A DNA stretch of 46,453 nucleotides from Rhodospirillales bacterium (GCA_028824295.1 JAPPED010000020.1:1-46453), one strand, 5' to 3'; shown: positions 1 through 46,453, counted from the first letter of the stretch. Made by a program: numbers and translations. Notes: a model not told the origin generated them from the sequence alone.

Positions 1-2
1 GT

Positions 3-1154
3 GTCATCGAGTCGATCGCGCCCCATGATTCGCAGGAACGCTTCGAGGGACTGGGGGCGACCGTGCTGCGCGAGACTGCAGCCTTCACCGGGCCGCGCGA
101 GGTACAGGCGGGGCCGTTCCGGATCCGAGCTAGGCGCTTCGTCATTGCCACTGGTTCCTCGCCGGTGGTTCCCTCCATGCCCGGTCTGGACCAGGTGCCG
201 TACTTCACTAACGAGACCATCTTCGACAACGACGAACGACCGGACCATCTGCTGGTGCTGGGCGGCGGGCCGATCGGCTGTGAACTGGCGCAGGCCCACC
301 GACGGCTTGGCTGCGAGGTCACCGTGGTGGAGCAGGGACGGCTGCTGCGCCGCGACGATCCGGACATGGCCAAAGTGGTGTCCCAGCGTTTCCGGGAGGA
401 AGGCATCACGGTGATCGAGGGAGCGGTCGTGACGTCGGTGGCGGACGCCGACGGCTCGATCCGGCTCACCGTGCAGGACGATCGGGGCTCCCGCGAGGTC
501 GCCGGGACCCACCTGCTGGTGGCGGCCGGCCGCCGGGCGAACGTCGAGGACCTGAATCTCGAGGCCGCGGGGATTCGGCGCCATCGCAGGGGGATCGAGG
601 TCGACGGTGGGCTCCGCACGTCCAACCGCCGGGTCTATGCGATCGGCGACGTGATCGGCCGCCTGCAGTTCACGCACATCGCCGGCTACCACGCCGGCAT
701 CGTCGTGCGCCGGGCGCTGTTCCGGTTGCCGGCGCGCGTCAATGAGGCGGCGGCGCCGTGGGTCACCTACACCGATCCCGAGATCGCGCAGGTCGGACTT
801 GACGAACCGCGGGCTCGGGAGCGGTACGGGGACCAAGTGCGGGTGGTGGAGATGCCGGTCGGCGGCAACGACCGCTTTCGGGCGGAGCGCGAGACGGAAG
901 GGCTGGTCAAGGTCATCGTGCACCGCGGCCGCGTGGTTGGCGCGAGCATGGTCGGCGCCCACGCCGGCGAGCTGATCCAGCCCTGGTGCCTGATGGCCAC
1001 CCACCGGATGAAGGTCTCGCAGATGACGGGCGCCATCCTCCCGTATCCCACCCGCGGCGAGATCAACAAGCAGGTCGCGGGGTCGTACTTCACGCCTGCG
1101 CTGTTTGGCGAGCGGACCCGGAAGATCGTGGGCCTCCTGACGCGTCTTGGGTGA
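3..1154 (+). CDS. Pyridine nucleotide-disulfide oxidoreductase family flavoprotein (5' partial)
   Basis: The frame is open from base 3, so the gene begins before the window and its FAD-binding N-terminus and any CxxxxC redox pair are not visible. The first visible residues (VIESIAPHDSQERFEGLGA) are typical of mercuric reductase and dihydrolipoamide dehydrogenase relatives. A NAD(P) Rossmann motif (LGGGPIGCELAQ) follows, then the second FAD motif (RVYAIGDVIG) and a C-terminal dimerisation domain (PWVTYTDPEIAQVG). The protein ends in LLTRLG, without the vicinal cysteines of true MerA, so mercury reduction is unlikely. Members of this group are often annotated as MerA-like FAD-dependent oxidoreductases of unknown substrate. 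The stop overlaps the probable start of the histidine kinase by 8 bases, which suggests one transcript. Confidence 0.88.
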   Translation, partial: VIESIAPHDSQERFEGLGATVLRETAAFTGPREVQAGPFRIRARRFVIATGSSPVVPSMPGLDQVPYFTNETIFDNDERPDHLLVLGGGPIGCELAQAHRRLGCEVTVVEQGRLLRRDDPDMAKVVSQRFREEGITVIEGAVVTSVADADGSIRLTVQDDRGSREVAGTHLLVAAGRRANVEDLNLEAAGIRRHRRGIEVDGGLRTSNRRVYAIGDVIGRLQFTHIAGYHAGIVVRRALFRLPARVNEAAAPWVTYTDPEIAQVGLDEPRARERYGDQVRVVEMPVGGNDRFRAERETEGLVKVIVHRGRVVGASMVGAHAGELIQPWCLMATHRMKVSQMTGAILPYPTRGEINKQVAGSYFTPALFGERTRKIVGLLTRLG

Positions 1155-2544
1155 GTTGGCGACGAGGGCGGGCGGCCGTCGCCGCGCGCGTCGGTCGCTG
1201 ACGGCGCGGGTTCTCCAGCACACGCTGGCCTTTGCGGCCCTGTGGGCGGCAGCCTCATACGTGACGTCGGTGTCGGCGTACTGGCTGTCGCAGATCGAGG
1301 ACCAGCTCCGCGGCGCCTACGACACGATCAGGGTCGTGCAGGTAGTGTCGGAGGGGGAACTCGACCCCGACCTGCGCCAGCGCCTCCTCGCCTTCACGGA
1401 GACCAACGCCGTGATCCTGCGGACGGGCGACACGTCCACCCTGGTCATCGGCTCCACGCCGGCGGCGGTCGACAAGACCGTGCGGCCCGCTTCGATCACG
1501 TGGCCCGGTCGGGTTCGCCATGCGTTCGACACCCTGATCAACGGGCGCGGGCGCATCCTCAGGATCGTGGGTCCGGCCGAACAGGACCCGAGCGTCGTGG
1601 TCGAGGTGGTGGCGCCGGAGGCACCGCTCGCGGAGGCCGTGTGGCAGCACTCGCTCCGGATGGGCGCCAGCGCGATCGCCCCGTTTATCGCGGTCGGCGT
1701 CCTCCTGTTCTTTGTCCTGCAGCACCAGTTCGTCCGTCCCGTCACCGCGATCATCGAGCGCCTGGCATGGTTTGCCCGCAACCCGGACGACGTGGATACG
1801 ACGGTCAAGACGTCGGATCGCCGCGACGAGATCGGCGATCTGGAGCGTGGCGTGCTGTCGATGCAGGGGAGCCTGCGCGCGCTGCTGCATCGGCGTGATC
1901 GTGAGGCCGCGCTGGGTGCATCCGTGAGCCGGATCAACCACGACTTGCGAAACGTCCTGCAGACCGCCGCTGTGGCGTCGGACCGCATCAAGGCCGCGCA
2001 GGATCCGGCCGTCCGGAAATTGGTGCCGCTGCTGGTCAAGGCGGTGGAGCGGGCCGTGCAAATCTGCACCCGCACCCTCGACTATCACCGGTTCGGGGAC
2101 ACCCCGATCAGGTTGGCCCCGACGCGGCTGCGCGAGATCGCCGTGGAAGTGGGCGATTCGGTGGCGGCCATCCACGAAGGGCGAGTCGAGTGGCACGTGG
2201 ATGTTCCTGGCGACCTGGTCGTCGAGGCCGACCAGGAGGAACTGTTCCGGGCGTTGCTCAACCTGGCCCAGAATGCGACCGAGGCCATGCCCGGCGGCGG
2301 CAGGGTTTCGGTCAGGGCGCGGCGACGACTGAACCACGTTCTGATCGAGGTGGAAGACAACGGTCCGGGCCTGAAAGAAGAGGTACGGGCGTTCTTTGAA
2401 CGACCGTTTGCGGACACCGTGGTGAACGCCCACGGGCTCGGACTTGTCATCGTCCGCGAAATCATGGCCGCGCACGGCGGGACGTTCGAGCTGGGCGAAA
2501 CCTCGCCTTCCGGCACGCGTTTTCTGCTGAAGATGTCCAACTGA
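1147..2544 (+). CDS. HAMP-domain sensor histidine kinase
   Basis: A 465-residue inner-membrane kinase. A hydrophobic segment at about 24-46 and a second at about 178-196 enclose a roughly 130-residue periplasmic sensor region with no recognised domain. A HAMP linker follows, ending in DEIGDLERGV. The phospho-acceptor box is SRINHDLRN (His about 265), the N box LNLAQNATEAM (about 372), G1 EDNGPGL (about 403) and G2 HGLGLVIVREIM (about 430), so all catalytic elements are present. No ATG lies near the start: TTG at 1147 (overlapping the upstream gene) or TTG at 1156 are the best choices, neither with a clear ribosome site. No response regulator occurs in the window, so its partner and signal are unknown. 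Confidence 0.85.
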   Translation: MGELATRAGGRRRARRSLTARVLQHTLAFAALWAAASYVTSVSAYWLSQIEDQLRGAYDTIRVVQVVSEGELDPDLRQRLLAFTETNAVILRTGDTSTLVIGSTPAAVDKTVRPASITWPGRVRHAFDTLINGRGRILRIVGPAEQDPSVVVEVVAPEAPLAEAVWQHSLRMGASAIAPFIAVGVLLFFVLQHQFVRPVTAIIERLAWFARNPDDVDTTVKTSDRRDEIGDLERGVLSMQGSLRALLHRRDREAALGASVSRINHDLRNVLQTAAVASDRIKAAQDPAVRKLVPLLVKAVERAVQICTRTLDYHRFGDTPIRLAPTRLREIAVEVGDSVAAIHEGRVEWHVDVPGDLVVEADQEELFRALLNLAQNATEAMPGGGRVSVRARRRLNHVLIEVEDNGPGLKEEVRAFFERPFADTVVNAHGLGLVIVREIMAAHGGTFELGETSPSGTRFLLKMSN

Positions 2545-2738
2545 CCTGGGCGGCTTCCGAGTCTGCAGGATGGGTCGCGAACGTGTGCGATCGCGGGTAG
2601 TGGACCGGCACCAATGGCGATCGGCGAAGGAGTGTCGAGGTTCTTGCAGTTGGCTGGAAGCGGGCGCGTTGCGCTGGAACACCGTTGGTGTTGATCCAAC
2701 GTTCGGGCCGTAGAGGCCCGCTTGCGCGCAAGATGCCC

Positions 2739-4037
2739 CTAGAAGTCCTTGAGGAAGTACAGGAGGCTGGCGGCGGCAAGTAACCAGACCGCCGGGTGCA
2801 ATTCGCGGGCGTTCCTGGTCACGGTGTTGATCACCGCGTAACTGATGAAACCGATCGCGATGCCGTTGGCAATGCTGAACGTGAATGGCATGACGATCGC
2901 CGTGAGGACTGCCGGTACGTAGGCGCCTGTGTCCTCCCAATCCAGGTCCTTCAACGTCGCGACGAATCCCGTCCCCACGAACACGAGCGCGGAGGCTGCC
3001 GCCCAGCTCGGGATTGTCTTGACCAGGGGCGCAAGAAAGAGGCACAGCAGGAACAGCACGGCGCAGGTGACGGCGGTCAGCCCGGTTCGCCCTCCCTCCC
3101 GGATTCCCGCCCCGCTCTCGATGTAGCTCGTGGTGCTGCTCGTCCCGATCAAGCTCCCCGCGGTGGTGGCGACCGAATCGGCGAACACAGCACGGCCGAT
3201 GTTCTCGATGCTCCCGTCATCCCGGACCCTGCCGGCCACGACAGCGACCGAGGTGAGGGTTCCGGCCGTGTCGAAGAAGTCGAAGAACAGGAACGTCAGC
3301 ACGACCACGATAAGGCCCAGCTCGACTACCGCGGCGATGTCGAGCGCGAACAGCGTGGGGGCGGGGCTCGGCGGCAACCAGGTACCGCCGCCCCACGACG
3401 CATCGCCGACGACAAGGCCGATAACGGTGATCCCGATGATGGAGATGACGATCGCCCCGGTGATCCGGCGCGCATCCAGCAGTGTCATGCCGACGAAGCC
3501 GACGCAGGCGAGCAGCACGGTCGATTGGGTGAGATCGCCAATCGTGACAAGCGTGTCCGGATGGCCAACCACGATGCCGGCGTTGCGGAGGCCAATGAGG
3601 GCAAGAAACAGGCCGATACCGGCACCGATGCCCAGGCGCAGGCTCTTGGGCATGGCTTCGAGGATCCACTGCCGGAGCCCGCTCGCGCTCAGCGCCATGA
3701 ACAGGACGCCCGAACAGAAGACGGCGCCGAGCGCGGCTTGCCACTGGTGTCCCATGCCCAGGACCACGCCGTACGTGAAGAACGCGTTCATCCCCATGCC
3801 GGGAGCGAGCGCTACGGGCCAGTTCGCCCACAGCCCCATGACTCCCGTGCCGATCGCGGCGGCAAGGATGGTGGCCGTGAAGACCGCGCCGAAGTCCATG
3901 CCGGCGTCGCTCAGAATCAAGGGATTGACGACGATGATGTACGCCATGGTGAGGAACGTCGCCGCGCCGGCGATGATCTCCTGCCGGATCGTCGTGCCCT
4001 GCTCCTGCAGCTTGAAGAAACGGTCAACGGCATTCAT
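2739..4037 (-). CDS. NCS2 family purine permease (AzgA/GhxP type)
   Basis: An inner-membrane nucleobase importer of 432 residues, the usual length for the AzgA/PbuG/GhxP branch of NCS2. The N-terminus (MNAVDRFFKLQEQGTTIRQE) and the segments AGAATFLTMAYIIVVNP, ALAPGMGMNAFFTY and GIGAGIGLFLALIGLRNAG are family hallmarks. FLFFDFFDTAGTLTSVA is the conserved substrate and proton motif region, followed by GTSSTTSYIESGAGIREGGRTG. A longer reading from 4064 exists, but ATG 4037 has a GGAG about 10 bases upstream and gives the family start. Hypoxanthine, guanine or adenine with protons is the expected substrate set; sequence alone does not decide which. It is convergent with the histidine kinase and may share its orientation with the amidotransferase upstream. 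Confidence 0.92.
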   Translation of the reverse strand: MNAVDRFFKLQEQGTTIRQEIIAGAATFLTMAYIIVVNPLILSDAGMDFGAVFTATILAAAIGTGVMGLWANWPVALAPGMGMNAFFTYGVVLGMGHQWQAALGAVFCSGVLFMALSASGLRQWILEAMPKSLRLGIGAGIGLFLALIGLRNAGIVVGHPDTLVTIGDLTQSTVLLACVGFVGMTLLDARRITGAIVISIIGITVIGLVVGDASWGGGTWLPPSPAPTLFALDIAAVVELGLIVVVLTFLFFDFFDTAGTLTSVAVVAGRVRDDGSIENIGRAVFADSVATTAGSLIGTSSTTSYIESGAGIREGGRTGLTAVTCAVLFLLCLFLAPLVKTIPSWAAASALVFVGTGFVATLKDLDWEDTGAYVPAVLTAIVMPFTFSIANGIAIGFISYAVINTVTRNARELHPAVWLLAAASLLYFLKDF

Positions 4038-4202
4038 GGCGCACGCTCCGACGTTTTGTCGCAATTGGCGGGCGAAACGGCGCCATTTCTATAACAATTT
4101 GCGATGGAACGGGGTGAATTGGAATTCCCGTGCGGGTCCCGGCTGCATCGAAGCCTGCCGTGGCGTTCGCGCTTCCGCCACCGTGCGCGTGCGGAGGCGC
4201 CT

Positions 4203-4937
4203 TTACCGCCGGCGGACAATGCCCATGAAATTGTCGTAGATCCGGCGCGCGTATCGATTGAACTCGGCCAGGTGTGCCGCCGTGTCAGCCTCGAATGCCG
4301 CGAGCGCCCCGGCCCCAAGCGCTCTCTCCAGCTCCTGCTCGTACTCCGGGATCTCGCCCCATTCACGGACGGTGTCACCGGTGATCTCGACGTGGTACTG
4401 GACGCTGAAGGCACGGTCCCCATAGGCGAGGGCCTGGATGGCACAGTCCGGGGACGACGCGAGCGTCAGTGCGCCCGGCGGCGCTTCCCGCACCTCCGCG
4501 CCGTGCCACTGCAGGCAGGCATGGGCCGCCGGCAGTCCTTCGAAGATCGCACTGGATCGTCCGGCATCCGTCAGCGCGATCTCGAGGATGCCGATTTCCG
4601 GGGTCGCGGCAGGCCCGACCTCGCCGCCGAGTGCCTGCGCGAGGAGCTGATGCCCAAGGCAAAAGCCAAGGAACGGCATCCCGCGGGCCAGGATAGCCTC
4701 GCGGATGGCGGCTCGCTCGGGCTCCAGCCATGGGTGAGCCTCGTCCTCCCACACGTCCATGGGGCCACCCATCACCCACAGCGCGTCGAAGTGCTTTAGG
4801 TCGGGAATCGACTCCCCGTCATCCAGTTCAACCGTGCTCCACGCGATTCCGTCCTGTCGAAGGAAATCCCGGAATACTCCGGGGTGTTCGATCGCGACGT
4901 GTTGAAACACCAGAACGCTGGGCTCGGCTGCGGACAT
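4203..4937 (-). CDS. Type 1 glutamine amidotransferase (GMP synthase-like)
   Basis: A stand-alone class I glutamine amidotransferase of 244 residues. The nucleophile elbow FLGFCLGHQLLAQALGG places the catalytic cysteine at residue 93. The His-Glu pair lies in YHVEITGDT (His182, Glu184), so the triad is complete. The early VMGGPMDVWEDEAHPW segment is typical of the group annotated as GMP synthase-like or glutamine amidotransferase, including gamma-glutamyl hydrolases that act on small conjugates. There is no synthase domain, so it probably hydrolyses a gamma-glutamyl or related small molecule rather than making GMP. Gamma-glutamyltranspeptidase lies just upstream on the same strand, which fits glutamyl-compound metabolism. 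The start has only weak ribosome-site similarity. Confidence 0.85.
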   Translation of the reverse strand: MSAAEPSVLVFQHVAIEHPGVFRDFLRQDGIAWSTVELDDGESIPDLKHFDALWVMGGPMDVWEDEAHPWLEPERAAIREAILARGMPFLGFCLGHQLLAQALGGEVGPAATPEIGILEIALTDAGRSSAIFEGLPAAHACLQWHGAEVREAPPGALTLASSPDCAIQALAYGDRAFSVQYHVEITGDTVREWGEIPEYEQELERALGAGALAAFEADTAAHLAEFNRYARRIYDNFMGIVRRR

Positions 4938-5254
4938 GGCGGGTATCCGTGACGACGGTAGGACAGGGCTACCATATCGGCTTGCGACAGGTTGTCGCCC
5001 GCGCGCAGCAATGCGGCTGGGGCTTGACGGTTGCAGACCCCGGTGGGATCCGGCCCGGCGGGCGTCCGGCGCGCCGCGTCAGCCGGCGCGGAGGGGTGAC
5101 GCGTTCGGGCGTCGGAAACCCAGCGTTCGTGTGCCTGTGGGAATCCGCCCGGGCCTGCTGCCTGCGGGCTTCGAAGCCCAGCCGGGAGGGGTGGAGCTTG
5201 GTCCGGCCTTCGCCGCTGCATCCTCCCCCGGGCAGACCGGCGGCACGTCCCGGT
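4938..5254. other. Intergenic stretch, nothing recognised
   Basis: A 317-base GC-rich interval between ggt and the amidotransferase, both on the minus strand. I see several short GC-rich inverted repeats but no T-run terminator, no convincing gene and no riboswitch core. Confidence 0.5.
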
Positions 5255-7009
5255 CTACGGGATGCTTGCCGTGCCCTCCCGTCTCGGGTCGGCTGCCCCG
5301 GAAAGCCCGCCGTCTTCGCCAACGAGAATGACATTGAGGCCGCTCGTCATCGGACGTGCGGCAACCGTGTGACCCAGGTCGGAGAGGGGCTGCTCGAACG
5401 ATGCGAAGGCAGTGTCGGCTTCGATTTCCGTGGGTCCACCGCGATTGCAGATGTGCGGAAAATCGACCACGGAGGCCGCTTCGAGCTTCCAGTCGACCGC
5501 GAGGACGACGGCCTGCGCGACGTAGCAGATGATGCGGGAGCCGCCCGGAGAACCCAGCACTGCCCGCAGGCGGCCGTCGGCATCGGTGACGATGGTGGGC
5601 GCCATGGAACTCCGTGGCCGTTTGCCCGCCGCGACACGGTTGGCGACCAGCCCGTCAGGCCCTTCGGGTTCAAACGCGAAATCGGTTAGCTGGTTATTGA
5701 GGAGAAACCCTTCCACCATCAGTCCGGAGCCGAAGGCGGTCTCGATGCTCGATGTCAGCGCCACGGCATTGCCGGCACTGTCGACAATCGACAGGTGCGT
5801 GGTCGATGGCTGCCCGGATGAACGGTCATCGCGCTGGCCACCTGGGGCTCCCGGCGGGTCGCCGGGCGCCGCCCGCCCGGCCGCTGCGGCGGTCGGATCG
5901 ATGCTCCCGGCCCGCGCAGCGAGGTACGCCGGGTCCACCAGACCTGCGGTCGGCACTTGGACGACGTCGGGATCAGCCACGTATCGGTCCCGGTCGGCGT
6001 AGGCGAGGCGCGCCGCTTCTGCGAAGAGATGCCAGGGTTCGACCGTGCCGGGATCCATGCGTCCCAGATCGAATGTCTCCAGCATGCCGAGGATTGCCAG
6101 GACCGTCGTGGCCCCGGAACTCGGGGGGCCCATCCCGCACACGCGATAGGTACGGTACTGACCGCACACCGGCTCCCGGAAACGGGAGCTGAAGTGCGCG
6201 AGGTCGGATACCGAGAGCGTGCCGGGCCGGTCCGGATCCAGATTCACCTTGCGCGCGATGGCTTCGGCCAGGTTGCCGCGATAGAGCGCCATCCCGCCGT
6301 CTGCGGCGAGTTGCGCCAGCGTCTCAAAGAGCTTGGGATTGCGCAGTCGATACCCGATGGGGCGGGGGTTGCCGGCCGCGTCGAAGAAATATGCCCGCGC
6401 CTCGGGGTCACGTTCGAGGTGTGGTACGCGAGCGAGCAAGCCGTGCAATCGGGGCTGAACGACGAAGCCGTCCCTGGCAAGGGTCAACGCGGGCTCGAAG
6501 AGCGTGGCCCAGGGGCGCTTGCCAAACTCGGTATGGGCCCGCTGCAGCAGATGCAGCAACCCTGGCACCCCGACGGACAGGCCACCGGCAACGGCGTCGA
6601 AGAATGGAAGCGGTGACGAGGCCGTATCCAGAAAGAGATCGGGGCGGGCGCCCGCCGGGGCCGTTTCGCGGCCGTCCAGCGTACGAATCGCTCCCGATGC
6701 GCCGTCCCGGCGCACGAGAAAACCGCCGCCACCGATTCCGGAAGACTGCGGCTCGACCAATGCCAGCACCAGTTGTGCAGCGATGGCGGCATCGGTGGCC
6801 GAGCCACCCGCGCGGAGGACCTGGACGGCTGCATCCACCGCGCGGGCATCGGCGGCCACGACCATGCTGGTTGCGCCGGTCGCGACAGCTGTGGTCCCGG
6901 TCCCGGTGGACGCTTCGGGTTCGGCTCGCTCGTGGTGATCTGCGGCCACCGTTCCGCCGGCGATCAGGAGGAACGGCAGTACCAGCAATGTCCGAGACGC
7001 GCGTGTCAT
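5255..7009 (-). CDS. ggt: Gamma-glutamyltranspeptidase, exported
   Basis: Periplasmic enzyme that cleaves or transfers the gamma-glutamyl group of glutathione and similar compounds. ATG 7009 gives a clean signal peptide (MTRASRTLLVLPFLLIAGGT, then VAADHH); the longer reading from 7078 would bury it. The 584-residue precursor has the family's length. The large-subunit part includes AAQLVLALVEPQSSGIGGGG and the small subunit begins at the self-cleavage site PSTTHLSIVD, with the nucleophilic threonine at about residue 403. Further family motifs are TSSIETAFGSGLMVEGFLLN, the oxyanion-loop region RPRSSMAPTIV and the glycine pair in LGSPGGSRI. A hydrophilic insert rich in Ala, Gly and Pro (AGRAAPGDPPGAPGGQRDD) precedes the cleavage site. 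The amidotransferase downstream may handle products of the same metabolism. Confidence 0.95.
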   Translation of the reverse strand: MTRASRTLLVLPFLLIAGGTVAADHHERAEPEASTGTGTTAVATGATSMVVAADARAVDAAVQVLRAGGSATDAAIAAQLVLALVEPQSSGIGGGGFLVRRDGASGAIRTLDGRETAPAGARPDLFLDTASSPLPFFDAVAGGLSVGVPGLLHLLQRAHTEFGKRPWATLFEPALTLARDGFVVQPRLHGLLARVPHLERDPEARAYFFDAAGNPRPIGYRLRNPKLFETLAQLAADGGMALYRGNLAEAIARKVNLDPDRPGTLSVSDLAHFSSRFREPVCGQYRTYRVCGMGPPSSGATTVLAILGMLETFDLGRMDPGTVEPWHLFAEAARLAYADRDRYVADPDVVQVPTAGLVDPAYLAARAGSIDPTAAAAGRAAPGDPPGAPGGQRDDRSSGQPSTTHLSIVDSAGNAVALTSSIETAFGSGLMVEGFLLNNQLTDFAFEPEGPDGLVANRVAAGKRPRSSMAPTIVTDADGRLRAVLGSPGGSRIICYVAQAVVLAVDWKLEAASVVDFPHICNRGGPTEIEADTAFASFEQPLSDLGHTVAARPMTSGLNVILVGEDGGLSGAADPRREGTASIP

Positions 7010-7261
7010 GCTTTGGACTGTACCACTTGCCGCGGTACCGCACCTGAACCGGCGCGGCGGTTTCGTGGGCCGTTGCACGACGGGACGCAGGGCGCCACCG
7101 GCAGCCGGTGAGCGCTGCGGGCGTCCGTTGGATGCCGGGAAGCTGCAGGGGCGCAGCCAATTGGCCGCAGCTGGGAACTTGCGTTGGACGGGTCGCAGCC
7201 CGGGCCCATGGCAGCCGGTTCCGACTACGGCTTGAGGATGGATCTGCCCTAGTCTGGTTCC

Positions 7262-7654
7262 ATGGAGAACGGGAGAAAGTTCGGGAAAATCGGGTTCTGG
7301 GTGCTGGGGCTGCTTTGGCTGCCGGCGGGGATCATGGCAACCGCCGCCGTGCGCTTCCCCCCGGAACCCGGGCCATCGACGGAACCCGCCATGTGGATCA
7401 CCGTGGTGGTGATGTCGATGCAGTCACTGGTATTCGCGGCACCGTGCGGCCTGCCACTGGCCTTGGCCTGCCGGCGGGTGTGGCGACTCGGATATGCGCG
7501 CGCCGCCTGGGCTGTCGGCGTGTGCCTCGGCGCAATCACCGTGGCTGCGTCGCTGTTGGTGGGCCTCCTCGGTCCCATCGGAATCCTGGCCTATGCGCTG
7601 GTGCTGAGTGCACCCGTGTGGATGGCTGCCTGGTGGCTGGCCCGCCGTCATTAG
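7262..7654 (+). CDS. Small integral membrane protein, function unknown
   Basis: A 130-residue protein with four predicted membrane segments (about 10-28, 45-65, 75-100 and 103-125) and short charged loops, ending RRH. The ATG at 7262 follows a GC-rich intergenic region with no strong ribosome site. I recognise no family. The regular alternation of hydrophobic spans and the divergent position from ggt favour a real gene over a chance open frame. Confidence 0.6.
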   Translation: MENGRKFGKIGFWVLGLLWLPAGIMATAAVRFPPEPGPSTEPAMWITVVVMSMQSLVFAAPCGLPLALACRRVWRLGYARAAWAVGVCLGAITVAASLLVGLLGPIGILAYALVLSAPVWMAAWWLARRH

Positions 7655-7936
7655 GGGCTGCGGAAGCCTTGGAGGTACCCGCGGCGAGGATCGGACGTCG
7701 GGAATGAAGCCCGGCCGAATCGGGCCCGGCACCGGTTGGTGCAGGCCTGGTACCTGGCGCGACCAACCATGACCCGGTACCCGGAACCAGGGCTGCTTGA
7801 AACCGGCTCAGCCGCGTGGTTCCATCCCGTTCCGACTGGCTCTTCCCAGGAATCAGCGGGAGCAGTTGAAAGCCAGTCAATGGGTCAGGGCGGACGTCAC
7901 TCTTTCTCAGGGTGCGTCCGGGCCCGGGAGATCGCA

Positions 7937-8845
7937 ATGAGTTCCGTCTACCTGTTTTCCGTCACGCCGGATACGCCCCCGGTGGAAACGATCGATTCCG
8001 GTGCAGATGTGTCACTGGTCGTCCGCGGCGCATTCGCGGATGTCGAGGACATTCGCAGCGTCCCGACGCCGTTTACGCCCGCATGCGACGGACATCCGCT
8101 GGCGCCGGTCTCAGGTCCGATCAGGGTCAACGGGGCAGCGCCGGGCGATGCGGTCCTCATCGACATCCTGAAGATGGACGTCCACGAGGACGGGATGACG
8201 GCGATCCTCCGGGACTTCGGTGTGCTGCGGCAGGAGTTCGGTGATCCCAAGCTCCTCCATTGCCCGGTGCGCGACGGTAAGGCGTGGTTTGCAGACCGCA
8301 TCCCAGTTCCGCTGAATCCGAACCTCGGTACCGTGTCGACGATGCCGCCGGAAGGCTACAAACCGTCGTATGCGGGGCCCTACGGCGGCGATTTCGACCA
8401 GAAGGATGCCGGCGTCGGAAGCCGCATCCATCTCCCGGTCATGGTGCCCGGCGCCATGGTCTTCTTCGCGGACCCGCACGCGGCCATCAGCGACGGGATC
8501 ATCACCGGAACAGGTGTCGAGTGCACGGCTACGGTCACTGCCCGGATCACCCTGGTGAAGGATCACCAGGTCGAGCACCCCATCATCGAGTACGGAGATT
8601 CGATCCAGTTCGTGGGAACGGGGCCGTCAGTGGAGGCCGCGACGGAAGCGGCGGCCGAACACGCGGTCGCCTACGTCGCGGCGAACACCGATCTCGACCG
8701 TGAGGAAGCGTACATGCTGCTCAGCATCGTCGGGGAACTGCGGATCGGCACGTCACCGCGTCCGATCATGGCTGCGCGGCTGATCGTGCCGCGCGAGACG
8801 CTGATGAACACCGGCTGGAGCGGGCCCGTTACGGCCTCGGGGTGA
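7937..8845 (+). CDS. Acetamidase/formamidase family protein
   Basis: A 302-residue cytosolic amidohydrolase of the FmdA/AmdA family, which releases ammonia from formamide, acetamide or other short amides. Family features visible are the early PVETIDSGADVSLVVRGAFA, the motif HPLAPVSGPIRVNGA followed by GDAVLIDIL, and the metal-site region VFFADPHAAISDGIITGTGVE with the conserved GxGVE. The open frame extends upstream to 7736, but ATG 7937 has GGGAG seven bases before it and matches the family start. The length is on the short side of the family. It is isolated between two intergenic gaps of about 200-280 bases. Other amide-cleaving enzymes in the window suggest a shared role in nitrogen scavenging. 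Confidence 0.88.
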   Translation: MSSVYLFSVTPDTPPVETIDSGADVSLVVRGAFADVEDIRSVPTPFTPACDGHPLAPVSGPIRVNGAAPGDAVLIDILKMDVHEDGMTAILRDFGVLRQEFGDPKLLHCPVRDGKAWFADRIPVPLNPNLGTVSTMPPEGYKPSYAGPYGGDFDQKDAGVGSRIHLPVMVPGAMVFFADPHAAISDGIITGTGVECTATVTARITLVKDHQVEHPIIEYGDSIQFVGTGPSVEAATEAAAEHAVAYVAANTDLDREEAYMLLSIVGELRIGTSPRPIMAARLIVPRETLMNTGWSGPVTASG

Positions 8846-9046
8846 CGGGCCTGCCTGGGGCGGCCGGCGAGCAATGCATCGGCGGATCAGGCCCAGTGGA
8901 CGATGGCTCGTCGACATGCGGCGGAGCGGCGGTTTGCTCCTGATGTCCGGCCGGTACACCGGATGCCACTTAGGCTGATCCTCGACACGCCTTGACGCAG
9001 CGGGTCCTAGTGCCGCACCCTCACCCGTGGATGTAGCGGAACCGGG

Positions 9047-10108
9047 ATGGACGCGATGCGGGATTTTCTCGATTCGACCGATCTCATGGAAGACGGACCG
9101 GCGCTCGCTGAGCGACTTGAACGCGACGGCTACCTATTCCTCCGGGGCTTGCTGCCACGCGAAGCGGTGTTGGACGTGCGTAGCCGCCTCCTGGAGAAGG
9201 CAGCAGCCGGCGGCTGGCTCGACCCCGACTATCCGGTTGAGGACGCAATCGCCAATCCCGCTGCCGCCTGCAAGGATCCGGAAGAGCGGTACATGAAGGT
9301 TTTCCGCGGCATCTGGTCGGACGAGGCGCTGCACCGGCTCCGGACCCTGCCGGCGGTGCTGGCACTGTTCGAGCGGATCTTCGACGAACCGGCCCTGGTC
9401 CATCCGATGTTCGTCCAGCGCAACATTTTCCCCCAGAGCGAGAGCTTCGACTTCACCACGGGAGCGCACCAGGACAAGGTGCATATCGGCGGCGCCACCA
9501 ACTACGCGATGTGGGTGCCGCTGGGTGATTGCCGACGGGTGAACGGGCCACTGGCGGTATCGGCGGGGTCACATCACGCGGGCGTGCTGGATACCAAGGT
9601 CGGCAACGGGGCAGGCGGCATGGACATTTGCGTGCCGATCCCCGGCGAGTGGGTCACGGGCGACTTCGAGGCGGGCGATGCGCTGATCTTTGCGGACACC
9701 ACAGTCCACTGCGCGCTCCCGAATCGTTCGGCCCTGCTGCGGCAGTCGTTCGACGCGCGGTACCAGCCGGCAAGCCAGCCGACGACCGAGAAGAACTTGT
9801 GCACCTACGCCGGATGCGGGACGTGGGAAGAGGTCTACGAGGGCTGGTCGTCCGACGACCAGCAGTACTACTGGCGGGCACTGTCCCCGAAAATCGTGCC
9901 GTTCGACAACCGTTACTATGAGCGCCGCGACGAGATGGCCTTTGAGATGGCCGAGCGCGGCGACCTCTCGGCTCGCGACACGCTGCTTCGCATCGTGCAG
10001 CGCGACCCCGACGAGGCGAAGCGGCGGCGGGCGGAAGACCTGCTCGGTGAACTCTCGGTCGCGACGGCGCAGCAGCAAGGTCCGGTCGCCTCGAGCGCGT
10101 CGACCTAG
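9047..10108 (+). CDS. Phytanoyl-CoA dioxygenase (PhyH) family Fe(II)/2-oxoglutarate oxygenase
   Basis: A 353-residue PhyH-type oxygenase. The iron-binding HxD pair is in GAHQDKVHIGGATNYAMW, the distal histidine in ADTTVHCALPNRS, and the 2-oxoglutarate-binding arginine probably in LLRQSFDARYQ. The N-terminal LERDGYLFLRGLLPREAVLD is the standard opening of the fold. The substrate cannot be read from the sequence; bacterial members hydroxylate diverse small molecules and osmolytes. A GGAA lies about ten bases before the ATG. The C-terminal 60 residues are charged and lie beyond the catalytic core. It stands alone between unrelated genes and has no adjacent regulator. Confidence 0.88.
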   Translation: MDAMRDFLDSTDLMEDGPALAERLERDGYLFLRGLLPREAVLDVRSRLLEKAAAGGWLDPDYPVEDAIANPAAACKDPEERYMKVFRGIWSDEALHRLRTLPAVLALFERIFDEPALVHPMFVQRNIFPQSESFDFTTGAHQDKVHIGGATNYAMWVPLGDCRRVNGPLAVSAGSHHAGVLDTKVGNGAGGMDICVPIPGEWVTGDFEAGDALIFADTTVHCALPNRSALLRQSFDARYQPASQPTTEKNLCTYAGCGTWEEVYEGWSSDDQQYYWRALSPKIVPFDNRYYERRDEMAFEMAERGDLSARDTLLRIVQRDPDEAKRRRAEDLLGELSVATAQQQGPVASSAST

Positions 10109-10182
10109 GTTCGGTCAGGCCGTCCCGTTCGGCCTGCTGGTGCGCTCCCGCGTGGCACGTTTCGTCGTCAATGGCGGCAGTC

Positions 10183-10371
10183 TCACGCTGCAGTTTGCCG
10201 GCACACGGCTATCGCCTTCGCGAGCCCGTCCGAGCCTTCGCGAATCTCGGTGGCGTTGAAGGCGGCGTACCCGAGAACCAGCCCCTGACGGGCGGGCGCG
10301 CGGGCGTAGAGGCCCGAAAGGGCACGTACCCTTAGTCCAAAGATGGCTACGGCAGCAACGATGTCCGTGTC
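10183..10371 (-). pseudogene. Relic: C-terminal end of a MocR/PdxR-type regulator
   Basis: About 62 codons on the minus strand match the extreme C-terminus of MocR-type GntR regulators, which fuse a winged helix to an aminotransferase-like domain. The diagnostic stretches are VAAVAIFGLRVRALS, then ARQGLVLGYAAFNATEI and EGSDGLAKAIA. Before the aspartate at about 10371 the frame no longer resembles the family, so roughly 400 codons, including the DNA-binding domain, are missing. It is divergent from the flavin-binding PNPOx-like gene at 10437, the usual arrangement for a MocR regulator and its target. The relic therefore probably marks the lost regulator of that gene. Confidence 0.65.
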
Positions 10372-10436
10372 CATTGAGAAGGTCACACAAGCCTGTATAT
10401 CCCGTGTTCCAGACTCGTGATTCATTGAGGTGCGTC

Positions 10437-11087
10437 ATGTCTACATCGCCGCCGACCGATCGTGTTCGTCTGCGCCGGCAACACACCCGGGGCGCCTACG
10501 ACAAGGCGAGCATTCACTCGATCCTGGATGTTATGCCGATGTGTTCGGTGGGCTATGTCTTCGACGGACGGCCGTTAGTCACGCCAACATTCCAGTGGCG
10601 CGAAGGCAACGATGTCTTCTGGCATGGATCGTCTGCCAGCCGGATGTTGCGGGCGGTCGAGGCTGCGGACGTCTGCCTGACCGTGGCGGTGCTGGACGGT
10701 CTGGTCGTCGCGCGATCGGGTTTCCACCACTCGGTGAACTATCGCTCAGTGATGCTGCTGGGGAACGCGCGCAAGGTGGATGATCCTGAGGAAATGGAAG
10801 ACCGCCTCAAGACGTTTGTCGACGGCCTCTTTCCCCAGCGCTGGGACACGCTCCGCCCCGCCACAGCACAGGAATTGCGGGCCACCACTGTGATGACCAT
10901 GCCGATTGACGAGGCCGCGGCGAAAGTCCGAGCCGGACCTCCGATCGACGACGAGGAGGACTACGCCCTGTCAATCTGGGGTGGCGTGATCCCGATCCGA
11001 ATGCAGGTTCTCGACCCAGTCCCCGATCCCCGCAACATTCCCGGCGTCACGGCGCCCGAACACACGTTGCACGATCGCCTTGGTTGA
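10437..11087 (+). CDS. Pyridoxamine 5'-phosphate oxidase-related flavin-binding protein (Pyridox_ox_2 type)
   Basis: A 216-residue split-barrel FMN protein. The opening RQHTRGAYDKASIHSILD, the strand CSVGYVFDGRPLVTPT and the signature FWHGSSASRMLRAVE are characteristic of the Pyridox_ox_2 group of PNPOx-like proteins, which often bind FMN, F420 or heme. HHSVNYRSVMLLGNARKV continues the barrel. ATG 10437 has GAGGTG just upstream, while the longer frame from 10374 lacks support. Substrate unknown. The partner regulator on the other strand survives only as a relic, so expression may now be constitutive. Confidence 0.85.
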   Translation: MSTSPPTDRVRLRRQHTRGAYDKASIHSILDVMPMCSVGYVFDGRPLVTPTFQWREGNDVFWHGSSASRMLRAVEAADVCLTVAVLDGLVVARSGFHHSVNYRSVMLLGNARKVDDPEEMEDRLKTFVDGLFPQRWDTLRPATAQELRATTVMTMPIDEAAAKVRAGPPIDDEEDYALSIWGGVIPIRMQVLDPVPDPRNIPGVTAPEHTLHDRLG

Positions 11088-11389
11088 GCAGCTACCCGGA
11101 CCCGTGCATCCGTCAGGAACCGCTACGACTGGCGGCGCAAGCATCGCCGAGCATTTCGAGGCGCGTTCAGGCGATTACGGCCGATCGGGTGGGCCTGCGC
11201 CGGTGGCGCGCGGTCGAGTAATTCCTGCCTGCCCGCAATAGGTCGCGGACGGGCAAACGCAGCGACAGTCGGGTGTGGGTTGATCAGCCGGACGGACCGA
11301 ACAGCAACCGAAGCCCCGGGGCCGCGGTGGGACTCGAGCATCGGTGGACGGATGCCCCAGGGCGTAGCGCCACCCGGTATTTGCGCAGG
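11088..11389. other. Intergenic stretch, nothing recognised
   Basis: A 302-base convergent interval between the PNPOx-like gene and the D-aminoacylase gene. No T-run terminator, repeat or protein-like frame stands out. Confidence 0.45.
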
Positions 11390-13111
11390 TCAAACGCGGG
11401 CAGCTTCGCCCCGAATGAGTTGGCCCGGCTGCGCGCCCGTGGGTTCCCCGTCCTCCAAGGTGACTGCGCCGTTGACGACGGTGGCAGCAATGCCGTCCGC
11501 CTTCTGGACCAGCCGGCGGGCGCCGCCGGGCAGGTCATGCTGGACGATCGGCAGGCGCGGCTGGACCTTGGCCTCGTCGAAGATGACGATGTCGGCCGCA
11601 AAGCCGGGCCGCAGCAGCCCGCGATCGTGCATGTTCCAGGCGGCCGCGTTCTCGAAGGTCAGCATCCGTACGGCCTCTTCCAGCGTGAACGCCTGCTTGT
11701 TGCGGACCCAGTAGCTCAGCAAGTGCGTCTGGAGCGACGAGCCCATCTCCTGGCACACGTGCGCGCCCGAGTCGGAAAAGGTGGCGAGCGACCGGGGGCT
11801 CTCGAGCATCCGGCGAACCTCTTCCGGCGTCTCGTTGACCAAGGGCTGCACGAAGAGGAGATCCTCGTTCTCTGTCATCAGGTCGAGCATGACCTCGACC
11901 GGATTCCGGCCTGAGGTGCGCGCGAGTTCATCGACGCTGGGGTCATCCCAGTGCACGTCGAACATCGGAAACAGGTTGGCGTAGTCAGGCTTCCGCGGGT
12001 TGGTCGTTGCCGCACCACCTCCTTGGAATTCGGTACTCCTGGGCTGCATTCCCGCTTCGGCCGCGACGAGGCCGGCGCGGATTTCCGGGTCGTGGAAGCG
12101 GGCCTGCTGTTGCTCCACAGGCAGGCCGCGGATGTCGGACCAGACCGGCAGGGCATCGAACGGCAAGTAGGATTTGAGCGAGAACAGGGCGTTGATCGAC
12201 CGCGTGGTAGCCTGGCCCAGGACTCGCCCACCTTCGGCCGCCACCCGGTCCATCCACTCGAACTGGTACTCTAGGGGATTGGGGTCGTCGCCCTGGCGGG
12301 TCGACAGGACCCCAAGCATCAGCGGGCGCCGGCTCGAGACCGCGATCTTGGCGAGCTCGTCCAGGCAGGCGCGCTGCGCCTCGCCGCCGGAGACGTCGGG
12401 CCCAACCTGGAAGATGCCGGCATTGAGGTCGGCCATGGCGTGCACGAGGTGCGCAATCTCCGCCCAGCTGGCGATCCGGCTTGCGACGGGACCGCCGTCC
12501 GGCCGGATGTGCGTCGTGGCCCTCGATGAAGACAGGCCCATGGCACCGGTCTGGAGCGCTTCCTGCACGAGATCGGCCATGAGCTTCAGGTCGTCCTCGC
12601 CGGCCTCCTGGTCCAGGGCGCGGTCTCCCATCGCGTACATCCGGAGGGCCGAGTGGCCGATGTAGGCGGCGTAGTTGATGGCCTTGGGAAACGATTCGAC
12701 GGCGGCGAGATACTCCGGGAACGTCTCCCAGCGCCAGTCGATCCCAGCCACCATGGCGTCCTTGGGGATGTCTTCCACGGCCTCCAGGCACTCGGCGAAC
12801 CACTCCCTCGCCTCCAGCTTGCAGGGCGCGAGCGCAAATCCGCAATTGCCCATGACCACGCTGGTGACGCCGTGCCAGCAGGAGCAGCTCCCCAACGGGT
12901 CCCATGCCACCTGCGCGTCCATGTGGGTGTGGCCGTCGATGAAGCCGGGCGCGACGATCATGCCTTCGGCGTCGATCGTCTCGTCGGCAGGGCTGCAGAT
13001 CCGGCCGATTTCCGCGACCTGTCCATGCTTGACCCCGACGTCCGCCCGGTAGCGTGGCATGCCGGAGCCGTCCACGAGGGTTCCGTTGCGGATCAGCAGA
13101 TCGAACGCCAT
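11390..13111 (-). CDS. N-acyl-D-amino-acid deacylase family amidohydrolase
   Basis: A cytosolic metal-dependent amidohydrolase of 573 residues. It opens with MAFDLLIRNGTLVDGSGMPR, followed by the beta-sandwich domain and the metal motif FIDGHTHMDAQVAWDP (HxH). GVTSVVMGNCGFALAP contains the cysteine-rich metal-bridging region typical of D-aminoacylases. The C-terminus returns to the sandwich (HDRGLLRPGFAADIVIFDE). The family removes acyl groups from N-acyl-D-amino acids or D-glutamate; the exact substrate is not readable. ATG 13111 has an excellent ribosome site (GGGGAGGGG), better than the start 27 bases further up. The gene stands alone on its strand. Confidence 0.92.
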   Translation of the reverse strand: MAFDLLIRNGTLVDGSGMPRYRADVGVKHGQVAEIGRICSPADETIDAEGMIVAPGFIDGHTHMDAQVAWDPLGSCSCWHGVTSVVMGNCGFALAPCKLEAREWFAECLEAVEDIPKDAMVAGIDWRWETFPEYLAAVESFPKAINYAAYIGHSALRMYAMGDRALDQEAGEDDLKLMADLVQEALQTGAMGLSSSRATTHIRPDGGPVASRIASWAEIAHLVHAMADLNAGIFQVGPDVSGGEAQRACLDELAKIAVSSRRPLMLGVLSTRQGDDPNPLEYQFEWMDRVAAEGGRVLGQATTRSINALFSLKSYLPFDALPVWSDIRGLPVEQQQARFHDPEIRAGLVAAEAGMQPRSTEFQGGGAATTNPRKPDYANLFPMFDVHWDDPSVDELARTSGRNPVEVMLDLMTENEDLLFVQPLVNETPEEVRRMLESPRSLATFSDSGAHVCQEMGSSLQTHLLSYWVRNKQAFTLEEAVRMLTFENAAAWNMHDRGLLRPGFAADIVIFDEAKVQPRLPIVQHDLPGGARRLVQKADGIAATVVNGAVTLEDGEPTGAQPGQLIRGEAARV

Positions 13112-13603
13112 GAGCCCCTCCCCGATGGTGTTAGCCACCGCGAGACGCTATCAGCCGGGCAGTTCGGCGACAACGCGTCCCATCACTTGGAATAGTCACG
13201 ACGAAATCTGACAGTCAGCGCTTTCAGCCGCAGCGCCGTTCTTCGTCACGAGGGCGCCCGTGCGTCTACCGCCCTGCCGAGGCTTCGAAGAAAGCGCTTG
13301 CCCATCTCCTTCGAAGTGTCGTCATGGCCGGTCTTCCCAAACGGGAGATCGAACCCACCGAGCTCACGTACACAACGGATCGGGCAGTCTCTCGAAATTC
13401 GGCGTACGACACTGCCCACTACCGCTTGTGCACGATTCCCCGCCAGCGTCGTCCCTGATCTGCATCCGCATCAGGGTATTCTTCGACATGCCGCGGGCTG
13501 GCAGGGACACGCGGAACGACTTGCGCACCGGTCATCGCCAAGTCCTGGTCGTGAACTGGCGGCATTCTTCGCGCTGACGCCGGCAACGGGCACAGATTCC
13601 GAT
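13112..13603. other. Intergenic stretch, no gene recognised
   Basis: About 490 bases between the D-aminoacylase start and the vapBC promoter. Short open frames occur in several phases but none shows a recognisable motif or clear codon bias. It may hold decayed coding sequence that I cannot identify. Confidence 0.4.
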
Positions 13604-13632
13604 TTGGTGCACTGATGACAGCATGTTATGCT
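13604..13632 (+). promoter_or_regulatory. Sigma-70-like promoter of vapBC
   Basis: TTGGTG (13604-13609) and TATGCT (13627-13632) are separated by exactly 17 bases. A start point six to eight bases after the -10 would fall at about 13638-13640, directly at the vapB ATG, which implies a leaderless antitoxin transcript. Confidence 0.55.
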
Positions 13633-13639
13633 CTGCATC
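13614..13639. promoter_or_regulatory. Imperfect palindrome, likely VapBC operator
   Basis: GATGACAGCAT and ATGCTCTGCATC form an inverted repeat around a GTT centre with one gap and one mismatch. It covers the -10 element and abuts the vapB start. Ribbon-helix-helix antitoxins normally repress their own promoter through such sites. Confidence 0.5.
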
Positions 13640-13888
13640 ATGAGAACGACCATATCGCTTGACGAGCGCCTCGGAAGGCAGGTTCGCCGGAGGGCGGCTG
13701 CCCAGGGCCTCAGCGTGAGCGCATTCATCGCCAAGGTCCTCGACGACGCGCTCAAGCGGCGGGCGCCATCGGAGCCGACCCCGTTTCGCCTGGTGACCGT
13801 GCGTAATGCGCGCCTTCGCCCGGGGGTCGATCTCGATTCGCCGAGGTCGCTCGATGCAGAGGATGACCGGGTGCGGTTCGGGCGGTGA
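13640..13888 (+). CDS. vapB: VapB-type ribbon-helix-helix antitoxin
   Basis: An 82-residue antitoxin that neutralises the downstream PIN-domain RNase and represses the operon. The N-terminal MRTTISLDERLGRQVRRRAA and GLSVSAFIAKVLDDALKRR form the ribbon-helix-helix DNA-binding domain (about 1-42), and the acidic, less structured C-terminus (about 45-82) is the usual toxin-binding tail. ATG 13640 is preferred over ATG 13628 because the domain begins exactly there and the predicted transcript starts at it. The gap to vapC is 14 bases, consistent with a two-gene operon. Confidence 0.85.
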   Translation: MRTTISLDERLGRQVRRRAAAQGLSVSAFIAKVLDDALKRRAPSEPTPFRLVTVRNARLRPGVDLDSPRSLDAEDDRVRFGR

Positions 13889-13902
13889 GGTAGCAGTACG
13901 CG

Positions 13903-14346
13903 ATGCTCCTTCCCGACGTCAATGTGCTGATCTATGCGCACTTTGAGGACATCGTTGCGGAACAGGCCGAGTACGCGAGTTGGCTCACCCGACTGGCAAC
14001 AGGACCCGAACCGTTCGCCCTTTCGGTCCTTGTCCTGTCCGGGTTCGTTCGCACCGCCACGAATCCGCGGATATTCGACCCGCCGTCGACCCTGGAAAAC
14101 GCCTTTGCATTCGTCTCATCTCTCGTCGAACGGCCGACGGCCCGGATCGTCGGTCCCGGTTCCGATCACCTGGAGATTTTCGAGCGGTTGTGCCGTGAAG
14201 CGGGTGCGACGGGGAAGCTGGTCGCCGACGCTCAGCACGCGGCGATCGCGGTGGAACACGGCTGTACCATGGTTTCCACCGACTCCGACTTCAACCGGTT
14301 CGCTGGAGTCCGGTGGCAGCATCCGCTACGCCCCGACGGCGCGTAG
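13903..14346 (+). CDS. vapC: VapC-type PIN-domain ribonuclease toxin
   Basis: A 147-residue PIN-domain RNase toxin. The metal-binding acidic residues are Asp5 in LLPDVNVLIYAH, Asp109 in LVADAQHAAIA, and Asp127 and Asp129 in STDSDFNRF. The central glutamate of many PIN domains is not evident, but the pattern SGFVRTATNPRIFDPP is the one seen in the mycobacterial-type VapC subfamily. GAGGTAG lies about 12 bases before the ATG. The protein looks intact, with the subfamily's ending (FAGVRWQHPL), so the pair may be functional. Relics of three other toxin-antitoxin systems lie elsewhere in the window. Confidence 0.9.
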   Translation: MLLPDVNVLIYAHFEDIVAEQAEYASWLTRLATGPEPFALSVLVLSGFVRTATNPRIFDPPSTLENAFAFVSSLVERPTARIVGPGSDHLEIFERLCREAGATGKLVADAQHAAIAVEHGCTMVSTDSDFNRFAGVRWQHPLRPDGA

Positions 14347-14374
14347 GGCTGGCGGGACGGATCGATCTGGGAGA

Positions 14375-14512
14375 CAGGCGGGATTCGCCCGTTACCTCGT
14401 CGTGACGACGGGTCTGGTGAGCCGATGGGAGCGAGGCGACAAGCGCCCACGCGGGGCTTTGCTGAAGCTGTTGACGCCGGTAATGAAGTACGGATTCGGG
14501 GCGGTAGCGTGA
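14375..14512 (+). pseudogene. Relic: C-terminal part of a HigA-like XRE antitoxin
   Basis: A short plus-strand frame reads GFARYLVVTTGLVSRWERG then DKRPRGALLKLLTPVMKYG and FGAVA before a stop. This is the second half of the helix-turn-helix of HigA-type antitoxins (FA..L.V....VS.WERG..RP.G.ALKLL). No start codon, first helix or toxin gene is present; upstream the frame merely overlaps vapC out of phase. It looks like a truncated antitoxin left after deletion of its toxin. Confidence 0.6.
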
Positions 14513-14636
14513 GCATTCGCGGCCCTGGTTCGCGACCAGGCTTTCGCCCGTGGTGGAAACCACCACCGGTTCGCCGGAGATTTCGCTCCGAAGCCGCGAT
14601 ACGGGTGTGTGGAGCGTCGGTCGGCCGACCTCGTGC

Positions 14637-15140
14637 TCAAGGCGCCTCCCAGGGGCACCACCTTGGGATCCAGCGCGGCACGTTTGCCTGGTACCGCCGA
14701 TAGGGGGCACCAAACTTCCTCGTGAGCGCGGGCTCTCCGACCATCGGGAAATAGATCGCGTTCCCCAGGAAAAAGAGGAGCATGTAGCCGGCGATCGGCC
14801 ACGACCCGAGCATCAGGGACTCGGCGGCGAGCACGAGAAGCACGCCCGTGATCATGGGATTTCGGACGTGGCGGTAGGGCCCGCGGACAACGAGACGGCT
14901 CGGGGGAGCCCATGGCCCGGGCGTGCCCTTCCCGATGACTCGGAACAGATTGGTCGTCCACACTGCAAACGCGAGGCCGGCAACGCCCAGCACGAGGGCG
15001 GCCCAGAATCGGGGTCGCCCGGAATTCGGCAGGTTCGGGGCCAGGCCCAATTCGGCCGACATTCAAAGGATCGCACCCGGCACGTAGACCAACGCCGTTC
15101 CCGGAAGGATCAAGATTGCCTTGACCAGTTGGAGATTCAT
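14637..15140 (-). pseudogene. ICMT/PEMT-like membrane methyltransferase split by an in-frame TGA
   Basis: Minus-strand ATG 15140, with a GGGATTGG upstream, opens a frame of 25 codons (MNLQLVKAILILPGTALVYV, then PGAIL) that matches the first membrane helix of isoprenylcysteine carboxyl methyltransferase-like proteins. A TGA at 15065-15063 interrupts it and is followed at once, in the same frame, by ATG 15062. From there 141 residues continue with the family core: RGPYRHVRNPMITGVLLVL (SAM-binding region), the helix GYMLLFFLGNAIYF, and GEPALTRKFGAPYRRYQANV. Either a nonsense mutation has inactivated the gene or a shortened protein lacking the first helix is made by restarting. The rest of the frame is undamaged, so the event is recent or the short form works. 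Confidence 0.75.
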
Positions 15141-15227
15141 TTCCAATCCCGCATAGTCATTCCGGCCCCTGTCCGGCAATCCACGGGTCGCGCCTGTGAA
15201 GTGCCCTCGCACCAAGTCATGAAACCG

Positions 15228-16073
15228 TCAACCGTCGGAATCGGACACCTTTCGGCAGATCAGTTCAATTGGCACCGTGCGGCCTTCCTGCAGTGCGCGA
15301 CCCGCGTTGGCTATCGCCTCTTCGGCAATTGCACCATGGACCAGCGAAACGGCTCGATGCGGCGGCTGTCCGCCGGCCTCAACCACGGCGCGGGAGCGGG
15401 CGGCGTAGGCCAGAGCCGCTTCTGCAGTGTCACGCTGGCTCTCGACCGCGAAACCCGAGGTCTCGAGGTTCGCACAGGTCTCGACAGGCGTCGCGAGAAA
15501 GCTCGACGAGGCCGTCCGCGCCCACGGCGTCGGGTAGTCCGGCGCTCCGCCGGGTCCTTGGGCGATCTCGGACAGCCGGAACCACGCGCCAGGCTTGAGC
15601 ACGCGGTGGATCTCGGCGAAGAACGCGCGCTTGTCGGCGATGTTCATCGAGACGTTCATCGTGTAGGCGCCGTCGAAGGCCGCGTCGCCGAACGGCATCG
15701 CAAGCGCGTCGCCCTGCTCGAAGGCAATGCGTTCGGTGAGCCCGAGCTGCGCTGTCAGGTGGCGTGCGACCTCGCAGAACTCGGCGGTCAGGTCGATACC
15801 GCTCACGCGACAGCCGAAGCGTCGTGCCAGGTAGCGCGCGGGCCCGCCGATACCACTCCCGACGTCGAGGATGTGGTCGGTCGGTGAGACCTCCAGATCC
15901 CGGGCCAGGTCTTCCGTGGCATCGATTCCGCGTCCGTGGAACTGGTCATAGGGGGCAAGCGCGTCGAAGGTCGGGCGGGCCGGATCGACTCCGTCTTCCC
16001 GCAACTTCGCCTCGAGCCGCGCGAGCAGGTCGCCGCTCGTGTAGTGACGCGCGATCTCGGTTGGTGTGCTCAT
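15228..16073 (-). CDS. Class I SAM-dependent methyltransferase
   Basis: A 281-residue cytosolic methyltransferase resembling sarcosine/dimethylglycine and tocopherol-type small-molecule methyltransferases. Motif I is HILDVGSGIGGPARYLA, the acidic ribose-binding residue follows in VSGIDLTAEFCEVA, and motif II/III lies in EQGDALAMPFGDAAFDGAYT. The N-terminal MSTPTEIARHYTSGDLLARL and PYDQFHGRGIDAT match the glycine-betaine-pathway and related group, so methylation of a small amine is plausible but unproven. ATG 16073 is chosen because the upstream extension to 16259 is Arg/Pro-rich and unlike the family. Confidence 0.87.
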   Translation of the reverse strand: MSTPTEIARHYTSGDLLARLEAKLREDGVDPARPTFDALAPYDQFHGRGIDATEDLARDLEVSPTDHILDVGSGIGGPARYLARRFGCRVSGIDLTAEFCEVARHLTAQLGLTERIAFEQGDALAMPFGDAAFDGAYTMNVSMNIADKRAFFAEIHRVLKPGAWFRLSEIAQGPGGAPDYPTPWARTASSSFLATPVETCANLETSGFAVESQRDTAEAALAYAARSRAVVEAGGQPPHRAVSLVHGAIAEEAIANAGRALQEGRTVPIELICRKVSDSDG

Positions 16074-16290
16074 GGCCGGCTTTGCTTCCGCGGGCGAGCT
16101 CCGACGATAGCAGGCGCAAGCAGGTGTGCCTGCGGCCGGCTTGAATTTCCCGCCGCGTTGCGGGGATACGGTGGCGGCGGGATGCAACCGTCTGCAGGAA
16201 CACGGGGCGGAGGACCGATCGGCGCGGTCACTGCGGCCGGCCCGGTTGTATCGCGACAAGACCGAGGTGCTGTCGCCTGTCTGCCGGTCA

Positions 16291-17112
16291 TCAATCCCTC
16301 GACCACTTGGTGCGGGGCTTGGGCTCGGCCATGCCGTTGACGAGGACAGCGTCGACCGCTTCGCTGAAGAAGCACATCATGGAGGCGATGCGCGGGCACT
16401 CCGCGATCGGGCGAGGGTAGCTCCAGACGACGTCATCGAGCGTCCGGTCCGACAGCCGGACATTCCAGTACACGGCTTCACCCTTGTACGGGCACCGCGT
16501 CCGTGTGTCGCTGGGCGCCAGAAGATCGGTGCGCACATCCTCCGGCGGAATGTAGTAGCGCACCGGCAGACCGGTTTCGTGGAGCTGCCGGGCCCGGCGC
16601 GTGCGCGCGACCACGATTCCGTCGAGGATCACCTCGACCTGCCGAAAGCACTCAACCACGATGATGCTGGTCCGCGGGTCGCGGGCGTGGACGAACACCT
16701 GCTCGTCCTCTTCCCACCACTCGTCCATGGCGTCCCAGTAGAAGGCGATGAGATGCGCGAGCGGAGCGAGGTGGGGGAGGGGCTTCGGGTACCCCCACGC
16801 CGCGTTTGCCGCGGTCTTGGACCCGGCGGAGACGGTCCAGTAGCTGGCAGTGCCCTTGTGCGGGCAGAAAGTGCTGCGGTCGGTCGCGCTGAGGCAGTCG
16901 TCGGCGATGTCGGCCCTGGGGAAGTAGTAGACCGGGAGGTGCCCCTTCTCGAGCAGGACCCGCGTGTCGAGCGAGTCGACCACGGCAGTGCCGCCCAGAT
17001 AAGCGCGCACGCGCCGCCTGACCGCCTCAAGGGAGATGTGGTAGTGGACGGAGGCGGTCCAGGCACCGTCAACCTTGACAGCGTGAATGGGTTCAGCGGG
17101 GATCGCGTTCAT
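16291..17112 (-). CDS. Tandem DUF427 domain protein
   Basis: A 273-residue protein carrying two copies of DUF427 (about 20-120 and 155-250). Each copy has a V..S...R.L.E.G.LPVYY-type strand and a CPHKG or CPYKG motif: RSTFCPHKGTASYWTV in the first and TRCPYKGEAVYWNV in the second, each followed by W.YP.P. The fold is a small beta barrel of unknown biochemical role. ATG 17112 gives MNAIPAEPIHAVKVDG; the upstream extension to 17205 is low-complexity. No enzymatic residues can be assigned. Confidence 0.9.
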   Translation of the reverse strand: MNAIPAEPIHAVKVDGAWTASVHYHISLEAVRRRVRAYLGGTAVVDSLDTRVLLEKGHLPVYYFPRADIADDCLSATDRSTFCPHKGTASYWTVSAGSKTAANAAWGYPKPLPHLAPLAHLIAFYWDAMDEWWEEDEQVFVHARDPRTSIIVVECFRQVEVILDGIVVARTRRARQLHETGLPVRYYIPPEDVRTDLLAPSDTRTRCPYKGEAVYWNVRLSDRTLDDVVWSYPRPIAECPRIASMMCFFSEAVDAVLVNGMAEPKPRTKWSRD

Positions 17113-17247
17113 CGGCCGGCATTTCGCGTGGATAGAGTGAATAGAGGGGTGGGGGGAGGATTCTGCCTGCGAACGGGCTCGCCGCTGCGGGAGGAAGCAA
17201 GGCAATTGTAGGAGGTGGCCGTGCGCAGCGAACCGCCGCTTGGCCGT

Positions 17248-17383
17248 TCACCGGGATTTGCGCGGATCGAATTCGTCGAATTCTTCGGGCGCCGCCAGAA
17301 CGGTCTTCAGGACGATGCCGTGGGGCCGGCGTCGGTCTGCGGCGGTGCGGTAAACCTGGAAGAGTCCGTTGTGTCCAGCTCCT
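17248..17383 (-). other. Unassigned protein-like frame after the dimethylformamidase-like gene
   Basis: Following the stop of the gene at 17384, a minus-strand frame with strong third-position GC bias reads NGLFQVYRTAADRRRPHG then IVLKTVLAAPEEFDEFDPRK to a stop at 17248. There is AGGAG just before it but no ATG, GTG or TTG. It may be the remnant of a short gene or of a longer C-terminus. I do not recognise it. Confidence 0.3.
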
Positions 17384-19591
17384 TCAGGTTTCGAAGGGGG
17401 CAGGGTCCAGGAAGCGGTCGAGGACGTTCTTGGTGACGCGCGAGATGTTGTTGTCGTAGCCGTTGTGCGAAAGGCTTCCGCAGTAGGTGATGGACCCGAC
17501 GGAGAACACGGCTCCGCCCCGCCCGGTCTCAAAAAAGACCATGTCCGAGCGGATGAGGGCGTCGGGCGGCTCGCCCGGCCAGGTCGCAAGATGGGTGAGA
17601 AGCTCCTCGGGAACCACCATGAAGGTGTCGCCGTGCCGCTCGGAGGTCGCGAGGATGATCGTGTTGGGGGGCGAGCCGAGGCGGAAGTCCACCCGGTCAA
17701 GCTCAAAACCGGCGGCACCCCCGCCCGAAAGCCCGAAGTCGCCAAGGATGCGGTCCGGTACGCCCTCGAAGATCCAGGCGGCCCGCGGGTCGTCGGCGCC
17801 GGGCGCGCGGACATAGTACGAGCCCACAAAATGCCCTTGTCCGGAGAACCCCACGCCGACCATCCGCTGGGGCGGCCGGTCGTTGCGTCGCCAGAGGCCC
17901 CCATACTCGCCGTCGAAGGCGTTGTAGTACTCGCCCGGCTCCGCGGCCCAGGCGCGAATGCCCCCTTCCCCCCGGCGGATTTCGATGGCGCCCGGCACGG
18001 CATCGCTGAGCGCCACCCGCCAGTAGAAGCCGTTGCCGCCGAGGTACATGAGGCGCCCCCCCTCATCCAGGTGCCGCCGGAGGGCGTCGAGGGTGTTCGC
18101 GGTGTGGTACTCGGGATGTGAAGGGGTTAGCACGACCCGGTAGGGCGCGATGAGGTCGTGGCCCTCTCGGTGCAGGTCGTCGTCGGTCACAACGTCGAAC
18201 TCGTAACCCTTCTCGTCCAGCCAGTCGAGGAGGTGGGTATCGGCGGGGAAATGGCGAAGTCCAGACCCTGCTGCGTCGACGTAGCCCAGAAAGGCGGAGC
18301 GAAGGTTCAGCACCGGGCGAAGTTGCGATGCTAAGCCGATGCCGCTGTCATCGGTATGGAAGTTGTAGGTGGACAGCCCGTACTCCCGGTGGTCGTCGGG
18401 CGTCGCCTCGCGTGCTCCCCAAGCGCGGGCCCGGGTCTGGTACTCGTCGTTCGTGACCCCCCGGGCGTAGTTCCCGTACACGGTGTAGGTGAAGGTAGGG
18501 ATCAGGACGCAGAGGGGCGTTCGCCGTGACCCGCGGGGCGGCAGCACAAAGAAGGGAATCATATCCTCGTGCTCGCGGCACCGGAGCCGCACCGCATACG
18601 CGCCACTCCGGAGGTCGGCGGGCACCGTGAACGAGAAATCGGTCTCCCAGCCGCAGTCGTGGAGGTCGTCCTCGTGGAAGTGGATGGCGCCGTACTCCGC
18701 GGGCGCATGACGCCAGCACTGCTCGCGCCCGCTCCAGTTGGAGCCCTTCATTGCCCGCGCGGGCAGATTCACCAGCTCGCCGTCCCACCCGTTGGGTCCC
18801 ACGTCGACCACCCTGAGGGACGAAATCTCCAACGAAAAGTCCCAGTTTGCGATGACCTCGGCGCTGGACGGCGCCCCGTCAGACAGTGGGTCGTCCGACT
18901 GGCTGGCGCCGCGCACGATCGTGGGCCACTCGATCTTGCCGTTGAAGTGGCCGCCGACCGGGGCTCCTCCCAGCGCCCCGATGAGGAGTTCGCCGTCGCC
19001 CGCGGGCGTCGGCGCGTCCAAGCTCGCGCTCGCAGTCCCGGTGTCGTCCACCACCGCCAGCGGGTCGAGGGCCTGCTGTCCGACGTGGACGGCGCCACTA
19101 CGGGGGTCGACGCTCGCCCACACCTTGTACCAGGCACGCGAACGCAGCGGCTTCCCCACCGCAACCGTCTCGGGCCCCCGAGCGGTCGCAACCCGCACGC
19201 TCGCGCCGCGTTCGCCGTCGAGCAGGAGCGCAAGCCCTCCTGCGTTGCCGAGCCAGGACACGATGCCTTGCGCCCTGCGCCCGGGGAGCGTCGGCCAGAC
19301 CGTCGCGGAGACGGTGAGGGCCTCGGCCTTCAGGGAAGCCCCTTGGATCCGGGCGTAGGAGCCGAGTTCGGCGTCCTGGGCGCGCGAGGGCCAGCTGCCC
19401 TCGAAGTCGGCCGCCACCGGCACCTCCTTGATACCCGGGCCGGCCGGATTCGGGTCGCCCGAGATGACTCGCACGAGCCGCGCCCGGTACGGCTCGTCGG
19501 AGCGGCTGCTGACCTTGAAGGAGATGGTGTCGCCGGGGCGGGCCGACCACCGGTCGGCGTACCCGATCAGGGCGATCGTGTTCTGGAACAT
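17384..19591 (-). CDS. N,N-dimethylformamidase large subunit-like protein
   Basis: A 735-residue protein close in length to the large subunit of bacterial N,N-dimethylformamidase, a mononuclear-iron amidohydrolase. The N-terminus IALIGYADRWSARPGDTISF is the family's opening. A jellyroll/LamG-like domain follows (about 90-250), then the catalytic-like half with PLCVLIPTFTYTVYGNYARG, LSTYNFHTDDSGIGLAS, a Rossmann-like segment VVLTPSHPEYHT and YLGGNGFYWRV. The C-terminus ends VTKNVLDRFLDPAP. The small subunit of the characterised enzyme is not seen. Substrate may be another amide. ATG 19591 lacks a good ribosome site; the longer frame from 19627 is an alternative. Confidence 0.8.
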   Translation of the reverse strand: MFQNTIALIGYADRWSARPGDTISFKVSSRSDEPYRARLVRVISGDPNPAGPGIKEVPVAADFEGSWPSRAQDAELGSYARIQGASLKAEALTVSATVWPTLPGRRAQGIVSWLGNAGGLALLLDGERGASVRVATARGPETVAVGKPLRSRAWYKVWASVDPRSGAVHVGQQALDPLAVVDDTGTASASLDAPTPAGDGELLIGALGGAPVGGHFNGKIEWPTIVRGASQSDDPLSDGAPSSAEVIANWDFSLEISSLRVVDVGPNGWDGELVNLPARAMKGSNWSGREQCWRHAPAEYGAIHFHEDDLHDCGWETDFSFTVPADLRSGAYAVRLRCREHEDMIPFFVLPPRGSRRTPLCVLIPTFTYTVYGNYARGVTNDEYQTRARAWGAREATPDDHREYGLSTYNFHTDDSGIGLASQLRPVLNLRSAFLGYVDAAGSGLRHFPADTHLLDWLDEKGYEFDVVTDDDLHREGHDLIAPYRVVLTPSHPEYHTANTLDALRRHLDEGGRLMYLGGNGFYWRVALSDAVPGAIEIRRGEGGIRAWAAEPGEYYNAFDGEYGGLWRRNDRPPQRMVGVGFSGQGHFVGSYYVRAPGADDPRAAWIFEGVPDRILGDFGLSGGGAAGFELDRVDFRLGSPPNTIILATSERHGDTFMVVPEELLTHLATWPGEPPDALIRSDMVFFETGRGGAVFSVGSITYCGSLSHNGYDNNISRVTKNVLDRFLDPAPFET

Positions 19592-19655
19592 CGGGACGTT
19601 TCGATTGGTGACCGGCCGCGGGAACAAGCGACCATAAGCAACGCCGTAAGGCGAG

Positions 19656-19844
19656 TCATCGCCTACTGCCAGCCGAGTTTCTGGCGCGAGCGGTCAGCCC
19701 ATCGAGGGCTTCGCGGCGGTAGGAGTCCGTTTCACGGCGAGAGGCGAGGACATCCTCGATGCGGACGCGACAGTGTGAGCCAACTCTGCGGCAGGCAATG
19801 CGCCCCTCGTCGAGGAGTTGAACCAATTGCGTCCGCGACCCCCG
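19656..19844 (-). pseudogene. Relic: excisionase/MerR-type antitoxin of a PIN-toxin pair
   Basis: About 62 minus-strand codons match the second half of the excisionase-like antitoxins that pair with PIN toxins: SRTQLVQLLDEGRIACRRVG, then SHCRVRIEDVLASRRE and RREALDGLTA. The normal HRR of the wing is degraded to HCR. At the end the expected QKLGW-like finish (KLGW then a stop) is present only after a one-base shift, so the C-terminus is frameshifted. The N-terminal helices and any toxin gene are missing. The rest of 19592-20143 contains nothing I recognise. Confidence 0.6.
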
Positions 19845-20143
19845 CATCCGGTCGGATGACCTTCGGGATCGAGGTGATCGTGCCAGCGTCACCGACCGAT
19901 CGGCGCCCCCGCCCTCGTACCGGGCACTTCGCGGCCTTCGTTCCCGAATGTCTGGTCCGAGCCACGTTGACATGCAGCCACATGCGTAGAGTCGGCTGCG
20001 ACTACAGCCACAGGGAACGAACTGCCAATGCACCCTGAACTCCAGCTTCCAACCGGAAGAAGGGCGAACGACGACCTGCGCAACCCTCCGGCCGGTTGGG
20101 CGGCGAGCGTCGAGGTGCCCCGGCCGTAAAAGGGCCGGACGGG

Positions 20144-21649
20144 ATGGCCGAGACTCTGACAACCGATGTCGTGGTCGTGGGCGGTGGTAACGCCGCGCTC
20201 ACGGCAGCGCTCGCCGCGGCGGAGGCTGGGGCGCGCGTGCACCTGCTGGAGGCTGCGCCGGAGGAGGAGCGGGGCGGCAACAGCGCCTATACCGCTGGCG
20301 CGATGCGCGTGGTATTCGACGACGCCGAGGCGCTCCGCGCGCTGATGCCCGACCTCTCCGAGCGCGAGCTTGTGGAAACCGATTTCGGCACCTACCGCGA
20401 AGCCGACTACTACGACGACATGGCACGGCTCACCCAGTATCGGGCTGACCCGGATCTGGTGGAGCAGCTCGTGACCGGTAGCCATGGCGCACTGTGCTGG
20501 CTGCGCGACAAGGGCGTGCGGTTCCAACCGAGCTACGGCCGCCAGGCCTTCAAGCAGGACGATGGCCGCTTCCGCTTCTGGGGCGGGCTCGCCGTCGAGG
20601 CGTGGGGTGGCGGCCCGGGCCTGGTCGCGGCGCTCTACCAAGCCGTGGAAAAGGCGGGGGTCACCTTGAGCTATCGGGCACAGGCACGCTCCCTCATCGC
20701 GGACGACGCCGGCGCGAAGGGCGTGCGTGCGCGTGTCGAGGGGCGCAGCGTCGACGTGCACGCCCGCGCCGTCGTGCTCGCATGCGGCGGCTTCGAAGCC
20801 AATGCTGCCTGGCGGGCACGCTATCTCGGCCCCGGCTGGGACCTAGCCAAGGTGCGCGGCACCCGCTTCAATCAGGGCGACGGAATCCGCATGGCGCTGG
20901 AGGCCGGGGCTATGCCGGCCGGCAACTGGTCCGGCTGCCACGCGGTTGCCTGGGACCGGAACGCGCCGGACTTCGGCGACCTCGCCGTGGGCGACGGCTT
21001 CCAGAAGCACAGCTACCCCTTCTCCATCATTGTCAATGCGGACGGCGAACGCTTCGTCGATGAGGGAGCGGACTTCCGCAACTACACCTATGCCGCCTAT
21101 GGCCGCCGGGTGCTGGAGCAGCCGGGCCAGGTGGCGTGGCAGGTGTTCGACGCGAAGGTGAGCCACCTGCTGCGCGACGAGTACCGGATCCGGCAGGTGA
21201 CCCGGGTGAAGGCTGACACGCTGGAGGCTCTCGCGGCCGGGATGGAAGGCATTGACGGCGCGCGTTTCCTGGCGACCGTCCGAAGCTACAACGATGCCGT
21301 TACGACGGACGTTCCCTTCGACCCGACTGTGAAGGACGGCCGCGGCACCCACGGGATCACGCCGCCCAAGACGAACTGGGCCAACCGGATCGAGACCCCG
21401 CCCTTCGAGGCCTACGCCGTGACCTGTGGCATCACCTTCACCTTCGGCGGTCTCGCGATCGATCCAGAGGCTAGGGTGCAGGCCGTCTCGGGCGCGCCCA
21501 TCCCGGGCCTCTTCGCGGCTGGCGAGCTGGTTGGCGGGCTCTTCTACGGCAACTATCCGGGCGGCACCGGTCTGGTCTCGGGCGCGGTCTTCGGCCGCCT
21601 CGCCGGTGCCGGCGCAGCCTGCTTTGCGGAGGAGGGTGGGGCGACGTGA
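20144..21649 (+). CDS. tcuA: FAD-dependent tricarballylate dehydrogenase family protein
   Basis: A 501-residue flavoprotein of the fumarate reductase/succinate dehydrogenase flavoprotein family, closest in pattern to TcuA, which oxidises tricarballylate to cis-aconitate. The dinucleotide fold is GGGNAALTAALAAAEAG near the start, followed by ERGGNSAYTAGAMRV. Active-site regions include RGTRFNQGDGIRMALEAGA, GERFVDEGADFRNYTYA and the C-terminal ITFTFGGLAIDPEARV with LVGGLFYGNYPGGTGL. ATG 20144 has AGGG upstream; the frame extension to 20096 is unlike the family. No tcuB or tcuC is present, so either electrons go elsewhere or the substrate differs. Its stop overlaps the next start in a GTGA, implying translational coupling. 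Confidence 0.82.
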   Translation: MAETLTTDVVVVGGGNAALTAALAAAEAGARVHLLEAAPEEERGGNSAYTAGAMRVVFDDAEALRALMPDLSERELVETDFGTYREADYYDDMARLTQYRADPDLVEQLVTGSHGALCWLRDKGVRFQPSYGRQAFKQDDGRFRFWGGLAVEAWGGGPGLVAALYQAVEKAGVTLSYRAQARSLIADDAGAKGVRARVEGRSVDVHARAVVLACGGFEANAAWRARYLGPGWDLAKVRGTRFNQGDGIRMALEAGAMPAGNWSGCHAVAWDRNAPDFGDLAVGDGFQKHSYPFSIIVNADGERFVDEGADFRNYTYAAYGRRVLEQPGQVAWQVFDAKVSHLLRDEYRIRQVTRVKADTLEALAAGMEGIDGARFLATVRSYNDAVTTDVPFDPTVKDGRGTHGITPPKTNWANRIETPPFEAYAVTCGITFTFGGLAIDPEARVQAVSGAPIPGLFAAGELVGGLFYGNYPGGTGLVSGAVFGRLAGAGAACFAEEGGAT

Positions 21650-22527
21650 ACGGCGAGCGTATCGGTTTCATTGGCGTCGGCGTCATGGGCGAGCCCATGT
21701 GCCGCAATCTCGTGCGCAAGCACGACGGGCCGGTGATCTGCTACGACCTCGACTCGGCTCCACTGGCGCGGCTTGCCGCCGACGGTGCGCGAGTCGCATC
21801 CTCACTCGCCGACCTCGCCGACGGTACGGATATCGTCTTCCTGTCCCTCCCCGCCGGCCGCGAAGTGCACGCGGTGTGTCTCGGCGGCGGCGGCCTGGTT
21901 GAGCGGATGGACGCCGGGTGCATCGTGGTCGACGCCAGCACCGCGCCACCGGCGCTTGCCCGCGAGCTCGCCGGAGCCTTCGGCCGGCGCGGCATCGCTT
22001 TCGCCGATGCGCCGGTTGCCCGCACCCGTCAGGCCGCCATCGACGGCACGCTCAGCGTCATGGTGGGCGGTGAGGCAGAGGTGGTGGAGCGTCTCCGCCC
22101 GCTGCTGGGGCACATTGCCAGCGACGTGACTCATTGCGGGCCCGTCGGCAGCGGGCAGGCGGTCAAGATCCTGAACAACATGATCCTGTTCCAGAACGTC
22201 CGCGCGCTGGCCGAGGGGCTCGCGATCGCGCGCCGCCAGGGAGTCACACCGGAAGTTTTCCTGGAGGCGGTGAGCCGGAGCTCGGGCGACAGCTTCGCGC
22301 TCCGGAGCCACGGCATGAAGGCGATGCTCCCGGATCACTACCCGGAGGGTGCGTTCCCCGTGACCTACGCAATGAAGGACCTCGACTATGCGCTCGAGCT
22401 CGCAGCGGAGGCCGGGATCGATGCTGCGGGCGCCACGCTGGTGAAGGCGGTGTTCGACGAGGCCGCCGAATGCGGGCTGGGCGCGCGCTATCACCCGGTC
22501 ATCGCGACCCTAATCGACCGGAAGTAG
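21646..22527 (+). CDS. NAD(P)-dependent beta-hydroxyacid dehydrogenase (3-hydroxyisobutyrate dehydrogenase family)
   Basis: A 293-residue dehydrogenase. The N-terminal Rossmann motif is RIGFIGVGVMGEPMCRNL, the substrate-binding stretch is VVDASTAPPALARELAG followed by FADAPVARTRQAAIDGTLSV, and the catalytic lysine lies in GSGQAVKILNNMILFQ (about residue 175). The C-terminal helical domain is complete. It starts with GTG inside the tcuA stop (GTGA overlap), so the two enzymes are probably made in step and act on related hydroxy acids. A decayed copy of the final third of this gene lies beyond nhaA. Confidence 0.9.
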   Translation: MNGERIGFIGVGVMGEPMCRNLVRKHDGPVICYDLDSAPLARLAADGARVASSLADLADGTDIVFLSLPAGREVHAVCLGGGGLVERMDAGCIVVDASTAPPALARELAGAFGRRGIAFADAPVARTRQAAIDGTLSVMVGGEAEVVERLRPLLGHIASDVTHCGPVGSGQAVKILNNMILFQNVRALAEGLAIARRQGVTPEVFLEAVSRSSGDSFALRSHGMKAMLPDHYPEGAFPVTYAMKDLDYALELAAEAGIDAAGATLVKAVFDEAAECGLGARYHPVIATLIDRK

Positions 22528-22560
22528 ACCACCTGACCGGAACGGGGGCGCGCCAGGCTG
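22203..22560 (+). repeat. Intact arm of an imperfect direct repeat flanking nhaA
   Basis: The last third of the dehydrogenase gene plus about 20 downstream bases is repeated, with decay, at 24357 to about 24715. The two arms lie about 2.15 kb apart and enclose nhaA. Confidence 0.8.
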
Positions 22561-22950
22561 TCGGCGCGCCTCGGACGGCCGCCATGCGAGCGTTCCACCG
22601 CCCGCTTCGACGGTTTGCCGGCTGCTCTCCGCCGCTGCCACCGGTTCCTGAGGGCCGCGACCCGATCGGTGGTACCGGGCAAGTGAAACCGGAGAAATCC
22701 TCCCTGGGTGTTGGAGAATCCGCCGGAGAATCGCTCGGGCGCCGGTCGACGCTCCGCGAACTGGAGATCGCGTTCATCCTGCGTCATGCTAGGCAGGCAC
22801 GCAGGTCCCGGATGTCCGCAGGAAGGTGGGTCTCCGAGTCTGTTCCGGGACCGGTGCCATCCCTCCTGCCGTGATTCCCGTGCCGGTGCCGGCCGGCCGG
22901 GGCTCCTGTCCGGCACGCCTGTACTCGCCTCTGTAGCAAGGGACGCCGCC
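22528..22950 (+). promoter_or_regulatory. Long untranslated leader region of nhaA
   Basis: A 423-base interval that must hold the nhaA promoter and leader. Repeated GGAGAA boxes occur at about 22691-22735, CCACCG and CGGTGG can pair near 22640-22672, and GTGCCGG (22880-22886) pairs with CCGGCAC (22910-22916) just before the gene. Known RNA elements (nhaA-I and nhaA-II motifs) sit in such leaders, but I could not match a conserved core. Confidence 0.35.
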
Positions 22951-24198
22951 ATGAACCGGCCTGCGCAGTCTTCCCCGATCGGTTCTGCTCTCCGCGAGTT
23001 CATCCGCCTTGAAGGTGCCGGTGGCCTCCTGCTGCTCGCCGCGGCAATGGCGGCCCTGGTCGCCGCGAACACGCCCCTGGCCAAGGCATATGCCGGACTG
23101 CTCGACACCACCGTTGCGGTCCAGGTGGGCGCGCTCGTGATCAAGAAGCCGCTGCTGCTGTGGGTGAACGACGGGCTGATGGCCGTGTTCTTCTTCCTGA
23201 TCGGCCTCGAGGTGAAGCGCGAGTTCGTCGAGGGCGAGCTCGCGTCGGCGAACCAGGTGGTGCTGCCCGGTCTGGGCGCGCTCGGGGGGATGGCGGTCCC
23301 GGCCGCCGTCTATGCGGCGCTGAACTGGGGGGATCCGGTTGCCCTCGATGGCTGGGGGATCCCGGTTGCCACGGACATCGCCTTTGCGCTGGCCCTGGTC
23401 GGTGTGTTCGGGCGGCGGGTGCCGACCGCCCTCAAGGTGTTCCTGCTTTCGCTTGCCATTTTCGACGATCTCGCGGCGATCGTGATCATCGCGGTCTTCT
23501 ACTCGGCGGACTTGTCCTTGGAGGCGTTGCTCGTGGGTGTCATCGCGCTGAGTGTCGGCCTCTCCTTGAACCGCCTCGGCGTGACGCGTACGACGGCCTA
23601 TGTGCTCGTTGGGGTGGTGCTGTGGGTTGCCATGCTGAAGTCCGGCGTCCACGCGACGCTTGCCGGGGTGCTGATCGCCTTCTGCGTGCCCCTGCGTTCC
23701 CCGGAGGGACGGTCACCGCTGAAGGAGCTGGAGCACGATCTGCATGCACCGGTCGCGTACGCGATCCTGCCGGTGTTCGCCTTTGTCAACGCGGGATTGG
23801 CGCTGGGCGGGATCGGCCTTCAGGACGTGCTCCATCCCGTGACGCTCGGCATCGCGGCAGGGCTGTTCCTCGGCAAGCCAATCGGCATCGTCGCATTCGT
23901 CGGCCTTGGTGTGCTGTTGAAGGTGGTGACCCTCCCGCGGGGCGTGACCTGGGGTCAGATCCTCGGCGTCGCATGGGCGTGTGGCATTGGGTTCACGATG
24001 AGTCTGTTCATCGCTGGGCTGGCCTTCGAGCACGGAAGCGGGGCGTACTTTGCGGGGGACCGGTTGGGGATCCTGATCGGGTCGGGCGCTTCTGCGGTCG
24101 CGGCCTGGCTGGTGCTGCGCTGGAGTCTTGGGCCAACGAGACGGGGCAACCACGGGGTTGGTACCGGTGCAGACGGACGTGAAAGCGAGTTTCGTTGA
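22951..24198 (+). CDS. nhaA: Na+/H+ antiporter NhaA
   Basis: Inner-membrane electrogenic Na+(Li+)/H+ antiporter for sodium and alkaline pH tolerance. The protein has 415 residues with about 12 membrane spans. The ion-binding aspartates are present in LAIFDDLAAIVII (Asp172 and Asp173) and ATDIAFALALVGVFG (about Asp142). Other family motifs are WVNDGLMAVFFFLIGLEVKR, KSGVHATLAGV and GIGFTMSLFIAGLAF. ATG 22951 has AAGGGA about ten bases upstream; the long frame extension to 22708 is rejected as low-complexity. A hydrophilic tail of about 30 residues ends the protein. The gene lies between an intact dehydrogenase gene and a decayed copy of that gene's end. Confidence 0.96.
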   Translation: MNRPAQSSPIGSALREFIRLEGAGGLLLLAAAMAALVAANTPLAKAYAGLLDTTVAVQVGALVIKKPLLLWVNDGLMAVFFFLIGLEVKREFVEGELASANQVVLPGLGALGGMAVPAAVYAALNWGDPVALDGWGIPVATDIAFALALVGVFGRRVPTALKVFLLSLAIFDDLAAIVIIAVFYSADLSLEALLVGVIALSVGLSLNRLGVTRTTAYVLVGVVLWVAMLKSGVHATLAGVLIAFCVPLRSPEGRSPLKELEHDLHAPVAYAILPVFAFVNAGLALGGIGLQDVLHPVTLGIAAGLFLGKPIGIVAFVGLGVLLKVVTLPRGVTWGQILGVAWACGIGFTMSLFIAGLAFEHGSGAYFAGDRLGILIGSGASAVAAWLVLRWSLGPTRRGNHGVGTGADGRESEFR

Positions 24199-24356
24199 CG
24201 TCAAGGAGCGTGTGCCGCGAGTCCGTATTGAGAGTTCTGGCCCGGATTCTCGGGTGGGAGCGTTGGCGGGTGCAAGAGGCGACGGCTGCCGATCCGCGGT
24301 GGCGTGGTGGAGGCTCAGCGCGGCCACTGTCAGCCGGCGACGGCCGACCTTCCTCG

Positions 24357-24690
24357 ATGCGCTGGCTGATGGGCTCGCGATTGCGCCCCGCCAGGGAGGC
24401 ACGCCCTAGACCGTTCTGGAGGCAGTAAGCGGCTGCTCCGGCGACAGCCTCGCGCTCCGGAACCACGGCATGAAAGGGATTCTCGCGGTGCGCTACCCGG
24501 AGGGCGCGTTCCCCGTGACCTACGCGATAAAGGACCGCAACTAAGCGCTCGAGCTCGCTGCGGAGGCCAACGTTAACGCCGCAAGCGTAGAGCTGGTGAA
24601 GGCGCTGTTCGACGAAGCCGTCGAGAGCGGGCACGGCGATCATGACCACCCGGTGATTGCAATCCCGATCGACCGCAAGCAGCCCACCTG
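24357..24690 (+). pseudogene. Decayed copy of the 3' third of the upstream dehydrogenase gene
   Basis: This segment aligns base for base with 22203-22541, for example CTCCGGAACCACGGCATGAA against CTCCGGAGCCACGGCATGAA. The reading frame is kept throughout, with no indel needed over about 290 bases, but two sense codons have become stops: TAG at 24407-24409 (Glu in the intact gene) and TAA at 24542-24544 (Tyr). The original stop TAG has become CAG, and the frame runs on to TGA at 24688-24690. Similarity continues past the gene end (CCACCTGACCG shared), so the duplicated unit included downstream DNA. The 5' two thirds are missing. Confidence 0.88.
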
Positions 24691-24715
24691 ACCGAAGAAC
24701 GGAGCGCCCAGGACT

Positions 24716-25090
24716 CGGATGGCGGCATGCTCTTGACCACCATGCGAAGCGAGCTTTTTCCCCCGCTGTTCGGCGACTTGCTCTCCCGCCGCATCCGCCG
24801 CCGCGAGCACCGCCGCCGGAGCTCCGGCGGCGGTGGCCGAATTCTTCCTTGAGACCGTAAATCAGGAACGATTGGACCCCCGAGGACGCGTCCCTCGAGC
24901 CGCCAATGCCTCATTCACGCGGGATTGACCGCTTCGACCCCGCTTGTCGCGAATTCTGTGCCATTGATTGCCGTCTCTTGGAAGCTCCCGCAGGTGTCGG
25001 CATCATGGGGCGCGGGATTGCTCTGCAATTCAATACGGCCCGGGTGGGTCAGTATTGACCTACCGTCCAGCGGCCGGGGAGCGAAGCAAC
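24716..25090. other. Intergenic stretch, nothing firm
   Basis: Faint similarity to the DNA following the intact dehydrogenase gene may persist at first. Beyond that I see no gene or repeat before the BNR-protein ribosome site at about 25077-25081. Confidence 0.4.
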
Positions 25091-26074
25091 ATGGAAGTTT
25101 GCGCAGGAACCAGCGAAGGCGTCTTTATCGTGGCGGAGGGGGCTCCCAAGCAGGTTCTTCGGAGCCGTGACGTCCGCGAACTCGTTCGTATCGACGGATC
25201 CTGCTTTGCCGGCACGGACGACGGCCTGTACGTGTCGAACGACTCTGGCCGGACGTGGGCACCGTCAGGTCTCCAGGGCAGGGAAGTGTGGCAGGTTCGC
25301 ACCGATGGTAGCGGGACACTCTACGCGGGGACGGCGCCCACGGGGCTGTTCCGGAGCGACGATCATGGGGCCACTTGGACGGAGGTCGTGGGCCTCGCGC
25401 AATTGGCAGATGCCGGAGGATGGCAGATTCCTCTGCAGCCACCGGTCGCGGCACGAGCGCGCGCTCTGGTCGTTGACGGTATGCGCATTCTGGTCGGCGT
25501 CGAAGTAGGTGGCCTGGCCCTGTCCGAGGACGCTGGCGAGACCTGGTCCGTAGTCCTGCCTGGCGACAACCCGGACCTGCACATGCTGTTCGCGCACCCG
25601 GCGGAGCCGGACACCCTGTACGCGTCCACCGGGTACGGACGCTTGGACGGGGTGGCGGAGATGGTGGAAGGCAACGCCGGAGTATTTCGATCCGACGATG
25701 GCGGCCGCACCTGGACCTACGCGTGGAAGGGCATTGTGCCGCGCTACTCCCGGCCGATGTGCATCGATCATCGCGCGCCGTACGGGCTGACCGTCGCAAG
25801 CGCGCCCTCAGCATTTTCGAACTGTCGCGAGGAGAACGGCGCGCAGGCCATGCTGTTCCGGTCCGAGGATAGCGGCGAATCGTGGCGTTCACTGTGCGAT
25901 GAGGCCCATTCCCCGAGCGCCGCCAACTTCCATGGTCTGACGGTGGACCCGAAGGCGCCGGGAGGCGTGTTGGTCGGCACGGATACCGGGGAGGTATGGC
26001 GCGTCAGCGACAGGGCCGGGTGGGAGCTGTGCGGCGAGGGAATGCCGACCGTACTTTCCCTTGCGGCGGCCTGA
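25091..26074 (+). CDS. BNR/Asp-box repeat protein (sialidase-like beta propeller)
   Basis: A 327-residue repeat protein with no signal peptide. At least five Asp-box motifs of the form S.D.G.TW are visible: SNDSGRTW, SDDHGATW, SEDAGETW, SDDGGRTW and SEDSGESW. Each lies in a repeat that also contains a LYAGT or GTDDG-type strand, giving a beta propeller. The sialidase catalytic arginine triad is not evident, so glycosidase activity should not be assumed; many such proteins are structural or binding modules. ATG 25091 has GGGAG upstream. The gene is followed by a lower-GC stretch. Confidence 0.85.
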   Translation: MEVCAGTSEGVFIVAEGAPKQVLRSRDVRELVRIDGSCFAGTDDGLYVSNDSGRTWAPSGLQGREVWQVRTDGSGTLYAGTAPTGLFRSDDHGATWTEVVGLAQLADAGGWQIPLQPPVAARARALVVDGMRILVGVEVGGLALSEDAGETWSVVLPGDNPDLHMLFAHPAEPDTLYASTGYGRLDGVAEMVEGNAGVFRSDDGGRTWTYAWKGIVPRYSRPMCIDHRAPYGLTVASAPSAFSNCREENGAQAMLFRSEDSGESWRSLCDEAHSPSAANFHGLTVDPKAPGGVLVGTDTGEVWRVSDRAGWELCGEGMPTVLSLAAA

Positions 26075-26168
26075 CAGTTTCGCGACCCGGCAAGGTCGGA
26101 TTTACGCATGATCACAATAGCTTCGCAAAGGGACTTATATGCCTAACTGCGCACACGGCTTGGCACTG

Positions 26169-26429
26169 CTAACACCAAGACGCGACAATCTGAAACGTAA
26201 ACCCTGTAACTAACGACGTGATCGCCAACCCGTCATATAGATTTGACTTTCGACGCCATTGCCGCTCCCGCAGAATCTGAACTCGATCTTGCTCGCGCTC
26301 TTCGGCCGTGAGATCGTCATCGTCCTCTACTAAATCTCGATTCAACGCAAATTGCACCCTGCTTCGGCGAATTGCGTCCGGTAACGAGAATCGAAACAAG
26401 ATGCACACCCCAACGATATCCAAGAGCAA
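26169..26429 (-). CDS. Small two-helix membrane protein, function unknown
   Basis: An 86-residue frame opening at a TTG. It has a membrane segment at the start (LLDIVGVCILFRFSLP), an acidic then basic loop (EDDDDLTAEEREQDR, then RERQWRRKSN) and a second membrane segment (GLAITSLVTGFTFQIVASW). This architecture matches small conserved membrane proteins of unknown role. A TGA lies 14 codons before the TTG with no ATG between, so either the start is unusual or the N-terminus is truncated. The local DNA is AT-richer than the flanks. Confidence 0.5.
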   Translation of the reverse strand: MLLDIVGVCILFRFSLPDAIRRSRVQFALNRDLVEDDDDLTAEEREQDRVQILRERQWRRKSNLYDGLAITSLVTGFTFQIVASWC

Positions 26430-26529
26430 TCCCGCGGTGTTCCAAGTCTGACTGGACCTGTCTAGGAATCATGACGAAATCTGCTGCGCATTTGATTGCA
26501 CCCAATCCCCGACCAAAGGCTTCCGCACC

Positions 26530-27012
26530 ATGCTGGAAACCGCCATCGTCAAGAGCCGCAAAATGGACGCCATGGAACGCGTCCGCATGGACACCATTCT
26601 GGAAGAACAACTGCTGGGACAAGCGGATCTCACGACCAGCAGAGGTGAGATCGGCAATCTGATCGGCATCGACTACATGATCTTAAGTCCCAATGAACTT
26701 CACTATTGGGCGCCTCACCCCGTGAAGCGGATCAAGGTCGACTTTCTGCTACGCCGAGGCAATGAGCTGGCGGCGATCGAAGTTATGTCCCAGCCCCGCT
26801 ATCGCACCGGCATGCTGCCGGGACTACGCGCGATCGGGGAACTCCCGGGGTTGGTGCGGCGGGTGCTCGTTTACGGCGGCAAGCGGTCGTTTCGGCCCGA
26901 GAACGGTATCGAGGTGTGGTCTGTCGCGAGACTGCAACAAGTACCGGCCGGAATTTCCCTCTGGCCCGGAGACACGCAGCGGGGCACATGGCCATGGTCA
27001 AATGGGCACTAG
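26530..27012 (+). pseudogene. Relic: C-terminal DUF4143 domain of an AAA ATPase
   Basis: The frame matches only the C-terminal nuclease-like DUF4143 domain of the large family of bacterial AAA ATPases; the N-terminal ATPase half is absent. Visible pieces are ELHYWAPHPVKRIKVDFLLR, ELAAIEVMSQPRYRTG, LPGLRAIGELPGLVRRVLVY and ENGIEVWSVARL. In the PD-(D/E)xK-like core the expected E-V-K reads E-V-M and the glutamate before VDF is a lysine. Truncation and loss of these residues argue against function. Confidence 0.7.
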
Positions 27013-27102
27013 CCGGACTGATGCCAGGCGGGTTGTTCATGGTGGCTGAGGAAGAAACTGCCTAACTCGGCTCGACCACCCGATCCTTGCCGTGACCGAT
27101 CC

Positions 27103-27145
27103 CACAACCTGAAGGCCGCAGGTTCAAATCCTGCCCCCGAAACCA
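27103..27145 (+). other. 3' fragment of an initiator tRNA gene (possible att scar)
   Basis: CACAACCTGAAGG is followed by a T-arm with a perfect stem (GCAGG, loop TTCAAAT, CCTGC) and CCCCGAAACCA. This matches the 3' half of initiator tRNA-fMet (anticodon-proximal CATAACCTGAAGG, tail CCCCGCAACCA) with two changes: CAT to CAC, and GCA to GAA in the tail. The 5' half is absent upstream, so it is not a functional tRNA. Integrative elements that use a tRNA gene as target leave such 3' fragments. Confidence 0.65.
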
Positions 27146-27319
27146 GAGGCACGGTAGGTCAGCCCGTAAATGCCCTGTGTTTGCTAGAGGTAGCCGGGGT
27201 CCGCTGCCGGACTCCACGACCGCTCGGGAGTTGATCGAACTCGTGTTATTCGCGTCGAGCGTCGTGTGCGCCCACTCGACGCCCGTAACGCCGAAGGCGC
27301 CGGCACGGGAGAGTCTCCA

Positions 27320-27880
27320 TCACCGCAGGCTCTCCGCCGTGCCTTCGAAGACGAAGTCATTCAGGAAGATGCGTCGGCCGAACAGGTTGCGCTCGACGTC
27401 CGTCAATGAGGCTTCCTCGCAGATGTTGTCCCATCCGCCCCGGATGCTGTCAATCTGCCAGGCGATGATGTCCTTCGCTGCGTTGTCGCTGAGCTGGAAA
27501 TTAGGCGCGGCCGCAAGGCAAGTCGCAAGCGTGCTCGCGCGGTTGTCTCCGACAATCAGCATCGCCTGGCTGGCCACGTTGCCGGTACGGCTTTGCGGGC
27601 AGAGGTCATAGGCGGGTGTCAGCGTCAGGTGTTCGCCGTCCCAGAAGCCCGCATGGTTGCGGGCGTGATCGTCGGTGTTGCCGCACAGGATGTTGAACAC
27701 GAGGCGTCCGTACAGCTGGTGCAACGTCGCCTTCGGCGAAGTGAAGCGGTGCCGAACGATTTCCGCGAGGTCTTCGTAGCCAGCGTAACGCGCCATCATT
27801 TCATCGAGACCGAACAACGTCAGCGCGGAGACCATCGCCCTGCGCGTCCAGCCGTCGTTCGTCTGGGCGCGGTCGAAGCG
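27320..27880 (-). pseudogene. hipA: Relic: C-terminal half of a HipA-family toxin kinase
   Basis: From about 27880 downward the minus strand encodes the C-terminal half of HipA: RFDRAQ, then RRAMVSALTLFG, the catalytic loop LCGNTDDHARNHAGFW and the metal-binding aspartate in LTPAYDLCP. The N-terminal half with the nucleotide-binding loop and the HipB antitoxin are missing. The apparent start of the open frame (27955) lies in unrelated sequence from a SulP transporter, so this is a fusion product of rearrangement, not an intact toxin. Confidence 0.8.
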
Positions 27881-28041
27881 CTCGAGCTGGCGCGCATGGA
27901 CCATGCCGGCAGCGATCAGCGCCACGGCGCCGCCGGTGATGAGGTCGACGAACATGGTCGGGGCAGGGTCGTCAGGGTGACGATCAGATAATCGCGTCGG
28001 AGGTGGCGCGCGCGGCCGAGCAGGTTCCAGTCGATGAGGCC
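27881..28041 (-). pseudogene. Relic: membrane segment of a SulP-family anion transporter
   Basis: The minus strand reads GLIDWNLLGRARHLRRDYLI then VTLTTLP, and after a one-base shift in a C-run near 27960, MFVDLITGGAVALIAAGMVH then ARQLE. Together they match the last transmembrane region of SulP permeases (R.D......T....VDL..G...GL). The gene is otherwise missing, and the frame runs directly into hipA sequence at RFDR. One added C would restore the frame. Confidence 0.6.
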
Positions 28042-28046
28042 CTCAC

Positions 28047-28238
28047 CGACCCGCCGGCATGGCTGGCCATTGCGCCCATCCCACCGGCGACCACGGCCAT
28101 CTCCGGGATCGTGAGGGTCAGCAGCGTCGCCCTCTCCACCAATATTTCCGCCGGAGAGTGCGAGCTCCCGTCGGCAAAGCAGTTACGGAATTCGTCGGCG
28201 CACGGCTCGAGCAGTGCGAAGAAGTCGACTTCGGGCTG
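28047..28238 (-). pseudogene. katG: Relic: internal piece of catalase-peroxidase katG
   Basis: A minus-strand frame of about 64 codons matches the C-terminal domain of KatG: EVDFFALLEPCADEFRN, then PAEILVERATLLTLTIPEM and AVVAGGMGAMASHAGGS. In KatG the equivalent region reads LLTLTAPEMTVLVGGMRVLG. A TGA stop lies immediately upstream in frame, and after the last match the sequence moves into a SulP remnant. The heme-binding N-terminal domain is absent, so no enzyme is encoded. Confidence 0.75.
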
Positions 28239-28435
28239 TCAGGAGCACGAAATCGAGTGGGTAGCTTCCGGCCTGCGGTAGATCACCATCGGATACTCCC
28301 AATCCCGCGACGCTCCGGCCGCTCCTCAACTTGGCCAGGCGACCGTCAGCGCATTAGCATTGGCCAGTCAGTGGGGCTGGTCACGCGGCGATCGAGCAAC
28401 GCGCCCAATCGATACCAGTCGGGAATACTTGAGAC

Positions 28436-31060
28436 ATGATATCGCTGTCAGGCACGCGGATTTCGCGCGCGTTGCCCCGTAGCCATCGCGCGCCAGCCCT
28501 GTTTCGCTTGGTCGCCGCCCTTGCGGTCGCGGCGGCTGGTCTAGTTCCGGTGGAGGGGCGGGCGGCGGAGGCGGGAGCCACCGTGGCGAGCCATGTTCCG
28601 CAGGATCCTGCCAGTGCGGTGCGCCCCCTGGACGTGATCGATCGCGAGGATATCGCGCTGTCGGGGATGCGCACCGTCTCGGAACTGCTGTCAAGCCAGA
28701 GGCGGTTCACCCGCTACGGCTTGCTGAGCCGACAGCGGTTGAGCCGGTTCGGCGTGCACCGGACACTGCTTCTCGAGGGGCGGGTCGCCTACCTCGTCAA
28801 TGGCCGACGGATCGCCGATTCCGCCGTCGATCTCTTCACCCTGCCGGCATCGGCGGTGGAGCGGATCGAGGTCCTGAAGGGAGGCGCCGCAGCGCTCCAC
28901 GGCGGGCACGCCGTTGCCGGCGCGATCAACATCGTACTCAAACGTGGCGACGACGGCGTCGAGGTCACAACCGTTGCCGACCGACCAACGCAGAGGGGCG
29001 GCGACGTGGAGCAGGCGGGCATACGGTGGGGAGGCGCGGTGGGCCGGGGCCACTTGACCGTGATTGCCGATGTTCTGCGACGCGAGGAAATCCCGGAGGC
29101 CGCGCGCGCGTACAGCGCTGCCAACTGGACGCCGGGCGGTAGGTTCGCCGATGCCGCCGGCATTTCCGTGGGCGGCAACACCGTTTTTGTCGCGACACGG
29201 AGCTACGACGACGACAGCGCCCTCACATCGGTGCATGTCCCCGGCATCACGGGACCCTCGATTGCGCGTCCCTTGGGCGGTTGCCCGAGGGACCGGTACG
29301 CAGGCGTGCTCACCGAGCCCCTCGGCACCCCCGGCACGGGATGCGGATTCTCGTATGCCGACCGCGCGTGGGGCATGCAGCACGAGGGGCGGCAAAGCGT
29401 GTTCCTCGCTCTCGATCACCCGCTCGGCAGTCGCACCGATGCCTATCTTGACATCCGGGTTGCGGGTGGCGAGAACCGGGAGCGTTACGCTCCTGCTGTC
29501 GGCACCTTTTCGGTTTCGTCGGAGGCTCTCAGGGAAGTCCTGCTGCCCGATCCCGACATAGATTCGCTCCCCAGAACGGTCCGCGTATCGCATCGCTTCC
29601 TCGGCCACGGCGACCGGGAATGGCGCACGTCGCTCGAAGAGCACGACGTCGCACTCGGCCTGGCGGGGAAGTCCGCGGGCGTCGGCTATGACGCGCATCT
29701 CCGGTACTATCGCCGCGACGCCGGCGGCGTCGGCAACACGTTCGTCAGCCGGAGCGCCATTCAGGAATTCATCGATGCGGGCCGCTACGACCTGGTGAAC
29801 CCGTGGTCGCCTGGCAACCGGGACGCCTACCGGGAGACGGCGCTGCGGCAGTTTCGCGTCCGGGTCACCGACCACCGGACCCTTCGCGTCTCCATGAACG
29901 GGCCCATGTTCGCGCTCTCCGGCGGCGCTGCCCAATGGGCAGCCGGCGTCGAACTGTCCAGCGAGAACCGGCGTGATGTCCACGAGTATCGGGATCACTC
30001 CGACCGGCTTCACGATGCGAGCGATGCCCTGGGGGCCGGCGGTGGCCAGGCGTCGGGGGATCGGAGGCGCGGGTCGGGTTTCGCAGAGTTGCGGCTGCCT
30101 TTCCGTGCCAACTGGCACGTCGCGCTTGCGGGGCGCGCCGATACGCACGATGACGTGGGCGCGGCCCATTCGCTCCAGTTGGCGAGCCGGCTGCGCCTAC
30201 ACGATGCGGTGGCCTTGCGCGGTTCCTGGGACCGCGGGTCCAGGGCGCCCAGCCTGTACGAGCTGCACCTGCGCAATTCGGATGACTTCCCGTACGTGTG
30301 CGATCGGAGGTCGCATGTTGGCGCGCTCGCAACCTGCCCCGTGGAGCAGTTCCAGCGGGTCAGCGGCGGCAATCCGCACCTGGAGCCGGATCATGCGGAG
30401 AGTGTGTCGTTGGGAGTCATGCTCGGCCTCGGACCGCTGACATTGAGCGCGGACTGGTTCCGGATTGCCCTGTCGGACGTGCCGGCCCAATTGCTCCCGC
30501 AGTCGATCATGGATCTCGAGGCGAGGGATGCTCTGCCGTCCGGCGTGGCGGTGGTCCGTACGCAGGAAGGCAGGGTCGAGAGGATCATCAGTCCGATCGT
30601 CAACAGCGGCGAGACCGACGCGGCAGGCGTCGACGTGCAGGCGCGGGTCGGCTGGACCACCACATGGGCGGACCTGGAGCTTGATGCCGGGTGGCTGCAC
30701 CGCACGCGCCACGAAACCCGGGTGGTCGGCCAGCGGCAGCCGGGTGATCACCCGCGCGATCACGTTCACGGGTCGTTGCGCATGAGCCAGGGCAATCTGA
30801 CCGTGAATTGGAGGGTTTACGCAGTCTCCGGCTACTGGAACGCCCGCCGGACCGGTCGCTTTGACAACTGGGTGGGCCAAGATCTTGCAATCCGTTGGCG
30901 CGACGCCTTCGGGCTCGGCGGTTTCGACGTGACCGGCGGCGTCCTTAACATCGGGGACCGGGGCCCGACCATCGATCCCACGGATCCTGATGCCCAGGAT
31001 GTAAACCTCCACTCAGGCCGGGGCCGCACGATCTTCCTGGCTGCCACGAGGACATGGTGA
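28436..31060 (+). CDS. TonB-dependent outer-membrane receptor (large)
   Basis: An 874-residue receptor with an N-terminal signal region (hydrophobic LFRLVAALAVAAAGLVPV), a plug domain (SELLSSQRRFTRYG, LFTLPASAVERIEVLKGGAA, HAVAGAINIVLKRG) and a 22-strand barrel ending in FLAATRTW. Two cysteine pairs in likely surface loops (GGCPRDRY with GTGCGF, and YVCDRR with ATCPVEQF) suggest disulfides. RAPSLYELH and NPHLEPDHAES are typical late-barrel motifs. The substrate is unknown. There is no adjacent inner-membrane transporter. The ATG at 28436 has weak ribosome-site similarity. It lies beside a cluster of gene relics. Confidence 0.88.
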   Translation: MISLSGTRISRALPRSHRAPALFRLVAALAVAAAGLVPVEGRAAEAGATVASHVPQDPASAVRPLDVIDREDIALSGMRTVSELLSSQRRFTRYGLLSRQRLSRFGVHRTLLLEGRVAYLVNGRRIADSAVDLFTLPASAVERIEVLKGGAAALHGGHAVAGAINIVLKRGDDGVEVTTVADRPTQRGGDVEQAGIRWGGAVGRGHLTVIADVLRREEIPEAARAYSAANWTPGGRFADAAGISVGGNTVFVATRSYDDDSALTSVHVPGITGPSIARPLGGCPRDRYAGVLTEPLGTPGTGCGFSYADRAWGMQHEGRQSVFLALDHPLGSRTDAYLDIRVAGGENRERYAPAVGTFSVSSEALREVLLPDPDIDSLPRTVRVSHRFLGHGDREWRTSLEEHDVALGLAGKSAGVGYDAHLRYYRRDAGGVGNTFVSRSAIQEFIDAGRYDLVNPWSPGNRDAYRETALRQFRVRVTDHRTLRVSMNGPMFALSGGAAQWAAGVELSSENRRDVHEYRDHSDRLHDASDALGAGGGQASGDRRRGSGFAELRLPFRANWHVALAGRADTHDDVGAAHSLQLASRLRLHDAVALRGSWDRGSRAPSLYELHLRNSDDFPYVCDRRSHVGALATCPVEQFQRVSGGNPHLEPDHAESVSLGVMLGLGPLTLSADWFRIALSDVPAQLLPQSIMDLEARDALPSGVAVVRTQEGRVERIISPIVNSGETDAAGVDVQARVGWTTTWADLELDAGWLHRTRHETRVVGQRQPGDHPRDHVHGSLRMSQGNLTVNWRVYAVSGYWNARRTGRFDNWVGQDLAIRWRDAFGLGGFDVTGGVLNIGDRGPTIDPTDPDAQDVNLHSGRGRTIFLAATRTW

Positions 31061-31486
31061 GGAGTGGTCGTGACATCCGCAGTGGTGGCCGACCGATTCG
31101 CTGGCGTCAGCGACCTGGTTTGGCCCGGCCGCCCCGGAGGCGGTGAAACGCCGACGACCGGGGGCAGTGGAGCATCCGTGTCGACGATCAGTGGTGAAGC
31201 TGCTTCACATGACCCGAGGGCTGCACCGTAGCGTCCGGGTTGGAATGGTCGACTACCGCTGACGGAAGGAAGCGTGGCGATCCCGCCAGATTTCTGGGCC
31301 ACGGTGACCGTCCAGAGGAGGAGTCGGTCCGAGTTTCGCTCCCTCCATTCGAGTAGGGGCGGGGGGGGCGCTCCTGGCGGCCGGTTGCCGCTGTCACCAA
31401 GACTAGAGCGCGGGATCGTGCGGTCCCGAGCCCGCTCACGCGCCGCGGGCACTGGGTCCACTGTCGTCGCGCCTAGCCAAACTTCG
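31061..31486. other. Intergenic stretch, nothing recognised
   Basis: A 426-base convergent interval. A small hairpin (GGCG with CGCC around GTGAAA, near 31139-31152) might help end the receptor transcript. I see no gene. Confidence 0.4.
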
Positions 31487-31861
31487 TCACCTGCGCGTCA
31501 GGATCCGACCGAGTAGCCCTCGCGCGGATCGCGCGGCCGGCGGTCCTCTGCCGGAGGCCTCCATCAGTTGCGCGGCCAAGTCTGGGGTCGTCCGGTAGTC
31601 GCTGATGGCATAGGCGGTCGTCTTCACCGCCTTGTCGAACAGGTCTGCAAACAGCGCCTGAAATTGCCCCGGCGCGACCTCGATCCGGTGATCCGGATCC
31701 CAGACCGTAAAGTACTTGAGGCACTGCCGCTCCGTTCCGAACATCTGGCCATAGGGCCCGCAAACGAGGGCGTGCGTGATGCGCCTTCGACTTCCGTGCG
31801 CCTCCTTGGCTCGTGCAATCTGCTCCGGAGTCAAGATCACCAGGGTCAGGTTGTGCTTCAT
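31487..31861 (-). CDS. Conserved-looking small protein, function unknown
   Basis: A 124-residue cytosolic protein. ATG 31861 has GGAAAG eight bases upstream; the longer frame to 31984 is not supported. The first half is well ordered (LTLVILTPEQIARAKEAHGS, then RITHALVCGPYGQMFGTERQ and CLKYFTVWDP) and looks conserved, while the tail is Arg- and Gly-rich. I recognise no family and no catalytic motif. It is divergent from the zinc-operator promoter but lies about 300 bases away from it, so co-regulation is uncertain. The interval 31862-32157 shows nothing else. Confidence 0.6.
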   Translation of the reverse strand: MKHNLTLVILTPEQIARAKEAHGSRRRITHALVCGPYGQMFGTERQCLKYFTVWDPDHRIEVAPGQFQALFADLFDKAVKTTAYAISDYRTTPDLAAQLMEASGRGPPAARSARGLLGRILTRR

Positions 31862-32157
31862 TGTCGTCTTTCCGGTCAGCGCGCCGGGGAACAGACCATG
31901 GAAGACGCGCGACGGCAACATATAGACCAGATCGGCACTATCGAAACCCGCACACGCGATAATCGCATCCACACCGCAGGACAAGGTTCCATGCAGAGCA
32001 GGCGCTCTGGGGCGTTCGGGCGCGCGTCCTCAAGCATCGCTTGGCTGGCCAGGCGAAGAATGATGGGTTCGCCGATAGCCACCACGTCGTTAGCAAGGCT
32101 AGGCGGGGAAAGCGCTTGTGAGGCCCGCTTAGGCAACTTCCGCGCAGCACACGGCTG

Positions 32158-32186
32158 TTGCCAGCAATCATATGGAATGTTATAAC
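32158..32186 (+). promoter_or_regulatory. Strong sigma-70-like promoter of the TonB receptor-PepSY module
   Basis: TTGCCA (32158-32163) and TATAAC (32181-32186), each one mismatch from consensus, are separated by exactly 17 bases and read toward the receptor at 32574. Confidence 0.7.
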
Positions 32187-32197
32187 ATAACATTTCC
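32174..32197. promoter_or_regulatory. Zur (zinc uptake regulator) operator
   Basis: The arms GGAATGTTAT and ATAACATTTCC, joined by AAC, match the proteobacterial Zur consensus (GAAATGTTATANTATAACATTTC) at all but two of its fixed positions. The site covers the -10 element of the promoter at 32158-32186, the classic position for repression by Zn-loaded Zur when zinc is plentiful. Confidence 0.82.
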
Positions 32198-32221
32198 AAG
32201 GAGCGGTAATGGTTTGAGGCC

Positions 32222-32581
32222 ATGACGGTCCTGTCGTTCCAGCCCCGACCCCGCACCGCTTCCTGTCACGGCCGGCCACATGTGCAGGCTGAAACGGTAG
32301 CACTGAAAAGGTTCCTCCACGGTGCGCGCGGGGTCGGGTGCTGCTTCGACGGGGTATTGAGCGAGACCGCCGGTCTCACAGATCCGGCCCCCATCGTCCA
32401 CACCCTTACCCCCGATCCTGTTGGCACCCGGCGCCGTCGCCTGGACGGGGCCATCGCCACGGTCGGCGACCATGTACCCAGACCAGTCGAGAACGGCATC
32501 GCTCATATGGACCTTGCAACGCCGGTTGATCAGACGGGCGACCGGCGCGTCTTAACCACGAGAGAGAACTCGCATGCTTAA
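32222..32581 (+). CDS. Possible leader protein between the Zur operator and the receptor gene
   Basis: An open frame of 119 codons begins 25 bases after the Zur operator and overlaps the receptor start by 8 bases. A rough count of its first codons gives about three quarters G or C in third positions, consistent with coding, and it is the only frame that fills the 380-base leader on this strand. Against it, the sequence (MTVLSFQPRPRTASCHGRPH and so on) resembles nothing I know, and GAGG is only two bases from its ATG. Just upstream a perfect AAGGAG serves a three-codon mini-frame, ATG GTT TGA, at 32209-32217. Confidence 0.3.
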   Translation: MTVLSFQPRPRTASCHGRPHVQAETVALKRFLHGARGVGCCFDGVLSETAGLTDPAPIVHTLTPDPVGTRRRRLDGAIATVGDHVPRPVENGIAHMDLATPVDQTGDRRVLTTRENSHA

Positions 32582-34709
32582 CCCCGCGTTCCGGACGATC
32601 GGGACCTTATACGTACTGGTTTCGCTGGCCATTTCGCTAACAACCGAAGCAATGGCACAGGACAGCCAACCAACCGAGGACATCAATGCCCAAGATAACG
32701 GAGTGACTCTCGAAAGGATCACTGTCTATGGCACGCCCGTTGATGCTGTCAGCGAGACCGGCAGCCGCTTGGAGCTATCCGTCAGGGAAACACCGGCAAC
32801 GGTGGACATCATTCAGGGCGATACGATTCGTGAACGCATGGATACGAGCGTGATGGAGGCCGTCACCCGCTTCGGTTTTACCAATGATGCACACCATGCG
32901 AATGGTGGCCAAAACATGGCCGCCAGAGGCTTTCATGGTCAGGAGACTGTCACCAAGTTGTACGATGGCACCAATTACTATAACGCATACAACACCATTA
33001 CCTTTCCCTTCGATACTTGGGGCATCGAGCGTATAGAGGTGCTGAAGGGGCCTTCCTCCGTACTGTACGGTGAAGGCGGCATTGGTGGCGCGTACAACGT
33101 TATCCCCAAACGACCACAGCAGGAACACAGTGGTGACATGCGCATATCTACCGGTGAAGACGACACCCGTTTCATCGGTCTCGGCCTGACCGGCGGTCTC
33201 GCCGACAACCTCGCGTACCGGCTCGATTACAGTAGCAACAAGTCGGATAACTGGGTGGAGAGAGCTGACAGCAAGACCGAGATGATTTCCACCTCACTGC
33301 TATGGCAGGTCACCGAGGATTTCTCACTGACAGCACGCTACGACTATGGTGATCAGGAGCCTATGCGCTACTCTGGAACACCACTGGTCGACGGGAAGTT
33401 CCCCACTGAATTGCTGAAAAGGAACTACGATGTCAGCGATTCGGTGATCCGCCACAAAGAAAGCGTTGCCCGGATTAAAGCTGACTGGAATATCAGTGAA
33501 CGCCTGTCCATGCAGTCTGAGCTGTACCGCCTGGAAAGCGACCGTTTCTGGAAACTGGTCGATCGGTACACATACGATCGGGCGGCCGGCACGGTTACGC
33601 GCGAGTATCCGCTGGTCATTGCGCATGACGTCGAACATAACGGCTTTCGTACCAACCTTGTGTTTGATGCCGGTGACGGCGGGCGGAAGCTGAAAACCTC
33701 GGCAGGCTTTGAAATCAACGATGTAACCTTTATACGGCCAACCAATTTTGGCGGTGGAAATCCCAATGGAGTTGATTGGGGCAATGACCTTGATGTCGTC
33801 AATGCCTTTAGTTTCAACCCCGGCCTGTTCTCCGATTTGACCGATGCAGTGACCAGAACGGAAACTATTTCTGATGTCGCCCAATTCGCTGTGTTTGCGG
33901 AGGGCCAGATCGGCCTCGCCGAATCGCTGACGCTGGTGCTGGGACTGCGTCATGAGAACGTTGAAGGGGATTACAACGATATCAGCAATCCGCCGACCTT
34001 CGAGCAGAACTTGGACGCCCTGACAGGCCGGGCAGGACTGGTCTTTGATCTGAGCGACACTACGGTGCTGTACGCTCAGTACGCTACCGGTGCGACCCAT
34101 CCGACCGGAGGCATCGTGAGGGTCAACCGTACAAACCGGGACGTCGGTTTTACCAAGAGTGAGCAGGTTGAAGTCGGTATCAAACAGAGCCTGCTGGGTA
34201 ACCGCTTGCACTGGACACTGGCCTGGTTTGACATCGTCAAGAATGACCTGATTGCAGATAATCCGAATCCCAGCGAACCCCAGATCATCATTCCAGAGAA
34301 GACTTCCCAAGGTGTGGAGCTTGGCCTGACCTATGCGCTGACCAATGCCTTGCAGTTAACTGCCAATGGGACGTTGGTGGACGTGGAACGAACAGCTCTT
34401 GGCTGGCAAGTAGATGCACCTGAAGAAACCTACAACCTAGGTCTTGCTTGGGCTCCGCTGGACGAGTTGCTGGTATTGGCCGATGCCCGCTATGTCGGTA
34501 AGCGTTTTAACGTGGACAACCCGATTCCTTCGTACACAGTTGTCGACACCTCTGCACGCTGGCGCTTCAATGAGGATCTGTCCATGGCGCTGCGCGTCGA
34601 CAACGTATTCGATGAACTTTATGCTTCTACCCTCTATTACAGCGCTCCCCAGTGGCTGGTCGGCAAACCGCGCACCGTCAGCCTGACCTTGGATTATCGC
34701 TTGTTTTGA
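32574..34709 (+). CDS. TonB-dependent siderophore-type receptor under Zur control
   Basis: A 711-residue outer-membrane receptor of the siderophore-receptor type. The signal peptide runs to about residue 29 (ending TEAMAQ), and LERITVYG is the likely TonB-box region. The plug contains SVRETPATVDIIQGDTI, AARGFHGQETVTKLYDGT and GIERIEVLKGPSSVLYGEGG, the hallmark of ferric-siderophore receptors. The barrel ends VSLTLDYRLF with the terminal phenylalanine needed for outer-membrane insertion. Its GC content is visibly lower than the flanks (a 60-base sample gave 53%). The upstream Zur site suggests that the ligand is a zinc complex or metallophore rather than plain iron. It forms a module with the PepSY gene downstream. 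Confidence 0.93.
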   Translation: MLNPAFRTIGTLYVLVSLAISLTTEAMAQDSQPTEDINAQDNGVTLERITVYGTPVDAVSETGSRLELSVRETPATVDIIQGDTIRERMDTSVMEAVTRFGFTNDAHHANGGQNMAARGFHGQETVTKLYDGTNYYNAYNTITFPFDTWGIERIEVLKGPSSVLYGEGGIGGAYNVIPKRPQQEHSGDMRISTGEDDTRFIGLGLTGGLADNLAYRLDYSSNKSDNWVERADSKTEMISTSLLWQVTEDFSLTARYDYGDQEPMRYSGTPLVDGKFPTELLKRNYDVSDSVIRHKESVARIKADWNISERLSMQSELYRLESDRFWKLVDRYTYDRAAGTVTREYPLVIAHDVEHNGFRTNLVFDAGDGGRKLKTSAGFEINDVTFIRPTNFGGGNPNGVDWGNDLDVVNAFSFNPGLFSDLTDAVTRTETISDVAQFAVFAEGQIGLAESLTLVLGLRHENVEGDYNDISNPPTFEQNLDALTGRAGLVFDLSDTTVLYAQYATGATHPTGGIVRVNRTNRDVGFTKSEQVEVGIKQSLLGNRLHWTLAWFDIVKNDLIADNPNPSEPQIIIPEKTSQGVELGLTYALTNALQLTANGTLVDVERTALGWQVDAPEETYNLGLAWAPLDELLVLADARYVGKRFNVDNPIPSYTVVDTSARWRFNEDLSMALRVDNVFDELYASTLYYSAPQWLVGKPRTVSLTLDYRLF

Positions 34710-34725
34710 GCAATGCCTGATACGC

Positions 34726-34753
34726 GCCGGCCCGGGCTTATGGCCGGGCCGGC
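34726..34753 (+). terminator. Strong hairpin between receptor and PepSY gene
   Basis: GCCGGCCCGG (34726-34735) and CCGGGCCGGC (34744-34753) form a perfect 10-base-pair stem with an 8-base loop, 17 bases after the receptor stop. There is no T-run afterwards, so it more likely limits read-through or stabilises the receptor mRNA than ends all transcription. Confidence 0.6.
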
Positions 34754-34780
34754 CGTTTGCCGAGGGTTGCCGGGAAACTG

Positions 34781-36265
34781 ATGCGCTGGCTTTACCTTTC
34801 TCATCGCTGGCTCGGTATCGGCATGTGCCTGTTGTTTGCCATGTGGCCCCTGAGCGGCGTGGTGATGATGTACGTCGGTTTTCCGGAACTTACCGCGAAA
34901 GAACGATATGCCGGTCTGCCTGTCCTTGACGCTGAGCACATTCGCGTCGGGCCGTCGAAGCTGTTGCAACATGCCGCTCCTGACGTTCCAGTCACACAAT
35001 TCAGATTAAGCAATGTTTCAAGCCGCCCTGCTTATTTGTTGAAACAGGCGGAACATCCCTGGCTAGGGCTCTATGCGGACACCGGTGAGTGGCTGAAAAG
35101 ACCAACAGCTGAGGATGCCGCAAGCGCAGCCAGAACGTTTTTTCAGGCTCGACAGGCTGAAGGAGAATCGATTGAAGTTCTTTACCAAGGTATGCTGGAG
35201 ATGGATCAGTGGACGGTTTCCAGCGCGTTGAATTCACACCGGCCGCTGCATAAAGTCGTATTGCATGACACTGCCGCAACCTGGCTTTATGTATCTTCTG
35301 GCACAGGTCAGGTGGTCCGGGATGTAACTCGTAGTGAACGTGTGTGGAACTGGCTTGGTGCCAACTTGCACTGGATTTATCCGGTGCAGTTACGTAAGCA
35401 CAGGACGGTGTGGGCAAATGTATTGGTTGTACTTACCCTGGTGGGACTAGCCTCGGTACTAAGCGGCAGTATTATTGGTGTCATGCGCTTGTGCGTTCGA
35501 CGGCGCTATCGGGGAAACAACGTGAGCCCCTATCAGGGCGTGATGAAACTCCATCATATTGCTGGTTTAGCCTGTGCATTTTTCTTGACGACATTTATGT
35601 TCAGCGGGTTCATGTCGATGACGCCTTGGGGCCTGTTTGATGCGAAAACCAGCTTTACTCAACAATTGTGGCGTTACCAGCAACCGGGTGATATCAGAAA
35701 TTTAGAGGCGGTCTATTCCACTGCGGAGGAAATCCGTCAACTGTTGCAACAATACAAGACTGACGATATCAAGGAATTGAACTGGCATTGGATTGCAGGG
35801 CAATCCTTGCTTGCTCTGAATCATTCTCCTGATGTGTTTCGGTCTGTGTATGGAGAGTACCAGCTTACCGAAGCCAGCATAGCTCCACAGATAAAATCGG
35901 CGATAAGCCATTTGCTCCCTGACAGCGAAGTAGCATCCATGGAGTACTTGGAAGACTATGACAACTACTATTATTCGCATCATGAACGTTATCGCCCGCT
36001 GCCGGTGATAAGGGTCATATTTTCGGACCCTGAATCGACATGGTTTCATATTCATGCACAAACAGGCCAATTACTGGGGCGGTTAACTTTCAAGAACCGC
36101 GTACAACGATGGCTGTTTAACGGACTGCACACACTGGATTTCAGTGTTCTAATCTATCACCGGCCGCTGTGGGACATCTTGCTTGTGCTGCTATGCAGCA
36201 CCGCTGCATTGTTTTCGCTGACGTCCATCACTATTGCCTGGCGACGTCTGAGGATAGATCCCTGA
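34781..36265 (+). CDS. PepSY-associated transmembrane protein (first copy)
   Basis: A 494-residue inner-membrane protein of the PepSY_TM/PiuB-like group. Four membrane spans lie at about 8-30, 208-230, 258-278 and 461-483, with two large periplasmic regions between them. Conserved histidine motifs at the membrane edge include LSHRWLGIGMCLLF, LHWIYPVQLRKH, MKLHHIAGL and RWLFNGLHTLDF. In the related ferrisiderophore reductase FoxB such residues carry heme, so an electron-transfer role at the periplasmic face is likely. ATG 34781 follows GGGAAA; a TTG at 34757 is an alternative. GC is low here (a 60-base sample gave 45%). It resembles the second copy at 36920 over its whole length. Confidence 0.87.
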   Translation: MRWLYLSHRWLGIGMCLLFAMWPLSGVVMMYVGFPELTAKERYAGLPVLDAEHIRVGPSKLLQHAAPDVPVTQFRLSNVSSRPAYLLKQAEHPWLGLYADTGEWLKRPTAEDAASAARTFFQARQAEGESIEVLYQGMLEMDQWTVSSALNSHRPLHKVVLHDTAATWLYVSSGTGQVVRDVTRSERVWNWLGANLHWIYPVQLRKHRTVWANVLVVLTLVGLASVLSGSIIGVMRLCVRRRYRGNNVSPYQGVMKLHHIAGLACAFFLTTFMFSGFMSMTPWGLFDAKTSFTQQLWRYQQPGDIRNLEAVYSTAEEIRQLLQQYKTDDIKELNWHWIAGQSLLALNHSPDVFRSVYGEYQLTEASIAPQIKSAISHLLPDSEVASMEYLEDYDNYYYSHHERYRPLPVIRVIFSDPESTWFHIHAQTGQLLGRLTFKNRVQRWLFNGLHTLDFSVLIYHRPLWDILLVLLCSTAALFSLTSITIAWRRLRIDP

Positions 36266-36399
36266 ATTTTCCCAAACCTTGATTGGAAAAGGTGATGGAG
36301 GAATTATTTTCACGCGACATAGTTGAGAGCCGGACCCATAATCTGGGTGTCGCCTTACGCTTCACTTACTCTGTCGCTGGACATCGGCTACGGCGCATC

Positions 36400-36907
36400 A
36401 AGCGTGAGGCGGGAGTCGAGCATCGGCTGCAGGGAGTCCAGGGACGTAGAGCTAGCCGCTTCCGTCCCGGCCTCCGAGCAGTGGGAAATTGCTGCCAACG
36501 CAGCCGATACCGATGCCGCGTTCAAGCGGCCGGCCAACTTCGATAGTTTCGCCGCCAACACGCCTTCAAACGTTCCGGAATGGACGTTCAACCTCTGGAC
36601 ATCGTACTGCAGTATCGCGGGAACGCCGGCGGAAGTCGGCGGGGCCGCGCGCTACGTCGGTGAGCGCTTCGGCGACGACGCGAATGCCGTGACGCTGGCC
36701 GACTACGGGATTGCGGACGCGTACGCCGCGTGGGACGGCGAGAATTACCGTGTAACAGCCTCCCTCAGTTACGTATTCGACACCGACTACGTTCCTTGGT
36801 CCGACGTGTTCTATCTGCAACAGACCGATCCCAGTGTGCCGTATGCAAATCATTTGATTCTTGGCTCCCCCCGAACCTGGGAGCTTGGCATCGAGTACTT
36901 TTTCTAG
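36400..36907 (+). pseudogene. Relic: C-terminal barrel of a second TonB siderophore receptor
   Basis: About 165 codons match only the last strands of a siderophore receptor: RDVELAASVPASEQWEIAAN, NTPSNVPEWTFNLWTSY, GGAARYVGERFGDDAN, YVFDTDYVPWSDVF and finally LGSPRTWELGIEYFF with the terminal phenylalanine. Signal peptide, plug and most of the barrel are missing. The open frame reaches back to a TTG at 36323, but nothing before about 36400 is receptor-like. Its TAG stop is part of the AGGAG ribosome site of the PepSY gene downstream, so the original receptor and PepSY genes were coupled. Confidence 0.85.
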
Positions 36908-36919
36908 GAGAGCACGCCA

Positions 36920-38383
36920 ATGAACCTGGGGACGTCCACCGTGCAGCGGATCCTCGTCCAGCTTCACCGTTGGATAGGTATCGTTCTCTGTCTAATGTTC
37001 GCCGCTTGGTTTGCGAGCGGGATCGTCATGATCTACGTGCCGTTCCCGCTGCTGCCGCTCGCCGATCGGATCGATCGGGCTGAGGTAGTCGACATAGACA
37101 GAATCCGGGTTACCCCGACTGAGGCTGTCGACCTCGCGGATTCCAGTTCAAGCGTCGGTATTCGCCTGCGGAGCCAGGATGGTCGACCGCAGTATGTGAT
37201 AGCTGACAATGGACGGGCAGTCGTTGTCCAGGCCGACACCGGCGAACTCGCCGCCACGCTCGATTCAGCCAGCGCCGGTCGAATCGCACGCAAGTTCTCG
37301 GGAATCGCTACGCAGAGCGTCCATGGTCCCGTTCAGTACGACCAATGGGTCGTTTACGGTGCCTTTGACGAACTGCGCCCATACTACCGTGTGCGTCTCG
37401 ACGATCCAGCTGGTACGGATCTTTATGTTTCTGCCATTACCGGGGAAGTGGTCCAGCGCACCGCACGGTCACAACGTAGATGGAACTACGTTGGCGCCGT
37501 AGTCCATTGGATTTACCCGACCGTGATCCGCAAACATTGGGCGCTTTGGGACCAACTGGTCTGGTGGGTGTCCCTCGCAGGCATCGTGTTGACGCTCGCC
37601 GGAATCTACCTCGGTATCCTGCGATGGCGGTCCGCCGCCCGTAGCGGTCAACGTGGCCTGTCGAGCCCGTACCGTGGCTGGATGAAGTGGCACCACATCG
37701 GCGGTCTGACCATCGGCGTGGTTGTCCTGACCTGGGTCTTCAGCGGCTGGCTGTCGATGGATCACGGACGGCTTTTCTCGACGCCGTCACCCACACGAGG
37801 TCATGTTGAGCGCTTCACCGGGATGAGTGTACGGGCCGCGGCCGATATGATTCGGATCGACGCGCTTGCCGATACTGCTCCGTTCTCCCATGCGGAAATT
37901 GGCGCGTTTGCCGGGTCGCCGGTACTCAGAACGGCGGGTCCGAATGGACCTAAGTTATGGCGACTGTTTGATAACCAACTGCAGGAATATCGGCCGACCA
38001 CTGCCGAGGTCTCGGCCGCTGTGGGCAATGCCTGGCCCGGCTACGAACCAGTCGATTCCTATGTCTTGGGCGAAAGTGACATCTACACAAGTTTGCGCAG
38101 TGGGTCGCTTCCACCTGACACAGTTCGTATTGTCCTTAACGATCCCGCCGATACGTGGGTACACGTACATCCGACACGAGCCGAGATCATTTCGATCATG
38201 GATCGTAGCCGGAGAGTGTACCGGTGGTTGTTCAACGGATTGCACAGCTTCGATTTCCCGGGAATCGTTGATCGCCGGCCGCTGTGGGACGTGCTGATGA
38301 TCGCGCTGTTGAGTTGCGGCTTTGTTTTCTGCGTCACCGCGATCGTGATCGGATTTCGGCGAATCAAACAGACCACACGCTGA
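36920..38383 (+). CDS. PepSY-associated transmembrane protein (second copy)
   Basis: A 487-residue inner-membrane protein and paralogue of the one at 34781. Spans lie at about 16-38, 209-233, 260-281 and 453-477. The same histidine motifs recur: LHRWIGIVLCLMF, VVHWIYPTVIRKHW, MKWHHIGGL and RWLFNGLHSFDF. Late in the second periplasmic region VRIVLNDPADTWVHVHP resembles the PepSY strand pattern. AGGAG 11 bases before the ATG overlaps the stop of the broken receptor gene. The likely job is reduction or handling of a metal-ligand complex at the periplasmic face. With its receptor reduced to a fragment, it may now serve the intact receptor at 32574. Confidence 0.88.
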   Translation: MNLGTSTVQRILVQLHRWIGIVLCLMFAAWFASGIVMIYVPFPLLPLADRIDRAEVVDIDRIRVTPTEAVDLADSSSSVGIRLRSQDGRPQYVIADNGRAVVVQADTGELAATLDSASAGRIARKFSGIATQSVHGPVQYDQWVVYGAFDELRPYYRVRLDDPAGTDLYVSAITGEVVQRTARSQRRWNYVGAVVHWIYPTVIRKHWALWDQLVWWVSLAGIVLTLAGIYLGILRWRSAARSGQRGLSSPYRGWMKWHHIGGLTIGVVVLTWVFSGWLSMDHGRLFSTPSPTRGHVERFTGMSVRAAADMIRIDALADTAPFSHAEIGAFAGSPVLRTAGPNGPKLWRLFDNQLQEYRPTTAEVSAAVGNAWPGYEPVDSYVLGESDIYTSLRSGSLPPDTVRIVLNDPADTWVHVHPTRAEIISIMDRSRRVYRWLFNGLHSFDFPGIVDRRPLWDVLMIALLSCGFVFCVTAIVIGFRRIKQTTR

Positions 38384-39022
38384 GCCGCGAACCCGGCCGA
38401 AGTTGGCTTCCAGCGAGAGCCCCTAGGCGCGACCCGTGACAGGGATGCTCGCTGCCCCGGAGGGCAGACTACTGAAACGGTGGAAGAGAGGGAGGCCGCC
38501 ATGCGGGAGGCTGGCGCCGAGCGGCAGCAGCTGGGTTGACGGTGGGTGCCGCGTCGTCGAGTTGGCGCACTCTGCCAACTGGCGGCACCCACGACGTCCA
38601 GTTGCAGCGACGGTCCGTCCGGATACTGGCTATGCATGGATGCAGTTCCTCGCTTCCGACTAGGCCGCACTTTGTAGTTTTTGCGCTCGCACTGCACCCA
38701 CCGGTCGCGGTTGAACAGGACCGCGCAACTGTCCGGCAACGTCGACGCCATCCATTTGCCTCGCACCCTGATAATCGCGCGCCGCGCCGCGTCGAGACCG
38801 AGTCGGTCGTGTGCGGACCCCCGCATGCGCTTGCCGTCGATGTCTACGCCGCGTCGAATTCCAAATCACTTCACATGCCGGGGTGAATCGAGATTCCCCA
38901 GGCGGCACGCACCCTTCAGTTCGCGGGACTTCGACGGCCCTGCAGTCTTTCCGTCGGCGCCCACCTGCGAACCCATCGGAGAGGTGTCGCCTATGCCCCG
39001 GCGCAACTTGCTTGGGCACAGG
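38384..39022. other. Long convergent interval with a nested hairpin
   Basis: The interval lies between converging PepSY and methyltransferase genes. At 38542-38592, GTGGGTGCCGC pairs perfectly with GCGGCACCCAC, and inside it GTTGGC pairs with GCCAAC around a 7-base loop. On the minus strand at about 38600-38826 a protein-like frame with GC-rich third positions (STLPDSCAVLFNRDRWVQCE) may be an unidentified relic. Confidence 0.5.
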
Positions 39023-39721
39023 TCAACCGTCGGTCCGCCAATCGATCAGAGCGACATCGCCCCAAGTGCCTGGCGCACGCTCCACCGAATACAGCCGCAG
39101 GCGGTGGCAAATCTCCAGTTCCCGCAGGACATCGGCGAGAGCATGGGCGCGCTCGCGCTTCAGGAGGCGCCCGTTGAGCTGGACGTGCAGTGGCGGCGCG
39201 TAGGGGGCACCGACGCTCTGCACCAGGACGACGCACCGGGCCGCAAAGCGGTGCATCTTCGACAACGAGGTCGCAATATCTTCCATGCGATAGAAGGCGT
39301 TGCATCCGAACACGACGTCGGCCTCCAACTCCGGCGCATCCTCCCAGCTGCAGGGCCAGAGCCGGGGCGCCTCGCTGGATCGTGCCTCCTCCCAGCGGTG
39401 CAGAAACTCCGTCCGCATGGCCAGCGAGGGCTCGACCGCAAAGATCTCGCCAACATGGTTGGCGATCCGCCGGGTGAACGAACCGGATCCGGACCCGATC
39501 TCAAGCACTCGGTCGCGGGGCCGCAGCAGTGGCAGGAGGTCAGTGATCAGCACATCGGCGTGCTGCGCCAGTGGGCTCCGCTCGTCGTAGTCTGGCGCAT
39601 AGCCGCGCCAGAAGGCTTCCTCAGCCGCCTGGTCACGCCAACGCTCGTCGCGTTCGGCCTTCTGGGCGAAGGCCATTTTCCAGAACGCCGACGGTGTCAG
39701 CTCGCGGGCCGGTTCCCCCAT
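39023..39721 (-). CDS. Class I SAM-dependent methyltransferase
   Basis: A 232-residue methyltransferase. Motif I is DRVLEIGSGSGSFTRRIANH, the ribose-binding acidic residue follows in IFAVEPSLAM, and VVFGCNAFYRMEDIATSL corresponds to motif IV. The N-terminal FWRGYAPDYDERSPLAQHAD resembles small-molecule methyltransferases found beside metal-uptake genes. ATG 39721 has a perfect ribosome site (GGAGGGGGAG); a longer start at 39778 would overlap the ABC ATPase gene. It is the last gene of the minus-strand uptake cluster, 43 bases after the ATPase. A role in modifying the transported ligand is an inference from position. Confidence 0.82.
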   Translation of the reverse strand: MGEPARELTPSAFWKMAFAQKAERDERWRDQAAEEAFWRGYAPDYDERSPLAQHADVLITDLLPLLRPRDRVLEIGSGSGSFTRRIANHVGEIFAVEPSLAMRTEFLHRWEEARSSEAPRLWPCSWEDAPELEADVVFGCNAFYRMEDIATSLSKMHRFAARCVVLVQSVGAPYAPPLHVQLNGRLLKRERAHALADVLRELEICHRLRLYSVERAPGTWGDVALIDWRTDG

Positions 39722-39764
39722 CTCCCCCTCCTCGTCTTTTTGACGGCAGGCAGGCAACTGCCGA

Positions 39765-40589
39765 TCAACCGAGGTCATCCCGGCCAGGCAGCAACGCCCG
39801 TCCCCAAGACGTCGGGTACGTCTCGAAGCGAACGCCGAACACCTTCGCGAGAATCCCGGAGTCCAGGATGTCCTCGTTGGTTCCGCAGACCACGATCCGG
39901 CCTTCAGCCATGACCGCTATGCGATCGGCGAAGCGCAGCGCGAGGTTGAGATCGTGCAGCACGACAAGCGATGCGACATCGGTCAAGCAATGGCGCAGGT
40001 ACTGCATGGTTCTGAGCTGATGGGCGGGGTCCAGACTGGCAATCGGTTCGTCGGCGAGCAGCAGGCTAGGCCTTGCAATGAGTGCCTGCGCGAGCAGCGC
40101 ACGGGCGCGCTCGCCGCCCGACAGCGAGGCGAATTGGCGGTCCAGCAGCCCGGTCAGCTCGAGATCCTGAAGCAGACCGCTCGACTCGTCTGCCGTATCG
40201 CCGGCCGCGGGTACGGGTGGTCGAATCGCGCTCCATCCGAGTGCCGCCAGGCCACGTTGCCGGCCGATGTCCAGGAGGTCGGCGACGCTCAGTTCCCAGT
40301 GCGGTGCGAAGAACTGCGGGAGATAGGCGATGCGGCGCGCCCTTTCTTCCGCCGGAAACTCGGCCAGCCGGCGACCTTCCAGTTCGATCCCTCCGCTCCA
40401 CGCCATTTCGATGCCGCCGAGACATTTGAGGGCACTGCTTTTGCCGGCCCCATTCGGGCCGACCAGTGCGAGCAGTTCCCCTGCGAATACCTCGAGTGCG
40501 ACGCCGTCCAGCACCGGGCGACGGGCTTTGGTGAGACGCAGATCTGACAAGCGCGCAAGCGGGTCGGGTTTGGCGGGCGTTTGGGTCAT
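39765..40589 (-). CDS. ABC transporter ATPase, iron-siderophore/B12 type
   Basis: A 274-residue ATPase of the FepC/BtuD/HmuV family that powers the FecCD permease encoded just upstream. Walker A is GPNGAGKSSAL, the Q loop YLPQFF, the signature ASLSGGERARALLAQAL, Walker B SLLLADEPIASLDP and the switch histidine VVLHDLNLAL. All are intact. Its ATG overlaps the permease stop (ATGA, 40586-40589), so the two are translationally coupled. Confidence 0.93.
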   Translation of the reverse strand: MTQTPAKPDPLARLSDLRLTKARRPVLDGVALEVFAGELLALVGPNGAGKSSALKCLGGIEMAWSGGIELEGRRLAEFPAEERARRIAYLPQFFAPHWELSVADLLDIGRQRGLAALGWSAIRPPVPAAGDTADESSGLLQDLELTGLLDRQFASLSGGERARALLAQALIARPSLLLADEPIASLDPAHQLRTMQYLRHCLTDVASLVVLHDLNLALRFADRIAVMAEGRIVVCGTNEDILDSGILAKVFGVRFETYPTSWGRALLPGRDDLG

Positions 40590-41611
40590 TGACGGCTGCG
40601 CCTTGCCAGAATGAGCATGAAGAAGGGCGCGCCGATCAGGGCGGTCAACAAGCCAAGCGGAATTTCCGCCGGCGGAAGGAGACTGCGCGCCAGACCATCA
40701 AGCAGGGCCAGGAGAATGCCGCCCACCAGGGCCGAGGCCAGAATGAGCGGGCCGTGGCGCGGCCCAAGCGTCCAGCGCACCAGGTGCGGCACGATCAGAC
40801 CGACGAAGCCGATCGTGCCGCCCCAGGTGACCGCGAGCGCGACGAGGGCGGAGGCGAGCAAGGTCGCCACTACGACGAAGCGCTCGACGGGGAGCCCCAT
40901 GTTGCGCGCCACGTCGTCCCCGAGGCCGAGGACATCGAGGCCGTGGGCAAGTCGGCGCGCGAACACCAGCAGGAGCAGGCTCGCCAGGGCGATGTAGCCC
41001 AGCTCGCGCCAGAAGGGGGTCTGGATGCCGCCAAGCGTCCACGACAGCACGACCTGGAGGCTGATCGTCTCGTCGGCAAGCGCCAGCATCAGGTAGCTGC
41101 GCAGGGCGCCGAGGAATGCCGCCATGGCGACGCCGGCCAGGAGCAGTCCGGCGGTGTCTCGCACCTGGGCGATGCGAGCCAGCAGGAGGACGGCAAGCGT
41201 TGCGCCGAAGGCGCCCACAAACGACAGGATCGGCAGCAGAAGCAGCGGGGAGACTGCTTGGAAGAGCGCGAGCCCCGGGACCAGCAGCGCGAGGGTGGCA
41301 CCGAGCGCGGCACCCGGCGCGGTCCCGATCAGGAAGGGATCGGCCAGCGGGTTGCGGAAAATGCCCTGGAAGATCGCCCCGGCCGCGCCGAGCAACCCGC
41401 CGACCACGAAGGCGGTCAGCACGCGCGGCAGCCGCCACTCGAACAGCAGACGGTCCAGGGGATGATCGCCCGCCGCCGGCCGGAGCAGATCCAGCAATCG
41501 GCCGGGGCCGAGCAATTCCGGCCCGAGCATCATGGCGAACCCGATGGACAGGAGCACCGCGGCAACGAGAGCTGCCAGCCAGCCGGTCGGGATGGCAAGG
41601 ATGCGCGTCAA
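40586..41611 (-). CDS. FecCD-family ABC transporter permease
   Basis: A 341-residue inner-membrane permease with about ten membrane spans, which passes iron-siderophore, heme, cobalamin or another metal chelate into the cytoplasm. Family motifs include RLPRVLTAFVVGGLLGAAGA, IFQGIFRNPLADPFLIGTAP with GAALGA, and GTIGFVGLIVPHLVRWTLG with GPRHGPLILASALVGG. Its start overlaps the stop of the binding-protein gene (41608-41611) and its stop overlaps the ATPase start, giving a tight binding protein-permease-ATPase set. Confidence 0.94.
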   Translation of the reverse strand: MTRILAIPTGWLAALVAAVLLSIGFAMMLGPELLGPGRLLDLLRPAAGDHPLDRLLFEWRLPRVLTAFVVGGLLGAAGAIFQGIFRNPLADPFLIGTAPGAALGATLALLVPGLALFQAVSPLLLLPILSFVGAFGATLAVLLLARIAQVRDTAGLLLAGVAMAAFLGALRSYLMLALADETISLQVVLSWTLGGIQTPFWRELGYIALASLLLLVFARRLAHGLDVLGLGDDVARNMGLPVERFVVVATLLASALVALAVTWGGTIGFVGLIVPHLVRWTLGPRHGPLILASALVGGILLALLDGLARSLLPPAEIPLGLLTALIGAPFFMLILARRSRQ

Positions 41612-42543
41612 GTCCGGCGGGTCGCAACGAGATCGGGGTGCAGCGCACGGGCGACGCTGCGCACGCCCTCGACGACGCGGGGCCCCGGGATCAGGACCAG
41701 GCCACGCGGGATCGCATCGACCCGCCCGGCGGCGACCGCCGGGATACCGTTCCAGTGGGGGCGCTCGCGAAGGGCAGCGACATCCGCCTCGCTACCCGCA
41801 ACGAGGATATGGTCGGGATCCGCTCGGAACACGGCCTCGCCGCTCACCTGCGAGAGACTCGTGCGGTTGCCGAAGACGTTGAGCCCCCCGGCGTGGCGAA
41901 GGATGTCGTCGGTGTAGGTGCCGGGCCGGACCGAGAGGTAGCCGGCACGGCCGGCCGCGCCGGTCTCGAAGTAGACCCGCTTGGGCGGCCGCGACGCGAA
42001 GCTCTCGGCCAGTGCCGAAAGTTCGCCTTCGATCGTCTGGATCAGCGCCCGCGCCTCCCGCTCGCTGCCGATCGCGCGCCCGACCAGAGCGATGTTGGCC
42101 AGGATGCGCGCCAGCGTCGGATGCTCGAGGACGATTACCGGAACGCCAGCCAGGCGCATCGGCCGCAACAGCCGTGCGGCCGCGTGCCGCGAAGGTGTCA
42201 CGATGACGAGGTCGGCGCCCAGCCGGGCGATGATGTCCGGGCTGAAGCCGATGCGGTTGCCAATGCGCGGCCGGTCGAGGACCTCCGGCGGATAACTGGT
42301 CAGACCGTCGATCGCGACGATGCGCCCGGCGCCGCCAAGTGCCGCAACGATCTCGGTGTTGCTGGAGAACACCGGCACGATGCGGGCAGGCCGGCGGGCG
42401 ATACGGACGCGCCGGCCCAGCGCGTCGGTCACCTCGCGCGGCCAGCCGCCGTGCGACCCCGCCATCACCGCACAGGGTGCGGTGATGGCTACCGCGAGGG
42501 TCCCGGCCGCGGCCGGCAGCAAGCGGCGTCGAGTGAGCTTCAT
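41608..42543 (-). CDS. Periplasmic metal-chelate/cobalamin-type binding protein (FecB/BtuF-like)
   Basis: A 311-residue class III binding protein. ATG 42543 gives MKLTRRRLLPAAAGTLAVAI, an export signal with three arginines that could be Tat-type. The mature part has the expected two lobes: TDALGRRVRIARRPARIVPV and FSSNTEIVAALGGAGRIVAI in the first, a long linking helix, then FETGAAGRAGYLSVRPGTYT and DPDHILVAGSEADVAAL in the second. The ligand is not readable; cobalamin, heme and siderophores are all used by relatives. It lies 7 bases after the receptor gene and overlaps the permease gene, so receptor, binding protein and permease form one operon. Confidence 0.88.
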   Translation of the reverse strand: MKLTRRRLLPAAAGTLAVAITAPCAVMAGSHGGWPREVTDALGRRVRIARRPARIVPVFSSNTEIVAALGGAGRIVAIDGLTSYPPEVLDRPRIGNRIGFSPDIIARLGADLVIVTPSRHAAARLLRPMRLAGVPVIVLEHPTLARILANIALVGRAIGSEREARALIQTIEGELSALAESFASRPPKRVYFETGAAGRAGYLSVRPGTYTDDILRHAGGLNVFGNRTSLSQVSGEAVFRADPDHILVAGSEADVAALRERPHWNGIPAVAAGRVDAIPRGLVLIPGPRVVEGVRSVARALHPDLVATRRT

Positions 42544-42550
42544 CAGGACA

Positions 42551-44719
42551 TCAGAAGGTGACCCTGATGCCGGCGGAGAAGAAGCGCCCGCGCATCGAGT
42601 TGCCCCGGCCGCCGTTGGAGTTCGAGGGGTCGGAGATGTAGGGCTGTTCGTCGATCGCGACGAACATCGGGTGCTGGTTCTTGTCGAGCAGGTTGGTGAT
42701 CCCACCGTAAACGGTGACCCGGTCAGTCACGTTGTAGTGGCCACGCACGTTGAAGACCCAGTAGGCATCCTTGCGGTGCACGAAGTTCCTGGCCGGCTCG
42801 GCGGTCGGCAGCAGTCTTTCCTCGGTATCGTAGTAGAACGGCCCGTACAGCAAGCTGACCAGACTGAAGCCCCAACGCTCGCGCCACTCGTAGCCGAGCC
42901 GCAGGGCAGCCAGGTATTCGTTCAACCGCTGCAGTTTGTGACCATAGGGGCCACTGTCTCCGCGGTCGATGCCGTCGGCCAGCAGCTTGAAGTTCCAGGT
43001 ACCGTCGGCGCCGATGGTGAGACGTTGGTCCGCCAGGCCGAGCCAGGGCGCGGCGTCAAGCTGGGCCTGCACCTCGATGCCTTGGACTTCCGCATCGCCG
43101 TCGGCGTTGAGGAACTGACGAATGTCGTCAACGTACGGTCCGGTGGTAATCCGACCCTTGATCGTCTGATCGAAGACGGCGGCGTCGAAGAAGAGGTTGC
43201 CGGGCGCGTACGTGAGGCCGACTTCAAACTGCTCGCTCTCCTCGGCATCGAGGTCCGGGTTGCCGCGGGTAATGCGATCCGGTGTCAGCACCGCTGAGGA
43301 CTCGCCAGCCAGCTCCCGGCCCGTCGGCGCGCGGAAGCCCGTGGCATAGCTTGCCCGGGCCTTGAGGCCGGGCAACACCGCGTAGGCCAGGCCGACACCG
43401 TAGGTCGTGCCGTCGAAGGTGCGGTCGGGTTCGCCGCTCAGGTTGAGGTTTGGCGTGTCCCTTCGGCTGAGCTCGTTGCGGGTATACCGCACGCCTGCCC
43501 GCCCGGTGAGCCGGTCATCGAGGAAGGACTGGGTGAGCTCGGCATAGCCTGCCGTCAGCAGGTTGTCCTCGTTGTTGTCGTAGTGGGCGACTTGCGAGAC
43601 CGGTTCGCCGCTGACGGAGGTGCGTGTGCGAGTGCCGCGCAGCTGGGATGACTCGCCGTCGAAGCCCACGAGCAGCCGCGTGGTCTCGGTCAGTTGGAAT
43701 TCCGGCGTCAACCTCGCCCCGTATGCCGTGAGTTCCCGGCGAAGGTTGTCCGTATCGAATCCTCTGACTTCGGAGCCCCAGTGGAAGGAGTCGACGTCAC
43801 GGAAGGCATAGACCTGGGCATTCAGGTCGATGCCCAAATCATCCAGCACGCCGGCGTAGGACAGGTCGACGGAATTGTTCCAGCGGTCGTCGTAGTTGTC
43901 GTAGTCCCAGGAGGAGCCGCGAAACCCCGCGTCATACACACCGTGGGTGCGCAAAGTGAGATTCAGCCACTGGCTGGGGCCGAGGTCCCAGTTGAGGGCG
44001 GCGAGTGCGCCGCGCCGGTCCACCGCGGTGTTGATCTGTTTCGAGGCACCGGAGCCGCCGTCGAAGTCGTCGCTGGTCATACCGTTGACTCCGACATAAC
44101 CGGCGAGATTCCCGGCGACGGCGCTACCGTACTCCGCCTTCGCCCGGCCGAACCCGTAACTGCCGGCTTCGATCGAGGCCGTGCCGCCCGAGACGCTCCG
44201 GCCGTCGCGGGTGATCAGGTTGATGACGCCGCCCATCGCCTGGTTGCCGAATGCGACCGAGGCGGGGCCACGAATAATCTCGATGCGATCAAGCTGGTCC
44301 GGCGAGAGCTTCGACAGGTTCGCCGTGCCCGCCCGGCGGCCGTTCAGCAGCACCAGCACCTGGCCCCGGTAGTCGCGGCCCTGGCCGTCGCCGCGTGCGC
44401 CACGCATGGTGATCGAGGTCTGGCCCGGGGTCCACTCGCTGAAGAAGGCGACGGCGCGCTCCCTCATCAGCTCGGTGACCGAGTTGTCGAGCGATTCCCG
44501 CAGATGTTCCGAGTCGACCACCTGAACCGTGCTGGCGATCTTGCTGAGCGGCTCAGGGCGGCCAAGTCCGGTTACGACGACTTCGTCGAGGCTGATGATT
44601 CGGCTGTCGGCCTCCGGTGACTGCGCCCAAGCGGACATCGGATTCGTCAGCGCTGCCATCAGTAAGGCGGCCACCACGACGGGCAACTTGTCGCGATACA
44701 TACGGTAAATTGCGTTCAT
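42551..44719 (-). CDS. TonB-dependent receptor, BtuB/CirA-like
   Basis: A 722-residue outer-membrane receptor. ATG 44719 has GGGAG upstream and starts a normal signal peptide (MNAIYRMYRDKLPVVVAALL, ending SAWAQ). The TonB box is probably LDEVVVTG. The plug has ASTVQVVDSEHLRESLDNSV, MRGARGDGQGRDYRGQ and RIEIIRGPASVAFGNQAMGG, and the barrel ends FFSAGIRVTF with the terminal phenylalanine. The long reading to 45211 is rejected. The 286 bases before it hold no recognisable gene, and I found no cobalamin riboswitch there. Operon partners suggest import of a metal chelate or corrinoid across the outer membrane. Confidence 0.92.
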   Translation of the reverse strand: MNAIYRMYRDKLPVVVAALLMAALTNPMSAWAQSPEADSRIISLDEVVVTGLGRPEPLSKIASTVQVVDSEHLRESLDNSVTELMRERAVAFFSEWTPGQTSITMRGARGDGQGRDYRGQVLVLLNGRRAGTANLSKLSPDQLDRIEIIRGPASVAFGNQAMGGVINLITRDGRSVSGGTASIEAGSYGFGRAKAEYGSAVAGNLAGYVGVNGMTSDDFDGGSGASKQINTAVDRRGALAALNWDLGPSQWLNLTLRTHGVYDAGFRGSSWDYDNYDDRWNNSVDLSYAGVLDDLGIDLNAQVYAFRDVDSFHWGSEVRGFDTDNLRRELTAYGARLTPEFQLTETTRLLVGFDGESSQLRGTRTRTSVSGEPVSQVAHYDNNEDNLLTAGYAELTQSFLDDRLTGRAGVRYTRNELSRRDTPNLNLSGEPDRTFDGTTYGVGLAYAVLPGLKARASYATGFRAPTGRELAGESSAVLTPDRITRGNPDLDAEESEQFEVGLTYAPGNLFFDAAVFDQTIKGRITTGPYVDDIRQFLNADGDAEVQGIEVQAQLDAAPWLGLADQRLTIGADGTWNFKLLADGIDRGDSGPYGHKLQRLNEYLAALRLGYEWRERWGFSLVSLLYGPFYYDTEERLLPTAEPARNFVHRKDAYWVFNVRGHYNVTDRVTVYGGITNLLDKNQHPMFVAIDEQPYISDPSNSNGGRGNSMRGRFFSAGIRVTF

Positions 44720-45005
44720 GTTGTTCTCCCGATTGTTGAAATTCTGTTGCAACTGCTCAGGAAGCCCCTCCATGGCGCTGCCACTGGAGCCATCTCGGTC
44801 CGGCTGTGGTGATCGACGGGTTCTCTCTTGTCCCGGCGACACGGCGAAACCGACGATGGGCCCGGATGACATCACGGCAGGCGTTTCAGTGGTCGCCTGC
44901 ACTCGTGCTGCGTCCGACCAAGTGGGGAGCAACGAGATCCCCATACTTCGACGCGTGCGGTCGGGGACGCTCCACGCGACGGTGTGGCTCGGCGGAAGCA
45001 TGCCT

Positions 45006-45458
45006 TCACCCGGAGACATCAGCGCCCTCCACGTATGGCGGCACACGCCCGACGATGCTCGCGCGGAGTGGCTTCGGACGTCGCTCCCTTGGCATGAACC
45101 CGTCTCTGGTGCCGATGTAGAGCGAGACGCACTCCACGATGTCACGTGTGCTTTTGCCCGGGTGCTGATCCGCAAAGAGGTACGTCCACGCCCCGGGTGA
45201 TGTGAGCGCAATTCCGCAGGGGCGCGGGCATAGGCTCAGGCACGCGGCGGACCTGACCTCCACGTGGTGACCCAATGGGCTCTCATGGAACGTCGCGCGA
45301 AGCTCTCGATAGAGTTTGGCGCCGGCTCGATTCTCCCGTGGCTCACGCGGAGAGCCAGGCGCCCTACAGGACGTGCACACGTGAAGGACGGATGAACGAC
45401 AGGTGCCCTGAGCAATCGGCGGCCCTTTCGCCAAGACCGAAGAGGCAGTCTCGGTCAT
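45006..45458 (-). CDS. DUF1636 family cysteine-rich protein
   Basis: A 150-residue protein with the DUF1636 pattern: HVCTSCR (Cys28 and Cys31), then CLSLCPRPCGIALT (Cys73, Cys77 and Cys81), then WTYLFADQ and RASIVGRVPPY at the end. The cysteines could bind an Fe-S cluster or a metal, as in thioredoxin-like ferredoxins. The family is often encoded with cobalamin or metal-uptake genes, which is the setting here. AAAGGAG five bases before the ATG is an excellent ribosome site. It lies 101 bases after the ZnuA-like gene. Confidence 0.85.
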   Translation of the reverse strand: MTETASSVLAKGPPIAQGTCRSSVLHVCTSCRAPGSPREPRENRAGAKLYRELRATFHESPLGHHVEVRSAACLSLCPRPCGIALTSPGAWTYLFADQHPGKSTRDIVECVSLYIGTRDGFMPRERRPKPLRASIVGRVPPYVEGADVSG

Positions 45459-45500
45459 GCTGACTCCTTTGCCAGGCGCCGGGTGACCTCAGCCCGGGCG

Positions 45501-45520
45501 GTGATAACAATCTGTGTCAC
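45501..45520. promoter_or_regulatory. Palindrome upstream of the DUF1636 gene
   Basis: GTGATA and TGTCAC, one mismatch apart as an inverted repeat, enclose eight bases. It lies 43 bases before the DUF1636 start and could be an operator, but it does not match the Zur consensus. Confidence 0.25.
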
Positions 45521-45559
45521 GCGACTGTCAGTCCCGGCGTTCGAAGGCTGCGCCGAGCC

Positions 45560-46453
45560 TCACGATGCCAGCGCCCGCGCGAGCGTCGTCGCGTTGTGCC
45601 GCATCATGTCGAGGTAGGTGGGGGCCGGGCCGTCCGGGCCGGACAGCGCGCCGGGATAGAGCGTGCCGCCTATGACGGTGCCCGTCTCGTCGGCGATTCG
45701 TTTCAGGAGGCGGGGGTCCGCAACGTTCTCGATGAAGACGGCCCGAATGCCCTGTTCCCGAATCTGCCGGACCAGACGGACAACATCGTGCGCGGAGGAC
45801 TCCGACTCGGTGCTGAGCCCCTGCGGTGCGAGGAAGGTCAGCCCATAGTCGCGACCGAAATACTGAAACGCGTCGTGGGAGGTAACGATGGTCCGACTCC
45901 CGACGGGAAGCCCGGCAACAATCCTGCTGATTTCCGAGTCGAGGGCCTCAAGCTCATTCACGTAGGCCTCACGATTGCGGTAGAACGCGCTGGCGTTCCC
46001 TGGATCGGCCTTGGCCAGCGCCGCGGTGATGCTGTCCACGTACACTGCGGCATTGCCGAGGCTCTGCCATGCATGGGGGTCGAGGGCGCCGTGATCATGG
46101 CCGTCGTGATCATCGCCCTCGGTGTGCGTGCCGTGGCCGGCTTCGCCGTCGCGAGCGTGCGTGTTGGCGCCGTGCTCGTAAGTCATCGGCTCGATGCCGT
46201 CGGTTGCCACCACCTGGACACCGCGGAAGTCCGAAGCCTCGATCAGGCGATCCAGCCAACCTTCAAACTGCAACCCGTTGACGACAAGGATTTCCGCCTC
46301 GCTGATGGCGCGCGCATCGGCCGGGGTCGGCTGGTACACATGCGTATCCCCGTCGGGGCCGACGAGCGTCGTGACCGCGACGTGCTCGCCACCGATCTGC
46401 TTCACCATGTCGCCGAGGATCGAGAAGGTGGCGACCACCGGGATCGGGCCGTC
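45560..46453 (-). CDS. znuA: ZnuA/TroA-family zinc-binding periplasmic protein (5' partial)
   Basis: The frame runs to the window end, so the start and signal peptide are outside. Visible are 297 residues of a cluster A-I metal-binding protein. The metal-binding histidines lie in DTHVYQPTPADA, LDPHAWQSL and IVTSHDAFQYFG, with the final acidic ligand in IENVADPRLLKRIADETG. Between the first and second lies a histidine- and aspartate-rich loop (DDHDGHDHG and neighbours), typical of zinc-specific ZnuA rather than manganese-specific relatives. It delivers Zn2+ to a ZnuBC permease, whose genes are not in the window. It is probably the first visible gene of the minus-strand uptake cluster. Confidence 0.9.
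   Translation of the reverse strand, partial: DGPIPVVATFSILGDMVKQIGGEHVAVTTLVGPDGDTHVYQPTPADARAISEAEILVVNGLQFEGWLDRLIEASDFRGVQVVATDGIEPMTYEHGANTHARDGEAGHGTHTEGDDHDGHDHGALDPHAWQSLGNAAVYVDSITAALAKADPGNASAFYRNREAYVNELEALDSEISRIVAGLPVGSRTIVTSHDAFQYFGRDYGLTFLAPQGLSTESESSAHDVVRLVRQIREQGIRAVFIENVADPRLLKRIADETGTVIGGTLYPGALSGPDGPAPTYLDMMRHNATTLARALAS

Follow-up and report, generated by a model that had tools for sequence, protein, structure and literature searches.

A candidate Zur-controlled operon in a Rhodospirillales bacterium that joins an AztC-like protein and DUF1636 to an importer of a cobalamin-riboswitch-linked family

The window under study, a stretch of 46,453 nucleotides, spans all of contig C20 in a Rhodospirillales genome of 3.02 Mb, and a row of seven genes on its minus strand runs up to the end of the contig at position 46453. 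The reading that we favour, with about even confidence, is that this row is a zinc-starvation operon under the control of Zur, into which an importer of a metal-ligand complex has been captured. Zinc control is likely and B12 not the probable cargo, because zur genes and palindromes are found at this locus in congeners, the DUF1636 protein belongs to a zinc-associated clade and the host has a B12 importer elsewhere. The importer, in turn, would stem from a B12/cobalt-regulated family moved under zinc control, since its relatives are riboswitch-linked and occur, where tested, in CobN-bearing genomes, and the window genus is devoid of CobN. The features concerned are, in transcription order and followed by one neighbouring site:

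45560..46453, minus strand: ZnuA/AztC-like zinc-type binding protein with a His-rich loop (PF01297, 293.5 bits), 5' end missing at the contig end
45006..45458, minus strand: DUF1636 protein of the zinc-associated clade (PF07845, 110.4 bits), thioredoxin-like ferredoxin fold in the model
44720..45005, minus strand: gap of 286 nt between DUF1636 and receptor, about 90% conserved in three congeners
42551..44719, minus strand: TonB-dependent receptor, hemin/siderophore-type barrel (Pfam plug and barrel domains)
41608..42543, minus strand: BtuF/FecB-type binding protein (PF01497, Peripla_BP_2)
40586..41611, minus strand: FecCD-type permease (PF01032, 264.4 bits)
39765..40589, minus strand: ABC ATPase (ABC_tran, Pfam)
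39023..39778, minus strand: class I SAM-dependent methyltransferase (weak Pfam matches)
32176..32189, strand unassigned: Zur-box-like palindrome AATGTTATAACATA upstream of a neighbouring TonB receptor (32574-34709), with the exact core RTGTTATAACAY at 32177

Since the contig stops at 46453, the ZnuA-like gene is incomplete and the start of the operon lies off the contig. The spacings in transcription order are 101, 286, 7, -4, -4 and -14 nt, so that the one-strand row described in the initial annotation is confirmed in its gene content and orientation, but its small gaps or overlaps do not extend to the 286 nt between DUF1636 and the receptor. The full row is present in three genomes, those of the window and of the congeners G002 (L009) and G006 (L011), with 89.8% DNA identity to G002 across 7.6 kb, and its conservation in two congeners indicates that the arrangement is not a product of chance. 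In G004 zur and DUF1636 are found at a contig end, separated only by a remnant of the ZnuA-like gene. Neither DUF1636 nor the methyltransferase was matched in the congeners G001, G003 and G005, and in two of these, G003 and G005, the binding protein had no match either. Relatives were sampled through about 1,270 genome searches and a plasmid collection.

An Rfam search of the window returned zero matches, in agreement with the earlier remark that no cobalamin riboswitch is visible, and when remains of a riboswitch were sought between DUF1636 and the receptor (44650-45080), nothing cobalamin-related was retrieved at E up to 10; the permissive search of this gap gave a single poor and unrelated match. 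A break in transcription after the ZnuA-like gene had been named as an observation that would speak against one operon, and no terminator-like or promoter-like site was found in 44500-46453, which comprises the stretch from the ZnuA-like gene to the receptor. Co-transcription across the 286-nt gap is plausible.

The zinc side of the argument comes from the congeners. In G002 the gene preceding the ZnuA-like gene encodes a Fur-family protein that scores highest against Zur among its curated matches (111 bits, under the cut-off of 167), with a TGTTATAACA-type palindrome in front of it that reads AATGTTATAACGTT at the start of zur; in G004 zur precedes DUF1636 and its box is identical to that of G002. 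A palindrome, AATGTTATAACATC, is present at the matching position in G006, and behind it only remnants of zur and aztB are left. Candidate Zur sites upstream of the ZnuA-like gene, for which the initial annotation had proposed to look, are therefore found in relatives of the window. Within the host genome the exact core RTGTTATAACAY has two sites, one at the zur gene on C16 and one at window position 32177 (0 sites with the reversed control). The C16 gene, the second zur of the host, carries the palindrome TATGTTATAACATA, and genes for a further AztC-like protein and for a COG0523 GTPase come after it; an AztA-AztB-AztC row is located on C6. A palindromic Zur motif is well known from the literature, as are zur operons that regulate themselves and Zur-controlled TonB receptors and COG0523 proteins (PMC6103462, PMC5387054). 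Control of the window copy by Zur, which would bind in a promoter lying past the contig end, is likely on the basis of these congeners. A contig joining zur or a Zur box to the window operon was not found in the assembly (G000), and the two nearest zur copies, on C8 and C16, were discarded as upstream partners, as they do not join the window contig. Also set aside was a palindrome-like stretch, TTGTTATCAC, between the ZnuA-like gene and DUF1636, which is not conserved in congeners.

In respect to known zinc operons, the row has in common with AztABCD and ZnuABC the link to Zur, an AztC-like protein and the zinc-type company of DUF1636 and COG0523 proteins. It differs from them in having no AztA or AztB, and in the additional TonB receptor, FecCD-type importer and methyltransferase; the AztC-like protein itself scores 309.9 bits against the NCBIfam AztC model, under the cut-off of 350.

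The DUF1636 protein exceeds the gathering cut-off of its family (31.6 bits), and its structure model (pLDDT 84) has a thioredoxin-like ferredoxin fold, with 9jn8, titled thioredoxin-like ferredoxin of Rhodobacter capsulatus, as best PDB match, which agrees with an earlier prediction for DUF1636 (PMC4520260). In the tree it falls inside a clade of 15 members (support 100/98) which adjoin Zur, AztA, AztB, AztC and/or COG0523 and whose hosts include Porticoccaceae, Halothiobacillaceae, a Pseudomonadales genome, Binatia, Vicinamibacteraceae and Myxococcota; a cobalamin riboswitch was found at none of the loci of this clade. At the locus L052 an operon of ATPase, binding protein and FecCD permease is preceded, at a distance of about 50 nt, by a perfect palindrome, TTATGTTATAACATAA. 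A weaker palindrome about 97 nt before DUF1636 at the same locus counts for little, as around one chance match is expected at the loose threshold in this AT-rich stretch. Outside the clade, DUF1636 heads cobW-cobN operons or stands before metE or a TonB-ferredoxin-FecBCD operon. Of the 12 loci scanned there, 10 have a cobalamin riboswitch a short distance upstream, and one more has it at about 1.3 kb. These uncharacterised ferredoxin-like proteins therefore separate into two clean classes, one B12-linked and the other zinc-linked.

The importer points to another origin. Its receptor, binding protein and permease remain under the BtuB, BtuF and BtuC cut-offs, and the permease and ATPase match BtuC/BtuD and corrinoid ATPase models at 197 and 162 bits, likewise sub-cut-off. 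The earlier description of the receptor as BtuB-like finds no support, since the protein is closer to the hemin-receptor family, which is its best NCBIfam match (186 bits, versus 118.9 bits for BtuB, TIGR01779, with a cut-off of 599.7), and the top PDB match of the binding protein is a heme-binding protein. A structure model of the latter, intended for pocket comparison, was discarded (pLDDT 38.6, from three near-identical sequences). The genes thus share the broad families of BtuB-BtuCDF B12 uptake, but score below the model cut-offs and have no riboswitch.

For receptor, binding protein, permease and ATPase alike, the nearest homologues are found at eight loci in six genera (G188, G285 and G060 of one genus, G093, G551, G579, a Variovorax megaplasmid and a Bartonella plasmid) and are mostly 39-60% identical, with 47-55% for the binding proteins and 39-47% for the receptors, that of Variovorax being more distant. 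All eight loci have a cobalamin riboswitch upstream on the same strand (73-128 bits), and none was seen at the G002 and G006 loci. A ninth, more distant set was noted on a Providencia plasmid, with a fragmentary receptor and no riboswitch seen. In the permease tree the window genes sit in a 12-member clade (98/97) together with the riboswitch-linked permeases, apart from E. coli BtuC, the BtuC of the host locus C13 and S. meliloti CbtK, and invariant motifs are common to the binding proteins of the window and of the riboswitch-linked operons. The window importer is accordingly of the same subfamily as these operons, in which a methyltransferase may precede the TonB-BtuF-BtuC-BtuD genes. They occur with riboswitches and, in the six genomes tested, with CobN, whereas at the window the neighbours are zinc-type and there is no riboswitch.

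From the riboswitch linkage of the closest homologues and the unchanged binding-protein motifs, the ancestral role of the family looks cobalt/B12-related. Moreover, the regulation of the relatives together with the shared motifs suggests that the ligand class has remained of the cobalt/B12 type. A change of cargo along with the regulator is no more than a possibility, as the unchanged motifs would fit equally well with a ligand that was kept while only regulation changed.

The B12 economy of the host bears on this point. Its sole cobalamin riboswitch (128.8 bits) is on C13, where it is followed by a receptor, BtuF, BtuC, BtuD and cobalamin salvage genes (named from translations); this receptor has BtuB as top match at 256 bits, though sub-cut-off. 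Each of the six riboswitch-linked genomes tested carries CobN, which is absent in 7 of 7 genomes of the window's genus. Given the C13 locus and the lack of CobN, the host appears to obtain corrinoids by import at that other locus and not to require cobalt for making corrins de novo by the aerobic route. B12 is then not a likely cargo of the window importer. The earlier proposal of zinc regulation and a non-B12 role is made plausible by the zur genes and palindromes of the congeners, the missing riboswitch, the lack of a terminator-like site from the ZnuA-like gene to the receptor and the separate BtuB-BtuFCD locus of the host, but is weakened by the closest importer homologues, which lie behind cobalamin riboswitches with the same binding-protein motifs.

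The specificity of BtuF/FecCD importers is often deduced from their regulation. Three other readings of the row deserve consideration. That the row holds a second corrinoid importer, for B12 or cobinamide, which is now zinc-controlled, is unlikely, although the position of its eight nearest relatives behind cobalamin riboswitches, the BtuC/BtuD and corrinoid ATPase scores and the preserved binding-protein motifs all go in that direction, and a host without CobN depends on external corrinoids. This dependence would already be served by the riboswitch-controlled BtuB-BtuFCD locus and its salvage genes; in addition, the model scores do not identify the receptor as BtuB, the neighbours at the window are zinc-type and, as the genomes of the relatives have CobN, their own need may be for cobalt rather than for B12. 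Less probable than a corrinoid importer is an importer of a cobalt chelate, such as the relatives may be, with cobalt replacing scarce zinc. Here the riboswitch-linked relatives with CobN are again relevant, especially G579, whose operon runs via a COG0523/CobW protein to CobN, as is the fact that DUF1636 elsewhere heads cobW-cobN operons. CbtJKL of Sinorhizobium meliloti, another BtuF-like importer under a cobalamin riboswitch, carries cobalt (PMC7689651). However, CbtJKL, likewise BtuF/FecCD-type, branches separately in the permease tree, and a BLAST comparison at E 1e-3 gives no match between CbtJ and the window binding protein, which led us to reject an identity with this system; the window genus has no CobN, and cobalt-for-zinc use in the host is speculation.

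The 286-nt gap and its conservation would also be compatible with two adjacent units, namely zur-aztC-DUF1636 under Zur, and receptor, BtuFCD and methyltransferase under a promoter of their own for an iron or heme chelate, for which the hemin-receptor score and the heme-binding PDB match could be invoked. We regard this division as improbable, and as the least favoured of the three: the gap is devoid of terminator-like and promoter-like sites, the gene order is identical in three genomes, and the receptor-BtuFCD relatives are riboswitch-linked rather than iron-linked.

According to the reading that we favour, of a Zur-controlled operon laid out as zur, aztC-like, DUF1636, TonB receptor, BtuF/BtuC/BtuD-like importer and methyltransferase, low zinc would release Zur from its palindromic operator and the operon would be expressed. 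A metal-ligand complex, most likely a zinc chelate and in second place a cobalt chelate, would then cross both membranes by way of the receptor and the FecCD-type ABC importer, and the ZnuA/AztC-like protein would capture free periplasmic zinc. The importer would derive from the cobalamin-riboswitch family found beside cobalt/B12 genes, and would here have been placed under the zinc regulon. We counted against the zinc reading that zur and the Zur box are off the window contig, that the 286-nt gap precedes the receptor, that there is no opine-type zincophore synthase, and that 8 of 8 of the closest TonB-BtuFCD homologues are riboswitch-controlled with motifs kept.

A further proposal, put forward only tentatively, is that DUF1636 and the TonB-BtuFCD importer, both elsewhere members of the cobalamin-riboswitch regulon, were captured by the zinc regulator, the importer now carrying a zinc chelate or substitute cobalt. 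If true, this would mean that a change of metal regulon, and perhaps also a change of the metal itself, took place inside one transporter family. What is new here is the regulatory variant, the kind of transporter itself being already known: in certain bacteria one family is governed by a B12 riboswitch and elsewhere, so it seems, by Zur, and the presence or absence of CobN changes in step. This makes a natural pair for asking whether cargo follows regulator.

The ligand may be the substrate of the methyltransferase, as the initial annotation proposed, perhaps after uptake. Opine-zincophore clusters with FecCD importers sometimes hold methyltransferases as well (PMC7438024), and FecCD-type importers serve zinc acquisition there, but no nicotianamine-synthase-like gene was found in the host genome; any zincophore used would thus belong to a different type or be produced by neighbours. 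In the samples searched the window methyltransferase is restricted to the genus, and no plasmid relatives of it were found. In five of the eight relative loci a class I methyltransferase-like gene lies between riboswitch and receptor, unlike the window gene, which is at the 3' end of the row and of a different subfamily. The two kinds are only distantly alike (23% over 94 columns in a profile comparison), and so their presence at both types of loci may reflect parallel recruitment.

Immediately downstream of the methyltransferase gene, the window carries a stretch (38410-38668) which is a 78% copy of the 3' end of zur and the zur-aztC intergenic region of the congener genome G002. No such copy follows the methyltransferase gene in G002, so that a local rearrangement seems to have occurred. 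In two other congeners, G006 and G004, the upstream part of the operon is decaying, with DUF1636 being retained. In G006 (locus L011, 17842-18398) the palindrome is intact and the zur and aztB genes behind it are only remnants, while in G004 (L022, 603-1317) it is the ZnuA-like gene that has shrunk to a remnant.

At 32176-34709 the window holds a Zur-box-like palindrome, also present in G002 (L009, position 4080), and around 385 nt after it a second TonB receptor. This receptor is followed by two PepSY-TM proteins (34757-38383), having between them an apparent C-terminal fragment of a TonB receptor (36323-36907). A 43% homologue lies in a Porticoccaceae locus (L054), downstream of a DUF1636-Zur-AztABC-COG0523 row. 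Zur-type palindromes are also found in a Pseudomonadales genome (L052, 8506-16725), ahead of DUF1636 and of an ATPase-binding protein-FecCD operon; DUF1636 there has a dihydroorotase-like gene as its divergent neighbour.

In the Trichormus plasmid locus L030 (9453-17104) a cobalamin riboswitch is followed by DUF1636, a TonB receptor, a ferredoxin, a binding protein, a permease and an ATPase. The FecCD permeases and ATPases of cyanobacterial plasmids of this type are nearest to CbtK and CbtL of S. meliloti, which makes the row a cobalt-importer candidate partnered by a ferredoxin. On a Bartonella plasmid (L066, 2294-10527), genes for DUF1852 and for a short methionine synthase lie behind a single cobalamin riboswitch, together with a methyltransferase-like gene and the TonB-BtuFCD set.

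At loci L039-L051, DUF1636 proteins with 69-93% identity are present in Alphaproteobacteria, Binatia, Vicinamibacteraceae and Myxococcota. Such similarity suggests that the gene has recently passed from phylum to phylum, perhaps in communities living in sponges, the presumed habitat.
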